64,000 nt of DNA from Actinotalea sp. JY-7876 (GTDB lineage: Bacteria; Actinomycetota; Actinomycetes; Actinomycetales; Cellulomonadaceae), in assembly GCF_014042015.1 (NCBI RefSeq), contig NZ_CP059493.1, forward strand, positions 3,472,001 to 3,536,000, written 5' to 3'. Within the stretch, counting starts at the first letter, position 1. The number at the start of each line of letters is the position of its first letter. The translations under genes and the position numbers were made by a program. The notes beneath the pieces were generated by a model that had not been told where the DNA came from, searched no databases, and saw only the letters and a list, made by a program, of their open reading frames with translations. Of the stretch, positions 1-64,000 are shown piece after piece.

Positions 1-435
1 CTCGAGGGCGCCGGGCCCGTCGCGGAGGCGCTGCGCGCGCTCGACCACCTGCCCACACGGCTGGCCGTGACCGCCGAGCGGACGCTGCTGACGGTGCTCG
101 AGGCCGGGTGCGCGGCCCCCATCGGCGCGCTCGGGTCCGTGGAGAGGGCCACCGGCGCCGCGCGGCACGGCGCCGGTCAGCGGCTGCGCCTCGACGCCGT
201 GGTGTGCGCGCCCGACGGCGCCGGCCAGGTGCGCTCGTCGGCGTCGGTGCCGCTGCCCGCCCAGCGCGAGGCGCAGGTCGCGGCGGCACGCCGCCTCGGG
301 GAGGAGGTCGCGCGGCACCTGCTCCTCGCCGGCGCCGCCGAGCTCGCGGACCTGCCCGGGACGCTGGGCCCCGTCGACGGCGGGGCGCCCTCGGTCGGGG
401 CACGCGCGGGACGCCCGGGCGAGGACGACGCGTGA
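1..435 (+). CDS. hemC: Hydroxymethylbilane synthase, C-terminal part (5' end outside window)
   Basis: The enzyme joins four porphobilinogens into hydroxymethylbilane, an early cytosolic step of heme synthesis. Only the last 144 codons are present, under half of the usual length of about 300 residues. The stretch LEAGCAAPIGA holds the Cys (codon 37 of the visible part) that carries the dipyrromethane cofactor in this family. A C-terminal domain of the expected size follows, ending in a Gly/Ala/Arg-rich tail. The TGA stop (433-435) overlaps the GTG start of the next gene, so translation is probably coupled. The assignment also rests on the following hemD, hemB and hemL genes. Confidence 0.93.
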   Translation, partial: LEGAGPVAEALRALDHLPTRLAVTAERTLLTVLEAGCAAPIGALGSVERATGAARHGAGQRLRLDAVVCAPDGAGQVRSSASVPLPAQREAQVAAARRLGEEVARHLLLAGAAELADLPGTLGPVDGGAPSVGARAGRPGEDDA

Positions 436-1319
436 CGCCCGATCTCGCCGGCTGGCGTGTGCTCGTCCCCCGCGGTGGCGAGTGGGGCGAGCGGGTGGCC
501 GGGATGCTGCACCAGCACGGTGCCGAGAGCGTCGTCGTACCCCTCATCGAGTTCGCACCGCCGCAGGACCTCACGCCGTTCGACTCCGTCCTCAACCGCC
601 TCGCGCGCGGCGACTACGACTGGCTGGTCGTCACCAGCGCCACCACGGTGCAGTCGCTCTCGGGTCGCGTGGTGACGCTGGTCAACCGGGGCCGCGAGAC
701 GCCCGCGACGGCGCTGGCCACGTTCGTGGGCGACACGAGCGTGGCCGCCGTCGGCCCCGGCACCGCGCGGGCGCTCGAGCGCGCCGCGGTGACGCCGTCC
801 CTCGTGCCCACCGGCGAGCGGTCCGCCCGCGGCCTGCTCGCGGAGTTCCCGCGCCCCGAGGACGTCGTCCGCCTGCCCGGCCGGCCCGGGCGGGTCCTGC
901 TCCCGCAGTCCGACCTCGCCGAGCCGACGCTCGCCGACGGGCTGCGTGGGCTCGGCTGGGAGGTCGACGTCGTCGTGGCCTACCGGACGCTGTCCGGACC
1001 GGTGCCCGGCGAGGGCCTGCGCACGCAGGTGCGGACCGGCGAGTTCGACGCCGTCCTGCTCAGCTCCGCGAGCACGGTCGCCAACCTGCTCGAGCTCGTC
1101 GGCACCCCGCCGCCCACCACGGTCGTGTGCTGCATCGGCCCGCGCACCGAGCAGGCGGCCCGGGAGCACGGGCTGCCCGTGCACGTCGTCCCCGCCCAGG
1201 CGTCGGGCGAGGAGCTCGTCGACGCGCTCGCCGCCTACGCGGCGGGGCGGGCGCCGTCGGCCCCGCCGGGGGTCTCGACCGCGGCCCCGCCGTCACCCCG
1301 TCCCCCCGAGGAGTCCTGA
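432..1319 (+). CDS. hemD: Uroporphyrinogen-III synthase
   Basis: HemD closes and inverts ring D of hydroxymethylbilane to give uroporphyrinogen III. The 295-residue protein begins [18 protein letters not shown] and has the two alternating alpha/beta halves of the family. Conserved stretches include VTSATTV and, in the second half, LLSSASTV followed by [14 protein letters not shown]. The C-terminal 25 residues are Pro/Ala-rich and probably disordered. The GTG start is chosen because it overlaps the hemC stop and lies exactly where HemD homology starts; the frame stays open upstream to 108, but that part only shadows hemC. The stop overlaps the hemB ATG. Confidence 0.92.
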
Positions 1320-2302
1320 TGCCGTTCCCCGCGGTCCGTCCGCGCCGCCTGCGCACCACCCCCGCGATGCGCCGCCTGGTCGCGCAGGCCCACGTCACGC
1401 CGGCGCAGCTGGTGCTGCCCCTGTTCGTGCGCGAGGGGGCGAGCGAGCCCGTGCCGATCGGCTCCATGCCCGGCGTCGTGCAGCACAGCCGGGACAGCCT
1501 GCGTGCCGTGGCCGCGCGCGCGGCGACCGCCGGCCTCGGCGGCGTCATGCTCTTCGGCGTCCCCACCACGCGCGACGCCACCGGCAGCGCCGCCTGCGAC
1601 CCCGCGGGCGTGCTCAACCGCGCGATCGCCGACGTCGTCGCGGAGGTGGGCGACGCCGTCGTCGTGCAGGCGGACCTGTGCCTCGACGAGTTCACCGACC
1701 ACGGCCACTGCGGCGTCCTGGACGCGCACGGGCGGGTGGACAACGACGCGACGCTCGAGCAGTACCGGGCGATGGCGCTCGCGCAGGCCGAGGCCGGCGC
1801 CCACCTGCTGGGGCTCAGCGGCATGATGGACGGCCAGGTGGCCGCGGTGCGCGACGCGCTCGACGGCGCCGGCCGGTCCGACGTCGCGCTGCTGGGCTAC
1901 GCGGCCAAGTACGCGTCGGCGTTCTACGGGCCGTTCCGCGAGGCCGTCGAGTCCACCCTCGAGGGCGACCGGCGCACGTACCAGCTGGACCCGGCGAACC
2001 GCCGCGAGGGCGTGCGCGAGGCGCTGCTCGACGTCGACGAGGGCGCCGACGTCGTCATGGTCAAGCCCGCGATGTCCTACCTGGACGTGCTGGCGGACGT
2101 GGCCGCCGCGAGCCCGGTGCCCGTGTGGGCGTACCAGGTCTCGGGCGAGTACGCGATGGTCGAGGCGGCCGCGGAGCGCGGCTGGATCGACCGCCGGCGG
2201 GCCGTGACCGAGTCCGTCGTGAGCATCCGGCGCGCGGGGGCCGACGCCGTGCTGACCTACTGGGCGCTGGAGCTGGCGTCCTGGCTGAAGGAGGAGCAGT
2301 GA
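1319..2302 (+). CDS. hemB: Delta-aminolevulinic acid dehydratase (porphobilinogen synthase)
   Basis: HemB condenses two 5-aminolevulinate molecules into porphobilinogen. The 327-residue length is normal. The two active-site lysines are clear: K197 in [11 protein letters not shown] and K249 in [11 protein letters not shown]. The metal-site segment reads [14 protein letters not shown], keeping Cys121 and Cys131 but with Asp123 where classical zinc enzymes have the middle Cys, so the site is neither the full three-Cys zinc type nor the Asp-rich magnesium type. The start ATG overlaps the hemD stop and follows GAGGAG. The stop overlaps the hemL GTG. Confidence 0.97.
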
Positions 2303-3819
2303 GCGAGCCCGCGGGCAGCGGTACGGCGGACGGTGCGATCAGCAGCGACCCCGGCGGTCGTGGCGTGACCGGCACGGCGTCGGTGGACGCCGTCGGCGGC
2401 GTGCCGGAGGCCGGCTCGACGTCCGGTGACCACGGGCCGAGCGAGGTCGCGCCGGCGGAGCGCGCCCTCGGCGGCGGCGCGGTGCCGGACCGGACCGAGG
2501 TGCCCGTGTCCGAGGCGCTCTTCGCCGAGGCCCAGGCCGTGCTGCCCGGCGGCGTGAGCTCGCCCGTGCGCGCGTTCCGGTCGGTCGGCGGGACGCCGCG
2601 GTTCATGGTCTCGGCGAGCGGCGCGTACCTCACCGACGCCGACGGCCACGAGTACGTGGACCTCGTCGGGTCGTGGGGCCCCGCGCTGCTGGGTCACGCC
2701 CACCCCGGCGTGGTCTCGGCCGTGCAGGACGCCGCCGCGCTCGGCCTGTCCTTCGGGGCGCCGACCGCGCGCGAGACGGACCTGGCCGAGGAGATCCGGC
2801 GGCGCGTCCCGGCCGTCGAGCGGCTCCGCTTCGTCTCGACCGGCACCGAGGCGACCATGACGGCCGTGCGCCTCGCGCGCGGCGTGACCGGGCGGCCGCT
2901 CGTCGTGAAGTTCTCGGGGTGCTACCACGGGCACCTGGACTCGCTGCTGGCCGCCGCCGGGTCCGGCGTGGCGACGCTCGCGATGCCCGGCTCGGCGGGC
3001 GTCACGCCGGCGACGGCGGCCGAGACGCTCGTCCTGCCGTACAACGACGTCGCCGCGGTCGAGGCCGCGTTCGCCGCCCACGGCGACCGGATCGCCGTCG
3101 TGATCACCGAGGCGGCGCCCGCGAACATGGGCGTCGTGCCGCCGTTGCCGGGGTTCAACCGCGCGCTTCGGGAGATCACCGCCCGGCACGGGGCGCTGCT
3201 CGTGCTCGACGAGGTGCTCACCGGGTTCCGTGCCGGGCCGTCCGGCTGGTGGGGCCTCGAGGGCGCCGTCGAGGGCTGGGCCCCCGACCTGCTGACCTTC
3301 GGCAAGGTCATCGGCGGCGGGCTCCCCGTCGCCGCCGTCGGCGGGCGGCGCGACGTCATGGAGCAGCTGGCTCCGCTGGGCCCGGTCTACCAGGCGGGCA
3401 CCTTGTCCGGGAACCCCGTCGCGACCGCGGCGGGGCTCGCGACGCTGCGCGCGGCCGACGCCGAGACGTACGTCCGGATCGCCCGAGCGGCCGACGCCGT
3501 GTCCCACGGCCTCTCCGCGGCGCTCGCCGCGCAGGGGGTGGCGCACTCGATCCAGCGGGCCGGCACGCTGTTCAGCGCGGCGTTCGTGGACCCCGCCGAC
3601 GGGCCCGTGACCGACTACGCGCGGGCGCAGCAGCAGGAGGCGTTCCGCTACCCGGCCCTGTTCCACGCGCTCCTGGAGGCGGGGGTGCACGCGCCGCCGA
3701 GCGTGTTCGAGGCGTGGTTCGTCTCGGCCGCCCACGACGACGCGGCGGTCAACCGCATCCTCGACGCGCTCCCCGCCGCCGCCCGCGCCGCGGCGGCGGC
3801 CACCCCCGAGCCGGCCTAG
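2299..3819 (+). CDS. hemL: Glutamate-1-semialdehyde 2,1-aminomutase
   Basis: HemL is the PLP enzyme that turns glutamate-1-semialdehyde into 5-aminolevulinate, the precursor used by HemB. The PLP lysine is K336 in [11 protein letters not shown], and [11 protein letters not shown] and [15 protein letters not shown] are typical of the family. The 506-residue product is about 65 residues longer than usual because of a Gly/Ser/Ala-rich N-terminal extension; homology starts near [19 protein letters not shown] 2299 was chosen because AAGGAGG lies just upstream and it overlaps the hemB stop. GTG codons at 2500 and 2506 would give the standard length but lack good spacing from a ribosome site. Last gene of the heme operon. 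Confidence 0.95.
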
Positions 3820-3920
3820 GCCCAGCCGCCCACCCCAACCCGCCCACGCACCACCAGCCCACCCACGGCGGCAGGCCCAGCGCCGCCGCACCCGGCCGCT
3901 CCACCCGCCGCACAGATGTT

Positions 3921-3998
3921 CGGATGCGAGCACCTGCACCCCTGGAGTGGTTCCTTACGCGGCCACCCGCACGGATGCGCGCGTTCGCGCATCCGCAC
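3921..3998. repeat. 78-base dispersed repeat, family A, copy 1
   Basis: This stretch aligns without gaps to 5990-6067, with about 66 of 78 bases identical. Its right part forms a hairpin with a 10-base perfect stem, CGGATGCGCG / CGCGCATCCG, and a CGTT loop. It lies between the convergent 3' ends of hemL and the VanX-like gene, so here it could also act as a two-way terminator, although there is no T run. The two copies bracket the two-gene unit at 4064-5814. Confidence 0.75.
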
Positions 3999-4063
3999 CG
4001 CCGCCGCACCTGGCGCGGGGGCGGCGGGTGAGCGGGGCCCGGGGGCGCAGCGGCGGGCCCGGG

Positions 4064-4738
4064 TCAGGCGGTCGTGAGGCCGTAGGGGACCGTGCGGGTG
4101 CCGGTGACCCGGCCCCACTGGTGGGTGCCGTGCTCCCAGTGCCACCACTCCTGCTCGTTGACGACGAAGCCCGCCGTCACCATGACGTGGGCGAGGAGGC
4201 GCCGCGCGTCGCGGGTGGCGGGGTCCGCGCCGGGGACCTCGAGCGCCGTCGGGGCCGCGTCGGGCGTGAAGGCGTCGAAGTCGGTGCCGAGCGCGAGCGG
4301 CAGCCCGCGCCAGGCGAGCGTGAGGTCCACCGTGCCGCCGGTCGTGTGGGGCGGCGCAACCGGTCCGTCCGGGTCGGCCACGAAGCCGGTCACGGGCCCC
4401 CCGTGCGCCCGCTCGTAGAAGGCGACGAGCTCCCGCTGCAGCGCCTGGGGCCGCCAGGCGTCCAGGACGCACAGGGACCAGCCGGGAGGCAGCGACCGGT
4501 CGGCGGCCCGCAGCCGCGCGACGACGTCGGCCCGCAGCCGCGGCTCGGCGGGCACGGACGGCAGGTGGAGGTGGGCGTACACGCCGAAGGTCGCGAGCGC
4601 GGGGCGCACCGGCACGAGCGGCGTGCGGTCGTCGGCGACCACGACGTCGTCGGCGCCCAGCACCGGCACGGGCGCGGCGACGGCCGGCAGCCCGGTGGGG
4701 ACCACCGCGTCGGGCGGGACGGGGGCGAGCCAGCTCAC
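4064..4738 (-). CDS. D-alanyl-D-alanine dipeptidase, VanX/M15D family
   Basis: Family members are zinc peptidases that split D-Ala-D-Ala and related dipeptides, either for wall turnover or for glycopeptide resistance. The 224-residue protein keeps the metal-site pattern: PHTTGG-TVDLTL supplies His and Asp with the VanX spacing of seven, and NEQEWWHWEHG supplies the catalytic Glu and third ligand His. LDAWRP is also typical. No signal peptide is seen, as for VanX. The GTG start at 4738 overlaps the stop of the upstream membrane-protein gene, making a two-gene operon. No vanH, vanA or vanRS is near, so a housekeeping or salvage role is more likely than vancomycin resistance. Confidence 0.85.
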   Translation of the reverse strand: MSWLAPVPPDAVVPTGLPAVAAPVPVLGADDVVVADDRTPLVPVRPALATFGVYAHLHLPSVPAEPRLRADVVARLRAADRSLPPGWSLCVLDAWRPQALQRELVAFYERAHGGPVTGFVADPDGPVAPPHTTGGTVDLTLAWRGLPLALGTDFDAFTPDAAPTALEVPGADPATRDARRLLAHVMVTAGFVVNEQEWWHWEHGTHQWGRVTGTRTVPYGLTTA

Positions 4739-5814
4739 GTCGTCACCCGCGTGGTCCACTCGAAGTGCACCCCCGAACCCGGCCACACCAGCGACTCGGG
4801 CGGCGCCTGGAAGACGTACCGCTGCAGGATCTTCGTCGACTCCTTCGCGGTGTCGCCGAGGCTTCGTCCGGGTGCGTGCGCGAGGAACGGCTGGGCCTCG
4901 AGCTGCAGCGACGGGTCCTGCGTGTAGAGGGTGAACGCCACGCGCGTCGCGCCGGCGCAGAAGTAGCGCGGGAAGAGCACGGGGAACGTCGTCGTCGCGG
5001 GGTCGAGCGGGAAGTCGAACGAGATCTCGACCATGACGTGCTCGTCGCGCCGGTCCTCGGGGGCGAGCGTGGCCTCCCAGCGCACCAGGTCGGGGATCGG
5101 CTCCCCGTGGGCCACCACGAGCGGCACGGACCGGCCGCCGACGTTGAGGGTGACGCGGCAGTGCTCGAGCACCGCCTCGCGCCAGGTGTCCCGGTCCACG
5201 CCGGGCAGCGGCACGAGCTCGCGCAGGATGCAGCCGGCGAGCTGGAACTCGTTGTGCAGGGCCGACGACGTCCGGGCGGCGCTCACCCAGACCACGCCGT
5301 CGGCGCCGACCGGCAGCACCCGCCGGGAGCGCAGCCGCGTGGTCACGAAGGTCGTGGGCACCGCGAGGGCGCCCACGGTGACCTCGCGCCCGGGATGGAC
5401 GCCGATGTCGTACGCGAGGTCCCACACGACCGAGCGGCGCTCGTGGCCGGCGGCCAGCAACGGTTCGACCGCCTCCGACCAGACCACCTGCGACCACTTG
5501 CGTGAGCCCTCGTCGCCGTCCAGTGACGCGTCGAGCACGGCCCGGTGCAGCCCGCGGACCTTGGGCAGCGGGACGAGGCCACGGATGCGGTCGGGGTCGA
5601 GGTCCCACAGCGAGGCACTGAGCTCGGGCAGGAAGATCGCGCCCGCGGCGACACCGGCGACGATGAGGACGAACTCCTGCAGCTGGGGCCAGTCGCCGCG
5701 GGCGTCCAGGGCCACGTAGATCGCGAAGCAGACGACCACGATGACCCACGCGCGGCGCGCCGCCGCCCGGACCAGGTGGTTCCACAGCATCACTGCCCGG
5801 GCGCGCAGGCGCAT
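4735..5814 (-). CDS. Predicted membrane protein of unknown function
   Basis: I do not recognise this 359-residue protein. Two hydrophobic helices lie near the N terminus (about residues 20-36, AWVIVVVCFAIYVALDA, and 44-66), and the rest looks like a soluble cytosolic domain with many charged residues and an ISFDFPLDP-type beta segment. There is no clear catalytic motif. The ATG at 5814 is preceded on the minus strand by AGAGGTGG, a good ribosome site. The stop overlaps the start of the VanX-like dipeptidase, which suggests joint expression. Both genes sit between the two copies of repeat family A. Confidence 0.75.
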   Translation of the reverse strand: MRLRARAVMLWNHLVRAAARRAWVIVVVCFAIYVALDARGDWPQLQEFVLIVAGVAAGAIFLPELSASLWDLDPDRIRGLVPLPKVRGLHRAVLDASLDGDEGSRKWSQVVWSEAVEPLLAAGHERRSVVWDLAYDIGVHPGREVTVGALAVPTTFVTTRLRSRRVLPVGADGVVWVSAARTSSALHNEFQLAGCILRELVPLPGVDRDTWREAVLEHCRVTLNVGGRSVPLVVAHGEPIPDLVRWEATLAPEDRRDEHVMVEISFDFPLDPATTTFPVLFPRYFCAGATRVAFTLYTQDPSLQLEAQPFLAHAPGRSLGDTAKESTKILQRYVFQAPPESLVWPGSGVHFEWTTRVTT

Positions 5815-5989
5815 GGCTACTCCACCTCTCGACGGCCGCGCGCGGCACGCGGCCGCCGCGATTCTCCCGTCCCCGGCGAGCCACGTGATCATCGGCGCGC
5901 CGGTGGGCCCGCGCCGCCCCTCTGCCCCGCCCGGCAGCCGGCGCCCTCGCCCGTACCGGCAGGCACGCCACCCCCGCGGCTCACTCGCG

Positions 5990-6067
5990 CGGATCCGTGC
6001 ATCTGCGCGGATGGAGGGGTTCCTTACGCGGCCAGGTGCACGGATGCGCGCGTTCGAGCATCCGCAC
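5990..6067. repeat. 78-base dispersed repeat, family A, copy 2
   Basis: Second copy of the repeat at 3921-3998, in the same orientation and without gaps. The central block GGTTCCTTACGCGGCCA is identical in both. Its hairpin is CGGATGC / GCATCCG around a longer loop, because one stem pair is changed. It lies in the 380-base stretch 5815-6194, upstream of the membrane-protein gene (minus strand) and after the 3' end of the amylase, so a simple terminator role does not fit this copy. Confidence 0.75.
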
Positions 6068-6114
6068 GCCGGGGCGCCGGGGTGGTGGGTGGTGGGGTGG
6101 TGGTGCCAGGGGGT

Positions 6115-6177
6115 GGGCGCGGGCCCGGTGGCGCCGGGCGCGGGCCCGGTGGTGCCGGGCGCGGGGGCCGGGGTGCC
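6115..6177. repeat. Three tandem 21-base repeats
   Basis: Three consecutive 21-base units (6115-6135, 6136-6156, 6157-6177) share the pattern GGGCGCGGGCCCGGTGGYGCC; the third has diverged. They lie just downstream of the amylase stop (minus strand) in the 380-base non-coding stretch 5815-6194. The first two contain the palindrome GGGCCC. No function can be read from the sequence. Confidence 0.7.
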
Positions 6178-6194
6178 TGGGCGAGAGGGGGCCG

Positions 6195-7532
6195 TCAGCG
6201 CTCCGTGAGGACCGACCAGCCGTGGGGCGGGACCGTGACGCGCGCGTCGCCGGTCAGGTTCCCGCTGCCGGCCTCGACGGACGTGGCTCCGGGGACGTCG
6301 AGCGTGGCGGCGTCGTCGGCGAGGTTGAGCGCGACCACCAGCGCCTCCCCGCCGGCGGCCACCCGGTAGACCAGGTGCTCGTTCGTCGTCGTCAGGAGCG
6401 TCGCGGGAGCGGTGTGCAGCCACGGGTGCCGGCGCCGCAGCGCGATGAGCTCGCGGTGCAGCGCGAGGACGTGCGCCGCCTCCCCCTCCACGGGCCCGGG
6501 GCGGTCGGGGAACTCCGGGCGCACGGCGTCGTCGCCGCCCGCGCGGTCCTCCTTGACGCCGCGCATCCCCAGCTCGTCGCCCGCGTAGACGGTGGGCGTG
6601 CCGCCGAGCGTGAACAGCAGCACGACGGCGTGGGCCAGGTGCCGCTCGTCCGTGAGCCGGCTGGCGATGCGCGTGACGTCGTGGTTGCCGACGAAGGTCA
6701 GGGGGACGAAGTGCTCGAGGAACCCGTTGTGCCGCTGCAGGGACCACGCGAGCTCGTGGAAGTTCGTGTCGTTGAGCGAGCTCCAGATCGCCTTCCACAG
6801 CTCGTACTGCGTCACGGCGTCGAACCCGGCGCGCTCGACCGCCTCGACGTAGTCGCCGTGCAGCACCTCCCCGAAGACGTAGGCGTCCGGGTGCCGCTCG
6901 CGCACCCGCGGCAGCACCCTGGCCCAGAACGACGCCGGCACGGCGTAGGCCGCGTCGAGCCGCCACCCGTCGACCCCCCGTGAGAGCCAGTGATCCATCA
7001 CCGCGACCACATGGTCGACGACGACGTCGGCGTCGTGGTCGAGCGCGACCAGCGCGTGGTGGCCCTCGAAGTCGACGTACTGCGGCTCCGTGCCCGGGCC
7101 GGCGCCGTCGGGCCAGTGCAGGCGGAACCAGGCGTCCGACGGCCCGCCCGGTCCGTCGCGCAGCACGTCCTGGAACGCCGGGAAGCCGCGGCCCACGTGG
7201 TTGAAGACGCCGTCGAGCGTCACGCGCAGGCCGCGGGCCCGGGCGGCGTCGACGAGCGCCACCAGGTCGGCCTCCGTGCCGAGCCGCGGGTCGACCCGGA
7301 AGTGGTCGACGGTGTCGTAGCCGTGCGTCTGCGACGCGAACACCGGTCCCAGGGCGATCCCCGAGAGGCCGAGCTCGACGACGTGGTCCAGCCACGCGGC
7401 GATGCGGCCCAGGCGCGGGACGGGCGGGGCGTCGTCGGGCAGCGCCGTGGGCTCGGCGCCGACGAAGCCCAGCGGGTAGACGTGCCACCACAGGGCGTGG
7501 TCGACCCATGCGGGGCCGGTTCGCGTGGTCAT
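6195..7532 (-). CDS. Alpha-amylase family (GH13) glycoside hydrolase
   Basis: The 445-residue enzyme probably hydrolyses or transglycosylates alpha-glucans or maltodextrins in the cytosol, as there is no signal peptide. The GH13 regions are in order: DGVFNHVG (region I), GWRLDAAY with the nucleophile Asp (II), VFGEVLHGDY with the acid/base Glu (III), and FVGNHDVTRI with the third acid (IV). A small C-terminal beta domain follows. Exact specificity cannot be read; a neopullulanase or maltogenic-type enzyme is plausible. ATG 7532 is preferred over ATG 7535 because TACGGT lies 7 bases upstream, the leaderless spacing seen at many genes here. It stands alone with its own promoter. Confidence 0.9.
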   Translation of the reverse strand: MTTRTGPAWVDHALWWHVYPLGFVGAEPTALPDDAPPVPRLGRIAAWLDHVVELGLSGIALGPVFASQTHGYDTVDHFRVDPRLGTEADLVALVDAARARGLRVTLDGVFNHVGRGFPAFQDVLRDGPGGPSDAWFRLHWPDGAGPGTEPQYVDFEGHHALVALDHDADVVVDHVVAVMDHWLSRGVDGWRLDAAYAVPASFWARVLPRVRERHPDAYVFGEVLHGDYVEAVERAGFDAVTQYELWKAIWSSLNDTNFHELAWSLQRHNGFLEHFVPLTFVGNHDVTRIASRLTDERHLAHAVVLLFTLGGTPTVYAGDELGMRGVKEDRAGGDDAVRPEFPDRPGPVEGEAAHVLALHRELIALRRRHPWLHTAPATLLTTTNEHLVYRVAAGGEALVVALNLADDAATLDVPGATSVEAGSGNLTGDARVTVPPHGWSVLTER

Positions 7533-7539
7533 CATGACG

Positions 7540-7545
7540 ACCGTA
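7540..7545 (-). promoter_or_regulatory. -10 element of leaderless amylase promoter
   Basis: TACGGT on the minus strand ends 7 bases before the ATG at 7532, which would put the transcription start within a base or two of the start codon. No good -35 element is visible. This is inference from spacing that recurs at other genes in the window. Confidence 0.5.
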
Positions 7546-7578
7546 CCCGTGCCCGGTCGCGACGGCAGCGCCGCCGGA

Positions 7579-7598
7579 ATACCCCAGGGGGGTACCGT
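7579..7598 (+). promoter_or_regulatory. CsoR operator overlapping the -10 of the copper operon
   Basis: TACCCC-A-GGGGGGTA (7579-7594 with the leading A) is the pseudo-palindrome of G/C runs flanked by TA that CsoR repressors bind. It overlaps a likely -10 element TACCGT (7593-7598), so a bound repressor would block the promoter of csoR-copZ-copA. In the known system Cu(I) binding to CsoR releases it. Confidence 0.8.
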
Positions 7599-7628
7599 GT
7601 TGGAGCGGACGAGACCCGGGAGGACGCC

Positions 7629-7910
7629 ATGGCCGGCTACAGCGGCAGCAAGGACGAGTACCTCAAGCGGCTGCGCCGCATCGAGGGCCAGGTGCGCGGC
7701 ATCGCGCGCATGGTCGACGAGGACGAGTACTGCATCGACATCCTCACCCAGGTCTCGGCCGTCACCAAGGCCCTCCAGGCCGTGAGCCTGGGCCTGGTCG
7801 AGGACCACCTCGGGCACTGCGTGGTCCACGCGGCGCGCGAGTCGGACGAGGCCGGCGAGGCCAAGGTCCGCGAGGCGGCCGACGCGATCGCCCGCCTCGT
7901 CCGCAGCTGA
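7629..7910 (+). CDS. csoR: Copper-sensing transcriptional repressor
   Basis: CsoR is an all-helical repressor that leaves DNA when it binds Cu(I). The 93-residue protein holds the family's Cys-His-Cys site: Cys in DEYCIDIL, then His and Cys four apart in EDHLGHCVV. The motif LKRLRRIEGQVRGIARMV is the conserved DNA-contacting N terminus. ATG 7629 follows GGGAGGACGCC, a good ribosome site. It is first in an operon with copZ and copA and lies right after its own operator, so autoregulation is expected. Close relatives sense nickel or sulfide, but this ligand set and these neighbours point to copper. Confidence 0.95.
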   Translation: MAGYSGSKDEYLKRLRRIEGQVRGIARMVDEDEYCIDILTQVSAVTKALQAVSLGLVEDHLGHCVVHAARESDEAGEAKVREAADAIARLVRS

Positions 7911-7965
7911 CGACCCCCGCACCGGCGGCACCGCCGGGCAGGAAGAACCCACGAAGGAGCACCCC

Positions 7966-8199
7966 ATGAGCACCACCACCACGATCGGCGTCCAGGGCAT
8001 GACCTGCGGCCACTGCGTCAGCGCGGTCGACGAGGAGCTGCGGACCCTCCCGGGCGTGACCGACGTCGCGGTCGAGCTGGTCTCCGGTGGCACGTCGCAG
8101 GTGACGATCACCTCCGACGCCGCCCCGTCGGACGACGCCGTCGCGGCCGCCGTGGCCGAGGCCGGCTACGCCGTCGCACCGCCGCGCTCGCTGCTCTGA
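7966..8199 (+). CDS. copZ: Copper chaperone, heavy-metal-associated domain protein
   Basis: A single 77-residue HMA domain with the Cu(I)-binding motif GMTCGHC near residue 12. Such chaperones carry Cu(I) in the cytosol to the P-type ATPase. The ATG is preceded by AAGGAGCACCCC. It sits 55 bases after csoR and 47 before copA, so the three genes are most likely one transcript. Confidence 0.95.
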
Positions 8200-8246
8200 G
8201 CACGCGGCACCCGATCTCCACCCACCCCTCGTCAGGACGTGATGGC

Positions 8247-10691
8247 ATGACCACCCCGCTCGAGCAGACGGCGACACCCATCGCCACGGTCGACCTCGCG
8301 GTCGAGGGGATGACGTGCGCGTCCTGCGTGGCCCGCGTCGAGAAGAAGATCAACCGGGTCGAGGGCGCGACGGCGACCGTCAACCTCGCCACGGAGACCG
8401 CCCACGTCGAGCTCACCGACGACGTCGACAGCGCGACCCTGGTCAAGGCCGTCGAGAGCGCGGGCTACACGGCCCGCGTACTGCGCCGCAGCGCCCCCGC
8501 CCGCCAGGCCCCGGGCGGAGGGTTGGGACCACATGACGGTCACAACCCTCCGTCGCACGACGGGGCTGGGCACGGGGTCGAGCACGCGCTGTCGGGCCAC
8601 GCCATGGGCGAGGGCCACGCGATGGGCGAGGACGCCGACATGTCCGCGCCGACGCCGGACCGAGGCGCCGACCTGCGACGGCGGCTCGTCGTGGCCGCCC
8701 TGCTCACGACGCCGGTCGTGCTGCTGTCGATGGTGCCCTCCCTGCAGTTCCCCGCCTGGCAGTGGGTCGTCACAGCCCTCGCCCTGCCGGTGGTGACGTG
8801 GGCGGCCTGGCCGTTCCACCGCGCCGCCGCGCGGGCCGCCCGCCACGGCGCGTCCACGATGGACACGCTCGTGTCCCTCGGGGTGATCGCCGCGACCGGG
8901 TGGTCGCTGTGGGCCGTGACGCTGGGCGGCGCGGGCGAGATCGGCATGCACATGGAGCCGACGTTCCCGCCGCGCGCGTCCGCCGGGCACGCCGGCACCC
9001 CCGAGCTGTACTTCGAGGTCGCCGCGGTGGTGACGACCTTCCTGCTCGCCGGGCGCTACGCCGAGCACCGCTCGCGCCGCCGCGCCGGTGACGCGCTGCG
9101 CACCCTGCTCTCCATGGGCGTCGCGGACGTCGAGCTCGTGCGCCGTGGCGACGACGCGACCTCCCGCCGCATCCCCGTCGCCGACCTGCGCGTGGGGGAC
9201 GTCTTCGCGGTCCGCCCGGGCGAGAAGGTCGCCACCGACGGCGTCGTGGTGAGCGGGACCAGCGCCGTGGACGCGTCGCTCCTCACGGGCGAGCCCGTCC
9301 CCGTCGACGTCGGCCCCGGGGACCCGGTGACCGGCGCGACCGTCAACGCCGAGGGCTACCTCGAGGTCCGAGCGACGCGCGTGGGCGAGGAGACGGTGCT
9401 CGCCCAGATCGGACGGCTCGTCACGCAGGCGCAGACCGGCAAGGCGCGCGTGCAGCGCCTCGCCGACCGCATCTCGGCGGTCTTCGTGCCCGTCGTGATC
9501 GTCATCGCGATCGGCGTGCTCGCCGCCTGGCTGCTGTCGGGCGCCGGAGCGCAAGCCGCCTTCACCGCCGCGGTCGCGGTCCTGATCATCGCGTGCCCGT
9601 GCGCCCTGGGCCTCGCGACGCCGACCGCGCTGCTCGTCGGCACCGGCCGCGGCGCCCAGCTCGGCGTGCTCATCAAGGGCCCGGAGATCCTCGAGCAGAC
9701 CCGTCGCGTCGACACCGTCGTGCTCGACAAGACGGGCACGGTGACGGCGGGCCGGATGGAGCTGGTCGACGTGGTCACGGACGAGGACCCGGGCGAGGTG
9801 CTGCGGGTCGCCGGCGCCGTCGAGTCCCGCTCGGAGCACCCGGTCGCCCGCGCGATCGCGGCCGCCGCAGCGGTGCCCGCGGCGGACGACGCCCGCGGCG
9901 CGGACGGCGTGGTCATCGGCTCCGACGAGGTGACCGAGTTCGCCAACGTCCCCGGACGCGGTGTCGTCGGCGTCGTGCGCACGGCCCACAGCGGGCTCGA
10001 CCTGGCGCGGCGCGTCCTCGTCGGCCGACCCGGGTGGCTGCGCGAGAACGGCGTCGACACGAGCGGCCTCGACGAGCGCTTCACGGCCGCCGAGACGGGC
10101 GGCGCCACGGCCGTCATGGCGGCGTGGAACGGCGTCGCGCGCGGCGTGCTGGTGCTGCGCGACCCGGTGAAGCCGACGTCGGCCCGGGCGATCGCCGAGC
10201 TGCGCGACCTGGGCCTGCGGCCCGTGCTCCTCACCGGCGACAACGCGGGCGCGGCGCGGACCGTCGCGGCCGAGGTGGGCATCGACGAGGTCGTCGCCGA
10301 GGTCCTGCCGGCGGACAAGGTCGAGGTCGTCCGCCGGCTGCAGGCCGAGGGCCGCGTCGTCGCGATGGTCGGCGACGGCGTCAACGACGCCGCGGCCCTC
10401 GCGCAGGCCGACCTGGGCCTGGCGATGGGCACGGGCACCGACGTCGCGATCCAGGCCGCCGACATCACGCTCGTGCGCGGTGACCTGCGCGCCGCCGGCG
10501 ACGCCGTACGCCTGTCCCGGCGGACCCTGCGGATCATCAAGCAGAACCTGTTCTGGGCCTTCGCCTACAACGTCGCGGCCATCCCGCTGGCGGCGCTGGG
10601 CCTGCTCAACCCGATGATCGCGGGCGCGACGATGGCCTTCAGCTCCGTGCTGGTGGTGACCAACTCGCTGCGCCTGCGCCGGGCGCCGTGA
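8247..10691 (+). CDS. copA: Copper-exporting P1B-type ATPase
   Basis: CopA pumps Cu(I) out of the cell. The 814-residue protein has an N-terminal HMA domain (GMTCASC, residues 21-27), then a linker rich in Gly, His and Met (about 90-140), eight predicted membrane helices, the ion motif [10 protein letters not shown] (about 449), the phosphorylation site DKTGTVT (about 493) and [12 protein letters not shown] (about 709). The His/Met-rich linker ([16 protein letters not shown]) could bind extra copper. Part of that linker, residues 90-102, is encoded by a palindromic repeat also found in intergenic DNA at 48.9-50.5 kb. Last gene of the csoR operon, convergent with the ABC permease gene 12 bases away. 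Confidence 0.96.
8516..8552. repeat. 37-base palindromic repeat, family B, copy inside copA
   Basis: CGGAGGGTTG / CAACCCTCCG forms a perfect 10-base stem around a 17-base loop that itself holds ACC/GGT pairing. Length and arms match the copies at 48950, 49092, 50247, 50343 and 50456. It lies in frame in the copA linker and is translated as a Gly/Pro/His stretch. Confidence 0.8.
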
Positions 10692-10703
10692 GGCGGGGCC
10701 CCG

Positions 10704-11471
10704 TCAGCGGAAGCGGCGGCCCTCGTCGCGGCGGTACGCCCACAGCGCGAAGGCCGTGAACAGCACGCCCCAGCCCACGAGCACCGGCAGCGCGGCGGGG
10801 TACGCCTCGGCACCCGTGAGGGTCTGCACCAGCAGGTCGCGGCCCGCGCGGCTCGGCAGGGCCTGGGAGATCGAGTCCAGCCAGCCGGGGAAGATCTCTG
10901 GCGGCATGAAGAGCCCGCCGGCGAAGGCGATCGGGAACAGCACGACCTGGACGACGGCGAGCGCGGCCTTCGCGCTCGTCGAGTAGCCGATGCCCAGGCC
11001 CAGGCCGAGGAACGGCAGCGCCACGCCGACGATGACGAGCACCGCGAGGGCGAAGCGCCCCGGTGTGACGCTGGCCTCGGTGAAGAGCCACGCGATGAGG
11101 ACGAGCGGCACCAGGCCCAGGAGCGCGAAGAACCCGCCGGTGAGCATCCGGCCGAGCATGCGCGGCGCGGGGCCGGCCGGCAGGGTCCGCACGTACGGGT
11201 CGAAGGGCTGCGCGCGGTCCTCCGCGGCGCCCGCGCCGAACGTGAACAGGCACGTCGACATCACGGCGAACATCGCGAGCTGCCCGACGGCCGCGGTCGC
11301 GGCCACGGGGTTGCTCGCGATGGCCTCCTGCGGCACGACGAAGAAGAACATCGCGAGCGCGGGGAACAGCATGTTGCCGATGACGGCGACCGGGATCCGC
11401 AGCGTCTCGAGCACCTGGTAGCGCGTGTGCAGACCCGCCAGGCGCAGGGTCGTGGCCAGCGGCGTGCTCAT
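10704..11471 (-). CDS. ABC-2 type transporter permease
   Basis: A 255-residue membrane protein with about six hydrophobic helices, the usual size of an ABC-2 permease. Motifs common to drug or polyketide exporter permeases are seen: GAAEDRAQPFDPYVRTLPAGPAPRMLGRML after the second helix, and FMPPEIFPGWLDSISQALPS before the last. It would form the membrane channel for the ATPase encoded just upstream, whose stop overlaps this ATG by 4 bases. The substrate cannot be told from sequence. Last gene of a four-gene minus-strand operon. Confidence 0.88.
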   Translation of the reverse strand: MSTPLATTLRLAGLHTRYQVLETLRIPVAVIGNMLFPALAMFFFVVPQEAIASNPVAATAAVGQLAMFAVMSTCLFTFGAGAAEDRAQPFDPYVRTLPAGPAPRMLGRMLTGGFFALLGLVPLVLIAWLFTEASVTPGRFALAVLVIVGVALPFLGLGLGIGYSTSAKAALAVVQVVLFPIAFAGGLFMPPEIFPGWLDSISQALPSRAGRDLLVQTLTGAEAYPAALPVLVGWGVLFTAFALWAYRRDEGRRFR

Positions 11472-12451
11472 GCGAGGACCTCCGGGATGGTGGTGGGCGC
11501 AGCCGGGCCGGCGGCGGTGAGCGCGAGGAACGCCTCCTCGAGCGAGGCCCCGCGCACCTCGAGCCCGTGGAACGGCAGGCGGGCGAGGGCGCGGACGAGC
11601 GCGTCCGCGTCGGCGGCGAGCACCTCGAAGCGGTCGCCGTCGCGCACGACGTCGTGCACCCCGGGGAGCGCCCGCACCGCCGCCTCGTCGGCGCCCGGCA
11701 GGCTCACGGTGACCCGGCGCAGGGACACGCGGTCGAGCACCGCCGCGAGCGTGTCGTCGACGAGCACGCGGCCCTGCCCGATGACGACGACGCGCTGGGC
11801 CAGGGCCTCGATCTCCTCGAGGTAGTGGCTCGTCACCACGACCGTCGCGCCGTCCGCGTGGTAGTCGCGCAGGGCCTGCCACAGCAGGTGTCGGGCCTCG
11901 ACGTCGAGCCCGGTGGTGGGCTCGTCGAGCAGCACCAGGCGCGGGCGCCCGACCAGCGCGAGGGCGACGGCGAGGCGGCGCTTCTGGCCGCCGGAGAGGC
12001 CGCCGGTCTGCCGGCGCACGAGGTCGGTGAGGCCGAAGCGCTCGAGCACCTCGCCGCGCGGCATCGGGTCGGGGTAGTGGCCCGCGACGAAGTCGGTGAC
12101 CTCGCCGACCGTGAGCGTCGGCGGCAGGCCCGTCTCCTGCGGTGTGGTGCCGAGGCCGACGCGGTTCGCCGGGTCGCGCGGGTCGCCCCCGAAGAGCCGC
12201 ACGGTCCCCGCGTCCGGGCGGCGCAGACCGGTGACGAGGCTGAGCAGCGTGGTCTTGCCGGCGCCGTTGGGCCCGAGCAGGCCCACGAGCTCGCCGGCGC
12301 GCACGGTGACGGACACGTCGTCGAGCGCGACGGTGCTGGCGAACCGCCGGGTGACGCCGCGGACCTCGACGGGGGGCACGGGCTCGCCGGGTGCGGCGTG
12401 CGCGGGTGCAGGTGCGGCGTGCCCGGGGGCGCCGCGGCGGTCGGTGGTCAT
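11468..12451 (-). CDS. ABC transporter ATP-binding protein
   Basis: A 327-residue nucleotide-binding subunit: Walker A GPNGAGKTT (about residue 68), signature LSGGQKRRLAVALAL, Walker B LVLLDEPTTGLD, and the switch His in TSHYLEEIE. The C-terminal domain (about 240-320) resembles the extension found in drug-exporter ATPases such as DrrA. The N terminus has an Ala/Pro-rich tail of about 25 residues. ATG 12451 overlaps the stop of the winged-helix gene, and the stop overlaps the permease start, so the genes are coupled. Probably an exporter under the control of the adjacent regulator. Confidence 0.93.
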   Translation of the reverse strand: MTTDRRGAPGHAAPAPAHAAPGEPVPPVEVRGVTRRFASTVALDDVSVTVRAGELVGLLGPNGAGKTTLLSLVTGLRRPDAGTVRLFGGDPRDPANRVGLGTTPQETGLPPTLTVGEVTDFVAGHYPDPMPRGEVLERFGLTDLVRRQTGGLSGGQKRRLAVALALVGRPRLVLLDEPTTGLDVEARHLLWQALRDYHADGATVVVTSHYLEEIEALAQRVVVIGQGRVLVDDTLAAVLDRVSLRRVTVSLPGADEAAVRALPGVHDVVRDGDRFEVLAADADALVRALARLPFHGLEVRGASLEEAFLALTAAGPAAPTTIPEVLA

Positions 12452-12783
12452 CGGTCCTCCGTGGTCGTGGGCGTGCCGGCGGCCGCGGCCGGCGGGGTGA
12501 GCAGGGCCTGGAGCCCGGCGACGTACTCGTCGAACGCGCGCCGGCCCGCGGCGGTCGCCTCGACCTGGGTCGAGGGGACGCGCCCCTGGTGGCCCTTGGT
12601 GACGGTCACGTAACCGGCGTCCTCGAGCCGCCGCAGGTGCGTCGAGAGGTTGCCGGCCGTGATGTCGAGCAGGCCCTGCAGGCGCGGGAAGGTGAGGCGG
12701 TCGCCCGGCGGCAGCGCCGTCAGGGTCGTCATGATCCGCAGCCGGGCCTGGCTGTGGATGACGGGGTCGAGGTCCGGCGTCAT
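12448..12783 (-). CDS. Winged-helix transcriptional regulator
   Basis: A 111-residue protein built on one winged-helix domain: HSQARLRIMTTLTALPPGDRLTFPRLQGLLDITAGNLSTHLRRLEDAGYVTVTKG contains the helix-turn-helix (about residues 30-65) and the wing. This matches the small MarR/ArsR-like regulators found in front of ABC exporters in actinobacteria. No metal-binding cysteines are present. The start overlaps the stop of the membrane-protein gene and the stop overlaps the ATPase start. It probably controls its own operon through the dyad at 13502-13521. Confidence 0.88.
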   Translation of the reverse strand: MTPDLDPVIHSQARLRIMTTLTALPPGDRLTFPRLQGLLDITAGNLSTHLRRLEDAGYVTVTKGHQGRVPSTQVEATAAGRRAFDEYVAGLQALLTPPAAAAGTPTTTEDR

Positions 12784-13463
12784 GCCCGGACCTCCGGCAC
12801 CCCCGGCTGCAGCCGGGTCCTACGGGCCCGCCGCACGGCATCGGTCCCCGCGGCGACGAGCATCCCGCCGCCGCCCGCGACGGCCATGACCCCGAGCATG
12901 TGGGGGTGGCCCACGAACGCCGCGACCACCGTCACCGCGCCGATCACCGCGCCGAGCGCGAACTGGGTGCGGTCGCCCCACAGGGCGCCGCCCGCCATGT
13001 ACAGGGCGGCCACCACGAGGCAGGGCACGAGCGTCATGACGATCGTGACGATCACGCCGTCGGCCCCGGCCCGCTGGAGCGCCGCCGAGAGGGCGAACAC
13101 GGCCGCGAAGGCGACGAACCACGTCATGCCGTACATCGCTCCCTGCACCGCCGAGGTGCCCTCGATGCCGCGGGTGCGCGCCACGAGGTGCCACGTCGTG
13201 ACGCCACCGGCCGCGACCAGCAGGCCGACGAAGCCCGCGAGCGCGACTCCCACACCGATCGAGGCGATGCCGGACTCGGCGAGCCACAGCAGCCCGAAGC
13301 CGAGCAGCCACGCCGCGCCCCACGCGCCGAACAGGACGCGGGCGTCGACGTCCGTGGCCGAGCGCACCCGCTCGCGCTGCTCGGCCACGATGCGGGCGAC
13401 GGCGGCCGGGTCGAGCGGCGCCGCATCGTCGTCGTCCGCCATGCCGGGACCTGCCTGGGTCAT
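12780..13463 (-). CDS. Predicted multi-pass membrane protein, unknown function
   Basis: A 227-residue protein with an acidic N terminus (MADDDDAAPLDPAAVARIVAEQ) and about six hydrophobic helices between residues 45 and 205, ending in a basic tail. I see no catalytic motif. ATG 13463 was chosen because GAGGGAG lies 6-10 bases upstream; the open frame continues to 13715 but runs through the divergent promoter region. It is the first gene of the operon with the winged-helix regulator and the ABC exporter, so it may be a partner or sensor for that system. Confidence 0.75.
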   Translation of the reverse strand: MTQAGPGMADDDDAAPLDPAAVARIVAEQRERVRSATDVDARVLFGAWGAAWLLGFGLLWLAESGIASIGVGVALAGFVGLLVAAGGVTTWHLVARTRGIEGTSAVQGAMYGMTWFVAFAAVFALSAALQRAGADGVIVTIVMTLVPCLVVAALYMAGGALWGDRTQFALGAVIGAVTVVAAFVGHPHMLGVMAVAGGGGMLVAAGTDAVRRARRTRLQPGVPEVRA

Positions 13464-13501
13464 CGCCACTCCCTCGCCGGTCGGCACCGTCGGGGGTGCC
13501 G

Positions 13502-13521
13502 AGTACTTTGCGGTGCAAACT
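13502..13521. promoter_or_regulatory. Candidate operator for the winged-helix regulator
   Basis: AGTACTTTGCGGTGCAAACT carries a perfect inner dyad TTTGC-GGT-GCAAA (13507-13519) and partly matching outer arms. It lies in the divergent region between the ABC operon and the CPBP gene, about 40 bases upstream of the minus-strand start. It is a plausible site for the winged-helix regulator; binding is inferred only from position and symmetry. Confidence 0.5.
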
Positions 13522-13620
13522 CGTTTGCCGAGCATCTCCCATCGGGGTGCCGACGTCAACAGCCCGTCCACCGGCGGCGGAGCAGCGCGCCGGAGGGAGG
13601 CTCTGCCGGCCCCGCTGTCG

Positions 13621-13626
13621 TAGGTT
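13621..13626 (+). promoter_or_regulatory. -10 element of leaderless CPBP promoter
   Basis: TAGGTT ends 6 bases before the ATG at 13633, which places transcription start at the start codon. No ribosome site lies before that ATG, in keeping with a leaderless message. Confidence 0.5.
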
Positions 13627-13632
13627 GACGAG

Positions 13633-14451
13633 ATGCCCACGCCCGCCGCGTCCGGAGACGGCAGCGGCGCGCGCACCCAGGGCCCGGACGCCGAGCCGTC
13701 GCGCCGGCGGCTCACCGCCGAGATCTGGATCGTCCTCGGCCTCTCGCTCGGCCAGTCCGGCGTCTACGCGCTGCTGCGGCTGTGGGACCGGTACACGCGC
13801 GAGGTGCCCCTCGCGCAGCAGTCGACGACGCTGAACGCGACGCAGTCCGACCGACCCTGGCTGGACCTCGCGTACCAGCTCGCGAACATCGCGTTCGCCC
13901 TCGTGCCGGTCGCGCTCGCGCTGTACCTCCTCTCCGCCTCCGGTCGCGGGGTGCTGCACCGGATCGGCCTGGACCGCTCCCGGCCGTGGCGGGACCTGGG
14001 CGTGGGCCTCGGCCTGGCGGCCGTCGTCGGCCTGCCCGGGCTGGGGCTGTACCTGGTGAGCCGCGCGCTGGGGCTGACGGTCCAGATCAACGCCTCGGGC
14101 CTCGAACCGCACTGGTGGGCCGTGCCGGTGCTGGTGCTCTCGGCGCTCCAGAACGCCCTGCTCGAGGAGGTCGTCGCGGTCGCGTACCTGATCGAGCGCC
14201 TGCGGGCGCTGCGCTGGAGCGTGCCGGCGATGATCGTCGCGAGCTCGCTGCTGCGCGGCAGCTACCACCTGTACCAGGGGCCGGGCATGGCCGCGGGCAA
14301 CGTCGTCATGGGCGTCCTCTTCGCCGCCTACTACCTGCGGACCCGCCGCGTGATGCCGCTGGTCGTCGCACACACCGCGCTCGACGTCGTCTCGTTCGTC
14401 GGCTTCGCCGTGCTGCCCGACGAGTGGCTCGAGGCCCTCGGCGTCAGCTGA
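13633..14451 (+). CDS. CPBP family intramembrane metalloprotease-like protein
   Basis: A 272-residue membrane protein of the CAAX-protease/bacteriocin-processing family. Motif 1 reads EEVVAVAYL (about residue 177), keeping the Glu pair but not the Arg of the classical EExxxR; motif 2 is LLRGSYHLYQG and motif 3 is HTALDVV. Loss of that Arg occurs in a common actinobacterial subgroup, so activity is uncertain. About seven hydrophobic helices are visible, with a charged 25-residue N terminus. It is a single gene divergent from the ABC operon and convergent with a small HTH gene. Confidence 0.85.
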   Translation: MPTPAASGDGSGARTQGPDAEPSRRRLTAEIWIVLGLSLGQSGVYALLRLWDRYTREVPLAQQSTTLNATQSDRPWLDLAYQLANIAFALVPVALALYLLSASGRGVLHRIGLDRSRPWRDLGVGLGLAAVVGLPGLGLYLVSRALGLTVQINASGLEPHWWAVPVLVLSALQNALLEEVVAVAYLIERLRALRWSVPAMIVASSLLRGSYHLYQGPGMAAGNVVMGVLFAAYYLRTRRVMPLVVAHTALDVVSFVGFAVLPDEWLEALGVS

Positions 14452-14515
14452 CCGCCGGCACCCGCGCGACGAGCGCCTCGATCCCGTCCGTGCTCCCTCG
14501 TCCGCCGGGACGCGG

Positions 14516-14731
14516 TCAGGAGCGACCGAGGCGGCTCCCGCCGTGCTTCTTGTGGACCGCCTGGCGGCTCACCCCCAGCAGCGTGGCGATGCCGGCCCAG
14601 GAGACGCCGCGCAGGCGCGCCCGGCGCACCTGGACCGCCTCCTGGCGCTCGATCTCGGCGCGCAGCGCGCGCAACGCCGCGAGCGCGGAGACGGGGTCGT
14701 CCCCCTCCGCCTGTCCCACGAGGGTCCGCAT
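14516..14731 (-). CDS. Small helix-turn-helix DNA-binding protein
   Basis: A 71-residue protein: a helical N-terminal half (VSALAALRALRAEIERQEAVQVRRAR) that could dimerise, then a clear helix-turn-helix, VSWAGIATLLGVSRQAVHKKHG (about residues 42-64). ATG 14731 is preceded by GGAGGAGCAGACC, a strong ribosome site. The frame could run on to a TTG at 14809, but that part crosses the operators and is rejected. Two identical-type dyads lie directly upstream, so autorepression is likely. The same sites sit in front of the divergent membrane-protein gene at 14895. Confidence 0.8.
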   Translation of the reverse strand: MRTLVGQAEGDDPVSALAALRALRAEIERQEAVQVRRARLRGVSWAGIATLLGVSRQAVHKKHGGSRLGRS

Positions 14732-14774
14732 GGTCTGCTCCTCCGTCACGGTCCAGGTCCTTCCCCTCGGCCTC

Positions 14775-14794
14775 GTGTCAATCGTCGTTGACAC
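14775..14794. promoter_or_regulatory. Operator dyad 1, GTGTCA-N8-TGACAC
   Basis: A perfect 20-base inverted repeat with GTGTCAA/TTGACAC arms, lying 44 bases upstream of the small HTH gene (minus strand). Its twin starts exactly 28 bases further on. The two share arms and spacer length but not spacer sequence, as expected for a dimeric repressor site. Confidence 0.75.
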
Positions 14795-14802
14795 TGGGTG
14801 GA

Positions 14803-14822
14803 GTGTCAACCCTGGATGACAC
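14803..14822. promoter_or_regulatory. Operator dyad 2, GTGTCA-N8-TGACAC
   Basis: Second perfect inverted repeat of the same design. The TTGACA on each strand within these dyads could also serve as a -35 hexamer for the divergent promoters. Centre-to-centre distance is 28 bases, so two bound dimers would lie on nearly opposite faces of the helix. Confidence 0.75.
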
Positions 14823-14881
14823 GCCGTTCACGACGTCGACCGCCCGCGACGTGGCGCCGCTGCCCCGGCGACACCCGGACC

Positions 14882-14887
14882 TAGACT
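14882..14887 (+). promoter_or_regulatory. -10 element of leaderless promoter
   Basis: TAGACT ends 7 bases before the ATG at 14895. No ribosome site precedes that ATG. The inferred transcript begins at or next to the start codon. Confidence 0.5.
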
Positions 14888-14894
14888 CACCACC

Positions 14895-17510
14895 ATGTCG
14901 AGTGCGCCACCCGAGGGCCTGACGGCCCCCGGTGGAGGGGGGACGCCGCGCGCCACCCGGCCCCAGCGGGTCGGTGGCCGCCTCGGGCGCGCCCCGGACG
15001 CGGGCGCCGGAGCGGGCGTCGAGATCCTCGACGCGCCCGCCGCACGCGTCCACCACCCCGCCGACCTGGTCGGCGTCGTGCTGTGCGCGCTCGGCATCGC
15101 GCTCGTCGTCGTCATCGCGGTCTACGCCCGCGGCACCACCAGCGGCGTGACCGAGGACGTGCAGGACTTCGAGTCGCTCGTGCAGCGGATCCTCGTCGTC
15201 CCCGTCGCCGTCCTCGAGGGTCTCGTCACCACGCTCGTGCCCCTCGCCGTGCTGGCCGAGCTCATCTGGCGGCGCCTGGTCCGCTACTCGATCGAGGCAA
15301 TCGTCGCCGCCGTGCTCGCGGCGCTCGCGGCGCTGGGCGCCGCCTGGCTCATCACCACCTTCGGGCTGCCCGAGCTGCGGTCCAGCTTCAGCGTGTGGTC
15401 CGGCGGCGAGCGCTCGGTGGTCATCCCCGGGACGCTGTCCGGCGTGGCCGCGCTGCTCACGGTCGCGGGCGCCCGCGGGCGGCGCAAGACGGTCGGCTGG
15501 TCGTGGAACTTCCTGTGGCTCGGGCTCGGCGTCGCGCTGATCAGCGGCGTGCTCACGCTGCCCGCGGCGCTCATGACGGTGCTGGTGGGCCGGATCGTGG
15601 GGCTGGGCGTGCGGTACCTGTCCGGCGTGCAGAGCGAGCGCGCGTACGGCGACGCGCTGGTCGCGGGCATCCGTCGCGCCGGCTTCGAGCCCGCCCGACT
15701 CGTGCGCGTGCAGGACGTCACCACCGAGGACCGGCACGAGGTCGGCATCGACACCGCCGCCGACCCCGACGCCGACCTCGCCGCCCTCGCGATCGCACGC
15801 CACGGCGACAACCGCGTCTACGCGATGACGACGACGGACGGCGAGCGGCTCGACGTCGTCGTGCTCGACGGCGACCGGCAGGTCGTCGGCATCCTCGTGC
15901 GCTTCTGGCGCTCGCTGCGGCTGCGCGGGCTGGACGGACGCACCGTGGTCTCGCTGCGTCAGGCCGCCGAGCGCGCGGCGCTGCTCGCGTACGCCGCGTG
16001 GTCCGCGGGCGTGCGGACGCCGCGCCTGCTCGCGCTCGCCGAGTCCGAGGACTCGATGCTGCTGGTGCAGCAGCACGCCTTCGGCGCGGTCCCCGTGCGC
16101 GACCTGCCCTCCGAGGCCCTGACCGACGGCGTGCTCGACGCCGTCTGGGACCAGCTGCGCACGGCCCACCAGGCGGGCCTCGCGCACCGCGCGCTGACGT
16201 CCGACGTCGTGCTGGTCGACGTCGAGCCGCCGTTCGTGCCGGGGTCGCCGCCCGCCCCGGATGGCACGCCGGCGCCGGTCGACACCAGCGGCCCCGTCGT
16301 CCTGCTCACCGGCTGGGAGTCGGGCGACGTCGCCTCCTCCGACCTGGCGCAGCGGCTCGACATCGCCCAGATGCTCGCCGTGCTGGCGCTGCGGGTCGGC
16401 GCGCAGCGCGCCGTCGCGTCGGCCGCGCGCGTGCTCACGGACGAGGACCTGGCGAGCATCGGGCCGCTGCTGCAGATCATCGCGATGCCCCGCACCACGC
16501 GGGAGGAGGCGCACGCTCGCAAGGGCGTGTTCGCCGAGGTGCGCGAGGCGCTGCTCGCGCAGCTGCCCGAGGCCGACGTCGAGCCGCAGCGGCTCATCCG
16601 GTTCGGTGCACGCACTGTGCTCATGCTCGCGCTCGGCATCACCGCCGCGGTCCTCATCATCACGCGCCTCAACTTCGCCGAGATCTCGCGGGCGCTGACG
16701 AGCGCCGAGCCGTGGTGGGCGGCGGTCTCCTTCGGCCTGGGCATGGTGACGTTCGTCGGGTCCGCGATGGCCCTGGTCGCGTTCTCGCCGGTGAAGCTGC
16801 CCATGTGGCGTGCCACGCTCGTCCAGGTCGCGGGCTCGTTCGTGGCGCTCGTGGCCCCGGCCGGTGTCGGTCCGGCCGCCCTGAACCTGCGCATGCTCAC
16901 GCGGCGCGGGGTGACCAACACGCTCGCCGTCGCCTCCGTCGGGCTGGTGCAGGTGTCGCAGTTCATCACCACGCTGCTGCTCCTGCTGGTGCTCTCGCTG
17001 GCGAGCGGGCGGCCGATGGAGCTGCCCTCGCGGACCGTCGTGGTCTACGCCGTGATCGTCGTGGTCGCGCTGGGCGCCTCGATGCTCGTGCCGGCGCTGC
17101 GGCGGTGGGTCGCGTCCAAGACGCTCCCGCTGTGGCGCCAGACGTGGCCGCGCCTCGTCCAGCTCATCGGCCAGCCCAAGCGGTTCGCCGTCGCGATCAT
17201 CGGCAACCTGATCATGACCGTCGGGTACCTGGGCGCCTTCCAGGCCAGCCTGGCGGCCTTCGGCGAGGCGCTCCCGCTCATCGACCTCGCGCTGATCTAC
17301 CTCATCGGCAACACGGCCGGTGCGCTCGTGCCGACGCCCGGCGGTCTCGGCGCGATCGAGTCCGCGCTGACCATCGGCCTCATCAACGGCGGCGTCCCGG
17401 GCGCGATCGCGGCGTCGGTCGTCGTGCTGTTCCGCGCGCTGACCTACTGGGCCCGGATCCCCTTCGGGTGGCTGGCGATGCGCACGCTCCAGCGCACCGG
17501 CGAGCTCTGA
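14895..17510 (+). CDS. Flippase-like (UPF0104/MprF-type) membrane protein with degenerate kinase domain
   Basis: An 871-residue protein in three parts. Residues about 55-240 hold five membrane helices. Residues about 245-555 form a cytosolic kinase-like domain, but the catalytic loop reads AHRALTSDVVLV (about 430), lacking the HRD Asp, and the metal loop is LLTGWESGD (about 470) in place of DFG, so it is probably a pseudokinase. Residues about 570-865 form the eight-helix flippase-like domain shared with LPG synthase MprF and YbhN, including NTAGALVPTPGGLGAIESALT. It may move or modify a lipid-linked substrate. The nearby dyads at 14775-14822 may regulate it. Actinobacterial relatives with this architecture exist; the substrate is unknown. 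Confidence 0.85.
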   Translation: MSSAPPEGLTAPGGGGTPRATRPQRVGGRLGRAPDAGAGAGVEILDAPAARVHHPADLVGVVLCALGIALVVVIAVYARGTTSGVTEDVQDFESLVQRILVVPVAVLEGLVTTLVPLAVLAELIWRRLVRYSIEAIVAAVLAALAALGAAWLITTFGLPELRSSFSVWSGGERSVVIPGTLSGVAALLTVAGARGRRKTVGWSWNFLWLGLGVALISGVLTLPAALMTVLVGRIVGLGVRYLSGVQSERAYGDALVAGIRRAGFEPARLVRVQDVTTEDRHEVGIDTAADPDADLAALAIARHGDNRVYAMTTTDGERLDVVVLDGDRQVVGILVRFWRSLRLRGLDGRTVVSLRQAAERAALLAYAAWSAGVRTPRLLALAESEDSMLLVQQHAFGAVPVRDLPSEALTDGVLDAVWDQLRTAHQAGLAHRALTSDVVLVDVEPPFVPGSPPAPDGTPAPVDTSGPVVLLTGWESGDVASSDLAQRLDIAQMLAVLALRVGAQRAVASAARVLTDEDLASIGPLLQIIAMPRTTREEAHARKGVFAEVREALLAQLPEADVEPQRLIRFGARTVLMLALGITAAVLIITRLNFAEISRALTSAEPWWAAVSFGLGMVTFVGSAMALVAFSPVKLPMWRATLVQVAGSFVALVAPAGVGPAALNLRMLTRRGVTNTLAVASVGLVQVSQFITTLLLLLVLSLASGRPMELPSRTVVVYAVIVVVALGASMLVPALRRWVASKTLPLWRQTWPRLVQLIGQPKRFAVAIIGNLIMTVGYLGAFQASLAAFGEALPLIDLALIYLIGNTAGALVPTPGGLGAIESALTIGLINGGVPGAIAASVVVLFRALTYWARIPFGWLAMRTLQRTGEL

Positions 17511-17534
17511 GCGCCGGGACGCCCGGAGCGGGCC

Positions 17535-17864
17535 TCACTCCGGGGCGGGGCCGCTCGTCAGCTTGAGGCCCACGACGCAGCCGATGAGCCCGAGGATGAG
17601 CAGGACGCGCAGGACCGACGTCGGCTCCTCGCCCGTGATCATGGCGTAGGCGACGGTCAGGCCCGCTCCGGTCGCGACCCAGATCGCGTACGACGTCCCC
17701 ACGGGCAGCGCCGTCATGGCCCACGCGAGGCCGCCCATGCTCAGCACCAGGGCGACGAGGAAGACGATCGTCGGCCCCGTCCGGGTGAAGCCCTCCGACC
17801 GCCCGAGGGCCGTGGCCCAGACCGCCTCGAACACCCCGGACACGACGAGGACGACCCAGTGCAC
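17535..17864 (-). CDS. gdx: Small multidrug resistance family guanidinium exporter (Gdx/SugE type)
   Basis: A 109-residue, four-helix SMR transporter. The essential proton-coupling Glu is in GVFEAVWATAL (residue 13), and MGGLAWAMTALPVGTSYAIW closely follows the Gdx/SugE subfamily rather than EmrE. Gdx swaps guanidinium for protons. The GTG start at 17864 is fixed by ACGGAGGT five bases upstream; longer frames would cover the riboswitch. A guanidine-III riboswitch ends just before this ribosome site, which is strong independent support for guanidinium as the substrate. Convergent with the flippase-like gene. Confidence 0.92.
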   Translation of the reverse strand: MHWVVLVVSGVFEAVWATALGRSEGFTRTGPTIVFLVALVLSMGGLAWAMTALPVGTSYAIWVATGAGLTVAYAMITGEEPTSVLRVLLILGLIGCVVGLKLTSGPAPE

Positions 17865-17879
17865 GGCACCTCCGTTGGT

Positions 17880-17918
17880 CGCCGTCGTGTCCGTCCGGGT
17901 ACGGCGCCGCTCGTCCGG
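17880..17918 (-). ncRNA. Guanidine-III (ykkC-III) riboswitch
   Basis: On the minus strand the leader reads CCGGACGAG, CG, GCGCCGTACCCGG, AC, GGACA, C, GACGGCG. From memory this matches the guanidine-III pseudoknot consensus in order and spacing, with only linker bases changed. Pairing of CCGG with CCGG and of CGCCGT with ACGGCG would form the pseudoknot. It ends 15 bases before the gdx start and next to the ribosome site, so control of translation is likely: bound guanidine would free the site and raise Gdx. A 6-base-stem hairpin GGCCCC-GTGC-GGGGCC (17920-17935) lies just 5' of it. Confidence 0.9.
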
Positions 17919-17993
17919 TGGCCCCGTGCGGGGCCGTCCCGATCGTCCCACATCTCAGTCGCGAGACGGATCCGGACCGCCCACGGGGCCTCC

Positions 17994-17999
17994 TAGGGT
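17994..17999 (+). promoter_or_regulatory. -10 element of leaderless ABC gene promoter
   Basis: TAGGGT ends 7 bases before the GTG at 18007, so transcription would begin at the start codon. The region is shared with the divergent gdx leader. Confidence 0.5.
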
Positions 18000-18006
18000 C
18001 TACCGC

Positions 18007-18687
18007 GTGACCGAGCTCGTGAACGCCTCCCGCCTCGAGGTCGGCTGGACGGACCATCCCGTCTGCGCTCCCGTCGACCTGCGCCTGGCAGGCGGTGAGG
18101 TGCTGGCGCTCGTCGGGCCCAACGGGACGGGCAAGTCCACGGTGCTGCGCGCGGTGCTCGGCCTGCTCGAGCCGCTCGCCGGCGAGCTGCGTGTGCTGGG
18201 CGAGGAGGTCGACGAGCGGCGCGCGGAGTTCCGGGCCGCCGTCGCCGCGGTCCTGGACGACGACGCCTGGTTCCCCGGTCTCACGGTGCGCGAGCACCTC
18301 CTGCTCACGGCGGCCGGTCACGGCGTGACCAGCACGACGACCGCCGTGGACGCGGTGCTCGACGTGTTCGGCATCGGGGACGTCCAGGACGCGATCCCGA
18401 CCGCGCTGTCCTCGGGGCAGCGTCGCCGCCTCCTGCTCGCCGCGGCCTTCGTCCGGCCGCGGCGGCTGCTCGTGCTCGACGAACCGGAGGCGCGGCTGGA
18501 CACCTCGATGCGGCGTCGCCTGGCGGACCTCCTGGCCGCCGAGGCCGCGAGCGGCACCGGCGTGCTGCTCGCCACGCACGACCCCGTCCTGCTGACGTCG
18601 CTGGGGGCCGACGCCGTGCTGATCGGTGACGAGCGGTGCCGACGGGTCCCGGCGGACGAGGCGGTCGCGGTCATGGCGGAGCTGTGA
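18007..18687 (+). CDS. ABC transporter ATP-binding protein
   Basis: A 226-residue nucleotide-binding subunit with Walker A VGPNGTGKST (about residue 37), signature LSSGQRRRLLLAAAF, Walker B LLVLDEPEARLD and switch His in LLATHDPVLL. The signature has Ser-Ser-Gly in place of Ser-Gly-Gly, a small departure. GTG 18007 gives the natural N terminus and follows a -10 element at leaderless spacing. The stop overlaps the GTG of the next gene, which encodes the likely membrane partner. Substrate unknown. Confidence 0.9.
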   Translation: MTELVNASRLEVGWTDHPVCAPVDLRLAGGEVLALVGPNGTGKSTVLRAVLGLLEPLAGELRVLGEEVDERRAEFRAAVAAVLDDDAWFPGLTVREHLLLTAAGHGVTSTTTAVDAVLDVFGIGDVQDAIPTALSSGQRRRLLLAAAFVRPRRLLVLDEPEARLDTSMRRRLADLLAAEAASGTGVLLATHDPVLLTSLGADAVLIGDERCRRVPADEAVAVMAEL

Positions 18688-20270
18688 GCGTGCTGCCGCC
18701 GCTCGTCCGGGGCGAGGTGCCGCCCGGCACCAGGATCCGGCGGCTCACGGAGCAGATCGAGGGCGCACGGACGGGCCGCGGGCTCGGCGGGGTGGTCGCC
18801 GACCTCTGGTACGCCGTCACCGTCACGGCGGCGCTCGCGGCGGTGGCGTACGGGACGGCGGAGGTCGTGCGCGAGGTCGCGGTGCGGCGCACACCCGAAG
18901 GGCTCGCGATCGGCGAGGCGGGTGTGGTGCTCGTCGTCCTCGCGGTCGCGGGCGGGATGCTCGCCCTCGGGGCACGGCTCGGTCCCGTCGCACTCGGCGG
19001 CGGGGCCGCCGGGTGGTGGCTGCCGATGCCCGTGGACCGGCGTGGTCTGCTGCGGCCCTCCGTGCTGCGGTGGCCGGCGCTCGGGCTCGCCGTCGGCGCC
19101 GTCGCGGCACCCCTGGCCGCCCTCTGCTTCGGGATGCCCGGCACGCTCGGCGCGGTGCTCGGGTGGGCCGGACTGGGCGGCGGCGTCACCGCGCTGGTGG
19201 CGGCCGGCGCGGCGCTGGTGCAGCAGGCGCCCCGGGCCGCCCGCACGCGCGCCCGCACGGGAGCCGGCCCGGCAGTCGGCGCCGGAGCCGGCCCCGGCGG
19301 CCGCGAGCACCTGCGCCGCGAGCAGGCCCTGGCCGCGACCGGCGACGCGCTCGTGGCGGTCGCGGTCGCGGGCATCGCCGTCCTGCTCGCGACCGGCGGC
19401 TGGGAGGGCTGGCACCTGCACCGCGGCGGATGGGTCGCGGCGCCGCTCCTCCTCGCCGCCGGCGCGCTCACGCTGCTCGCCGACCGCGGGTCCGAGCGGC
19501 TCGACGGCGCCGGGCTGCGCCGCCTCGGTGCGCTCGGCGAGCGCGCGCAGGTCGCGGTCCTCGCGCTCGACATGCGCGAGCTCGGTCGCGCCCTGACCGC
19601 CGTGGACACGCGGGACCGGCGGCGGCCCTGGCGGCTGCGCGCGCGCGGCCCCATGTCGGCGGTCGCCGTCGCCGACCTCACGCTGCTGCTGCGCACGCCG
19701 CGCGCGCTGGTGCAGGTCGTGCTGCTGGCGCTGATCGCCGTCGTGACGGCGCGCTCGGCGCTCGTAGGGCCGGGGATCGTGCTCTACCCGGTGCTGGTGC
19801 TGACGGGGTTCTGGGCCGCCAACGCGGCGGCCCAGGGCGCCCGCCACGCGGAGCTCGTCCCCGCGCTGGACCGCACGCTGCCGCTCTCGGCGCGCTGGGC
19901 GCGGGTCGCCCACGGCGTCGCACCCCTGACGGCGGCGGCCGTGTGGTCGGCGGCCGCCGTGGCGACGGTGCCGGGCCTGGGCCCCGTGGCGCCCGCGTGG
20001 GCGCTGGTGCTCGCGGCGGCTGCGGTGCGGGCCGCCTACCGTCCGCCGCCCAAGTACCGCATGCCCGCGGTCAGCACCCCGATGGGCGGCGTGCCGCCCA
20101 CGACCGGGATGACGCAGGGCGTCGACGTCGTGCTCGTCGGCACCCTGCCGACGGCGCTGGCGCTCTACGTCGGCGTCACGACGCCGATCCTGGTCGCGGT
20201 GCAGTGGGGCGTGGCGCTCGCGCTCGTCGCGGCGCTGGTCGCCGCCTCGGGCCGCCGCCCCAAGCCCTGA
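18684..20270 (+). CDS. Large membrane protein, probable ABC partner (DUF6297-like)
   Basis: A 528-residue protein with ten or more hydrophobic helices and an Arg/Gly-rich loop near residue 190-210. No enzyme motif is seen. It starts with GTG overlapping the stop of the ATP-binding gene, so the two are almost certainly translated together. Segments such as KYRMPAVSTPMGGVPPT lie between helices near the C terminus. It resembles actinobacterial membrane proteins that pair with a lone ABC ATPase (DUF6297 is my best guess at the family, from memory). It could be an ABC-2 type permease of unusual size. Confidence 0.7.
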   Translation: MSVLPPLVRGEVPPGTRIRRLTEQIEGARTGRGLGGVVADLWYAVTVTAALAAVAYGTAEVVREVAVRRTPEGLAIGEAGVVLVVLAVAGGMLALGARLGPVALGGGAAGWWLPMPVDRRGLLRPSVLRWPALGLAVGAVAAPLAALCFGMPGTLGAVLGWAGLGGGVTALVAAGAALVQQAPRAARTRARTGAGPAVGAGAGPGGREHLRREQALAATGDALVAVAVAGIAVLLATGGWEGWHLHRGGWVAAPLLLAAGALTLLADRGSERLDGAGLRRLGALGERAQVAVLALDMRELGRALTAVDTRDRRRPWRLRARGPMSAVAVADLTLLLRTPRALVQVVLLALIAVVTARSALVGPGIVLYPVLVLTGFWAANAAAQGARHAELVPALDRTLPLSARWARVAHGVAPLTAAAVWSAAAVATVPGLGPVAPAWALVLAAAAVRAAYRPPPKYRMPAVSTPMGGVPPTTGMTQGVDVVLVGTLPTALALYVGVTTPILVAVQWGVALALVAALVAASGRRPKP

Positions 20271-20346
20271 CCGCGCGCCGGCACCACCCCGCCCCGCCCC
20301 GGCCCGCCACCCGGCCCGCGCGAGTCCGTGCGCCCGTCGGTGCTGG

Positions 20347-20393
20347 TGGGACGGGTGGGGCTCAGGTGAGCACCAGCGGCCCCACCCGCCCCA
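20347..20393. terminator. Bidirectional terminator hairpin
   Basis: TGGGACGGGTGGGGC pairs with GCCCCACCCGCCCCA, 15 base pairs with one mismatch, around a 17-base loop. It lies between the convergent ends of the ABC membrane gene (plus) and the monooxygenase gene (minus). There is no T run, as usual in high-GC actinobacteria. Confidence 0.75.
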
Positions 20394-20454
20394 TCGGTCA
20401 CCCAGGGCGCACGGAAGCGCCGGGGCGCCGAGCCACGCGGTCGCGTCGGCCGGG

Positions 20455-21543
20455 TCAGCGGGGCCAGGCGGTCGCGATCGCCTCGAGGCTCGCGATGCGG
20501 CGGTCGCGGTCGATCGACGGCGTGACCAGGACCAGCTCGTCCACCTGGGCACGCTGCTGCAGGTCGCGCAGCCGGTCGACCACGACGTCGGCCGGGCCCG
20601 TCACCATCCGCTGGTCGGGCCCCTCGACGAGCCGGCGCGACGCGAACGCGCTAGATGCCGCGTACGTGCGCACGTCCTCCGGACGCAGCGGCTCGCGGAT
20701 GTTGCGGGCCAGGTTCTGCATGGTCAGGGACCAGCCGGCCTCGAACTCGCCGATCGCCTGCTCGTCGTCGCTCGCGAACGCCAGGACCGACATCGCGGAC
20801 CACGGCCCGGCACCGTCCGGCCCGGGGCGGAACTCCGCGCGGTAGCGGCGCAGCGCGTCGATCGCCAGGTCGGGGCTCATGTGGTGCGCGAACACCGTGC
20901 GCAGCCCGTTGATCGCGGCGAACTGCGGGCCGTACGGGCTCGAGCCCAGGACGAACACCGGTGGCTTCTCGTCCACCACGGGCGCCGCCACGAGGCGCCC
21001 GTAGGGGTGCCCCTCGGGGAACCCGTCGCCGAGGAAGGCGAGGAGCTCGGCGACCTGTCCGGGGAACTCGGAGCCGACGTCGACCTGCGCGCCGCGGCGC
21101 AGCACGTGCGCGGTCAGGGGGTCCGTCCCCGGCGCGCGGCCGAGGCCCAGGTCGATCCGGCCGGGGTAGAGCCCGAGCAGGGTGCGGAAGGTCTCCGCGA
21201 CCTTGAAGGGCGCGTGGTTGGGCAGCATGATCCCGGCCGCACCCACGCGCAGCGTCGTCGTGCGTGCCGCGACGGCAGCGACCAGGATCTCCGGCGCGCT
21301 GCACGCGAGGGTCTGCATGTTGTGGTGCTCCGAGACCCAGTAGCGCCGGAGCCCGGCGGCCTCGACCGCCTGCGCGACGCGGATCGCGCCCTGCAGCGCG
21401 TCGTGCGCGCTCTCGCCGTGCTCGATCCCGACGAAGTCGAGGACCGCGAGCGGGAGGGTCCCGGTGGCGCCCGGGGAGGGCTGGGGCGTCGCGCCGTCGG
21501 CGGCGTCGGGGGCGGGTGCTGCGGCGGGGGTCGGGTGGCTCAC
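20455..21543 (-). CDS. LLM class flavin-dependent oxidoreductase
   Basis: A 362-residue luciferase-like monooxygenase, a TIM barrel using reduced FMN. The family start LPLAVLDFVGIEHGES is at about residue 31; AVEAAGLRRYWVSEHHNMQTLACSAPEILVAAVAARTTTLRVGAAGIMLPNHAP is diagnostic, as is IDLGLGRAPGTDP. Closest type is the MsnO8/bacterial luciferase-like group; the substrate cannot be told. The start is unsure: GTG 21543 gives a Pro/Ala-rich N-terminal tail of 30 residues. The frame stays open to GTG 21636, but that would overlap the divergent ArsR promoter. An 8-base-stem hairpin, GGTGCGGC-N5-GCCGCACC (21566-21586), lies just upstream. Confidence 0.88.
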   Translation of the reverse strand: MSHPTPAAAPAPDAADGATPQPSPGATGTLPLAVLDFVGIEHGESAHDALQGAIRVAQAVEAAGLRRYWVSEHHNMQTLACSAPEILVAAVAARTTTLRVGAAGIMLPNHAPFKVAETFRTLLGLYPGRIDLGLGRAPGTDPLTAHVLRRGAQVDVGSEFPGQVAELLAFLGDGFPEGHPYGRLVAAPVVDEKPPVFVLGSSPYGPQFAAINGLRTVFAHHMSPDLAIDALRRYRAEFRPGPDGAGPWSAMSVLAFASDDEQAIGEFEAGWSLTMQNLARNIREPLRPEDVRTYAASSAFASRRLVEGPDQRMVTGPADVVVDRLRDLQQRAQVDELVLVTPSIDRDRRIASLEAIATAWPR

Positions 21544-21592
21544 GTGGGGGCAACCCGAGGGGGCAGGTGCGGCATTCCGCCGCACCGACCCC

Positions 21593-21642
21593 TTGTCGCT
21601 GCGCTCCGTCAGCAGTAACTTACGGTTCGTGGCCACTTACGG
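21593..21642 (+). promoter_or_regulatory. Leaderless promoter and ArsR direct repeats
   Basis: TTGTCG (21593-21598) and TAACTT (21616-21621), 17 bases apart, form a promoter whose start would fall one base before the GTG at 21629. ACTTACGG occurs twice, at 21618-21625 and 21635-21642, over the -10 and the first codons, a likely site for the ArsR protein itself. A related TTACG pair lies in front of the second ArsR gene at 26.1 kb. Confidence 0.6.
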
Positions 21643-22000
21643 ATCCGTCCTCGAGGCGCTCGCCGACCCGACGCGGCGCGCGGTGCTCGAGCAGGTCGCG
21701 GCGGCGCCCCGTCCGGTGGGGGAGCTCGCCGCGTCGTTGCCCGTGAGCCGCCCGGCCGTCTCGCAGCACCTGAGGGTGCTCAAGGAGGCCGGGCTCGTCC
21801 ACGACCACGCGCGGGGCACGCGCCGCATCTACGAGCTCGACACCGCCGGCGTCGCCGCCCTCCGCGAGTACCTCGACCGGTTCTGGACGCGGCGGCTGGC
21901 TGCGTTCGCCGACTTCGTGGAGTCCGGCGCCACGCCCGGACCCGCTGGCACGCCCGGTGCCAACCCCGGCGCACCACCCCAGGAGAGGACGACGCGATGA
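21629..22000 (+). CDS. ArsR family transcriptional regulator (SRPBCC-linked type)
   Basis: A 123-residue winged-helix repressor: LEALADPTRRAVLEQVAAAPRPVGELAASLPVSRPAVSQHLRVLKEAGLVHDHARGTRRIYELD is a full ArsR-type domain with the recognition helix at SRPAVSQHLRVL. No metal-binding cysteines are present, typical of the group encoded beside AHSA1/SRPBCC proteins. GTG 21629 is chosen because the domain starts there and the promoter spacing is leaderless; the frame is open further up but crosses the promoter. The stop overlaps the next ATG. The C terminus is Pro/Gly-rich. Confidence 0.9.
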   Translation: MATYGSVLEALADPTRRAVLEQVAAAPRPVGELAASLPVSRPAVSQHLRVLKEAGLVHDHARGTRRIYELDTAGVAALREYLDRFWTRRLAAFADFVESGATPGPAGTPGANPGAPPQERTTR

Positions 22001-22488
22001 CCGTCGACAAGCACGTGGCGGCCGAGGTCGCCGTCGCCCCGATCGTGGCGCAGGTGCGGGTGAGCGCGCCGCCGGCCACGGTCTTCGAGGCGTTCACGGC
22101 GAGGATGGAGCGGTGGTGGGACCCCGGTCACTCCATCGGGGCGCAGCCGTTCACCCGCATCGGCCTGGAGCCGGAGGTGGGCGGCCGCTGGTACGAGCGC
22201 GACGCGGCGGGGGTCGAGTGCGACTGGGGCCGCGTCCTCGCGTGGGAGCCGCCGAGCCGCGTCCTGCTGACCTGGCAGATCGGCGCGGACTGGACGTACG
22301 ACCCCGCGCTCGTGACGCAGGTCGAGGTCACGTTCACGCCCGCCGACGGCGGCGGCACGCTGGTGCGCCTCGAGCACCGCGGGCTCGAGTCCTACGGGGC
22401 GGCGGCGGCAGAGATGTCCGCGACCTACGGCTCCGCCCACGGCTGGGCCGGTCTGCTCGAGCGCCTCGGCGCCCGGCTCGGCGCCTGA
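21997..22488 (+). CDS. SRPBCC (AHSA1-like) domain protein
   Basis: A 163-residue START/Bet v1-type fold protein with the typical opening VRVSAPPATVFEAFTARMERWWDPGHS and closing helix GWAGLLERLGARL. Such proteins bind hydrophobic ligands in a cavity. The gene overlaps the ArsR gene by 4 bases (ATGA), the usual arrangement in which regulator and ligand-binding protein form a module. The ligand is unknown. No signal peptide is present. Confidence 0.88.
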   Translation: MTVDKHVAAEVAVAPIVAQVRVSAPPATVFEAFTARMERWWDPGHSIGAQPFTRIGLEPEVGGRWYERDAAGVECDWGRVLAWEPPSRVLLTWQIGADWTYDPALVTQVEVTFTPADGGGTLVRLEHRGLESYGAAAAEMSATYGSAHGWAGLLERLGARLGA

Positions 22489-22515
22489 GCGCCGGCCCCT
22501 GAGCGCCGGCTCCCG

Positions 22516-22896
22516 TCAGCGGGGCCGCGCCTGCGCGTCGTCGAGCCGGACCTGCGCGGGCTCCAGGCTCGTCACGGTGGTGAGCAGGAAGGCCGAGTCC
22601 TCGACCGCCACGACGCCGTGCCGCTCGTGCGTGAGGCGCGCGAGCTGGCCGGCGGCGATCTCGTCCACCTCCATGCCGGTGACGCGCACGCGCCCGGCGA
22701 GCACGAAGACGCTCGCCGCCGGCGGGGAGTTGTGCTCGGCCAGCTCGGACCCCGCGGTGAGGGCGATGACCGTCTGACGCAGGACGCCGTCGTGCAGCAC
22801 GAGCTCGGCGCTGCGGCCGTGCGGCGAGGCGTGCGCGGCCGCGAGGTGCGAGCGCGTGAGGTCGGCGAGGTCGGGAAGGTCGGTCAGGTGCGGCAC
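22516..22896 (-). CDS. Cupin domain protein
   Basis: A 126-residue single-domain cupin: the beta-barrel stretch LRQTVIALTAGSELAEHNSPPAASVFVLAGRVRVTGMEVDEIAAGQLARLTHERHGVVAVEDSAFLLTTV fits the fold, but the metal ligands of motif 1 are only partly present (one His in AEHNSP), so catalysis is uncertain. GTG 22896 is preferred because GGAGGA lies 6 bases upstream; ATG 22908 and ATG 22926 are alternatives without a good ribosome site. It lies between the SRPBCC gene (convergent) and the ATPase gene (same strand, 64 bases upstream). Confidence 0.78.
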   Translation of the reverse strand: MPHLTDLPDLADLTRSHLAAAHASPHGRSAELVLHDGVLRQTVIALTAGSELAEHNSPPAASVFVLAGRVRVTGMEVDEIAAGQLARLTHERHGVVAVEDSAFLLTTVTSLEPAQVRLDDAQARPR

Positions 22897-22960
22897 GGGT
22901 TCCTCCATCGTCGTCCGGTGCCCCATGGTCCCGTCCCGAGGCTCCGAGGGCGAGCGGACG

Positions 22961-24070
<1,110 letters not shown>

Positions 24071-24077
24071 GGTCCGC

Positions 24078-24083
24078 ACGCTA
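24078..24083 (-). promoter_or_regulatory. -10 element of leaderless ATPase promoter
   Basis: TAGCGT on the minus strand ends 7 bases before the ATG at 24070, the same layout as at the plus-strand leaderless genes. No convincing -35 is seen. Confidence 0.5.
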
Positions 24084-24105
24084 GCCGCGCCCGCCGACAG
24101 CCGCG

Positions 24106-25356
24106 TCAGTGCTGAGGCGCCTCCTCGACCGGGCGCTCGTCCGCGTGGGCGACGTGCCGCAGCTCGCGCCAGATCAGGACGACGAAGACCGCCGACCCGA
24201 CGAACGCGAACCAGAACGGCGCCGTGACGCCCCACTCACGCGCCACGAGCCCGCCGATCGCGGAGCCGACGACGAGCCCGCCGTAGCTGCCCATGAGGTT
24301 GACGCTCCCGACCCGGCCCTGCAGGGCGGTGGGCACGGCGCGCTGGCGCACCGTGACCGACGTCGTGCCCCAGACGAACGCGTGCAGGCCGAAGACGAAG
24401 AAGACCACCATCGCGACGGGCGCGCTGGTCGTCAGGGCCAGGGCCAGGTGCGTGAGCGTCTCGATCACCAGGCCGATCCGCATGAGGTCGCCGAGGCTGA
24501 CGCGGCGGGTGATCCAGCCGTACGCGGTGGTGCCGAGCAGGCCCCCGATCGCCATCACCGTGGTGATGAGGCCGAAGCCGATGTCGGTCAGGCCCAGGCG
24601 CTCGGTCGCGTACAGGACGAGCACGGACCACGCCGCGCCGAAGGTCACGTTGAACACGGTGATGGTCAGCGCCAGGGTCCGCACCGCCGCGTGATTGCGG
24701 ACCCAGCGGAAGCCCTCCACGACGTCGTGCCGCAGCCTGGTCCTGGCGGCCGGGCGGGGGTGGGCGGGCTTCGCCATGCGCGAGACGAGCACGGCGCCGA
24801 GGGCCACGAGCGCCGCCTGCGCGCCGAAGGGCACCACCGACCCGAGCGCGAACAGCGCCGCCCCCAGCGGCGGCCCGGCCAGCTGGTTGACCGTGATCAG
24901 GCCGGTCTGGAGGCGGGCGTTGGCGACGGCGAGGTCGTCGCGCGCGACGAGCATCGGCAGCAGCGTCTGGGCGCTGTTGTCGGCGAACACCTCGGCCGTG
25001 CCGAGCAGGAACAGGGCCGCGAGCACGAGCGCGACGGAGACGACGTCGGTCGCCAGGGCGAGGCAGAGCAGCGCGAGCACGCCCGCACGCACCAGGTCGA
25101 CGACGACGACGATCCGCTGCCGGTCGAGGCGGTCGGACAGCGCGCCGGCCCACACGGCGAAGAGCAGCGGGGGCAGCCACTGGAACGTCGCGGCCGACGC
25201 GACGAGCAGGGGGTCCCGGGTCATCGACGCGACCAGGAGCGGGCCCGCCGCGAGCGCGATGCCGTCGCCCAGGTTCGAGACCCACGACGACGCCAGCAGC
25301 CAGCGGAACCCGGTGCCGAGGCGCGCGGGGACGACGGCTTCCACGAGGCGGCTCAC
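24106..25356 (-). CDS. MFS transporter, EntS-like group
   Basis: A 416-residue major facilitator with twelve predicted helices. The opening FRWLLASSWVSNLGDGIALAAGPLL and the loop GALSDRLDRQRIVVVVDLVRAG (motif A type) match the enterobactin-exporter-like MFS_3 group. The tail is acidic and His-containing. The GTG start at 25356 has TAGGCT 9 bases upstream. Substrate unknown. The stop lies 35 bases before the ATPase start, on the same strand. Confidence 0.88.
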   Translation of the reverse strand: MSRLVEAVVPARLGTGFRWLLASSWVSNLGDGIALAAGPLLVASMTRDPLLVASAATFQWLPPLLFAVWAGALSDRLDRQRIVVVVDLVRAGVLALLCLALATDVVSVALVLAALFLLGTAEVFADNSAQTLLPMLVARDDLAVANARLQTGLITVNQLAGPPLGAALFALGSVVPFGAQAALVALGAVLVSRMAKPAHPRPAARTRLRHDVVEGFRWVRNHAAVRTLALTITVFNVTFGAAWSVLVLYATERLGLTDIGFGLITTVMAIGGLLGTTAYGWITRRVSLGDLMRIGLVIETLTHLALALTTSAPVAMVVFFVFGLHAFVWGTTSVTVRQRAVPTALQGRVGSVNLMGSYGGLVVGSAIGGLVAREWGVTAPFWFAFVGSAVFVVLIWRELRHVAHADERPVEEAPQH

Positions 25357-25403
25357 GAGCCGACGAGCCTACCCGCGCGCCTGGGACGTTGGGCCCCCGG
25401 ACC

Positions 25404-25520
25404 TAGGACCTGACTTTGAACCGGTGAAAGCCTGGGAGAGTACTCACCGGAGGGCGGAAGTCGCCCCCTGAGGGACCCGGACGCGAACTCCGACCCCTCA
25501 TCCCCTGGGAAAGGTCAGTC
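25404..25520 (+). other. Structured leader candidate upstream of the small membrane protein
   Basis: The leader can form CCGGTGA / TCACCGG (7 pairs), extended by GACTT / AAGTC outside it. GGGCG-GAAGT-CGCCC forms a competing hairpin that uses the same AAGT bases. A further TGAGGG / CCCTCA helix spans the segment before the ribosome site GGAAAGG. Mutually exclusive helices next to a start codon suggest a regulatory RNA, but I cannot match it to a known riboswitch class. Confidence 0.4.
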
Positions 25521-25985
25521 ATGTCCAGCACCGTCTCCACCAAGCCCGTCCGCCTCATCGGCCTCATCTCCATGATCGCTGGTGTCGTCCTCATCATCGC
25601 CGGCGCGACCGTGTGGACCATGGTCCGCAGCCAGCTCCTCGAGGAGAACATCACCGTCGCCGAGGACGCCGAGATGTTCGGTGGCAAGACCGTCGACGGC
25701 CCCCTGGACGCGTACTTCCAGGCCGACATCATCAACCAGCACGCGCTGCACTCCTCCGAGGGCAAGACCTACGCGGAGCTCGACAAGGAGGACCCGGTCC
25801 GCGCCACGATGATGAACGCGTCCTTCCTGCGCAGCTCGCTCTTCACCTCGGTGATCGCCTTCGGTGTCTCGGCCTTCGCCGGTGGCATGGGCGTCATGTT
25901 CCTCCTCATCGGCTACGCGCTCCGTTCGCTGGTCCCGGCCGGTGCCGCGATCACCCGCAAGGACGCGGCCGCCGCGACCGTCTGA
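25521..25985 (+). CDS. Small membrane protein of unknown function
   Basis: A 154-residue protein with two hydrophobic helices (about 12-36 and 110-137) and an acidic loop of about 70 residues between them, probably outside the membrane. Homologues are common in Cellulomonas-like genomes and, as I recall, are often labelled aromatic ring-opening dioxygenase LigA; nothing in this sequence supports an oxygenase. The codons are highly biased to those ending in C, suggesting strong expression. ATG 25521 follows GGGAAAGGTCAGTC. The gene ends before a strong double hairpin terminator. Confidence 0.8.
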   Translation: MSSTVSTKPVRLIGLISMIAGVVLIIAGATVWTMVRSQLLEENITVAEDAEMFGGKTVDGPLDAYFQADIINQHALHSSEGKTYAELDKEDPVRATMMNASFLRSSLFTSVIAFGVSAFAGGMGVMFLLIGYALRSLVPAGAAITRKDAAAATV

Positions 25986-26001
25986 CCTCACCGTCTGACC
26001 C

Positions 26002-26063
26002 GTACCGGCTCGGCCGGTACCCAGCACGAAGGCCCCGCACCGATCGGTGCGGGGCCTTCGTGC
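26002..26063 (+). terminator. Double hairpin terminator
   Basis: Two adjacent perfect hairpins: GTACCGGC-TCG-GCCGGTAC (26002-26020), then an 18-base-pair stem GCACGAAGGCCCCGCACC / GGTGCGGGGCCTTCGTGC with a GATC loop (26024-26063). It follows the small membrane protein gene by 18 bases. The very strong stem without a long T run is typical of actinobacterial terminators. Confidence 0.85.
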
Positions 26064-26123
26064 GTCCGAGGTCGGGCGACGCCGCCCGCGGCCAGATCGG
26101 GTCCCTGGTCGGACATGTACCCT

Positions 26124-26151
26124 TGTGGTTACGTACCAACGCGGTTACGCT
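26124..26151 (+). promoter_or_regulatory. Leaderless promoter and repeats of second ArsR gene
   Basis: TTGTGG (26124-26129) and TACGCT (26146-26151), 16 bases apart, end 6 bases before the ATG at 26158. GGTTACG occurs twice within it, 16 bases apart. The shared TTACG core with the other ArsR promoter suggests related binding sites for the two paralogous repressors. Confidence 0.6.
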
Positions 26152-26157
26152 CGCCCC

Positions 26158-26475
26158 ATGGATGCCGTCCTGCAAGCGCTCGCCGACCCGAGTCGGCGCA
26201 CCGTCCTGGAGATCCTCCGGGACCACGAGGCCACCGCCGGCGAGCTCGCCGAGGCCCTGCCCATCGCCCGGCCCGGCGTCTCACGGCACCTGCGGGTGCT
26301 GCGGGAGGCGGGTCTGGTGGAGGCGCGGCAGGAGGCGCAGCGGCGCATCTACCGGCTGCGGCCCGAGGCCCTCGTCGAGGTCGACGAGTGGCTCGAGGAC
26401 TACCGCGCGCTGTGGGGCAACCGCCTCGACGCGCTCCACACCGAGATCGCCCGAGGGAAGAAGGCCCGGCCATGA
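26158..26475 (+). CDS. ArsR family transcriptional regulator (second SRPBCC-linked module)
   Basis: A 105-residue winged-helix protein, MDAVLQALADPSRRTVLEILRDHEATAGELAEALPIARPGVSRHLRVLREAGLVEARQEAQRRIYRL, clearly paralogous to the regulator at 21629. No metal-binding residues are present. The C-terminal helix LVEVDEWLEDYRALWGNRLDALHTEI is the usual dimer helix of this group. The ATG start has leaderless promoter spacing. Its TGA overlaps the next ATG, giving an ArsR-SRPBCC-HAD operon. Confidence 0.92.
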   Translation: MDAVLQALADPSRRTVLEILRDHEATAGELAEALPIARPGVSRHLRVLREAGLVEARQEAQRRIYRLRPEALVEVDEWLEDYRALWGNRLDALHTEIARGKKARP

Positions 26476-26999
26476 ACCGTCCCGCGACGATGCGCGCACT
26501 CGACCCGACGACCGGAGCGATCCGGGTCGAGGACGTCTACGACACCGACATCGACGACCTGTGGGAGGCGTGCACGACGCCCGACCGGCTCGCGCGGTGG
26601 ATCGCCCAGGTCTCCGGTGACCTGAGGGTGGGGGGCACCGTCGAGATGGTGTTCACCAGCACGTGGACCGGGCCGGCGCGGATCGAGGTCTGCGACGCGC
26701 CGCATCACCTCCTCCTGACCAGCCCGCTGCCCGACGGCGACGGGCAGACCCAGACCGAGGTGTGGCTGGAGGCCGAGGGCGACCGGACCCGGCTGGTCGT
26801 CGAGGAGCGCGGGCTGCCGCTCGACGAGCTGCACGTCCACGCCGCTGGCTGGCAGGCCCACCTCGAGGACCTGGGTCGCTCGCTCCACCTCGGCGGGCCC
26901 GCGCACCCCGACGGCTGGTCAGCCACCCGGCCCGCCGCGGGGTGGGAGCGCCGGTGGACCGAGCTGGCACCCGTGTACGAGGCCACGGGCGTGTCGTGA
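26472..26999 (+). CDS. SRPBCC (AHSA1-like) domain protein, second module
   Basis: A 175-residue ligand-binding-fold protein: VEDVYDTDIDDLWEACTTPDRLARWIAQVSGDLRVGGTVEMVF is the conserved N-terminal half and WQAHLEDLGRSLHL the C-terminal helix. It overlaps the ArsR stop by 4 bases and its own stop overlaps the HAD gene start. Paralogous in fold and context to the protein at 21997, though the two have diverged widely. Ligand unknown. Confidence 0.88.
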   Translation: MNRPATMRALDPTTGAIRVEDVYDTDIDDLWEACTTPDRLARWIAQVSGDLRVGGTVEMVFTSTWTGPARIEVCDAPHHLLLTSPLPDGDGQTQTEVWLEAEGDRTRLVVEERGLPLDELHVHAAGWQAHLEDLGRSLHLGGPAHPDGWSATRPAAGWERRWTELAPVYEATGVS

Positions 27000-27733
27000 C
27001 CTCCGACCTCGTCCCGCTGCACGACGCCTGGCATGGCGCGCCCGGACGGGCGACGCCCGGCTTCCGCGCGGTCCTGCTCGACTGGCGCGGCACGCTCGCG
27101 GTGGCGCCGACCACCGCGTGGCTCGCGCGGACGGCGCTCCGGGCACTGGGCCGCGACGCGTCGCCCGGAGCGGTCGAGAGCGTGGTCCGGAGGCTGCGTG
27201 CCGCCGACGCCTCACGCGTGGACTCCTCGGAGATCGACACCGACGTCGACGAGCACCAGGCCGCGTACCTGGAGTGGTTCGCCGCCGCGGGCCTGGACGA
27301 CGAGCTGGCGGACGCGCTGTACGCCGCCGAGTCCGACCCGAGCCTCAACCCCTTCGCCGTCGACGTCGGCGAGCTCCTGCGCACGCTCGCGACGGCGGGG
27401 GTGAAGCTGGGCGTCGTCAGCGACATCCACGTCGACCTGCGCCCGGTCTTCGCGCAGCAGCCCGCCGGCGACGGCACGACGTGGGCCGACCTGGTCGACG
27501 TCTGGGCGCTGTCGTACGAGCTCGGTGCCGCCAAGCCGGACCCGGTCATCTTCCGGTACGCGCTCGACCGGCTGGCCCTGCCGCCGCAGGACGTCCTGAT
27601 GGTCGGCGACCGCGGCGCGTGGGACGGCGCCGCGGCCGCGATCGGGATCACCACGCTGGTGCTCCCGCCCCTCACGACCGTCGGCGAGGCGCGCCTGCAC
27701 CGGGTGCTCGACCTCGTGCTCCCCGGCCGGTAG
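26996..27733 (+). CDS. HAD-superfamily hydrolase-like protein with altered active site
   Basis: A 245-residue HAD fold. Motif I reads LLDWRGTL (about residue 29): the nucleophile Asp is present, but the second Asp, the acid/base of phosphatases, is Arg. Motif II is LGVVSDIH, motif III the Lys in GAAKPDPVIF, and motif IV MVGDRGAWDGAAA, also lacking the usual second Asp right after GD. The helical cap lies at about 40-110. It may have lost normal phosphatase activity or use another chemistry. The GTG start overlaps the SRPBCC stop, making it third in that operon. Confidence 0.82.
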   Translation: MTSDLVPLHDAWHGAPGRATPGFRAVLLDWRGTLAVAPTTAWLARTALRALGRDASPGAVESVVRRLRAADASRVDSSEIDTDVDEHQAAYLEWFAAAGLDDELADALYAAESDPSLNPFAVDVGELLRTLATAGVKLGVVSDIHVDLRPVFAQQPAGDGTTWADLVDVWALSYELGAAKPDPVIFRYALDRLALPPQDVLMVGDRGAWDGAAAAIGITTLVLPPLTTVGEARLHRVLDLVLPGR

Positions 27734-27740
27734 CGCACGC

Positions 27741-28412
27741 TCACGCCGTCGTCGTCGCGCCGAGGTCGATGCTCGTCTCGTCGGCGGCCGCCGCAGACGG
27801 CCGTGCGGCGACGTGGGCGGCGATCGCCCACCCCCAGGACAGCGGGAGGAGGGCGCTGCCCTGCGTCGTGACGGTGGTGATGGCCACCATGAGGGGCGCG
27901 AAGAGCAGCACCAGGATCGCGGTGACCCTGGGGCGGAAGCCGTGCCGGAGCAGGACGATCCCGAACCAGCTCCCCGACACGCCGATGACCGCGACGGCGC
28001 CGACACCGAGGAGGAAGGCGGCGTCCATCCACGGGGTGAAGTAGGCGCCGATGACGGACACCGCCATGACGACGTAGGCGCCGAGGGTGACCCGCCAGAG
28101 CACGCGCTCCACCCCGACGGGCGCTCGGCGCCGGTACACGAGGTAGGCGGCCGCGATGAACGCCACGACGACCGGGGCCCAGAGCTTCCCGTACATGACG
28201 TAGACGGTCCACGGGTCCCCCCACTCCAGGAGCGGGCGCAGCGCACGCAGCGCAGGCTCGGCCCAGGCGGCGAAGAGGGGCGACTCGACGAGGTCGCCCG
28301 GGTGCGAGCGAGCGCGCGCCACGGCGTGCAGCTGACCCGCGACGGTGGCGACGATCGCCATGAGCCATGCGAACCGGCTGATCCACCGGGCGTGCTGTGC
28401 CGTGATCTCCAT
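27741..28412 (-). CDS. Predicted membrane protein, unknown function
   Basis: A 223-residue protein with about six hydrophobic helices (near residues 10-28, 70-92, 104-126, 132-150, 160-182, 185-200). The tail is Ala-rich and acidic. I do not recognise a family. ATG 28412 follows AGAGGAGCACGCC. It is divergent from the two-component system at 28585-30425, with about 170 bases between, so it may be a target or partner of that system; this is inference from position only. Confidence 0.72.
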   Translation of the reverse strand: MEITAQHARWISRFAWLMAIVATVAGQLHAVARARSHPGDLVESPLFAAWAEPALRALRPLLEWGDPWTVYVMYGKLWAPVVVAFIAAAYLVYRRRAPVGVERVLWRVTLGAYVVMAVSVIGAYFTPWMDAAFLLGVGAVAVIGVSGSWFGIVLLRHGFRPRVTAILVLLFAPLMVAITTVTTQGSALLPLSWGWAIAAHVAARPSAAAADETSIDLGATTTA

Positions 28413-28572
28413 GGCGTGCTCCTCTGCTGGGCGCGGCCCCGGTCGGGGCTCGGTTCCGACGCTAGGAACCCCGGACCCGGCGGTCGTCCTGCCGCGAGAC
28501 GAGCCGCGCCGCTCCTCGAGGAGGACGGGCGCCTCCTGCGGAAGGAGGACGGCCCGGTCACCCGCCCCGGCG

Positions 28573-28578
28573 TACCGT
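28573..28578 (+). promoter_or_regulatory. -10 element of leaderless histidine kinase promoter
   Basis: TACCGT ends 6 bases before the GTG at 28585. No ribosome site precedes the GTG. Same layout as the other leaderless starts in the window. Confidence 0.5.
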
Positions 28579-28584
28579 CGAACC

Positions 28585-29730
28585 GTGACCCGCAGGAGCT
28601 GGTCCTTCGACATCGCGCTCGCGCTCGCCGTCGGCGTGCTGGGGCAGCTCGAGGCGTGGTGGGGCGTCGGCGCGACGCACCGCCAGGGTCCGTTGTGGGC
28701 GCAGGCGACGCTGTACGCCGTCACGGCTGCGCTCCTGGTCGTGCGGCGGGTCCACCCGCTCGGTTGCCTGGTCGCGATCGTGGTGGTGAGCGCGGTCGAG
28801 TTCGCGGTCTTCGGGTCGCCCGAGGGCACCGCCGTCGCGCTGTCGATGCTCGTCGCCGGGTACACCGTGGGGCGGCGGCTCCCCGCCCGCCGCGCCTGGG
28901 CGGCTCCCGTGCTCGGCGTCGTCTTCTGGGCCGCCTGGTCCGTGTTCGACCCGGTGAACGACGGTGCCGCGGCCCCGGAACGGCTGGGCACGATGGTGTG
29001 GATGTCGCCGTTCGTCATCGCCTGGCTCGTCGGCGTCCTGCTGCGCCTGTCGGCGACCAACGCCGAGCAGCGTCGCGCGTCGCGCCGGCAGCAGGAGGCG
29101 CAGGCGGTCGCCGAGGAGCGCAACCGGATCGCCCGTGAGCTGCACGACGTGCTCGGGCACTCCGTCAGCGTCATGACCGTGCAGGCGTCCGCCGTGCGAC
29201 GGCGGCTGACGGCGGACCAGGCCGTCGAGCGGCAGGCGCTGGAGACGGTGGAGGCCGTCGGTCGGGGGGCACTCACCGAGATGCGGCGGATGGTCAGCGC
29301 GCTGCGCCAGGCGGACGACAGCACGCTCCTGGCCCCCGCGCCGGGCCTGGACCAGGTCGACGGGCTGGCGGAGCAGTTCCGGACGGCCGGACTGCCCGTC
29401 GAGGTCAGCGTCAGCGGCACGCCGCGCGCGCTGGCACCGGCGCTGGACCTCACGGCGTACCGCATCGTGCAGGAGGGCCTGACGAACGCGCTCCGTCACG
29501 CCGACCGTCCGAACCGCGCCGAGGTCACCCTGCGCTACGCGACCGACCACATCCAGGTCGCGGTGCGCGACGACGGTCGTGGCGCCGCCCCGGCGGAGCA
29601 GGCCCCGCCGGGCAGCGGCCTTCTCGGCATGCGGGAGCGCGTCGCGGTCTTCGGTGGCTCGCTCGTGGCCAGGGCCCGGCCCGGCGGCGGCTTCGAGCTG
29701 GTCGCGTCCCTGCCTCTGGACCCGGCATGA
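28585..29730 (+). CDS. Sensor histidine kinase, NarL/DesK type
   Basis: A 381-residue membrane kinase. Four to six hydrophobic helices fill residues about 8-155. The HisKA_3 dimerisation segment ERNRIARELHDVLGHSVSVM holds the phosphorylated His (about 188). The ATPase part has the N-box YRIVQEGLTNALRHA, then VRDDGRGA and GLLGMRERV. No extracellular sensor domain is visible, so the signal is probably sensed in the membrane. GTG 28585 is set by the leaderless promoter and the start of the first helix. The stop overlaps the ATG of its response regulator. Confidence 0.93.
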   Translation: MTRRSWSFDIALALAVGVLGQLEAWWGVGATHRQGPLWAQATLYAVTAALLVVRRVHPLGCLVAIVVVSAVEFAVFGSPEGTAVALSMLVAGYTVGRRLPARRAWAAPVLGVVFWAAWSVFDPVNDGAAAPERLGTMVWMSPFVIAWLVGVLLRLSATNAEQRRASRRQQEAQAVAEERNRIARELHDVLGHSVSVMTVQASAVRRRLTADQAVERQALETVEAVGRGALTEMRRMVSALRQADDSTLLAPAPGLDQVDGLAEQFRTAGLPVEVSVSGTPRALAPALDLTAYRIVQEGLTNALRHADRPNRAEVTLRYATDHIQVAVRDDGRGAAPAEQAPPGSGLLGMRERVAVFGGSLVARARPGGGFELVASLPLDPA

Positions 29731-30425
29731 GCGCGGCGACCGGGACGGCGGGCGCCGAGCGGATCGACGTGCTGATCGTCGACGACCAGGCGCTCGTCCG
29801 CACCGGCTTCCGGCTCGTCCTCGAGATCGAGCCCGACCTCCGCGTCGTCGGCGAGGCGGCCGACGGCGAGGCCGCCGTGGCTCGGGCGGCCGAGCTCCAG
29901 CCCGACGTCGTGCTGATGGACGTGCGCATGCCGGGCGTCGACGGGATCGAGGCGACCCGGCGACTGACCGCCGGCGGGAACGCCCCGCGCGTCGTCATGC
30001 TGACGACGTTCGACATGGACGAGTACGTCTACGACGCGCTCCGCGCCGGGGCGAGCGGCTTCCTGCTCAAGGACACCGAGCCGGAGCTCCTCGTCGCAGG
30101 GCTCCGGGCCGTCCACCGCGGCGAGGCGCTCCTCGGCCCGACCGTGGTGCGGCGCCTGATCGAGTCCTACCTCGAGCGTCCTCGGGCCGTCGACGAGGAC
30201 AGCACGGCCGCAGCGCTCGCCCGGCTGACCGAGCGCGAGCGGGAGACCTTGCGGCTGCTGGCCGAGGGGCTCACCAACGCGGAGATCGCGCAGCGCCTCT
30301 ACGTCGCGGAGACCACGGTGAAGACGCACGTCGGCCGAGTCCTGATGAAGCTGGACCTGCGCGACCGGGTCCACGCCGTCATCTACGCGTACGAGACGGG
30401 GCTGGTGACCGGACCGAGCCGCTGA
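29727..30425 (+). CDS. Response regulator, NarL/LuxR family
   Basis: A 232-residue regulator. The receiver domain (about 13-130) has the acidic pair VDDQ, the phospho-acceptor Asp in VVLMDVRMPG (about 67), the Thr in MLTTFD and the Lys in FLLKDTE. The LuxR-type helix-turn-helix LTERERETLRLLAEGLTNAEIAQRLYVAETTVKTHVGRVLMKLDLRDR covers about 165-215. It pairs with the kinase whose gene overlaps it by 4 bases. Targets cannot be read; the divergent membrane gene is one candidate. Confidence 0.95.
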   Translation: MSAATGTAGAERIDVLIVDDQALVRTGFRLVLEIEPDLRVVGEAADGEAAVARAAELQPDVVLMDVRMPGVDGIEATRRLTAGGNAPRVVMLTTFDMDEYVYDALRAGASGFLLKDTEPELLVAGLRAVHRGEALLGPTVVRRLIESYLERPRAVDEDSTAAALARLTERERETLRLLAEGLTNAEIAQRLYVAETTVKTHVGRVLMKLDLRDRVHAVIYAYETGLVTGPSR

Positions 30426-30566
30426 GCTCTGGCAACGCCGCCCCTTGTTGTCGGACCCGGGGCGGGTCGATGCTGATGGTGACAGGCCTCGGCCCCCGCG
30501 GCCGGGGTCATGTCCGGGCACTGCCCATCGGGACGGCGCCCACGGGTCGACCGAGAGGCAGCTGCC

Positions 30567-32207
30567 ATGCGCCCGAACGAGCTCGACGTGACGCTCCACC
30601 TGGACCAGGTGCTCGTCAACAAGACCGAGGACAGCGGCGGCGACGATCCGTACCTGTGGGTCCTCGGCTTCAAGGTCGACGCGGACACGATCGGGCCCCC
30701 GGCGGTGGGCACGCTCGTGCCGACCATCGGTGTCCGGACCGTCGTCGGGCCCCCCTCGCTCCCGTGGCTGGTGGGACCGGGCTCGGTGAACGCCGGCCCG
30801 ACGCCGCTGACCATCCCCGCCACCCTGGGCACGCGCAGCCTGCGCCTGCGGCCTGCGCTCATCGAGGGCGCCGGGTGGTTCGACGGCCTGGCGGGGATCG
30901 TGGCCCTGGTCTGGGACCAGGACGCGTTCGCCCCCTCGACGTCGGAGGCGGGGCACGCGGCATTCAACGCGGCCTTCGGCCCGGCGCTGGCCCACGAGCT
31001 CCAGACGCTCCTCCAGGGCGACCCCGGGTATGACGCCGCGCTCAACACCGATGCGGCCGGGAACCCGCTCCCGGACCCGCCCGAGGGGTTCGGCCTGCCG
31101 TTCCGGATCAGGCGGATGGCGGACCCGGCCGGGTTGAGCAACGCCGTCCGCGAGCTCACCCGGCGGGTCAAGGGCGCGATCCGCGGGCCGATCAGGTCCG
31201 CGCTCACCGACGCGGCCGGCTGGGACGAGATCATCGACCCGGACGACCTGCTCGGTGCTGACGCTGCGGTCTTCACCGGACGCCAGCTCTCGGCCAGCCA
31301 GCAGTCGATCGTGCTCCGCTACACCGACGACGAGGCCGACTACGAGATCCGGGGCGGGGCCCGCGCGACCCGGGTGCGCCAGCACCGGCTCGCGTCGTCG
31401 GTCATCTCGCTGACCTCGACCTATGCCGACAGCGCCAGCGTGACGACGCGCGTGTGCTGGTTCCCGGAGCGCACCTACGTCGCCACCGCGACCCGCCTGA
31501 CCAGCACGACGCGCCTGCAGGTCCTCAACATCGGGAACGCGGCGCCGGTGGAGGTGCGGTGGTTCCTCGACGAGACGCCCCTGCCGGCGCCCACCGGTGC
31601 GGTGCCGGTGCAGCTGAGCGGCGTCGCCGCCATCACGGGCGGTCCCGGCAAGCCGTTGGCCGACGCCTTCCCCGGCGGACCGGGCACCCTGGCGTACTCC
31701 TGCTCGGGCACGACGCTGGACCTCAGCAACGCCGCCGGCGACGGGGTGTGGTCGGGCACGGTGCGGGCGATCCTCGCCTACGCCGGCGACCCGCCCCTCA
31801 TCCCGCCCTTCCCGGCCTCGTCGCAGGACATCTGGGACCGCGGCTACGAGCTCGTCGAGGACCTGAGCATCGTCACGGTCGAGGTCCGGATGGACTCGCA
31901 GTACGTCGCGGACGTGAAGCGGTGCCTGGGAACGGTCAAGGACATCGACCTGAAGCGGATCCCCGTCGTCCTCGGACCCCGCATCGACCTGGGCGACCCG
32001 CACCCGAACTGGTCGGTCCTCCAGGAGGTCGCGCGCGAGCAGGACCTGTTCGCCTCCCTCGTCGAGCGCACCCGCGAGGAGGTCCGCGGCGGGATCGCCT
32101 CGCGCCTGTCGGCCGAGCAGCTCCGGACCCTCGACACCCTGCGCGTCGAAGGGCTGCTCACCGGCGAGGAGGTGGCGACCATCCGGGCACGGGCCGCGGT
32201 CCGCTGA
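30567..32207 (+). CDS. Uncharacterised protein, 546 residues
   Basis: I do not recognise this protein. It has no signal peptide or membrane helix. The N-terminal part (MRPNELDVTLHLDQVLVNKTED, about 1-150) looks beta-rich; about 235-395 also reads as beta strands (TTRLQVLNIGNAAPVEVRWFLDETPL), and the last 60 residues form a charged helical tail with SRLSAEQLRTLDTLRVEGLLTGEEVATI. The codon pattern is normal for the window, so it is a real gene. ATG 30567 follows CGAGAGGCAG. It stands alone, 141 bases after the two-component genes. A structural or cargo-type cytosolic protein is possible. Confidence 0.75.
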   Translation: MRPNELDVTLHLDQVLVNKTEDSGGDDPYLWVLGFKVDADTIGPPAVGTLVPTIGVRTVVGPPSLPWLVGPGSVNAGPTPLTIPATLGTRSLRLRPALIEGAGWFDGLAGIVALVWDQDAFAPSTSEAGHAAFNAAFGPALAHELQTLLQGDPGYDAALNTDAAGNPLPDPPEGFGLPFRIRRMADPAGLSNAVRELTRRVKGAIRGPIRSALTDAAGWDEIIDPDDLLGADAAVFTGRQLSASQQSIVLRYTDDEADYEIRGGARATRVRQHRLASSVISLTSTYADSASVTTRVCWFPERTYVATATRLTSTTRLQVLNIGNAAPVEVRWFLDETPLPAPTGAVPVQLSGVAAITGGPGKPLADAFPGGPGTLAYSCSGTTLDLSNAAGDGVWSGTVRAILAYAGDPPLIPPFPASSQDIWDRGYELVEDLSIVTVEVRMDSQYVADVKRCLGTVKDIDLKRIPVVLGPRIDLGDPHPNWSVLQEVAREQDLFASLVERTREEVRGGIASRLSAEQLRTLDTLRVEGLLTGEEVATIRARAAVR

Positions 32208-32258
32208 CGTCTCGCCCTCGAACCGGTGCGTTCGTGAGGCGGCCGGTGAGCAGGAGCG

Positions 32259-32897
32259 TCACGGCGCCTCGGGTGCCGCGCCGGCGTCCCGTCCCCGGCG
32301 TCCGCCGGTGAGCCTCGCCAACGGATCGGCGAGGAACAGCAGCAGCAGCCAGAACATCCCGACGCGCGGGGCCACCACCGCGAGCACGAGCGCGACCAGC
32401 AGCAGCCCGAGCGCCACGGCCCCGTTGCGCAGCGTGAGCGAGCCGCGGACCTCCGCGCGCTGGAGCTCGGGCTCACGGACGGCCAGCCACTCGATGAGCA
32501 GGATGCTGCCGGTCGTCACGATCATCGTCGAGATGTACAGCGCGTTGACGGCGGGGACGTCGGTGCCGTCGTCGGCCAGGAGCTGCGTGGTGAACGGGAT
32601 GAGCACGATGCTCGCGAGCCACAGGAAGTTGGCCCACAGCATCGCCCGGGAGTAGTCCTGGAGGTGCTCGAAGACCCGGTGGTGCCCCACCCAGAAGCTG
32701 GCGATGACCACGAAGCTGATGGCGAACGCGAGGAAGGTCCCGGCCTCCTGCGTGAGCAGCTCGGCCACCGTGCGCTGCTCCCCGTCCGTGACGACGTCGA
32801 CCAGCGGCAGCACGAGCAGCGTGATCGCGATGGCCACCGCCGCGTCGGTGAAGTTGACGAGACGGTCAAGGCCTCGGTCCGTGCGCACGCTCGCCAT
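32259..32897 (-). CDS. TMEM175-family potassium channel-like protein (DUF1211)
   Basis: A 212-residue membrane protein. The first helix motif RLVNFTDAAVAIAITLLVLPL matches the RxxxFSD signature of the TMEM175 family, with Thr for Ser, followed by HHRVFEHLQDYSRAMLWANFLWLASIVLIPFTTQLL. Bacterial members form tetrameric K+ channels with six helices per subunit, and six are visible here. The ATG at 32897 has only a weak ribosome site. Single gene, convergent with the uncharacterised 546-residue gene. Confidence 0.85.
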   Translation of the reverse strand: MASVRTDRGLDRLVNFTDAAVAIAITLLVLPLVDVVTDGEQRTVAELLTQEAGTFLAFAISFVVIASFWVGHHRVFEHLQDYSRAMLWANFLWLASIVLIPFTTQLLADDGTDVPAVNALYISTMIVTTGSILLIEWLAVREPELQRAEVRGSLTLRNGAVALGLLLVALVLAVVAPRVGMFWLLLLFLADPLARLTGGRRGRDAGAAPEAP

Positions 32898-33106
32898 CGC
32901 CGCCCCCCCTGCGTCGTCCCCAGCCTAGGAAGGTGGGCGCGGCACGGCGCGGCGTGGGCGACGGCGGGGCGCGGTCACGTCTCAACCCCGGCCGGCCGGG
33001 GCCGATGGATCGTGCGAAGACATGACCGGATGATCGAGTCGACGACGGTTCCCCTCTCACCGCTCGACGCCACGCACGATTCCCCCGAACCAAGGAGGTC
33101 GACACC

Positions 33107-33943
33107 GTGCGTCGAACCCTCAGCGTCGCGCTCCTGGCACTCGTCCTGACCGGCGCCTTGACGGCCTGCGGCACGAGTGGGACGCCCCCGTCGTCCGGGA
33201 CTCCAGCGGCGACGCCCACCCCGTCCGAGACCGCCACACCGACAGCAGCCGATGTCGAGCTCCCTGACGAGCTCGCACTGCTCGGCGTGACCGAGGTCGA
33301 CACTCCCGACGGCACGCCGTACGCCCGTGTCACCCTGGCAGCGGACCACCCGGCGCTCACGATCGACGAGACGAAGGTCGACCCTGCGGTCCTCGAGGCC
33401 GGGTACACCCACGACCAGCTGGCCCAGATCACCTCCGTCGGCGCGCTGTGGGTCGTCGAAGAGGGGGTCGACTCGATCCTGGTCGATTCCGTCCGCGTCG
33501 ACGAGTGGGCTGCTGCGAACATGCACCGGTACATGGAGAGCAGCCGCCCCGACGTCCTCGAAGCGCTGGACGAACGCACCGAGGGAAAGGCGCTCAGCGC
33601 CCTCGTCGACAACGACGTCCTGGGCAAGCGCGCGGAACGCGGCTACGCCCTGGCGTACGAGCCTGGGGCTGCCAGGATCCAGAGGTTCCACATGGCCGCC
33701 GGTGAGCACACCCTGGCCCCGAACGGTGACCCTGCCGTGACGTTCACGGGATTCCTCGTTCGCCTCACGAACGCGCCCGGAGGGCAGCTCGAAGGCTCGA
33801 TTCTGTGCTTCGAGCAGGCAGTCGCCTTCGCCGACGTCGACGGGCAGTGGCTCATGTCGAGCTGGCGCAACAGCTTCGTCTACGCCGACCGTGCCGTGTG
33901 CGCCGAACGCGGCTACGACGACCGCTGGGGACCCATCAGCTGA
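33107..33943 (+). CDS. Predicted lipoprotein of unknown function
   Basis: A 278-residue exported protein. The signal peptide MRRTLSVALLALVLTGALTAC ends in a lipobox (LTAC), so the mature protein is a membrane-anchored lipoprotein outside the cell. A Thr/Pro/Ser-rich linker (about 22-50) leads to a mixed alpha/beta domain with two Cys near the C-terminal end (ILCFEQ and RAVCAERGYDDRWG) that could form a disulfide. GTG 33107 follows AAGGAGG. No family is recognised; it is flanked by unrelated genes. Confidence 0.78.
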   Translation: MRRTLSVALLALVLTGALTACGTSGTPPSSGTPAATPTPSETATPTAADVELPDELALLGVTEVDTPDGTPYARVTLAADHPALTIDETKVDPAVLEAGYTHDQLAQITSVGALWVVEEGVDSILVDSVRVDEWAAANMHRYMESSRPDVLEALDERTEGKALSALVDNDVLGKRAERGYALAYEPGAARIQRFHMAAGEHTLAPNGDPAVTFTGFLVRLTNAPGGQLEGSILCFEQAVAFADVDGQWLMSSWRNSFVYADRAVCAERGYDDRWGPIS

Positions 33944-34003
33944 ACCAGCCGGACTCCGCGCGTCCCTGGATCGCGCTGACGCCCCGGATCCGGCGCGATG
34001 GTC

Positions 34004-34034
34004 TTGACCCTCATGTGGGTCGAGGGCCCACAGT
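34004..34034 (+). promoter_or_regulatory. MerR-type promoter with 19-base spacer
   Basis: TTGACC (34004-34009) and CACAGT (34029-34034) are 19 bases apart, the long spacing that MerR regulators correct by twisting DNA. The dyad CCCTC-N9-GAGGG lies within the spacer, with GACCC-N6-GGGTC nested in it. The start codon GTG is 6 bases after the -10, so the message would be leaderless. The site should be bound by the MerR protein encoded next. Confidence 0.8.
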
Positions 34035-34040
34035 GGGCGC

Positions 34041-35015
34041 GTGCACGACGACCTGCTCAGCATCGGCGCCCTGGCCCGCGCCGGCGGCCTACCCGTCTCC
34101 GCCCTACGGTTCTACGACGCCGCCGGGGTGCTCCGCCCGGCGCACGTCGACCCGGTCACGGGCTACCGCTGGTACACCTCGGCCCAGGTCCACACGGCAC
34201 GGCTGATCGCTGACCTGCGGCGGGCAGGGCTGCCCATCGTCGACCTGGTCGCCGTCCTCGAGGCCCCGCACGAGGCGCACGACGTCCTGGCCCGGCATCG
34301 TCGCCGGCTCGAGGAGGACATGACCGCGGCGGCCGCGCACCTCGATGCGGCGCAGAGCATCCTGGATCAGCCCGGTCGCTGCTCGATCGCTGCCGAGGAC
34401 CTTCGCGCGGCGATCGCCGCCGTCCGGCACGCGGTCGGCGCCGACACGGCCTGGCCGGGGCTCGCCGGCGTCCTGCTCCATCTCGACGGGACCGCGCTGC
34501 GCCTCGTCGCCGGCGACCGGTCCCGCATCGCGGTCTCGACGGTGCCGGCGCGGCAGCCCTCCGGCCCCCAGACGCGCGTCGTCGCGTCACTCGCGTTCCT
34601 CGACGAGATCGCGGCGGGACCGCTGCCGGACGTCGGGCCGGTCGTTCTCGGCCCCCGCGTCCTCGAGGTCCTGGGTCGGCAGACCGAGCCGCTCGACGCG
34701 GCGTTCCCGGACTACCAGCAGCTCCTGCGCTCCAGCAGGCCGGGCGCGACCGTCGCGTCCGACGAGCTGGCCGAGAGCGTCGAAGGGGCCGGCGACATCG
34801 TCGTCCTGCGGCTCGACGGAGACCGAGTCGGTGTCACGCCCCCGCGCGACGGAGACGCGTTCGGCTTCTCGCGGACGTTCCTTCTCGACGCGGTTCGCGC
34901 CGCACGAGCGGAGACCGTCGCCCTGGCGCTCGACGAGCGGTCCGCCCTGAGTCTGACCCCGGCAGATCGCCCGGACCACGTCGGCCTCATGATGCCGATC
35001 CGCCTGCACACCTGA
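34041..35015 (+). CDS. MerR-family regulator fused to DNA polymerase beta-clamp-like domains
   Basis: A 324-residue protein. Residues 1-70 are a MerR winged helix (LLSIGALARAGGLPVSALRFYDAAGVLRPAHVDPVTGYRWY), followed by a coiled-coil helix to about 110. The rest resembles sliding-clamp (DnaN) domains: AWPGLAGVLLHLDGTALRLVAGDRSRIAV is like the clamp beta repeats, FPDYQQLLRSSRPGATV like the clamp's FPDYRRLLP region, and the end VGLMMPIRLHT like the clamp C terminus YLLMPVRL. The clamp fold probably serves here as a ligand or dimer module. GTG start set by the MerR-type promoter. The 3' end overlaps the convergent MFS gene by 29 bases. Confidence 0.82.
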   Translation: MHDDLLSIGALARAGGLPVSALRFYDAAGVLRPAHVDPVTGYRWYTSAQVHTARLIADLRRAGLPIVDLVAVLEAPHEAHDVLARHRRRLEEDMTAAAAHLDAAQSILDQPGRCSIAAEDLRAAIAAVRHAVGADTAWPGLAGVLLHLDGTALRLVAGDRSRIAVSTVPARQPSGPQTRVVASLAFLDEIAAGPLPDVGPVVLGPRVLEVLGRQTEPLDAAFPDYQQLLRSSRPGATVASDELAESVEGAGDIVVLRLDGDRVGVTPPRDGDAFGFSRTFLLDAVRAARAETVALALDERSALSLTPADRPDHVGLMMPIRLHT

Positions 35016-36255
35016 TCCGACGAGTACCCCGCCGCCCGCCGACGGCCAACGCCGCGCACGCAGCCAGGCCCACCGCCGTCGCGCAGAGCGCCCAGCCCGG
35101 CGACGCGTGCTGGGCGAGGGCCCCGAGGATCATGGTCGTCGCCATCACCGGCACAAGCTGAACCAACCCCACGATCGCCTGCACCCGCGCGAGGTGCGTC
35201 CGGGGTGCGCTGCCGAGCACCAGCGGGGCCAACCGCGCGACGAACGCCCCGTTCCCGAACCCGAAGACCAGCGCGCCGGCGACGGCGACCGCTACCGCCC
35301 GGGGACCCTCGAGCGCCGCACCGCCCGCAAGAACGAGAGCCCCCACCGCACTCGCCGCGAGCCCGCTCGCCCCGGCAGCCACTCCCACCCGCGGAGCCAG
35401 CCGCCGACGTCGCGCCGTCAGGAGCGCCGCGCTGATCACCCCGGCACCCACCGCGCCGGCCACCACGCCGGTCGGACCCGCCCCCCAGCCCGTCGCCCGG
35501 CCGAGCAGCGGCACGAGAAGAGCCGGGACCGGCAGCATGAGCGCTGCGCCCGCGCCGGCAAGGAGGAGCGCGTCCCGCAAGCCCGGTGTTCGGGCCACGA
35601 CGCGAAAGCCGTCGACCAGGTCGAGTCGCCCGCCGTGCGGCCCACCGACAGGCCGCGCGTCCGGCGACGAGCCGGGCATGTCCTGGACCGCGATGAGGAC
35701 GCACAGCCCGACGCCCAGCAGCACCGCATCCCACCAGGCGATCGCCGGAAGCCCCACGGCGCCGACCAGGAGGCCACCCAGCGGCGCAGCGGCCATCAGC
35801 ACGGCCTGGCTCAAGCCCTGCCGCAGCGCAAGGGCACGGGTCAGCTGGTCGTCCGGGACCAGGCGGCGCGGCTGCGAGCCCGCAGCCGGGAGGCAGAACG
35901 CGGTCACCGTGCCGAGCGCCAACGACGACGCCATGAGCAACCAGGCCGGCGACCCGAACCGCGCGAGCGCCAGAGCCAGGACGGCGGTCAGCATGAGCAG
36001 CACGGCCTCGCCGACAATGAGGATCCGGCGCGCGCCCACACGGTCGGCGACGGCCCCTCCCACGACCAGCAGGACCACGCGGGGCAGCGCGCTGAGCGTC
36101 AGGACCACGGCCGCCGTCGAGCCACCAAGTCCAGAGGCTGCCCATCCGAGGGCGAACATCAGCACGGCATCACCGAGCCGCGAGACGGTGAAGCCGCCGA
36201 CCCAGGCGAGGTAGGAGCGGGGCAGCGCCCGCGGCGATGCATCAGCAACGGTCAT
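34987..36255 (-). CDS. MFS transporter
   Basis: A 422-residue major facilitator with twelve predicted helices. Motif A-like loop GGAVADRVGARRILIVGEAV follows helix 2, and the opening SYLAWVGGFTVSRLGDAVLMFALGWA is typical of the MFS_3 exporter group. The substrate is unknown. Its coding end overlaps the MerR-clamp gene (convergent), which makes it a natural candidate for regulation by, or co-function with, that gene. Codons are slightly less GC-rich than in the flanking housekeeping genes. Confidence 0.88.
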   Translation of the reverse strand: MTVADASPRALPRSYLAWVGGFTVSRLGDAVLMFALGWAASGLGGSTAAVVLTLSALPRVVLLVVGGAVADRVGARRILIVGEAVLLMLTAVLALALARFGSPAWLLMASSLALGTVTAFCLPAAGSQPRRLVPDDQLTRALALRQGLSQAVLMAAAPLGGLLVGAVGLPAIAWWDAVLLGVGLCVLIAVQDMPGSSPDARPVGGPHGGRLDLVDGFRVVARTPGLRDALLLAGAGAALMLPVPALLVPLLGRATGWGAGPTGVVAGAVGAGVISAALLTARRRRLAPRVGVAAGASGLAASAVGALVLAGGAALEGPRAVAVAVAGALVFGFGNGAFVARLAPLVLGSAPRTHLARVQAIVGLVQLVPVMATTMILGALAQHASPGWALCATAVGLAACAALAVGGRRGTRRIRCAGGSAS

Positions 36256-36350
36256 GGCGGAACGCTCACGCCTCGACCTGGTCGAGGGTCAAGAGCAGAG
36301 GGCTCGAGCGACCTGCCGTGCCCGGCCAGCCGACCCCGAGGCGGGTCGAG

Positions 36351-37130
36351 CTATCCGCCGAGGTGCTGCTGCAGCGCCGCGGCGAGGAAGTCGTCGACCG
36401 CCTGGTGGTACCGGCCGGGCTGGTCGCGCCGGACGCAGTGACCCGAGTCCGGGACGACGACCGTCCGGACACGCGGGTTGTGCAGGAGCTCGGGGCGGGG
36501 TGCCATCTCCGATGTCGGAGGAACGACGAGCAGAGTCGGTACCTCCAGGTCGTTGAACAGCTCCTCCCACGCGGCGTCGCCGAGCGACAGGCCCTGTCGG
36601 ATGTACTCGCGGTCCACGGCAGGCTTGCAGGCGGCCCACGCCTCGACCTCGCGCCGGCTCCACGTCGTCTCGGCCAGCATCCCCTCGACACGCTCGGGGT
36701 GGCGGGCGGGGTCGCTCATGGAGTCCAGGAAGGCGTCGTTCGCCGCGACGAAGTCCTCGTCGGGGGCGCCGTCCGTGGGCCGGGCCGGATCTTCGAGCAC
36801 CAGGGCCCACACCTTCTCGGGGCGCGCCAGCGCCGTACGGAGCGCCAGCAGACCGCCGAGCGAGTGCCCCACCAGGGCGGCCGGCGCGGCCAGCGCATCG
36901 ACGATGGCGACGACGTCGGCGAGGAGGACGTCGTGGGACCTCACCAGCTCGTCCTGCGTCAGGCGCGGCGAGCGCCCGTGGCCCCGAAGATCCGGCGCGT
37001 GGATGTCCCATCGAGCACCCCAGTGGCTCACCAGGTCCGGCCAGGCCGTCCCCGCCTCGGTCAGCCCGTGCAGCAGCACGACGGGCGGGGTGTCGGGGTC
37101 TCCGTAGCGGTGGATCGTGAGGGGCAGCAC
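36351..37130 (-). CDS. Alpha/beta hydrolase
   Basis: A 259-residue alpha/beta hydrolase fold: HGLTEAGTAWPDLVSHW (oxyanion hole region, about 21), DLRGHGRS, nucleophile elbow GHSLGG (Ser about residue 93), and the late His in VVPDSGHCVRRDQP. The catalytic acid is probably in PTLLVVPPTSE or the preceding region and is less clear. No signal peptide. Substrate unknown. It lies 95 bases upstream of the MFS gene on the same strand. Confidence 0.87.
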   Translation of the reverse strand: MLPLTIHRYGDPDTPPVVLLHGLTEAGTAWPDLVSHWGARWDIHAPDLRGHGRSPRLTQDELVRSHDVLLADVVAIVDALAAPAALVGHSLGGLLALRTALARPEKVWALVLEDPARPTDGAPDEDFVAANDAFLDSMSDPARHPERVEGMLAETTWSRREVEAWAACKPAVDREYIRQGLSLGDAAWEELFNDLEVPTLLVVPPTSEMAPRPELLHNPRVRTVVVPDSGHCVRRDQPGRYHQAVDDFLAAALQQHLGG

Positions 37131-37282
37131 CGACGCCTCCGCCTGCAGTGCGCCGTCCCGGGAATCGGGACGAGCCGGGCCGTCACCCTATCCGGGCCGC
37201 GCCGCCAGAACGCTCGTCGCGATGCGGCTCGGACCGTTGAGCCCCGACGAGGGAGGAGTCGTTGGCCCTGACCTCAGCCCGA

Positions 37283-37882
37283 TCAGGTGCCGCGGGCGGG
37301 CGGCGGCTCGAACACGACCCGGTCTCGGTCGGGGTCGTAGCGCGGTGCGAGCACGCCCGCCTCGTCGGAGAGGGGCTCCGCGCCCACCATGCTCAGACGG
37401 GTTCCGCGTACCAGGATTGCCTCGAGCGCCTCGACGTCGACGGGGGTCGCGCCCTCCAGGGTGATGTCGGTGTGCAGGCGGTGGATGGCGCCGGTGTCCC
37501 GGTCCACCAGCGCCCGTTCGAGCACCTGGGCGGCGCGTGTGCTGGAGACCGAGTCGCGGCGGTCGTGCACGATCCCCGTGGCGGCGGTGGCCGCCCGCGA
37601 TACCCGGATGTTGAACGTCAGCTCGCTGACGCCGTCCGCCCAGCGGGAGTTCGACGACCCGTACCGGTGAGAGCCCCACTGGTCGGCGGGGATCTCCTCG
37701 GTGATCCAGGCGTCCACCTCGGGCGGGATGAGGTTCTCCCGGGCCGGAAGCTCGGCCCGGAACGCGGACACCGCGATGGTCGCGACCACGTCAGTGGGCA
37801 GGAAACGCACCGTCGTCGACTTGTAGTAGTTGTCGGAGTCGGTGACCCCGGCGAGCCAGACGGTCCACAGCACACGTGACAT
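37283..37882 (-). CDS. Uncharacterised protein, 199 residues
   Basis: I do not recognise a family. The protein begins MSRVLWTVWLAGVTDSDNYYKSTTVRFLPTDVVATI, then a region rich in Glu/Asp with WADGVSELTFNIRVSRAATAATGIVHDRRD, and ends Pro/Arg-rich. The first 14 residues are mildly hydrophobic but too short for a clear signal peptide. ATG 37882 follows CAGGGGGCACCG. It is alone between a hydrolase gene and a gene-free stretch. Confidence 0.65.
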   Translation of the reverse strand: MSRVLWTVWLAGVTDSDNYYKSTTVRFLPTDVVATIAVSAFRAELPARENLIPPEVDAWITEEIPADQWGSHRYGSSNSRWADGVSELTFNIRVSRAATAATGIVHDRRDSVSSTRAAQVLERALVDRDTGAIHRLHTDITLEGATPVDVEALEAILVRGTRLSMVGAEPLSDEAGVLAPRYDPDRDRVVFEPPPARGT

Positions 37883-38264
37883 CGGTGCCCCCTGCGGCCC
37901 CTCTCGCGTGCCTCTCACGCGGGGGTCGGCCGTCCACCCAGGTCTAGCAGGGCGCAACGTCGACCGCACCCCGATACGGCCGGGGACCGCGCGCGGAGCC
38001 GGCCTCGGGCACGACGTGCGCGTGGATGGTGCGCTTGCGCGCCGGACGAGGACGAGCTGGACCGCTCCCGCACGATCGCGAGAACCAGGCTGCCCGTCGA
38101 CTGTCGAGATGCAGGACAGGTTGTCCTCGTGATCGCGGTGCGGGGCGGGTTCGACGTAGCGGCTCGGTCCAGACTGGGCGGCGCCGGTGTGCCGGGTCAT
38201 GGATGGCGACGACGCCGACTAGGTCGAGAACCTCGTCGCCGGATGGCTGGCTCGCTGCCATCCG
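37883..38264. other. Non-coding stretch, no feature recognised
   Basis: No open frame in these 382 bases has normal codon bias or recognisable homology. It should hold the promoter of the minus-strand gene ending at 37882, but no clear -10/-35 pair was found. Base composition is a little lower in GC than in the surrounding genes. It may include decayed coding sequence. Confidence 0.5.
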
Positions 38265-38804
38265 CTAGACGGCAGGGGTGGCGGGAGACGGGCTCCGTTC
38301 GGTCGACTGGCGGAGAGGCGTCCGCTGAGGGTGGAGGGGAAAGCGCACAAGCACGTCAGCGACGTGCTCCGACCACCAGGTGAGCGTCACCTCGTCCGCT
38401 GTCGCGCCGATCGGAAGTAGCTCCCGCAGCGCGGCAACGTCAGCCTCTGGAAGCGCCTCACCGATCGACAGGTGAGGGACGACCTCGTCGAACGCCCCGC
38501 CGTACGGTGGCCACTGCGGGAAGGCAGCGGCGAACATCTCCGTGAGTCGGATGAAGGGCTCGGCGGGATCGGGCGCCAGATACGTGAGCCCGCCCATGAA
38601 GTGACCCACCGCGGACAGCTCAAAGTCGAAGGCTAGAACCGGCTTCAGGACCTCACGGATGGTGCCCACGAGGTCATCATCGACGTCGCCCCGGTCGACG
38701 AACGGACCGAGCAAGGTGATGTGCGGACACACGGGCGCAGGCGTGAGGCGATGAGTGATCGACTCAAGCGCTGGTACGGGAACCTGAATCACCGTGTGCC
38801 CCAC
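38265..38804 (-). CDS. 2'-5' RNA ligase / 2H phosphoesterase family protein
   Basis: A 179-residue protein with the two HxT/S motifs that define the 2H fold: PHITLLGPF (about residue 28) and PHLSIGEAL (about 111). Such enzymes open cyclic phosphates or ligate RNA ends; the biological substrate is seldom known. GTG 38804 gives MGHTVIQVPVPALE as N terminus. GC content is visibly lower than in dnaB next to it, so it may be a recent arrival. It lies downstream of dnaB on the same strand with a 147-base gap, so the order is dnaB's 3' end, gap, then this start only in space, not as one operon reading toward dnaB. Confidence 0.82.
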   Translation of the reverse strand: MGHTVIQVPVPALESITHRLTPAPVCPHITLLGPFVDRGDVDDDLVGTIREVLKPVLAFDFELSAVGHFMGGLTYLAPDPAEPFIRLTEMFAAAFPQWPPYGGAFDEVVPHLSIGEALPEADVAALRELLPIGATADEVTLTWWSEHVADVLVRFPLHPQRTPLRQSTERSPSPATPAV

Positions 38805-38951
38805 ACCGATGAGTCTGCCCCTCTAGGACACTGCACTCCAGAGGCGACTCAGGGGTTGCTCCCGTGCTCCCAAGACCGCGACCTGCGCACGCGGCCTCTC
38901 CCATCGGTTCCTACAACGGCGCGCCATTCCCGAACTCGGTGAACGCCAGCA

Positions 38952-40334
38952 CTACATGCCCGCGGGAGCCATGTCGACGAAGCGCGCGTACTGGCCCTGG
39001 AAGGCGACGACGAGCGTGTCCGTGGGCCCGTTGCGGTGTTTGGCGACGATGACGTCCGCCTCGCCGGCCCGGGGCGACTCGCGCTCGTAGGCGTCCTCTC
39101 GGTGCAGCAGGATGACGATGTCGGCGTCCTGCTCGATGGAGCCGGACTCGCGCAGGTCGCTCATCTGCGGCCGCTTGTCCGTGCGCTGCTCGGCGCCACG
39201 GTTGAGCTGCGAGATCGCGATGACCGGGACCCCGAGCTCCTTCGCGAGGAGCTTGAGCGCGCGCGAGAACTCCGAGACCTCCTGCTGGCGCGACTCCACG
39301 CGCTTGCCCGAGCTCATGAGCTGCAGGTAGTCGATGACGACGAGCTTGAGGTCGTGGCGCTGCTTGAGCCGCCGGCACTTGGCCCGGATCTCCATGAGCG
39401 ACATGTTCGGCGAGTCGTCGATGAACAGGGGCGCCTGCGACAGGCGGCCCATGGTCGACGCGAGCTTCTGCCAGTCGTCGTCGCGCATGGTGCCCTTGCG
39501 CATGTTCTGCAGGGGCACGCGGGCCTCGGCGGCGAGCATGCGCATGGTGATCTCGTTGCGGCTCATCTCGAGGGAGAAGATCACCGACGTCATCTGGTGC
39601 TTGATCGACGCGGACCTGACTATATCTATGCCCATTGTTGACTTTCCGATGGCCGGACGCGCCGCAAGGACGATCATCTGGCCGGGGTGCAGACCGTTCG
39701 TGAGCTTGTCGAGCTCGATGAAGCCCGTGGGCACGCCCGTCATGCCGTCGCCGCGGTTGCCCGCGGCCTCGATCTCCTCCATCGTCCCGTTGATGATGTC
39801 GGCGATCGGGAGGTAGTCCTCGCTGGTCCGCTGCTCGGTGACCGCGTAGATCTCGCCCTGGGCGCTGTTGACGATCTCGTCGACGTCGCCGCCGTCGGTC
39901 GCGTAGCCGAGCTGGACGATGCGCGTGCCCGCCTCGACGAGGCGGCGCAGGACGGCGCGCTCGCGCACGATCCGTGCGTAGTACCCGGCGTTGGCCGCCG
40001 TCGGCACCATGGAGATGAGCGTGTGCAGGTAGGGCGCGCCGCCGATGCGGGAGATCTCGCCGCGCTTGGTCAGCTCCGCCGCGACCGTGACCGCGTCGGC
40101 CGGCTCGCCGCGGCCGTACAGGTCGAGGATCGCGTCGTAGACCAGCTCGTGCGCGGGACGGTAGAAGTCCATCCCCTTGATCTGCTCGACGACGTCGGCG
40201 ATCGCGTCCTTCGAGAGCATCATGCCGCCGAGCACGCTCTGCTCCGCGGGGATGTCCTGCGGGGGGGTGCGGTCGAAGCCCGGGCCGCCCGCCGGCGCGC
40301 GCCGCAGTCCCTGCTCGAGCTCGTCGATGCTCAC
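38952..40334 (-). CDS. dnaB: Replicative DNA helicase
   Basis: DnaB is the hexameric helicase that unwinds DNA at the replication fork. The 460-residue protein has the N-terminal helical domain (about 25-130, PPQDIPAEQSVLGGMMLS), a linker, and the RecA-like core: Walker A ARPAIGKSTMG (K231), Walker B LKLVVIDYLQLM, H3 AISQLNRGAEQR and the C-terminal DLRESGSIEQDAD. No intein is present, but codons 229-240 at Walker A are AT-rich and rare (see the separate entry). GTG 40334 gives the standard N terminus. The gene normally follows rplI in actinobacteria; here a MATE gene on the other strand lies between. Confidence 0.97.
   Translation of the reverse strand: MSIDELEQGLRRAPAGGPGFDRTPPQDIPAEQSVLGGMMLSKDAIADVVEQIKGMDFYRPAHELVYDAILDLYGRGEPADAVTVAAELTKRGEISRIGGAPYLHTLISMVPTAANAGYYARIVRERAVLRRLVEAGTRIVQLGYATDGGDVDEIVNSAQGEIYAVTEQRTSEDYLPIADIINGTMEEIEAAGNRGDGMTGVPTGFIELDKLTNGLHPGQMIVLAARPAIGKSTMGIDIVRSASIKHQMTSVIFSLEMSRNEITMRMLAAEARVPLQNMRKGTMRDDDWQKLASTMGRLSQAPLFIDDSPNMSLMEIRAKCRRLKQRHDLKLVVIDYLQLMSSGKRVESRQQEVSEFSRALKLLAKELGVPVIAISQLNRGAEQRTDKRPQMSDLRESGSIEQDADIVILLHREDAYERESPRAGEADVIVAKHRNGPTDTLVVAFQGQYARFVDMAPAGM
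39612..39650 (-). other. AT-rich rare-codon island at the dnaB P-loop
   Basis: Codons 229-241 read ATC GGA AAG TCA ACA, then ATG GGC ATA GAT ATA, then GTC AGG TCC. Two ATA codons, TCA, ACA, GGA and AGG are all very rare in the rest of dnaB and this window. About 40% of bases 39616-39650 are G or C, against roughly three quarters around them. The Gly-Lys / Ser-Thr junction, where actinobacterial P-loop inteins insert, lies in the middle (39642/39641). Confidence 0.85.
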
Positions 40335-40517
40335 TCAGGCCGTCCGTTCCTGTGTCTCGGGCTGCCCTCGGCAGCGAAGCGGTCGCGCACGTGTCGAACT
40401 GATGTCCTATCGCGCGCCTCCGACACCACCGCTGGCGCCCGCGACGACCGACCTCGTCTGCTTCCCTCGCGAGGTTAGGCGCCGCCCCGGCGTGTCCCCA
40501 AAGACCGGGACCTCCGT

Positions 40518-40660
40518 CCTGTGGGCAGACCTGGGGACGCCCTGTGGACGCGGTGCCCAGCGGTTGTGCACAGGCCGGGGACAACACTGTGGACGACGTG
40601 GCAACCTTGGCGGGAAGTGCCGCTGAGCACTGCGTTCGTCATGCACCGACTGTGGACAGG
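40518..40660. promoter_or_regulatory. Cluster of DnaA-box-like sites upstream of dnaB
   Basis: Within the 317 bases between dnaB and the MATE gene (divergent) there are five sites related to TTGTCCACA: TTGTGCACA (40564-40572), CTGTCCACA on the minus strand (within 40650-40659), and weaker CGTCCACAG at 40542-40550, CGTCCACAG within 40586-40594 and GCCCACAGG near 40518-40526. The density is well above what is seen elsewhere in the window. DnaA control of dnaB or a DnaA-titrating site is possible. Confidence 0.5.
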
Positions 40661-42022
40661 AACTCGTTGGCCGACCGTTCACCAGATGGACAGACCGTCC
40701 CCCCAGTGGGTGGGACGCTCGACCGTCGGATCCTCTCGCTCGCCGTGCCGGCCCTCGGGGCACTGGTCGCCGAGCCGCTCTTCGTCCTCGTCGACTCGGC
40801 GGTCGTCGGCACGCTGGGCACCCCGCAGCTCGCCGGCCTCGCCCTCGCGGGCACGGTCCTGATGACCCTGGTGGGACTGTGCGTCTTCCTCGCGTACACG
40901 ACCACCGCCGACGTCGCCCGCAACGTCGGCGCGGGCCGTCGCGCGCACGGACTGCGCCTCGGCGTCGAGGGCCTCTGGCTGGGCGCGGGCGTCGGGGCGC
41001 TGCTCGCCGTCGCGCTCCTCGCCACCGCCCCGGCCCTGGTGACCGCCCTCGGTGCCCCGGCCGACGTCGTGCCGCACGCGGTCGCATACCTGCGCTGGTC
41101 GGCGCCGGGCCTGCCGGGCATGCTCGTCGTCCTGGCCGCCACCGGCGTGCTCCGCGGGCTCCTCGACACCCGCACGCCGCTCGTCGTCGCGGCCACGGGC
41201 GCCGTCGTCAACGCGGTCCTCAGCGTCGTCCTCGTGCTGGTCCTCGGCCTCGGGGTCGCCGGGTCCGGGCTCGGGACCGCGGTCACGCAGCTCGGCATGG
41301 GAGCCGTCCTGGCCGCGGTCGTGGCACGCGGCGCCCGGCGCGAGGGCGTCCCGCTGCGACCGAGCGCCGCGGGCCTCGGCTCCGGGCTGCGCTCCGGGGC
41401 CCCGCTCGTGGTGCGCACGCTCTCGCTGCGGGCGGCGATCCTGCTGTCCGCGTGGGTCGCCGCGGGCCTCGGCACCGTCACGCTCGCCGGTCACCAGGTG
41501 GTGGCCGCGCTGTGGGGCTTCGCCGCCTTCGCGCTCGACGCCCTCGCGATCGCCGCCCAGGCGCTCGTCGGGCAGGCGCTCGGCGCGGCCGACGTCGACC
41601 GCGTGCGCCACGTCCTGCGGCGCACCCTGCAGTGGGGCGTCGCCGCGGGAGCCGCGCTGGGTGTCGTCCTCGGCGCCGCCGGGTGGTGGCTCGCGCCGCT
41701 GTTCACGCGCGACCCCGACGTGCGCCTCGCCGTGACCGTCGCGCTCGTCGTCGTCGCCGTGACCCTGCCCATGGCCGGCTGGGTCTTCGTCCTGGACGGC
41801 GTGCTCATCGGCGCCGGGGACGGCCGCTACCTCGCGCGCGTCGGCGTCGCCACGCTCGTGGTGTACGTCCCGGCCGCCCTGGCCGTGCGCTCGCTGGCCG
41901 AGGACGGCGTCTCCGGGCTCGCCTGGTCGTGGCTCGCCTTCGCCGGCGTGTTCATGGCGGCCCGTGCGGTGACCACCGGCCTGCGTGCCCGCGGGACGGC
42001 GTGGATGATCACGGGCGCCTAG
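40652..42022 (+). CDS. MATE family efflux transporter
   Basis: A membrane exporter of the DinF-like MATE group with twelve helices, opening RRILSLAVPALGALVAEPLFVLVDSAVVGTLGTPQLAGLALAGTVL, a classical MATE start with the conserved EPLF-VDSA-VG pattern. It probably exports cationic drugs or metabolites with Na+ or H+. The start is unsure: GTG 40652 (456 residues), TTG 40667 and GTG 40706 (the last nearest the homology) all lack a ribosome site, and a start at 40544 would add DnaA-box DNA as coding. Divergent from dnaB; convergent with rplI across a shared terminator. Confidence 0.9.
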   Translation: MDRNSLADRSPDGQTVPPVGGTLDRRILSLAVPALGALVAEPLFVLVDSAVVGTLGTPQLAGLALAGTVLMTLVGLCVFLAYTTTADVARNVGAGRRAHGLRLGVEGLWLGAGVGALLAVALLATAPALVTALGAPADVVPHAVAYLRWSAPGLPGMLVVLAATGVLRGLLDTRTPLVVAATGAVVNAVLSVVLVLVLGLGVAGSGLGTAVTQLGMGAVLAAVVARGARREGVPLRPSAAGLGSGLRSGAPLVVRTLSLRAAILLSAWVAAGLGTVTLAGHQVVAALWGFAAFALDALAIAAQALVGQALGAADVDRVRHVLRRTLQWGVAAGAALGVVLGAAGWWLAPLFTRDPDVRLAVTVALVVVAVTLPMAGWVFVLDGVLIGAGDGRYLARVGVATLVVYVPAALAVRSLAEDGVSGLAWSWLAFAGVFMAARAVTTGLRARGTAWMITGA

Positions 42023-42052
42023 GCCGCGCCGCCCGGCCGCTCCGGGCAGCAG

Positions 42053-42086
42053 CGAGGCCCGGCACCCTCGCGGGTACCGGGCCTCG
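42053..42086. terminator. Bidirectional terminator between MATE gene and rplI
   Basis: CGAGGCCCGG pairs with CCGGGCCTCG (10 pairs), with an inner ACCC-TCGC-GGGT hairpin. It sits 31 bases after the MATE stop and 13 bases after the rplI stop on the opposite strand, so it can end both transcripts. Confidence 0.85.
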
Positions 42087-42098
42087 ACCGTCGGCGGA

Positions 42099-42551
42099 TC
42101 AGACCTGCGGGACGACCCGCACGTCGATCTGCGCCGAGACGTCCTCGTGCAGGCGGACCTGCACCGTGTACGAGCCGACCGACTTGATCGGCTGGCCGAT
42201 CTCGACCTTGCGCTTGTCGATCGACGGGCCACCGGCGGCCGTGACGGCCTCGGCGATGTCCGACGTCGTGACGGCGCCGAAGAGCCGGCCGGACGCGCCG
42301 GCCTTGACGGTGATCGTCACGGGCTTGGCGCGCAGCGAGTCCGCCACGGCCTTCGCCTCGTCGAGCGTGGCGATCTCGCGGGCCTTGCGGGCCTTGCGGA
42401 TGCCGGCGATCTGCTTCTCCGCGCCCTTGGACCAGGCGGTCGCGAGGCCACGCGGCACGAGGAAGTTGCGGGCGTACCCGTCCTTCACCTCGACCACGTC
42501 ACCGGGAGCGCCGAGGCCGGTGACCTCGTTCGTCAGGATGAGCTTTGCCAT
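42099..42551 (-). CDS. rplI: 50S ribosomal protein L9
   Basis: L9 binds 23S rRNA domain V at the base of the L1 stalk. The 150-residue protein has the N-terminal signature [37 protein letters not shown], the long connecting helix (about 40-75) and the C-terminal domain ending [18 protein letters not shown]. It is the last gene of the rpsF-ssb-rpsR-rplI operon, 13 bases after rpsR, and is followed by a strong terminator. Confidence 0.98.
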
Positions 42552-42564
42552 GGGTCAGCCTCTC

Positions 42565-42801
42565 TCAGCGAGCCGAGCTCGAGTACGGCAGCAGGGCCAT
42601 CTCGCGCGCGTTCTTGACGGCCCGCGCGATCGCGCGCTGCTCCTGGACGGACACGCCGGTCACCCGACGGGCGCGGATCTTCCCGCGGTCGGAGATGAAC
42701 TTGCGCAGCAGGGCCGTGTCCTTGTAGTCGACGACGTCGATCTTGGCGGCCTTGAGCGGGTTGGTCTTCTTCTTGGGCTTACGGACGACGGGCTTCGCCA
42801 T
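42565..42801 (-). CDS. rpsR: 30S ribosomal protein S18
   Basis: S18 pairs with S6 on the platform of the small subunit. The 78-residue protein has a basic N terminus ([75 protein letters not shown]). It lacks Cys residues and is the zinc-independent form. AAGGAGCACCACG precedes the ATG. It sits between ssb and rplI, the conserved order. Confidence 0.98.
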
Positions 42802-42881
42802 CGTGGTGCTCCTTCAGTGATGGAGCCCGGATCCGCCTGGCCGTGAGGCCGCGCGACCCGGGATGGGGGTGAGTCTGGGTG

Positions 42882-43397
42882 TCAGAACGGGGGCTCGTCC
42901 GAGAACGAGCCGCCGGCCGACGGTGCGGGCGTGGCCCACGGGTCGTTGTCGAACCCGCCGCCGCCCTGGGAGCTGCCGCCCTGCGAGCCGCCACCACCGC
43001 CGCCGCCGAACCCGCCGCCACCGCCGCCCGAGCGCTGGGCCCGGGTGACCTTGGCGGACGCGTAGCGCAGCGACGGGCCGACCTCGTCGACCTGGAGCTC
43101 GACGACCGTGCGCTTCTCGCCCTCGCGGGTCTCGTAGGAGCGCTGGACGAGCCGGCCGGAGGCGATGACGCGCATGCCCTTGGTGAGGGACTCCGCGACG
43201 TTCTCGGCAGCCTCGCGCCAGATCGAGCAGCGCATGAACAGCGTGTCGCCGTCCTTCCACTCGTTGCTCTGGCGGTCGAACTGCCGGGGCGTCGACGCGA
43301 TCGTGAAGTTCGCGACGGCGGCACCCGACGGGGTGAAGCGCAGCTCCGGGTCCCCCGTGAGGTTCCCGATCACCGTGATGACGGTGTCTCCAGCCAT
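42882..43397 (-). CDS. ssb: Single-stranded DNA-binding protein
   Basis: SSB coats single-stranded DNA in replication, repair and recombination. The OB fold covers about residues 1-110 ([31 protein letters not shown], then [24 protein letters not shown]). A Gly/Ser/Gln-rich linker of about 40 residues follows, and the acidic tip SFSDEPPF is the docking peptide for partner proteins. Length (171) and order between rpsF and rpsR are standard. Confidence 0.98.
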
Positions 43398-43505
43398 GCC
43401 AGCTCCCTGTCTCGGTGCGAACGGTGCGGTGCGGTCGTGGGCGGTGCGTGCGGCGCTGTGGGCTGCCGCGGTTGCCGTGGGGCTACGGCGCTGCCGAGCG
43501 GAGGC

Positions 43506-43796
43506 TCAGCGAGCGTCGGGGCGCAGGACCTTGGTGCGCAGCACGGCCTCGTTCAGGCCCAGCTGGCGGTCGAGCTCCTTGGCGGTCGCCGGCTCGGCGG
43601 TGAAGTCGACGACGGCGTAGATGCCCTCGGACTTCTTCTGGATCTCGTAGGCCAGGCGACGCCGGCCCCAGATGTCGACCTTGTCGATCGAGCCACCGGC
43701 CGTCGTGATGACGGACAGGTACTTGTCGAGCGAAGGGGCGACGGTGCGCTCCTCGATGTCGGGATCGAGGATGACCATCATCTCGTAACGACGCAT
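43506..43796 (-). CDS. rpsF: 30S ribosomal protein S6
   Basis: The 96-residue S6 begins [27 protein letters not shown] and has the ferredoxin-like fold, with [23 protein letters not shown] as the conserved centre. ATG 43796 was chosen because AGGAGGTG lies 9 bases upstream. The alternative GTG at 43808 would fall inside that ribosome site. First gene of the operon with ssb, rpsR and rplI. Confidence 0.98.
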
Positions 43797-43877
43797 GCGA
43801 TAACCCACCTCCTGTGGTCTCAGCGGTCACGGTCTCTCCGTGACAGGAGGGTTGTGCGTCCAGCAGCGCGCCCGGCG

Positions 43878-43924
43878 CCGCGGTGATGGCACCGCGGGAC
43901 TCCGGGCAGCAAGGGTCCATGCTA
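43878..43924 (-). promoter_or_regulatory. rpsF operon promoter element and leader hairpin
   Basis: TAGCAT on the minus strand (43919-43924) is a likely -10 about 120 bases before rpsF. The leader then folds into CCGCGGTG-CCAT-CACCGCGG (43878-43897), with an outer CCCGG/CCGGG helix split by an internal loop. S6-S18 autoregulation through an rpsF leader hairpin is known in several bacterial groups; whether this hairpin serves that role is inference. Confidence 0.5.
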
Positions 43925-43979
43925 CCGGCTGCCGCCCGCGGTCACGACCAGCCCGACGGCGCCTGTGGAGGACGTCCGG

Positions 43980-46646
43980 CTAGGGGTTGGCACCGCCGGG
44001 GTCGGGGACGGGAGGCGTGCCCGGACCGCCCGGCTGCTCCTCGCCGCCGCCGTCGTCCTCCCCGCCACCGTCGCCGCCGCCCGGGCCACCGCCGGCAGGC
44101 CGGCCGGTCGACACGACGATGCTCACGGTCGACCCGGGACCGGCCTCCGCGCCGCCGCCGGGGCTCTGGCTGATCACGGTGCCCGCGGGGACCGAGTCGC
44201 TCGGTGCCTCCGACACGGCGACCGTGAAGCCGGCGCCGCTGAGCGTCGCCTGAGCGGACTGCGCGCTCTGCCCGACGACGTTCGGGATCGCCGTCGTGCC
44301 CGGTCCGGCCGAGACGACGACGCTCACGGCGCCGCCCTGCTCGACCTCCGCGCCACCCCCGGGGCTCTGGCTGATCACGGTGCCCTCGGGGACCGTGGCG
44401 TCGTTGGCTCGCGAGACGTCGGCGCCCAGGCCGACCGCGGACAGCGCCGCCGTCGCCTCGCCCTCGCTCATGCCGACGACCGACGGGACCTCGACCATGG
44501 GAGGCGTGTTGGGCTCGCCGATGTCCGCCCGGCTCGGGAAGTCGAGCACCTCGCGGCCCTGCATCGCGTTCGTCATGTACGACGTCCACACGTCGAGCGG
44601 CACGGAGCCACCCGTGATGCTGCGGTAGCCGCCGAACGGGGTGATCTCGGCCTCGCCGGCGCCGTCGGGCGTCGGCTGGAAGAGCGCGACCGCCGTCGTG
44701 AGGTGGCGCGTGAAGCCGACGAACCAGGCCGACTTGTTGTCGGACGACGTGCCCGTCTTGCCCGCGACGGGGTGCCCGACCGCGCGCGCCTCCGTGGCCG
44801 TGCCGCCCCTGGCCTCGACGACCTGGGTCATCGCGTAGACCGTGTCGGCCATGACGTCGGTCGGGAACGCCTGGGTGCCCGCCGTCGCGCCGGTGTAGGC
44901 CTCGCGCCCGTCCGGGTAGGTCACGGAGCGGACGATGAAGGGCTGGTACCGCACGCCGTCCGCGGCGAACGTGTTGTAGGCCGAGGCCATCTCGAGCGGC
45001 GTGACCGACGCCGGGCCGAGCACGTTCGACGGCACGTCCTCGGTGAGGTGGTCGGGAGAGATGCCCGCCTCGCGCGCGACGCGGTTGGTCTCGGCGGGGC
45101 CCACCTCGACGTTCATCTGCGCGTAGACGGTGTTGACCGACTTCGCCGTCGCCTGGACGACGTCGATCCGGCCGTAGTCCGCGTCGCCGAAGTTCGTCAC
45201 CGGGCGCTCGAAGCCCTCGACGCGCACGTCGTCGTTGCCGTCGTAGCGCGACTTCAGCGAGCCGCCGTTCTGCAGGTAGGCGGCGAGGGTGAACGGCTTG
45301 AACGTGGAGCCGGCCTGCGCGCGCGCCTGGGTCACGGAGTTCTGGCCCTGGCTGAGGTAGTCGGGCCCGCCGTACATCGCCACGATCGAGCCGTCCACCG
45401 GGTTGAGCGTCACCATGCCGATGCGCAGCTCCGGGGCGTGGTCCGCGGGCATCGCCGCGACGGCCTCCTGCATCATCGACTGCAGGCCGGGGTCGATCGT
45501 GGTGACGATCCGGTAGCCGTTCATGCGGAGCTCGTCCTCGGTGATCGCACCGCTGGCGATGATCTCCCGGCGGACCTGGTCCAGCAGGTAGCCCTGCGGA
45601 CCCGCGAACGTGTCCGTCGGGGCGTACTCGATCGGCGTGGGCAGCACCTGGGCGTCGCGCTCCGCCTGCGTGAGGGCACCCGTCTCCACCATGCCGTCGA
45701 GCACGTAGTTCCAGCGCTGCTCCGCCTTGGCCGGGTCGACGCGCGGGTCCCAGTTGTTCGGCGACGGGATGATCCCGGCGATCATGGCGGCCTGCGACAC
45801 GTCGAGGTCCGCGACGCCCACGCCGAAGTACGCGCGCGCCGCCTCCTGGATGCCGTAGGAGTCCCGGCCGAAGTAGATCGTGTTGAGGTAGTTGGACAGG
45901 ATCTCGTCCTTGTCCTGCGCGCGGTCGAGCTTGATCGCCAGCAGCGCCTCGTTCAGCTTGCCCTTGTAGTCCGAGACGGTGGAGCCGACGTAGTAGCGCT
46001 CGGCGTACTGCTGGGTGATCGAGGAGCCGCCCTGCTGCTCGCCGCCGCGCAGGTTGTTCCACAGCGCGCGGACGATGCCTGCCGGGTTGATGCCGGGGTT
46101 GTCGTAGAAGGAGCGGTCCTCCGCCGCGACCACGGCGTCCTTCACGTGGTCCGGGATCTCCGCGCTGTCGACGATGGTCCGGTTCTGCTCCGCGAAGCGC
46201 CCCATCTCGGTCGCGTTGTCCGCGTACATGATCGTCGTGGTCTGCGCCTCGGCGAAGTCCGACGGCTCCGGGATCTCCGTCGTCGTGTAGAGGAAGACGA
46301 AGGCGCCGATGCCGAGGGCTACGAAGGTCAGGAACGTCCCGAGGACGAGGCGCCACGACGGCAGCCACCGCCGCACCCCGGTCTTGCCCTGGCGCGGGTA
46401 GTCCACGAGGCGACGTCGGCCGCCCGTCGCGCCGGCACCGCCGCCCGAGGCGCGGCGGGTGCCCGACGCGGGCCGGCGGCCGGCAGGGGCCGCGCTGCCC
46501 GCTGCCCCGCCGCTCGTCGTGCGGCGCGTGGGACCCGTCGCGCCACCGCGGCCGCCCGTCGCGCCGTAGGCACTGCGACGCGTGGGGCCGCTCTGCCCGG
46601 AGGGTCGGGACGAGCCGCGCGAGGGGGGAGTGCTGGCCGGTGCCAC
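43980..46646 (-). CDS. ponA: Bifunctional penicillin-binding protein 1A/1B with PASTA domains
   Basis: A class A PBP that polymerises and cross-links peptidoglycan. After a basic, Gly/Arg-rich cytosolic tail and one membrane helix (about 105-125), the transglycosylase has its Glu in AAEDRSFYDN and SSITQQYAERYY; the transpeptidase has SxxK in AGSTFKPF, SVN in AKSVNTVYA and KTG in VAGKTGTSSDN. Two C-terminal PASTA repeats (VPSVVGMSEGEA and IPNVVGQSAQSA) precede a Pro/Gly/Asp-rich tail. GTG 46646 is preferred because GGAAGG lies 6 bases upstream; ATG 46670 would add eight residues. Lies next to padR-ino1, as in other actinobacteria. Confidence 0.95.
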   Translation of the reverse strand: MAPASTPPSRGSSRPSGQSGPTRRSAYGATGGRGGATGPTRRTTSGGAAGSAAPAGRRPASGTRRASGGGAGATGGRRRLVDYPRQGKTGVRRWLPSWRLVLGTFLTFVALGIGAFVFLYTTTEIPEPSDFAEAQTTTIMYADNATEMGRFAEQNRTIVDSAEIPDHVKDAVVAAEDRSFYDNPGINPAGIVRALWNNLRGGEQQGGSSITQQYAERYYVGSTVSDYKGKLNEALLAIKLDRAQDKDEILSNYLNTIYFGRDSYGIQEAARAYFGVGVADLDVSQAAMIAGIIPSPNNWDPRVDPAKAEQRWNYVLDGMVETGALTQAERDAQVLPTPIEYAPTDTFAGPQGYLLDQVRREIIASGAITEDELRMNGYRIVTTIDPGLQSMMQEAVAAMPADHAPELRIGMVTLNPVDGSIVAMYGGPDYLSQGQNSVTQARAQAGSTFKPFTLAAYLQNGGSLKSRYDGNDDVRVEGFERPVTNFGDADYGRIDVVQATAKSVNTVYAQMNVEVGPAETNRVAREAGISPDHLTEDVPSNVLGPASVTPLEMASAYNTFAADGVRYQPFIVRSVTYPDGREAYTGATAGTQAFPTDVMADTVYAMTQVVEARGGTATEARAVGHPVAGKTGTSSDNKSAWFVGFTRHLTTAVALFQPTPDGAGEAEITPFGGYRSITGGSVPLDVWTSYMTNAMQGREVLDFPSRADIGEPNTPPMVEVPSVVGMSEGEATAALSAVGLGADVSRANDATVPEGTVISQSPGGGAEVEQGGAVSVVVSAGPGTTAIPNVVGQSAQSAQATLSGAGFTVAVSEAPSDSVPAGTVISQSPGGGAEAGPGSTVSIVVSTGRPAGGGPGGGDGGGEDDGGGEEQPGGPGTPPVPDPGGANP

Positions 46647-46923
46647 AGTGAGCCTTCCGGTGGACGACATGGACGACGGGTGGCCGCGCGGGGGCGCACC
46701 ACCCGCAGACGGGGGGAGCCACGCTCAGGGTAGGGACACCTGACGCTCGTGGCTCCTCTCAGTATGGGCACGCGCTCGTGAAGAGGTTGTGAGCGACCGG
46801 TCATCGCGACGCGAGAGGAGCGCGGTGGTCCGCTATCGGGCCCGCGGGGCCGGCCCGGCCGCGGGCGGGAGACGCCCCGTCCGCCCGGGGTTTGCCAGAT
46901 CGCCCGCCCGCACCTACTGTCTC

Positions 46924-46946
46924 CGATGTATCAGTTCGATACATCG
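46924..46946. promoter_or_regulatory. PadR-type operator
   Basis: CGATGTATC-AGTTC-GATACATCG is a perfect 9-base inverted repeat with a 5-base spacer, of the ATGTAT/ATACAT type bound by PadR proteins. It lies 73 bases upstream of padR, in the 372-base divergent region between the PBP gene and padR-ino1. Autoregulation of padR-ino1 is the simplest reading; the PBP gene could also be touched. Confidence 0.8.
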
Positions 46947-47018
46947 ACGAGCTTCATCGGCCCGGCACGAGGTCGCGACGACGCCGCCTCGGGCGGGGAT
47001 GAGCACAGGGGAGGTCCA

Positions 47019-47648
47019 GTGAGCAGTCGTTCCGGCGTGCTCGAGCTGGCCATCCTCGGCCTGCTCCAGGAGACACCGATGCACGGGTACGAGCTGCGCA
47101 AGCGGCTCAACGTGCTGCTCGGCTCGTTCCGGGCCCTGTCCTACGGGTCGCTGTACCCGTGCCTCAAGGGCCTCGTCGCGCGCGGGCTGATCGCGGGCAC
47201 CGACGCGTCGCAGACCCCGCCGCCCCACGCCCTCAGCGGCAAGCGGGCGCGGATCGTCTACGAGCTCACGGCCGACGGCAAGGAGCACCTCGCGAAGATG
47301 CTCGCGAGCTCCGGCCCGACGACGTGGGAGGACGAGCACTTCGACGTCCGCTTCGCGCTCTTCGCGCAGACGGATGCCGAGACCCGGCTCCGGATCCTCG
47401 AGGGACGCCGCACGCGGCTGACCGAGCGGCTGGACAACGTCCGCCAGTCGGCGCTGCGCACACGCGAGCGTCTCGACGAGTACACGCTCGAGCTCCAGCG
47501 CCACGGCCTGGAGCAGGTCGAGCGCGAGGTGCGCTGGCTGGACGGACTGATCGACAACGAGCGCGGCAACCGCCGCGGGACCACCGAGGGGGACGGCCGT
47601 CCGGCCGGACCCGCCACCGTCGACGGCGCCTCCGCGCCCCGGCACTGA
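47019..47648 (+). CDS. PadR family transcriptional regulator
   Basis: A 209-residue regulator. The PadR winged helix is [53 protein letters not shown], and the C-terminal four-helix part (about 125-185) ends in the dimerisation segment. GTG 47019 is chosen because AGGGGAGG lies 4-11 bases upstream; the frame is open back to 46926, but that would read through the operator. It is 20 bases before ino1, the same pairing as Rv0047c-ino1 in Mycobacterium tuberculosis. It probably controls inositol synthesis. Confidence 0.92.
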
Positions 47649-47668
47649 GAGAGAACCGAGGAGCGAGG

Positions 47669-48763
47669 ATGACTTCGATCCGCGTCGCCATCGTGGGCGT
47701 CGGCAACTGCGCCGCGTCGCTGGTACAGGGCGTCCACTACTACGCGGACGCCGACCCGCAGAGCAAGGTCCCGGGCCTGATGCACGTGCAGTTCGGCCCG
47801 TACCACATCTCGGACATCGAGTTCGTGGCGGCGTTCGACGTCGACGCGAAGAAGGTCGGGTTCGACCTCTCCGAGGCCATCGGCGCCAGCGAGAACAACA
47901 CCATCAAGATCGCCGACGTCCCGCCGCTCGGCGTGACGGTCCAGCGCGGTCACACGCTCGACGGCCTCGGCAAGTACTACTCCGAGACCATCGAGGAGTC
48001 GGACGCCGAGGCGGTCGACATCGTCGCCGCCCTGCGCGAGACGCAGGCCGACGTCCTCGTCTGCTACCTGCCCGTCGGCTCCGAGCGTGCGGCGAAGTTC
48101 TACGCCCAGTGCGCGATCGACGCGGGCGTCGCCTTCGTCAACGCCCTCCCCGTGTTCATCGCGTCCGACCCCGAGTGGGCCGCGAAGTTCGAGGAGGCCG
48201 GCGTGCCGATCGTCGGCGACGACATCAAGTCGCAGGTCGGCGCGACGATCACGCACCGCGTGCTCGCGAAGCTGTTCGAGGACCGCGGCGTCGTGCTCGA
48301 CCGCACGTACCAGCTGAACGTCGGCGGCAACATGGACTTCAAGAACATGCTCGAGCGCGAGCGCCTGGAGTCCAAGAAGCTCTCGAAGACGCAGGCCGTG
48401 ACGTCGAACATCGACGACGGCCCGCTCGCGGGCAAGAAGGAGGACCGCAACGTCCACATCGGCCCGTCGGACTACGTCGCGTGGCTCGACGACCGCAAGT
48501 GGGCGTACGTGCGCCTCGAGGGCCGCGCGTTCGGCGAGGTGCCCCTGAACCTCGAGTACAAGCTCGAGGTCTGGGACTCCCCGAACTCGGCCGGCATCAT
48601 CATCGACGCGCTCCGCGCGGCGAAGATCGCCAAGGACCGTGGCATCGGCGGCCCCATCGTGTCCGCGTCGACGTACTTCATGAAGTCGCCGCCGGTCCAG
48701 ATGGAGGACACCGCGGGGCGTGCGCGTCTCGAGGCGTTCATCGCCGGCGACATCGAGCGCTGA
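47669..48763 (+). CDS. ino1: Inositol-3-phosphate synthase
   Basis: The enzyme converts glucose-6-phosphate to inositol-3-phosphate with NAD+, the first step to phosphatidylinositol, mycothiol and inositol lipids. The 364-residue bacterial-type protein begins [25 protein letters not shown] (NAD-binding loop VGVGNC) and includes [27 protein letters not shown] and [19 protein letters not shown], all typical. ATG 47669 follows GAGGAGCGAGG. Strong C-ending codon bias suggests high expression. Second gene after padR, followed by a strong terminator. Confidence 0.97.
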
Positions 48764-48799
48764 GCACCAGCACCACCTGAGCGGACCTGATCCGCTCGC

Positions 48800-48835
48800 C
48801 CGAGGGCCCCGGACGCACCCGTCCGGGGCCCTCGG
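48800..48835 (+). terminator. Terminator of padR-ino1
   Basis: A 16-base-pair perfect stem, CCGAGGGCCCCGGACG / CGTCCGGGGCCCTCGG, with a CACC loop, 36 bases after the ino1 stop. No T run, as in other terminators here. Confidence 0.88.
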
Positions 48836-48839
48836 CGCA

Positions 48840-48935
48840 TCCCCACCCGCCGCCACGGGCCACGGCCGCCGCCACCCGCCGCCGCCACCGCCACCGGCCG
48901 CCCACCACCGGCCGCCGCCACCCGCCACGCCTCCG
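48840..48935. repeat. Low-complexity CCGCCA/GCC stretch
   Basis: About 95 bases made almost only of CCGCCACC- and GGCCGCC-like units, directly after the ino1 terminator. No open frame with natural protein features is seen. It begins the 522-base non-coding stretch 48764-49285, which also holds two family B repeats. Confidence 0.6.
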
Positions 48936-48949
48936 GCTCAGCTGCTCGC

Positions 48950-48985
48950 CGGAGGGTTCTGCGCACCATCCGGCGCAACCCTCCG
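48950..48985. repeat. Palindromic repeat, family B, copy 2
   Basis: CGGAGGGTT / AACCCTCCG, 9 perfect pairs, around an 18-base loop with inner GCGC pairing; 36 bases in all. Followed by TCGG as in copies 1 and 3. Confidence 0.8.
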
Positions 48986-49091
48986 TCGGCTTCGCCCGGC
49001 ACCGAACCGGCACCGCGCACGACGGCGGACCACCCTGGCGCCCCTCACCCGACGCGCCGGGCGAGCCGAACCGCCGCCGTCGGACGTCGGC

Positions 49092-49128
49092 CGGAGGGTT
49101 CTGGGCGCTATACGGGCATGACCCTCCG
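49092..49128. repeat. Palindromic repeat, family B, copy 3
   Basis: CGGAGGGT / ACCCTCCG, 8 pairs, 37 bases in all, 107 bases after the start-matched end of copy 2. The loop contains an unusual TATA. Followed by TCGGGG. Confidence 0.78.
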
Positions 49129-49285
49129 TCGGGGCGGCGCTACGGCGCGACGGCGGCGCGGGTCGGGTGCCCGGGCGTCGTCCGTCTGGTCACCCCGCCC
49201 GCCCGTCGTCCCCAAGCGTGTGGTCGTCCACAGGCGACGCCGGGTGGCTGGTCGAGAGGACCGGTGAGGCGCGAGCATCGCGCGC

Positions 49286-50259
49286 ATGCGACTCGACCTC
49301 GGCCTCGTGGGGCAGCTCACCGCACCGCAGGCCGGCGTCGCGACGCGGGCCCAGCTGCGCGAGGCCGGCGCGGACGACTCGTGGATCACCCGCCAGCTCG
49401 AGCACGGGCGGTGGCAGCGCCTGCACCGCGGGGTGCTGGTGACGCACTCGGGCCCGGTGCCCTGGCGCGCGAGGGCCTGGGGCGCCCTGCTCTACGCCGG
49501 GCGCGGCGCCGTGCTGAGCCACGAGGCGGCCGCGTTCCTCCAGGACGTCACCGTCCAGCCACCCCGCACGGTCGCCGTGACCGTGCCCGGTGAGCGGCGT
49601 GTGATGCCGAGCGCCGGGCTCACCGTGCACCGCCGGACGCCCGTGCCGCCGTCGGCGGGCCGGCCGCGCCGCACGTGGCGGGCGAGACGGTGGTCGACCT
49701 GGTCGCCGACGCCCGCACGGAGGACGACGCGATGGCTCGCGTGTGCGACGCCGTCCGGGCCGGGACGCACCCGGACGAGGTCCTCGCGGCACTGGACCGC
49801 CGGGGGCGGTCGGCCCGCAGCGCGCTGCTCCGCGACCTCCTGTGCGAGGTGGGCGACGGCGTCGAGTCGCCGCTCGAGCGGCGCTACCGGCGGGACGTCG
49901 AACGACGGCACGGGCTGCCGAAGGCCTGTCTGCAGGTGCGGCACCGGCTCGACGGCAGCTGGGTGCGCGCCGACGTCGTCTACGAGAAGTACGCGCTGCG
50001 CGTGGAGCTCGACGGGCGCCTCGCCCACCCGGGCGGCCGCACGGACGCCGACACCTGGCGCGACAACGCCGTCCTCCTCGAGCGCGCGGAGCTCACGCTC
50101 CGCTACCGCTGGGCGCACGTCGCGGTCACCCCGTGCCGCACGACGCTGCAGGTCGAGGCCGGCCTACGCGCCGGCGGCTGGTCCGGGACCGCGCGCCCGT
50201 GCGGCCCCACCTGCACCGTCGCCCGCCGATCATCGGCCACACGCGCCGGAGGCTTCTGA
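49286..50259 (+). pseudogene. AbiEi-type antitoxin / DUF559 protein gene with frameshift
   Basis: Two overlapping frames together make one protein of the AbiEi-DUF559 type. Frame 1 (from ATG 49286) gives the N-terminal winged-helix part, GVATRAQLREAGADDSWITRQLEHGRWQRLHRGVLV, and continues to HRRTPVPPSAGRP (about 49660). Homology then moves to another frame, HVAGETVVDLVADARTEDDAMARVCDAVRAG onward, ending with the nuclease-like DUF559 part VESPLERRYRRDVERRHGLP and VELDGRLAHPGGRTDADTWRDNAVL. A one-base loss near 49660-49675 explains it, by mutation or sequencing error. The stop codon (50257-50259) lies inside a family B repeat. Confidence 0.75.
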
Positions 50260-50283
50260 CCGCTGGGCGGGCGCAACCTTCCG
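50247..50283. repeat. Palindromic repeat, family B, copy 4
   Basis: CGGAGGCTT ... AACCTTCCG, 37 bases, with one imperfect pair. It overlaps the last codons and stop of the DUF559-type frame. With copies 5 and 6 it accounts for most of the structure in the 323-base gene-free stretch 50260-50582. Confidence 0.7.
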
Positions 50284-50342
50284 CCCCACGAATCTGTGCG
50301 GCACCGGCTCCCGGCGGCGCGGGCCGACGCTCCCGATCGCGG

Positions 50343-50379
50343 CGGAGGGTTGGGGCCGGTGGGCGGCCGCAAGCCTCCG
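50343..50379. repeat. Palindromic repeat, family B, copy 5
   Basis: CGGAGGGTTG ... CAAGCCTCCG, 37 bases, one mismatch in the stem. The loop GGGCCGGTGGGCGGCCG closely matches copy 6. Confidence 0.75.
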
Positions 50380-50455
50380 CGCGGCGGACATGGACCGGGC
50401 ACACGCGTGCGCCAGCCAGGGGACCACGAGCTGAACGCGGCCACCCGGGACGCGG

Positions 50456-50492
50456 CGGAGGGTTGGGACCGGTGGGCGGGCGAAAGCTCCCG
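50456..50492. repeat. Palindromic repeat, family B, copy 6
   Basis: CGGAGGGTTG ... GAAAGCTCCCG, 37 bases; the right arm has decayed, but the left arm and loop match copy 5 nearly base for base. Copies 5 and 6 are 113 bases apart, start to start. Confidence 0.65.
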
Positions 50493-50582
50493 GGCGGGCC
50501 GGAGCGGGCCGAGGTGCGCCGCTCGCCGCCCGGGCGGCGGGCGGGCGGGCGGGCCGGGGCCAGCCGGGCGCGGGCGGGGCCG

Positions 50583-51440
50583 TCAGGGGAGGGCGCGGCG
50601 GAGGGTGTCGGCGAGGGGGGTGGTGGGGCGGCCGATGAGGCGGCTCAGCGTGCCGGACGTGGCCGCGAGCGCGCCGTCGCGGATGTTGCCGTCGAGCGCG
50701 ACGACGAAGCCCGCCGTCGCCTCGTCGAGGCCGGCGGCGAGCAGCGCGGCGCGGTGCTCCTCGGGCGTGACGTCGTCGTGCCGGACCTCGCGGCCGAGCA
50801 GCTCGCTCAGCACCGCCGCGAGCTCGTCGAAGCTCCACGCCGTGTCGCCCGACAGCTCGTGCACCGCACCCTCGTGGCCGTCCGTGGTGAGCACGACGGC
50901 CGCCGCCGCGGCGTAGTCGTCGCGGGCCGCGCTCGCGACGCGCCCGCCACCGGTGCTCGACAGGACGACGCCCGTGGCGCGCGCCTGCTCGAGCGTCGGC
51001 ACGTAGTTCTCGGAGTACCAGCCGTTGCGCAGGACCGTGGTGGTCAGGCCGCTCGCGGCCAACAGCTCCTCGGTCGCCTTGTGCTCGGGCGCGAGGACCA
51101 GCGCGGTGGTGTCCGCCGCGAGGACGGACGTGTAGACGAGGCGCGCGACGCCGGCGCGCGCGGCGGCGTCGATCACCGTCCCGTGCTGCTGCACCCGTCG
51201 CCCCGGCTCGCTGGCCGAGACCAGCAGGACCGTGTCGCCCTCGCCCAGGACGGCCGCGACCGACGCCGGGTCGTCGTAGTCGACCCGCGCGGTGCGCACC
51301 CCGCGCTCGGCGAGGTCCGCGACGCGCTCGAGCGCCCGACCGCCCGCGACGACGTCGGCGGGGGCGACCCCGCGCTCGAGCAGCTCCTCCACGACACGGC
51401 GGCCCAGGTGGCCGGTGGCTCCGGTGACGACGATCGACAC
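50583..51440 (-). CDS. NmrA-like NAD(P)-dependent oxidoreductase
   Basis: A 285-residue atypical short-chain reductase. The NADP-binding loop is VTGATGHLGRRVVEEL at the N terminus. The pattern RLVYTSVLAADTT, then PEHKATEELLAASGLTTTVLRNGWYSENY, matches QOR2/YtfG-type quinone reductases of the NmrA group. No classical YxxxK is present, as usual in this group. GTG 51440 follows GAGGAGACCACC. A quinone or azo-type substrate is likely but not proven. Single gene upstream of the repeat-rich stretch. Confidence 0.88.
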   Translation of the reverse strand: MSIVVTGATGHLGRRVVEELLERGVAPADVVAGGRALERVADLAERGVRTARVDYDDPASVAAVLGEGDTVLLVSASEPGRRVQQHGTVIDAAARAGVARLVYTSVLAADTTALVLAPEHKATEELLAASGLTTTVLRNGWYSENYVPTLEQARATGVVLSSTGGGRVASAARDDYAAAAAVVLTTDGHEGAVHELSGDTAWSFDELAAVLSELLGREVRHDDVTPEEHRAALLAAGLDEATAGFVVALDGNIRDGALAATSGTLSRLIGRPTTPLADTLRRALP

Positions 51441-51540
51441 GGTGGTCTCCTCGCGACGAGGCCGCGGGCGATCCGCGGCAGTTGTCGCATCAACCGACAC
51501 GGGACCCGGTTCCTTCCCGGAGCACCCGGGGCGCGGCGGC

Positions 51541-53349
51541 TCAGACGAGCGCGAGCGCCACGCGGTCCCGTCCGCTGCGCTTGGCCGTGTAGAGGGCGGC
51601 GTCGGCCGCGCCCACCAGGTCGGACGCCACCAGCATGTCGTCGGTGCGGTACGCGACGCCGACGGACGCCGTCACGTAGGTCGGCACGTCCGGCACGACG
51701 ACGTCGGCCACGGCCGCGCGCAGCCGCTCGGCCGCCGCCTGGGCGGTCGCGGCGTCGGTCTCGCGCAGGAGCACGGCGATCTCCTCGCCGCCGAACCGGT
51801 ACGCGGTGTCGCTCGAGCGCAGCTCGCGCCGGACCGCGTGCGCCACGGCCCGCAGCACGGCGTCGCCCGCGAGGTGACCGTGCTGGTCGTTGAGCCGCTT
51901 GAAGTGGTCCAGGTCGAGCATGAGGAACGTCAGCGGGCGCCCGTAGCGCTCCGCGCGCTCCCACTCGACGGCGAGGTCGGCCTCGAGCCGGCGTCGGTTG
52001 GGCAGGCGGGTCAGGGCGTCGTGCTCGGCCTGGTCGCGCGCCGAGCCGTGCAGGCGCGCGGACTCGAGTGCCGCCGCCGCCGTCGACAGCAGGGCCGTGA
52101 GGACCTCGAGCGTGTCCGGGTCCACCGCGCGGCCCGCCTGCGCGCCGATGCCGCCCAGGTGCAAGACACCGACGACGGAGCCGCCGAGCACCAGCGGGTG
52201 GGCGCTGCCCTGCTCCTCCGCGACCGGACGCGCGTCGGCGGCGCTCGCCACCACGGCCGGCGGCAGCGGCGTGTCCGACGAGGGCACCGTGCCGTGCGGG
52301 TCGTCGCTGCACCGCACCGCGTGCAGCTCGCCGTCGTCCCCCCGGATCCAGAGCGTCACGGGCGCACCCAGCAGGTCCGCGGCGGCGTCGCTCACCGACT
52401 CGGCGACATACCGCACGCTCGTGCTGCCGGAGACCTCCCGCGCGATCCGGACCACGCTCGCCAGGCGCTCCGCCAGGAGCGCCAGCCGCTCCTCGCGGGC
52501 CACCCCGAGCTCGCCCGCGGCCTGCAGGTCCGACGCGAGCCGGTCGAGCGCCGAGCCCATCGTGTCGAGCTCGGAGATGCCCGTGACGGGCACGCGCGCG
52601 GACAGGTCCCCCTCGCGCAGGGCGTCGATGGTGCGCAGCAGCTCGTCGACGGGCGCGATCACGGCGCTCGTGAGCCGCCGGCGCCGGCGCGTCGCGAGGG
52701 CCGCCGCACCGGTCACGGTCACGACCGACCCGCCCATGCCCGCGACCAGCGCACCACGCTGGGCCACGAGCGCCGCGTTGCGCTGCTCGACGACCGTGTC
52801 GATCGTCACGGTGTCGGCGGCGCGGTAGACGTCGAACAGGTCCTTGCCCGCGAGCAGGAGGCGCGTGGTCGCCGCCGGGGTGAGCGCCGAGATCCGGGTG
52901 GTCCCGTCCACGACGTCGTCCGCCCACGACTGCCACGCCTGGCGCGCGAGCATGGTCTCGACGACGAGCGCCGTCAGGCCGGGGTCGTCCGCCGCGTACT
53001 CGAGGAGTCGGGCGCCCGCGGCGTCGACGTCGGCGCGGCCCTGCTCGTACGGCCCGAGGAAGACCTCGTCACCCGTCGCGAGCCACCCCCGCAGCCCGGT
53101 CTCCTGGTTGAGCATGCCCTCCTGCATGAGGCGTGCCTCGCGCGTGAGGTTGGTCGACCGCACGACGGCGGGCTCGCTGACGACCAGCAGGTAGCCGGAG
53201 GTCACGAGGGCCATCGCGAGCATCGCGGCGAGCGCCGCGACGAGCGCGACGTGGCTGCGCCGCAGCTCCGTCACGATGCCCGTGGGGCCGGCGCCCCGCG
53301 CGGCGGGCCCGTCGGGGCGCAGACGTCTCACACCGACCTGATCGGCCAC
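51541..53349 (-). CDS. Diguanylate cyclase with CHASE3-like, HAMP, GAF and GGDEF domains
   Basis: A 602-residue membrane signalling protein that should make cyclic di-GMP. A membrane helix (about 33-57) leads to an outer helical sensor (about 60-195) resembling CHASE3, with MLNQETGLRGWLATGDE. A second helix and HAMP (about 200-280) follow, then GAF (about 305-430) and GGDEF (about 440-600) with LTRLPNRRRLEADL, DLDHFKRLND and the active-site loop RFGGEEIAVLL, in which Ile replaces Phe. No EAL domain. GTG 53349 lacks a clear ribosome site. Divergent from the MFS gene at 53414. Confidence 0.92.
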   Translation of the reverse strand: MADQVGVRRLRPDGPAARGAGPTGIVTELRRSHVALVAALAAMLAMALVTSGYLLVVSEPAVVRSTNLTREARLMQEGMLNQETGLRGWLATGDEVFLGPYEQGRADVDAAGARLLEYAADDPGLTALVVETMLARQAWQSWADDVVDGTTRISALTPAATTRLLLAGKDLFDVYRAADTVTIDTVVEQRNAALVAQRGALVAGMGGSVVTVTGAAALATRRRRRLTSAVIAPVDELLRTIDALREGDLSARVPVTGISELDTMGSALDRLASDLQAAGELGVAREERLALLAERLASVVRIAREVSGSTSVRYVAESVSDAAADLLGAPVTLWIRGDDGELHAVRCSDDPHGTVPSSDTPLPPAVVASAADARPVAEEQGSAHPLVLGGSVVGVLHLGGIGAQAGRAVDPDTLEVLTALLSTAAAALESARLHGSARDQAEHDALTRLPNRRRLEADLAVEWERAERYGRPLTFLMLDLDHFKRLNDQHGHLAGDAVLRAVAHAVRRELRSSDTAYRFGGEEIAVLLRETDAATAQAAAERLRAAVADVVVPDVPTYVTASVGVAYRTDDMLVASDLVGAADAALYTAKRSGRDRVALALV

Positions 53350-53413
53350 GGCACGGCGCGTTCAAGGGGTGCAGGGCCGTGGGCTGCTCCTTCGGCCGGT
53401 AGCCTGCGTCGGT

Positions 53414-54733
53414 GTGAGCGTGCTCGGAGACCTGAAGATCGTCGCCGTGCACCCCGGGTTCCGGCGGCTGTTCGCCGTGCGCCTCGTGTCCCAGACCGGC
53501 GACGGGATGTTCCAGGTCGGCCTGGCGACGCTCTTCTTCTTCGCGCCCGAGCGGATGACGACGGCGTCGGGCGTCGCGGCCGCCTTCGCGGTGCTCCTGC
53601 TGCCCTTCACGGTCGTCGGTCCGTGGGCGGGGGTCCTGCTCGACCGCTGGCGCCGGCGCCAGGTGCTGCTGGTCGGCAACGCGGTCCGGGTGGTCCTGAC
53701 GCTCGTGCTCGCGGCCCTGCTGGCCGGCGTCGGCGTCGGACCCGCCGTGTACGTCCTCACGCTCGTGACGCTCTCGGTCAACCGGTTCCTGCTCTCGGCG
53801 CTCTCGGCCGGGCTGCCCCGCGTCGTGCCGCGCGAGCAGCTGCTCATGGCCAACTCGATCACGCCCACGCTGGGCGCGGCGGCCGCGGGCGTCGGCGGCG
53901 CCCTCGGACTGGTCGGCGGCATCGTCGCGCCGGCGGGACCCGCGCACGACGCCGTCGTGCTCGTCGGCGCCGCGGTGGTCTTCGCCGCCGCGTCGGCGCT
54001 CGCGCTGCGGCTCGGCCCGGACCAGCTCGGCCCGACCCGCCGCGCCGGTGCGGACGAGCTGCGCGCGAAGCTGCGCGAGGTCGCCGCCGGCCTCGGCGCG
54101 GGCGCGCGTCACCTCGTCGCGCGGCGCACCCCCGCGATGGCGCTCGGCGTCATGGCGGCGCACCGCTTCATCTACGGCGTGACGTTCATCGCGAGCATCC
54201 TCATCGCCCGGAACCTGCTCTCCGACCCCGCCGACAGCGCGGCCGGGCTCGCGACGTTCGGGCTCGTGCTCGGCGCGTCGGCCGTGGGCTTCGCGGGCGC
54301 CGTCATCCTGACGCCCCTCGCGCACCAGCGCCTCACCCCGGAGCAGTGGATCGTCGTCTGCCTCGGCATCGGCGCGGGCAGCCAGGTGCTGCTCGCCGTC
54401 ACGGTGGAGCGGACCGCGGTGCTGGTCGGCGCCGTCCTGCTCGGCCTCGCCGCCCAGGGCACCAAGATCGCGGTCGACACCATCGTGCAGCGCGACACCG
54501 ACGACGAGTTCCGCGGGCGCGCGTTCGCGCTCTACGACGTCTTCTACAACGCCGCCTTCGTGGGCGCCGCCGCCCTCGCGGCCGCCGTGCTGCCGGACAC
54601 GGGCTGGTCCCGCCCCGCCTTCGCGGCCCTCGCGGTCGCCTACGTCGTCACGGCGGCCCTGCTGCGGCTGGGCGTCGCGCGGGCCGCCGCGGCGGCCGCC
54701 CGGCACGTCGGGTCGGACGCCGTCCCGCTCTAG
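53414..54733 (+). CDS. MFS transporter
   Basis: A 439-residue major facilitator with twelve helices. It opens LKIVAVHPGFRRLFAVRLVSQTGDGMFQVGLATLFFF and has the motif A-like loop AGVLLDRWRRRQVLLVGNAVR; DDEFRGRAFALYDVFYN lies between late helices. This is the MFS_3-type exporter common in actinobacteria. GTG 53414 is supported by TAGCCT (53400-53405) 8 bases upstream. The TAG stop doubles as the first three bases of the -10 element of the next gene. Substrate unknown. Confidence 0.88.
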   Translation: MSVLGDLKIVAVHPGFRRLFAVRLVSQTGDGMFQVGLATLFFFAPERMTTASGVAAAFAVLLLPFTVVGPWAGVLLDRWRRRQVLLVGNAVRVVLTLVLAALLAGVGVGPAVYVLTLVTLSVNRFLLSALSAGLPRVVPREQLLMANSITPTLGAAAAGVGGALGLVGGIVAPAGPAHDAVVLVGAAVVFAAASALALRLGPDQLGPTRRAGADELRAKLREVAAGLGAGARHLVARRTPAMALGVMAAHRFIYGVTFIASILIARNLLSDPADSAAGLATFGLVLGASAVGFAGAVILTPLAHQRLTPEQWIVVCLGIGAGSQVLLAVTVERTAVLVGAVLLGLAAQGTKIAVDTIVQRDTDDEFRGRAFALYDVFYNAAFVGAAALAAAVLPDTGWSRPAFAALAVAYVVTAALLRLGVARAAAAAARHVGSDAVPL

Positions 54734-54736
54734 GAT
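54731..54736 (+). promoter_or_regulatory. -10 element of leaderless LOV-phosphatase promoter
   Basis: TAGGAT ends 7 bases before the GTG at 54744. Its first three bases are the stop codon of the MFS gene, so the downstream gene has its own promoter inside the end of the upstream one. Confidence 0.55.
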
Positions 54737-54743
54737 CGGCCGC

Positions 54744-56870
54744 GTGAGCGAGCCGACGGGCCAGGCCGACGCCCTCGCCGACCTGGCGGCGCGCGCCGTC
54801 GTCGACGCCCTGGCGCTGCCGGAGGGGGCGCACGAGCAGGCGGCGGCCACCCTGCTCGTCGACCTCGACGCGGGCACGGTCGTGTTCGCGAACCTCCTCG
54901 CGACCCAGCTCGCCCCGGACGTCCGCCTCCCGGCCCCGCTGGCCGAGTGGGCCCGCGCCGCCGGGCTCCGGACCCAGGACGGCCTCGGGCTCGACGAGGG
55001 CCTGCGCACGCTCGCGACGATCGCGCGCGAGGCGCCGTCGCGCGGGATCCAGGTCAGCGCGGAGCGGGCCACCGGCGACTCCGCCCTGCGCGAGGCGCTC
55101 TGGGTCGTCGGCGTGCCGCTCGCCGGCGCGCCCGCCCCGCTCGCGCACCAGGCGCTGGTCGTCCTGCTGCCGCTGCGGTCGCGGACCGCGGCGGCCGCCA
55201 TGCCGGACCTGGGCACCGACGTCCACGCCCGCGCTGCGGTCGCGAGCAGCGTGTCGTTCACGATCACGGACCCCACCCAGCCCGGCGACCCGATCGTGTG
55301 GGTGAACCCGGCGTTCGAGCGCGTCACCGGCTACCGGGCCGAGGACGTCATCGGCACCAACTGCCGCTTCCTGCAGGGCCCTGACACCGACCGCGAGGTC
55401 GTGGCCCGCATCCGCGCCGCGCTCGAGGCCCGCACCACGGTCGCGGACACGCTCCTCAACTACCGCGCCGACGGCACGCCGTTCTGGAACCAGGTGGTCA
55501 TCAGTCCCGTCCTGGACGCCGACGGCCACGTGACGCACCACGTCGGCATCCAGGCCGACGTCACCGAGCGCGTGCAGGCGCTGCTCGCGCGCGAGGCGGC
55601 GCTCGACGAGGCCCGGGTCTCGAGCCGCCGCCTGCACCTGCTGGCGGAGGTGAGCCAGACCCTCGCGGAGCACCTCGACTACACCGACGCGGTCCGGGCG
55701 CTCGCCCAGGTCGCCGTCCCGCGGCTCGCGTCGTGGGGCTTCGTCGCCGTCGTGGACGAGCGCGGCAGGTTCGACGGCCTGCACATCGTCGCGGCGGACC
55801 CGGTCGACGCCATCGACGCCGCGGAGCTCGAGCGCGCCGACCTCGGCTGGCTCACGCGCTCACCGCGCATCGCGCACGCGCTGGCGAGCCCGGCCGGACA
55901 CGTCCCGGTGGCCTCCCCCGTCGACGTGGCGTCCCTGGCCGCCCGCACGACGCCGCGCCAGCTCGCCCTGCTCCACCGCCTCGGGCTGGGCAGCGCGCTC
56001 GTGGTGCCGCTGCGGGCCCGTGACGGCGTGCTGGGTGTCCTGGTCCTGGTCGTCCGAGACCGGCACGACCTGCTGCAGGAGAACGTCATCACGGCCGCGC
56101 ACCTCGGGCACCGCGCCGGCGTGGGCCTCGACAACGTGCGCCTGTACCAGCGCGAGCGCGAGGCCGCGGTGACGCTCCAGCGCAGCCTGCTCCCCGAGCT
56201 GCCCGAGATCCCCGGCCTCGACGTCGCCGCGGCCTACGTCCCGGCCCTCGACCGCGCCCAGGTCGGGGGCGACTGGTTCGACGTCCTGCCGCTGCCCGAC
56301 GGCGCCGTCGGCCTGGCCGTGGGCGACGTCGTGGGGCACGACCTGCACGCCGCCGCGTCCATGGGCCAGCTGCGGTCGGTCCTGCGCTCCTACGCGTGGT
56401 CCGGCCAGGACGCGGGCACGGTCGTCGCGCGGCTCGACGAGCTGGTCCAGGGGCTCGGCATGGCCGACATCGCCACCTGCGTCTACCTGCGCCTCGAGGG
56501 CTCGACCCTGCGCTACACCCGCGCGGGTCACCCGCCGCCGTTCGTCCGCACGGCCGACGGCGTCGTGCGGGAGCTGGACGGCGCGCTGACCACCCCGGTC
56601 GGGGTCCCGGTGCCCGGCCGGCCCGTCGTGGAGGCCGCGGTGGACCTGCCCCCCGGCGCGGTGCTGGTCGTCTACACCGACGGCCTCCTCGAGCGCCGCA
56701 GCCGTCCGCTGCGGCGCGGGATCGCCGAGCTGCGCGCGACGCTCGAGGCGATGCCCGACGGGATGGACGCCCGCGGCATCTGCGACCACCTGGTCGCGAC
56801 GCTCGCGGGCGGCGAGCACGAGGACGACGTCTGCGTCCTGGTGGTGCGGCGGGACGCCGAGCCGGACTGA
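54744..56870 (+). CDS. Blue-light LOV photoreceptor fused to GAF and PP2C-type (SpoIIE/RsbU) phosphatase
   Basis: A 708-residue signalling protein. After an N-terminal helical part of about 160 residues, a LOV domain (about 165-275) has the full flavin signature GTNCRFLQGPDTD with the adduct Cys at 207, LLNYRADGTPFWNQV and VGIQADVTER with the flavin-contacting Gln. A GAF domain (about 300-465) and a SpoIIE-type phosphatase (about 490-705) follow, with QVGGDWFDVLPLPDG, VGDVVGHD, GHPPPFV and YTDGLLERR-EDDVCVLVV. Such phosphatases usually act on anti-sigma antagonists, so light probably controls a stress sigma factor. The GTG start has leaderless promoter spacing. Convergent with the pyrimidine-dimer glycosylase gene. 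Confidence 0.93.
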   Translation: MSEPTGQADALADLAARAVVDALALPEGAHEQAAATLLVDLDAGTVVFANLLATQLAPDVRLPAPLAEWARAAGLRTQDGLGLDEGLRTLATIAREAPSRGIQVSAERATGDSALREALWVVGVPLAGAPAPLAHQALVVLLPLRSRTAAAAMPDLGTDVHARAAVASSVSFTITDPTQPGDPIVWVNPAFERVTGYRAEDVIGTNCRFLQGPDTDREVVARIRAALEARTTVADTLLNYRADGTPFWNQVVISPVLDADGHVTHHVGIQADVTERVQALLAREAALDEARVSSRRLHLLAEVSQTLAEHLDYTDAVRALAQVAVPRLASWGFVAVVDERGRFDGLHIVAADPVDAIDAAELERADLGWLTRSPRIAHALASPAGHVPVASPVDVASLAARTTPRQLALLHRLGLGSALVVPLRARDGVLGVLVLVVRDRHDLLQENVITAAHLGHRAGVGLDNVRLYQREREAAVTLQRSLLPELPEIPGLDVAAAYVPALDRAQVGGDWFDVLPLPDGAVGLAVGDVVGHDLHAAASMGQLRSVLRSYAWSGQDAGTVVARLDELVQGLGMADIATCVYLRLEGSTLRYTRAGHPPPFVRTADGVVRELDGALTTPVGVPVPGRPVVEAAVDLPPGAVLVVYTDGLLERRSRPLRRGIAELRATLEAMPDGMDARGICDHLVATLAGGEHEDDVCVLVVRRDAEPD

Positions 56871-56877
56871 GCCGCCG

Positions 56878-57408
56878 TCAGGCTCCCGGCCCGGCCCGTC
56901 CGCCCGGCCGTCCGCCCGGCCGCCCACCGGGCCGTCCACCGTCCGTGACGACCTCCCAGTCCGCGACGGGCCCGGGCACGACCACGAAGAGCGGGTGCGG
57001 CTCGGGAACCTCGACGTCGCGCCAGCGCGCGAGGACGTCGGGGCTCCGGGCGGCGAGCTTCGCGCGCAGGTGGTCCCACTCGTGCGCCAGCTGCCCCTGC
57101 GTCACGTCGAGGCGCAGGGCGGCGTCGGGCGGTCCGAGCACGCGCGTCCGGTCGTAGGAGTAGCCGCGCCGGGCCGCCTCGTCCGCGAGCGCGTGCAGGA
57201 AGGTCAGGATCGGTGCCCCGACGTCGAGCGGCGGCCCGCCCGGCGCGACGGGGCCGGGCTCGCCCACGCGGAAGCGCCGCAGCTGGGGGTGGTTGCGGTA
57301 CCCGCGCGTGGTGCCGGTGAGCACCTTCTGCGCGAGCAGGGCCTCGCGCCAGCCGGCCGTGAGCCCCTGGCGGTCGAGGTAGCGCGGGTGGACCGACCAG
57401 AGCCTCAT
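56878..57408 (-). CDS. Pyrimidine dimer DNA glycosylase (T4 endonuclease V-like)
   Basis: A 176-residue protein with the family opening MRLWSVHPRYLDRQGLTAGWREALLAQKVLTGTTRGYRNHPQLRRFR, which includes the catalytic-helix region and the conserved NHPQL. The enzyme family cuts the glycosidic bond at UV-made pyrimidine dimers. The C-terminal end holds four PGGR-like tetrapeptides that come from a CCGGGCGGCCG-type DNA repeat. The ATG at 57408 is 25 bases from the pcnA stop on the same strand, so they may be co-transcribed. It is convergent, 8 bases away, with the LOV photoreceptor gene. Confidence 0.85.
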   Translation of the reverse strand: MRLWSVHPRYLDRQGLTAGWREALLAQKVLTGTTRGYRNHPQLRRFRVGEPGPVAPGGPPLDVGAPILTFLHALADEAARRGYSYDRTRVLGPPDAALRLDVTQGQLAHEWDHLRAKLAARSPDVLARWRDVEVPEPHPLFVVVPGPVADWEVVTDGGRPGGRPGGRPGGRAGPGA

Positions 57409-57433
57409 GGGCCCAGCCTCACCCCGGCGGCGC

Positions 57434-58963
57434 TCAGCCGCGCGCCGCCCACCACTCGCGCAGCGCCCGCTCGGCCTCGGCCGGGTCCTGGGGCCCGTGC
57501 TCCATGCGCAGGTCGAGCAGGAAGCGGTAGGCCTGCCCCACCTCGCGGCCGGGCGGGATGCCGAGGATCGCCATGATCTGCTCGCCGTCGAGGTCGGGCC
57601 GGATGGCGGCCAGCTCCTCGTGCTCGCGCAGCTCCGCGATGCGCCGCTCCAGGTCGTCGTAGGCGAAGGACAGCCGCTCGGCCTTGCGCCGGTTCCGCGT
57701 CGTGCAGTCCGAGCGCGTGAGCCGGTGCAGGCGCTCGAGCAGCGGCCCGGCGTCGGTGACGTAGCGGCGCACGGCCGAGTCCGTCCAGCCGCTCTCGCCG
57801 TAGCCGTGGAACCGCAGGTGCAGCTCCGTCAGGCGCGCCACGGCCTGCACCGTCTCCTTGTCGAAGCGCAGCGCCTTGAGCCGGCGCGCGGCCAGCTTGG
57901 CCCCCACCACCTCGTGGTGGTGGAAGCTCACCCCGCCGCCCGACTCGAAGCGGCGCGTCGCGGGCTTGCCGACGTCGTGCAGCAGGGCGGCGAGCCGCAG
58001 GACCAGGTCGGGACCGGGCACCGGACCCGTCGGGTGCTCGTGCGTGCCCGTCTCGAGGTCGATGGCCTGGGCCAGCACCGTGAGCGAGTGCTGGTAGACG
58101 TCCTTGTGCCGGTGGTGCTCGTCGATCTCCAGGCGCAGCGCCGGCAGCTCGGGCAGCACGTGGTCGGCCAGGCCGGTCTCGACCAGGACCTCGAGGCCCG
58201 GGCGCGGGTCCGGCGCGAGCATGATCTTGACGAGCTCGTCGCGCACCCGCTCCGCGGACACGATCGTGATCCGGTCGGACATGCGCTCCATCGCGGTGCG
58301 GACGTCCGGGGCGAGCGCGAACCCGAGCTGGGCCACGAACCGCGCGGCGCGCATCATGCGCAGCGGGTCGTCGTCGAACGACTGCTCGGCCGTCACCGGC
58401 GTGCGCAGCACCTGCTTCGCGAGGTCCGCGAGGCCGTCGAAGGGGTCGACGAACGTCAGGGACGGCAGCCGGACCGCCATCGCGTTGACGGTGAAGTCGC
58501 GCCGCGACAGGTCGCCCTCGAGCGTGTCGCCGAACGCCACGACCGGCTTGCGCGAGGTGCGGTCGTACTCGTCCGTGCGGTAGGTCGTGACCTCCACGAC
58601 GACGTCGGCACCCCCGCCGCGCGCGAAGCGCCGGGCGCCGATGGTGCCGAACTCGCGTCCGATGTCCCAGTGCGCGTCGCCCCACGCGGCGAGGATGCGC
58701 TGCGTCTGGTCCGGGGTCGCGGAGGTCGCGAAGTCGAGGTCGCTGCTCACGCGGCCGAGGAAGGCGTCGCGCACGGGGCCGCCGACCAGGGCCAGCTCGT
58801 GGCCCTCTCGCGCGAAGGCCTCGCCGAGCTCCACCGCGGCGGGGGCCAGCTCGGCGATGACCGTCAGCGCGCGGCGCTGGAGCGCCGCGAGGGCGCCCGG
58901 GTCGGGCGTGGTGGCAGGCGCAGTGGCAGCGGGTCGCGAGGTCGGCGGGAGAGGAGTGGACAC
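57434..58963 (-). CDS. pcnA: CCA tRNA nucleotidyltransferase
   Basis: The enzyme adds or repairs the CCA end of tRNAs. The 509-residue protein has the polymerase head LALVGGPVRDAFLGRVSSDLDFATSA with GG and the DLD metal pair, then GTIGARRF, the RRDFTVNAMAV block and DPLRMMRAARF, and an HD domain with LLHDVGKPATRR and HHHEVVGAKLA. This fused form is usual in actinobacteria. GTG 58963 gives a Pro/Ala-rich lead of 20 residues. It is divergent from the NUDIX gene, the same arrangement as pcnA-mutT4 in mycobacteria. Confidence 0.96.
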   Translation of the reverse strand: MSTPLPPTSRPAATAPATTPDPGALAALQRRALTVIAELAPAAVELGEAFAREGHELALVGGPVRDAFLGRVSSDLDFATSATPDQTQRILAAWGDAHWDIGREFGTIGARRFARGGGADVVVEVTTYRTDEYDRTSRKPVVAFGDTLEGDLSRRDFTVNAMAVRLPSLTFVDPFDGLADLAKQVLRTPVTAEQSFDDDPLRMMRAARFVAQLGFALAPDVRTAMERMSDRITIVSAERVRDELVKIMLAPDPRPGLEVLVETGLADHVLPELPALRLEIDEHHRHKDVYQHSLTVLAQAIDLETGTHEHPTGPVPGPDLVLRLAALLHDVGKPATRRFESGGGVSFHHHEVVGAKLAARRLKALRFDKETVQAVARLTELHLRFHGYGESGWTDSAVRRYVTDAGPLLERLHRLTRSDCTTRNRRKAERLSFAYDDLERRIAELREHEELAAIRPDLDGEQIMAILGIPPGREVGQAYRFLLDLRMEHGPQDPAEAERALREWWAARG

Positions 58964-59028
58964 GGGACACCAGCGTGCCAGATGCGGCAGCGCCCGCCGC
59001 CGTCCGGTCCCGCCCCAGCCCTGGTCGT

Positions 59029-59034
59029 TACAGT
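59029..59034 (+). promoter_or_regulatory. -10 element of leaderless NUDIX promoter
   Basis: TACAGT ends 6 bases before the ATG at 59041, placing transcription start at the first codon. Confidence 0.55.
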
Positions 59035-59040
59035 GGCGCC

Positions 59041-59604
59041 ATGTCGAGCGCCGTCCCTCACCCGCGGCCGGGCCCCGTGCCCGCACCGCCCGGGGGCCAC
59101 GCGCTGCGCATCCAGGCCCCCGACCGCACGGCCGCCTCGCGGCGCCCGGTGCACACCCTGCCGGTCGTCGAGGAGACCTCCGCGGGCGGGCTCGTGGTGC
59201 GCCAGGACGCCGGGGCGCCGCACGCCGCCGTCATCGCGCGCCGCAACCGGGCCGGGCGGCTCGAGTGGTGCCTGCCGAAGGGGCACCTCGAGGGCACGGA
59301 GACCCCGGCCGAGGCGGCCGTGCGGGAGATCGCGGAGGAGACGGGCATCCGCGGCGAGGTCGTGCGAGCGCTCGGCACCATCGACTACTGGTTCACGGGT
59401 GACGACCGCCGCGTGCACAAGGTCGTCCACCACTTCCTCCTGCACGCGCGCGGCGGCGTCCTGAGCGTCGACGGCGACCCCGACCAGGAGGCCGAGGAGG
59501 TCGCCTGGGTGGCGCTGACCGCGCTGCCCGAGCGGCTCGCGTACCCGAACGAGCGCCGGCTGGCCCAGGCCGCCACCCAGCTCCTCGCCGGCGAGGCCGG
59601 GTGA
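59041..59604 (+). CDS. NUDIX hydrolase
   Basis: A 187-residue protein with a complete Nudix box, GHLEGTETPAEAAVREIAEETGI (about residues 81-103), which hydrolyses nucleoside diphosphates linked to another group. The N-terminal 45 residues are Pro/Ala-rich. Position before the DUF6049-type gene and murJ matches mutT4 (Rv3908) of mycobacteria, so it may be the orthologue, but its substrate is not fixed by sequence. The stop overlaps the next GTG; the ATG has a leaderless promoter. Confidence 0.92.
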   Translation: MSSAVPHPRPGPVPAPPGGHALRIQAPDRTAASRRPVHTLPVVEETSAGGLVVRQDAGAPHAAVIARRNRAGRLEWCLPKGHLEGTETPAEAAVREIAEETGIRGEVVRALGTIDYWFTGDDRRVHKVVHHFLLHARGGVLSVDGDPDQEAEEVAWVALTALPERLAYPNERRLAQAATQLLAGEAG

Positions 59605-61766
59605 GCCCAGGGATGAGGGCGCGGTCGGTCGTCCGGCGCGCGGCCGTGGGCTCCGCGCTGCTCGCGGCGCTGCTGGGCGCGCCGGCCGTCGCCGCCGCCC
59701 AGCCGGCCGGCGGTGCTCCCGCCGGTCCGGCCACGACCGCGTCCGAGCGCGAGGACCTGCCGCTGAGCATCGAGCTGGACGCGGTGACGGGCATCCTCGA
59801 GCCCGGCCAGGACCTCGTCGTCTCGGGGACGATCCGCAACACCGGAGACGCGACTCTCGAGATCCCGCGCGTCGTGGTGCACCTCGAGCGGTCGGCGTTC
59901 GCCTCGCGCACCGAGCTCGACGAGTGGCGCGAGGCCGACACGACCGAGCCGTCGGGCCGCGGCGTGCTCACCGTGGACCTCACCGAGGCCGTGCCCCCCG
60001 GCGCCGCCCTGCCCTTCACCGTCACCGTGCCCGCCGCGTCCGTCGGCCTGCGCACCAGCGCCTCCTGGGGACCGCGCGGGCTCGCCGTGGAGGTCGTCGA
60101 CCGCCAGGACGACGTCCGCCGCCGGCAGGGCCTGGCCCGCACGTTCACGATCTGGTTCCCCGAGCAGGACGTCACCCCGACGAGCGTCTCCCTCGCCGTC
60201 CCCGTCGTGGGACCGGCCGCCGGCAGCGAGCCGGGCACCGACACGCTGCTCACCGCCCTCACCCGCCCGGGTGGCCGGCTCACGACGCTGCTGAACGCCA
60301 CCGCGGACCGGCCGGAGATCACCTGGCTCCTCGACCCGTGGCTGGTCCAGCGTGCGGCCGGTGGCGCCGCCCCCGCGGGTCCCGCCTGGGCCGAGCGGCT
60401 GCTCGGTGCGGCCGCGGACCACGAGGTGGCCCTGCTGCCGTTCGCCGACGTGGACCCGTCCGCGATCGCCCACTCCGGCTCGACCAGCCTCTGGGACGCC
60501 GCGGTCGCCCGCTCCGCGCTGACCGCGCAGGAGGTTGGCGTCCCGGACCCGGGGCTGAACCGCCTCGTCCTGCCGGCCAACCCGACACCCGACGCCGAGA
60601 CGGCCGCCCTCGCGGGGACGGGCGGGCTCATGGTCGTCGCACCCGGTGCGCTGTCGCCCGCGGCCGAGACGAGCTACACGCCGTCGGCCCGCAGCACTGT
60701 CGAGACCGCCGCCGGTGAGGTCACCGTGCTCGTGCCCGACGAGCGGCTCTCGGCCGCCCTCGAGACCGGCACCGTGCAGGAGCGCCTCGACGACGAGACA
60801 CGGCCCGACCAGCTGACGCCCACGACGGCGGCCCAGGACCTGCTCGCCGAGCTCGCGGTGCTGACCCGCGAGCGACCCAACGACGCGAGGCACGTGCTGA
60901 TCTCGGCGTCGCGGCACTGGGACCCGGACCCCGCGCTCGTCGGCGCCCAGCTCGAGGCGCTCGAGGCGGCCCCCTGGGTGCGCACCGCACCGATCGCGGA
61001 GCTCGCGACCGTGGAGCCCGTCGACCGCGGCCGGCTCCCGGAGCGGGAGGTGGCCACGGCGGAGATCTCCCCGGCGCTGATCTCGACCCTCGAGCAGACG
61101 CTCGACCAGCGCGTCGCGCTCGCGTCGGTCGCCGAGCGCCCGGCGGCGCTGGTCGGTGACCTGGAGCTCGAGCGCCTCACGCCGTTGTCGGTGGCCTGGC
61201 GCGACGACCCCGACGGGCGGGACCAGGTGGTCGCGGCCGCGGTGGCACGTACGGACGCCCTGCGCGACGCCGTCACCGTGCGCCCCGGCAGCGACGTCTT
61301 CCTCGTCTCGACGACCGGCGAGCTGCCCGTCGTCGTGGAGAACACGCTCGACCAGCCCGTGACGGTCGTCGTCGCCCTGCGGCCCAGCGACCCCCGGCTC
61401 GTCGCCGACGAGGCCGTGACCGTCACGGTCCCGGGCGAGGGCCAGCGGGAGGTGCTGCTGCCGGTGCACGCCGTGCAGAGCGCCGACGTCCCCGTCACCG
61501 TCGAGCTGCGCACCGGGGACGGCGTCGTGCTGGACGACCGCACCGTCCTCACGGTCCGGGTGCGCGCCGAGTGGGAGGGGATCGGTGCCGCGGTGCTCGG
61601 CGGGCTCCTGGCCCTCGGCCTGGTCCTGGGCATCGTCCGCACCATCCGGCGCGGCCGGACCGCCGCCCGCGCGGCCCCGGTGGTGGCCGGGCCCGACGCC
61701 CTCTCGCCGGAGGAGGAGTCCGACGAGCTCGAGCCCAGCGGGACGCCGGGGCGGGCGGCACCGTGA
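59601..61766 (+). CDS. Large secreted membrane-anchored protein (DUF6049-like)
   Basis: A 721-residue exported protein: signal peptide VVRRAAVGSALLAALLGAPAVAAAQ, a large extracellular part with beta-sandwich-like segments (SIELDAVTGILEPGQDLVVSGTIRNTGDATLEIPRVVVHLE), and a C-terminal membrane helix (GAAVLGGLLALGLVLGIV) with a short acidic cytosolic tail. It matches the uncharacterised protein found between mutT4 and mviN in actinobacteria (Rv3909 in M. tuberculosis). GTG 59601 overlaps the NUDIX stop; ATG 59613 is the alternative. The operon link to murJ suggests a cell-envelope role. Confidence 0.85.
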   Translation: MSPGMRARSVVRRAAVGSALLAALLGAPAVAAAQPAGGAPAGPATTASEREDLPLSIELDAVTGILEPGQDLVVSGTIRNTGDATLEIPRVVVHLERSAFASRTELDEWREADTTEPSGRGVLTVDLTEAVPPGAALPFTVTVPAASVGLRTSASWGPRGLAVEVVDRQDDVRRRQGLARTFTIWFPEQDVTPTSVSLAVPVVGPAAGSEPGTDTLLTALTRPGGRLTTLLNATADRPEITWLLDPWLVQRAAGGAAPAGPAWAERLLGAAADHEVALLPFADVDPSAIAHSGSTSLWDAAVARSALTAQEVGVPDPGLNRLVLPANPTPDAETAALAGTGGLMVVAPGALSPAAETSYTPSARSTVETAAGEVTVLVPDERLSAALETGTVQERLDDETRPDQLTPTTAAQDLLAELAVLTRERPNDARHVLISASRHWDPDPALVGAQLEALEAAPWVRTAPIAELATVEPVDRGRLPEREVATAEISPALISTLEQTLDQRVALASVAERPAALVGDLELERLTPLSVAWRDDPDGRDQVVAAAVARTDALRDAVTVRPGSDVFLVSTTGELPVVVENTLDQPVTVVVALRPSDPRLVADEAVTVTVPGEGQREVLLPVHAVQSADVPVTVELRTGDGVVLDDRTVLTVRVRAEWEGIGAAVLGGLLALGLVLGIVRTIRRGRTAARAAPVVAGPDALSPEEESDELEPSGTPGRAAP

Positions 61767-64000
61767 GCAGCATCGGCCGCAGCACGGCCATCATGGCGGC
61801 GGGCACGGCCACCTCACGCGTGCTCGGCGTCGTCCGTGCGGCGGTCCTCGTGGCGGCGATCGGCCTCAACGCCCCCGCGGCCAACGCGTTCGCCGCGGCG
61901 AACTGGCTGCCGAACATGCTCTACATGCTCGTGGCGGGCGGGGTGCTCAACGCGGTGCTCGTGCCGCAGATCGTGCGCGCCTACCGCGAGCGCGACGGGC
62001 AGCAGTACGTCGACCGACTGCTGACGATCTCGATCTCGCTGCTGCTCGCCCTCACCGTCGTGATCACGGTCGCCGCACCGCTCGTGGTGCGCCTGGTGGT
62101 CAGCGACAAGGACCCCGAGTTCGTCGCGCTCACCACGACCTTCGCGGTGTGGTGCCTCCCGCAGGTCTTCTTCTACGGCCTCTACACGCTCCTCGGGCAG
62201 GTCCTCAACGCACGGGAGAGCTTCGGCCCCTACATGTGGGCGCCGGTCGTCAACAACGTCGTGGCCATCGGATCGCTCGGCGTGTTCATCGCCGCGTTCG
62301 GCAGGTACCAGGAGGGCGGTGGGTTCGACGACCCCACCACCTGGGACGCCGGCCACGTCGCGCTCCTGGCCGGCGGCGCGACGCTGGGCGTGGTCGTGCA
62401 GGCGCTCGTCCTCCTGGTGCCCCTGCGCCGCATCGGGTTCCGCTTCCGGCCGCGGTTCGACTGGCGCAACGCCGGCCTGGGCAGCGCCGGCCGGGTCGCC
62501 GGGTGGACCTTCGCCGCGCTCGTCGTCGGCCAGCTCGGCATCCTCGCCGTGATGCGCGTGACCTCGTCCGCGGCCCAGGAGTTCGAGGCGGACGTGGCGG
62601 GCAACAACGCCTACTCGCTCGCCTTCACCGTCTTCATGCTGCCCCACTCGCTCGTGACGGTCTCGCTCCTCACGGCGTTCTTCACCCGCCTGTCCGGCCA
62701 CGCCGCGGCCGACGACCGCCGGGCGGTGCGCGAGGACTTCTCCAGCGGGCTGCGCACCATCGGCGTCTTCACGGTCATCGCGACGGCGGTCCTGGCCGTG
62801 CTCGCCCTGCCGCTGGTCCGCGTCGTGTTCCCCTCCGCGTCGCCGGGCGAGCTCGGCGCCCTCGCCCCCGTGGTGGTCGCGCTGCTCTTCGGTCTGTCCG
62901 CGCTGGGCGCGTGGTCCCTGTGCCAGCGCGTGTACTACGCGTTCGAGGACGCGCGGAGCCTCTTCTGGGTGCAGGTGGCGATGGCAGGGGTCGTCGCCGG
63001 CGGGACGATGCTCGGCGCGGCCGTGCTGCCCGCGCGGTGGTGGACCGTCACGGCCGGCGCCTCGATCGCGGCGTCCTACGTGCTGGGAGCCGTGTGGGGC
63101 GGCGTCCTCGTCCGGCGGCGGGTGGGCGGCACCGGGCGGCGCGCCGCGTCGATGCACGCCCGCGCCGTCCTCAGCGCCGGCGTGGCGACCGCCGTCGGCT
63201 GGCCGCTGAGCCTCCTGTTCGGCGACCTGGGCCGGCTCGGGTTCCTCCAGGCCGCAGGACTGTGCGTCCTGGTCGGCTCCGTCATGCTCGCGATCTACCT
63301 CGGCGGCCTGCGCCTGCTCGGCGTGGACGACGTCGCCCGCCTGGCGGCCCCGCTGATGGCACGCCTGGGCCGTAGCATGGGCGGGCGGGCCGGCCGGGAC
63401 GGCACTCGCCAGGACCGCACGGACGGACGAGGGGATGGTCGGGTGGACGTCGTCGTGGAGCAGGGCACCCTGCTCGCCGGCAGGTACCGCCTCGAGCGGT
63501 CCGCAGCCACCGACCTGCCCGACGTCGAGGCGTGGGACGCCCACGACCAGATCCTCGACCGCCCGGTGCGCGCGCTCGTGCTCCGCGCCGGACGCGTCGC
63601 CCAGGCGCAGGACGCCGCGCGCCGCGCCGCCCTCGTGACCGACCCGCGCCTGCTGCGCGTCCTGGACGTCGGCGACCACGAGGGCCTGGCCTACACCGTC
63701 ACCGAGCCGCTCACGGGCCGCACGCTCGCCGACGCCGTCGCGTCCGGCCCGCTCCCGGCGGACCAGGCGCGGGCGATCGTCGGCGAGGCGGCCGTCGCGC
63801 TCGAGGTCGCCCGACGCCGCGGCCTCCACCACCTCGCGCTGCGCCCGTCGGCCGTGCGCATCACGCCCGCGGGCGGCGTCGTCGTCACCGGCCTGGGCAT
63901 CGACGGTGAGATCCTCGGCGGCGGCCCCGGCGACGCACGGTCGACCACCCGCGCGGACACCGTCGGCCTCGTCGCGCTGCTGTACCTCGCGCTGACGGGG
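61763..64000 (+). CDS. murJ: Lipid II flippase MurJ fused to pseudokinase domain (3' end outside window)
   Basis: One frame runs open from GTG 61763 to the window end, 746 codons. Residues about 1-530 are MurJ: SSIGRSTAIMAAGTATSRVLGVVRAAVLVAAIG and ANAFAAANWLPNMLYMLVAGGVLNAVLVPQIVRAY, fourteen helices in all. A charged linker (about 530-560) leads to a kinase-like domain beginning EQGTLLAGRYRLER. Its catalytic loop is HHLALRPSAVRI, without the HRD Asp, and the DFG position is TGLGIDG, so it is a pseudokinase, as in mycobacterial MviN, where it binds FhaA. Start overlaps the upstream stop by 4 bases. Confidence 0.94.
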   Translation, partial: MSSIGRSTAIMAAGTATSRVLGVVRAAVLVAAIGLNAPAANAFAAANWLPNMLYMLVAGGVLNAVLVPQIVRAYRERDGQQYVDRLLTISISLLLALTVVITVAAPLVVRLVVSDKDPEFVALTTTFAVWCLPQVFFYGLYTLLGQVLNARESFGPYMWAPVVNNVVAIGSLGVFIAAFGRYQEGGGFDDPTTWDAGHVALLAGGATLGVVVQALVLLVPLRRIGFRFRPRFDWRNAGLGSAGRVAGWTFAALVVGQLGILAVMRVTSSAAQEFEADVAGNNAYSLAFTVFMLPHSLVTVSLLTAFFTRLSGHAAADDRRAVREDFSSGLRTIGVFTVIATAVLAVLALPLVRVVFPSASPGELGALAPVVVALLFGLSALGAWSLCQRVYYAFEDARSLFWVQVAMAGVVAGGTMLGAAVLPARWWTVTAGASIAASYVLGAVWGGVLVRRRVGGTGRRAASMHARAVLSAGVATAVGWPLSLLFGDLGRLGFLQAAGLCVLVGSVMLAIYLGGLRLLGVDDVARLAAPLMARLGRSMGGRAGRDGTRQDRTDGRGDGRVDVVVEQGTLLAGRYRLERSAATDLPDVEAWDAHDQILDRPVRALVLRAGRVAQAQDAARRAALVTDPRLLRVLDVGDHEGLAYTVTEPLTGRTLADAVASGPLPADQARAIVGEAAVALEVARRRGLHHLALRPSAVRITPAGGVVVTGLGIDGEILGGGPGDARSTTRADTVGLVALLYLALTG

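Follow-up and report, generated by a model that had tools for sequence, protein, structure and literature searches.

Synonymous rare codons at the empty P-loop intein site of dnaB in Actinotalea sp. JY-7876: a probable rewritten target of a homing endonuclease

At the point in dnaB where relatives of Actinotalea sp. JY-7876 carry an intein, this bacterium has no intein and instead has a short run of codons that are scarce in the rest of the gene. From the comparison of sequences, we consider it probable that this run is a homing-endonuclease target in which synonymous, mostly rare codons have replaced the ordinary ones, and that it would resist homing. Comparable recoding recurs among relatives at both of the dnaB intein sites, and it is rare in genes of the family whose P-loop site is occupied by an intein.

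Materials and Methods

The window is the whole 64-kb stretch of the Actinotalea sp. JY-7876 genome that we analyzed, and L numbers are our handles for individual loci. Relatives were compared in two sets. The family set comprised 146 loci, 134 of them distinct, from which 129 high-GC genes were kept (97 with a free and 32 with an occupied P-loop site), while the class set comprised 226 distinct rows, of which 173 were kept. Identical sequences were counted once. Genes entered the counts only if their GC3 was at least 0.88 and enough of their codons could be aligned. Twenty intein-bearing genes and the class set were picked among the matches listed, and the counts that involve them give no prevalence. 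At the second intein site, the H4 motif, the flanks were testable in 5 of 27 occupied and 101 of 102 free family genes.

We refer to a stretch as recoded, or as an island, when it reached p<1e-4 in an amino-acid-specific exact test, run per gene and per 20-codon window with the windows moved in steps of ten. For the comparison of divergence, 45 genes with p>=0.01 served as plain, unrecoded genes, and the 11 intein-free genes with values between 1e-4 and 0.01 were excluded.

Results

The product of dnaB contains both DnaB domains (Pfam DnaB_C, E=2.4e-108; DnaB N-terminal domain, E=1.6e-33) along with a Walker A motif, whose GKST occupies codons 230-233, and it belongs among the DnaB replicative helicases. 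Its reading frame runs uninterrupted through K231/S232 and G398/S399, which sets it apart from intein-bearing dnaB genes. A search of the genome for a match to the P-loop intein and for the TIGR01445 intein model found neither (Table 1). That model detected 0 of the 7 P-loop inteins of the genus; the P-loop inteins whose sequences were inspected (see below) start with Ala, and the standard model therefore misses this type.

Table 1. Features of the dnaB region of Actinotalea sp. JY-7876, in window coordinates
Feature	Position	Strand	Basis
dnaB, replicative DNA helicase, 460 aa, without intein	38952..40334	minus	ORF, Pfam, and genome-wide intein search
Recoded island, codons 222-241: 8 AT-ending codons plus AGG	39612..39671	minus	codon test, divergence profile
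Island core, codons 229-241	39612-39650	minus	codon reading
Empty P-loop intein insertion point, between K231 (39642-39644) and S232 (39639-39641)	39641..39642	minus	junctions in relatives
H4-motif intein site, codons 389-408, empty point G398/S399, 0 AT-ending codons here	39111..39170	minus	codon test

A preliminary description of this DNA had reported a patch of rare codons at codons 229-241 of dnaB (39612-39650), along with a drop in G+C to about 40% over 35 bases. Our reading bears out both. The codons in question are ATC GGA AAG TCA ACA ATG GGC ATA GAT ATA GTC AGG TCC. Outside the island, GGA occurs once in the gene (codon 9), while TCA, ACA, ATA, GAT, and AGG occur zero times. The whole gene has 16 codons with A or T at the third position, and 6 of these lie within codons 230-238. 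With CTT at codon 223 and CGT at codon 226 included at its edge, the island, whose AGG is codon 240, is somewhat wider than had been described. The G+C content reaches its minimum at 39616-39651 (14/35), which is the sole 35-bp stretch with <=40% G+C in the 64-kb window. When codons 222-241 were evaluated against the background of the gene using codon rates from the family, 8 of 19 testable codons were AT-ending compared to an expectation of 0.22 (amino-acid-corrected exact test, p=3e-12), and the same test with rates from the class yielded p=4e-12.

The island is also where synonymous divergence peaks along dnaB, both in comparison with L003 and in comparison with L004. Relative to L003, 12 of the 19 island codons differ, as opposed to 17% of codons elsewhere, and the amino acids differ at 0 of 20 positions. 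The dnaB gene of Actinotalea ferrariae (L032), with 97% identity, has the same codons as L003 from 222 to 248. At the DNA level, the site in the Actinotalea sp. JY-7876 gene is thus far from both ordinary and occupied alleles, and the protein is kept. A 28-base sequence from the island was present in 0 of 199 other family genomes with <=3 mismatches allowed, and neither its exact form nor a degenerate, AT-rich form of the island was found in any viral contig. We also considered an internal promoter, a terminator, or an Rfam RNA as the role of the island and found none of these; the 64-kb window contains no match to an Rfam RNA and no sigma-70 promoter-like site.

The suggestion that the patch coincides with an intein site is upheld by relatives whose dnaB is interrupted at K231/S232. 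Of 36 other family genomes, 12 have a P-loop intein, among them 7 of 18 within the genus. The C-side junction reads ..HN/S in 16 intein-bearing relatives, and both sides of the junction read GK/S in 36 high-GC intein-bearing genes, which puts the insertion within the P-loop at GK/ST. Mycobacterial DnaB has two inteins, DnaBi1 in the P-loop and DnaBi2 in the H4 DNA-binding motif, and their insertion points, the P-loop serine and the H4 motif, are the same as those of the inteins in our relatives (PMC6195587). DnaBi1 of M. smegmatis is without an endonuclease domain (PMC6195587), whereas all six of the P-loop inteins of relatives that we scanned match one. Unlike the intein-bearing mycobacterial genes, dnaB of Actinotalea sp. 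JY-7876 is without an intein, and its P-loop site is recoded.

The model LAGLIDADG_3 scored above the Pfam cutoff in every intein scanned, six from the P-loop and two from H4. The 11 P-loop inteins whose sequences were inspected have 321-501 residues, save for one mini form of 141. All 11 start with Ala and have no first-position nucleophile, as is the case for class 3 inteins, while the intein of L126 starts with Cys. Among the six scanned P-loop inteins, the one at L321:903-2138 gave the best LAGLIDADG match, and the P-loop of its host is recoded, with 9 AT-ending codons. The endonuclease of L321 is a candidate for adaptation to a rewritten target. At H4, the +1 serine (codon 399) is encoded by AGC in 7 of 11 occupied sites versus 15 of 162 free ones, a pattern that looks like the co-conversion of one codon with the intein. 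At the protein level, GKSVLGIN replaces GKSTLGID just after the Walker A lysine (dnaB codons 230-247) in a Promicromonospora/Myceligenerans-like group (L020, L021, L051, L059, L060, L061, L063, L121, and others), which is an unusual change of protein at the site of DNA recoding.

Inteins occur in other genes of relatives as well, namely, in recA (L135, L142), in radical-SAM Rv2578c (L137-L141, L144), and, in one relative each and named by sequence reading, in a ribonucleotide reductase, NrdJ (L143), and in SufB (L150). From a reading of their sequences, the TIGR01445 matches L145, L147, and L149 resemble the Hint domains found in large secreted proteins of the polymorphic-toxin type more than they resemble inteins.

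When codons 222-248 were lined up, many intein-free relatives with very high GC3 proved to have an AT-rich rare-codon stretch of their own at this place. Across 60 distinct intein-free genes, the plain mean of AT3 is highest at codons 225-238 and next highest at codons 391-403, the H4 intein site. In the family, recoding affects the P-loop in 41 of the 97 genes with a free P-loop site and H4 in 30 of the 101 testable genes with a free H4 site; the H4 site is unrecoded in the Actinotalea sp. JY-7876 genome yet recoded in many of its relatives. Along the 97 family genes with a free P-loop site, islands are most frequent in two windows, codons 230-249 with 41 genes and codons 390-409 with 23, and there are 0 islands in the ten-step windows within codons 30-199 and within codons 260-369. 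In the class set, where 131 genes have neither intein, islands were found in at most 21 of these genes around the P-loop, in at most 14 around H4, in at most 4 downstream at codons 410-449, and in 0 or 1 elsewhere, save for the shoulders of the peaks. Because the P-loop and H4 are the two known intein sites of dnaB, the placement of the islands supports the rewriting of targets. Recoding at H4 trails downstream to about codon 440, with islands in 10, 6, and 3 of the 97 genes at codons 410-429, 420-439, and 430-449, respectively, and this trail is wider than one usual recognition site.

The preliminary description had proposed an alignment of dnaB across the family, and that alignment gave island codons that vary among relatives, some of which bear inteins, as opposed to rare codons conserved family-wide with no intein-bearing relative. 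Nor were islands found scattered at random among the genes covered: they occurred in no window of 42 intein-free recA genes of relatives (a further 2 bear an intein) and in no window of 20 intein-free radical-SAM Rv2578c genes of relatives (a further 5 bear an intein), and the 64-kb window holds no second 35-bp minimum of G+C. We had considered an extension of recoding to other intein sites of relatives and rejected it for recA and radical-SAM Rv2578c, whose sites are unrecoded. Chance or relaxed codon usage is exceedingly improbable as the source of the island. Nothing speaks for it beyond genes with somewhat lower background GC3, and against it stand the p=3e-12 in the Actinotalea sp. JY-7876 gene, obtained relative to that gene's own background and amino acids, and the lack of islands in dnaB windows away from both sites and in all of the recA and radical-SAM windows tested.

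An argument can also be made that slow or rare codons were selected for translation or folding, or that the DNA or RNA serves some other function, in which case the overlap with intein sites would be incidental since inteins favor conserved motifs. Consistent with this argument, groups with few islands show a mild excess of AT3 at the P-loop. In group f35 (13 genes), AT3 at the P-loop was 29 observed versus 13.9 expected; no gene reached p<1e-4, and one reached p<1e-3. In L069-L111 (42 genes), it was 179 versus 123.6 expected, with two islands. This milder excess counts against the interpretation that recoding confers resistance. Nevertheless, the Walker B region of dnaB (windows 320-349) is without islands in both the family and class sets, recA has a P-loop of its own and islands in no window, and the island sequences of dnaB differ between lineages. 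Furthermore, recoding is scarce in occupied family genes, and none reaches p<1e-4 in a clade of 12 intein-free rows on the gene tree (L377, p=2e-4). A role in translation would not lead one to expect that islands peak at both intein sites or that they are scarce in occupied genes, and it is therefore disfavored. With the negative searches for an Rfam match and a sigma-70 promoter-like site in the 64-kb window also weighing against a further function, we regard this explanation as very unlikely.

Within the family, the frequency of P-loop recoding differs between free and occupied genes. The site is recoded at p<1e-4 in 41 of 97 free genes versus 2 of 32 occupied genes (Fisher, 6e-5), and at p<1e-6 in 30 of 97 versus 0 of 32. 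Among 19 phylogenetically independent pairs of genes differing in intein state, recoding was opposite in 5.7 and the same in 1.5 (median p=0.22), meaning that the tree-corrected association between intein and recoding has the right direction and falls short of significance. Outside the family, free and occupied genes of the class set were alike, with >=5 AT-ending codons in 7 of 66 and 3 of 20, respectively. In free and occupied genes paired at a nucleotide distance <0.05, the free partner was recoded in 5 of 6 cases, two sharing one occupied partner.

The two sites can also be compared within the same gene. L119 has a P-loop intein and 4 AT-ending codons at the P-loop (p=0.01), while its empty H4 is recoded, with 10 (p=7e-12). 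Conversely, L028 has an H4 intein and 2 AT-ending codons at H4 (p=0.05), while its empty P-loop is recoded, with 10 (p=4e-12). Of 26 family genes whose P-loop holds an intein and whose H4 site is empty, 9 are recoded at H4. Some P-loops are occupied yet recoded, in the family L447 (p=1e-6) and L115 (p=2e-5), with L434 borderline (p=2e-3), and outside the family L321 and L319. Recoded genes are no closer to intein-bearing genes than unrecoded ones are (p=0.25).

These distributions bear on another proposal of the preliminary description, according to which the patch is a co-conversion tract or a scar of intein loss. Under this proposal, AT-rich flanks would have arrived with an intein from an AT-rich donor, such as a phage or a distant host, and would have stayed after the intein was lost. 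The island does sit at an intein site, inteins related to those of the P-loop are found in phages (for example, in a phage DnaB-like helicase, with 44% identity over 81% of the query), and the AGC codon at occupied H4 sites (7/11 versus 15/162) suggests that very short co-conversion may happen. Yet an intein-borne tract should match a donor, be shared, carry the donor's amino acids, and adjoin inteins, and our tests did not find this. When extein flanks were compared, those of occupied genes did not match the island, and 30 of 32 occupied family P-loops are without an island at p<1e-4. The 41 recoded P-loop genes have 41 distinct island sequences, and distant recoded pairs share AT-ending codons at a level near that expected from pooled choice (0.69 versus 0.66). 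No donor emerged among viral contigs, searched with the exact 28 bases and with the degenerate AT-rich form, or among the 199 other family genomes. Finally, 18 of the 41 recoded islands have zero amino-acid differences from the nearest non-recoded relative, and the gene of Actinotalea sp. JY-7876, with all 20 amino acids the same, is one of them. With most occupied flanks ordinary, the island unmatched in the family genomes and viral contigs searched, and the amino acids those of the host itself, we rejected a scar of co-conversion and loss as the main reading and consider it highly unlikely.

The changes in recoded genes are dense and mainly silent. Relative to the nearest non-recoded relative, 454 of 760 same-amino-acid codons differ in the island (60%), compared to 1868 of 10467 outside it (18%), while amino acids differ at 53 of 820 positions in the island (6.5%) and at 505 of 11439 elsewhere (4.4%). 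That all 41 islands are distinct and that 60% versus 18% of codons have changed argues against a scar of co-conversion and favors a rewritten target. In unrecoded genes compared with their own nearest relatives, synonymous differences amount to 31% in the P-loop window versus 17% elsewhere, and amino-acid differences to 5.6% versus 3.3%, indicating that this window evolves somewhat faster there too. The recoding goes beyond AT content, as reflected in an excess of AGG and AGA among arginine codons, which account for 28 of 75 in recoded islands and 13 of 3026 in the remainder of the genes; the corresponding counts are 4 of 87 for unrecoded windows and 8 of 63 for occupied windows. Likewise, isoleucine is encoded by ATT or ATA in 88 of 157 cases in recoded islands versus 12 of 2260 in the rest. 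By divergence profile, the recoded stretch measures about 42-70 bp, and the center of mass of change lies at codon 234 for the P-loop and codon 404 for H4. The gene tree requires no fewer than 24 gains or losses of the recoded state among intein-free rows, and 27 changes of intein state. Together with the 41 distinct island sequences, the 24 gains or losses point to convergent recoding.

Such a pattern might also be left as a mutational footprint. Repeated cuts by the endonuclease would be followed by error-prone repair of the breaks, purifying selection would keep mainly silent changes, and the process would stop once the site is no longer cut. The end product would still be a resistant site, and the driver would be mutagenic repair as opposed to selection on each change. 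The centering of the changes near the insertion points (codons 234 and 404) fits this account, as does dense change on short branches; for example, L371 and L445 differ at 15 of 19 island codons at 4% overall divergence. However, the changes spread about 10 codons to each side, which is far for errors of end repair, and a change of arginine from CGN to AGG requires first-base changes. In addition, amino-acid change is barely elevated (6.5% versus 4.4%), yet heavy mutagenesis of an essential gene would be costly, and 30 of 32 occupied family genes are without an island. We regard a mutational footprint as unlikely. Nevertheless, each change may have been selected, or the changes may have arisen in bursts as cut sites were repaired.

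Discussion

Our results are best explained by the rewriting of a homing-endonuclease target. In this explanation, an intein with a LAGLIDADG endonuclease circulates in the family and homes into dnaB at its P-loop codons. Lineages that encountered the intein, Actinotalea sp. JY-7876 among them, would have piled up synonymous changes across the recognition site. The rewritten DNA would cease to match the endonuclease, and the essential protein sequence of Walker A would be kept. We infer both the block of cutting and the selection driven by the endonuclease. Between the two readings offered in the preliminary description, a scar or a recoded site that resists homing, the latter is better supported by location, synonymous rewriting, and recurrence, with resistance itself as a predicted property of the recoded site.

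What has been described of homing endonucleases would help to account for the extent of the rewriting. Endonucleases of the LAGLIDADG-intein kind are reported to tolerate single synonymous changes (PMC3024317), and this tolerance would explain the need for many changes. In the haloarchaeal system discussed below, such an endonuclease reportedly cut the sites of a related species despite several mostly synonymous differences (PMC10643990), which would explain dense rewriting. Some of our observations count against the rewriting of targets. The recA and radical-SAM sites are unrecoded, some genes are both recoded and occupied, the tree-corrected association falls short of significance, and free and occupied genes are alike outside the family. 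Recoded genes are also no closer to intein-bearing genes than unrecoded ones, synonymous divergence in the P-loop window is elevated in unrecoded genes as well, and the recoded stretch is longer than the 14-40 bp that is usual for the recognition sites of such enzymes (PMC8966425).

The closest described case that we have seen is that of mcm in Haloarchaea, where empty alleles of a replicative helicase resist invasion by an intein (PMC10643990). There, resistance is attributed to a change in the protein, a proline that follows the insertion point and would prevent splicing, and the site is still recognized by the endonuclease (PMC10643990). In the dnaB island, by contrast, the protein is unchanged, and the DNA alone differs. 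The open-licence PMC text that we searched yielded no account of a bacterial genome in which an intein site has been recoded synonymously.

A further comparison is with homing gene drives, for which target-site resistance alleles carry a changed target that the endonuclease should no longer cut. In the mitochondrial intron system of yeast, omega-n alleles likewise have a changed target. To our knowledge, the target-site resistance and omega-n alleles described so far involve one or a few changes, whereas the dnaB islands contain 5-14 AT-ending codons per 20, in many lineages and at two sites of one bacterial gene. On the basis of a predicted effect on cutting, the recoded allele would act like target-site resistance to a homing drive and is a candidate member of that class.

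If the islands are resistant targets, they have consequences for how the dynamics of homing endonucleases are viewed. One published model considers three alleles: empty, occupied with a dead endonuclease, and occupied with a working one (PMC3229294). Resistant targets would add a fourth allele class, common in nature, to this three-allele scheme. This class could be scored from sequence and, through its codon-usage signature, would map past exposure to homing endonucleases. It would also be the equivalent, in nature, of the target-site resistance that arises against engineered gene drives. More generally, we lean toward the view that sequence-level immunity to a naturally occurring gene drive evolves repeatedly in bacteria, and that both dnaB sites in this family may be under an arms race, with rare-codon rewriting in many lineages.
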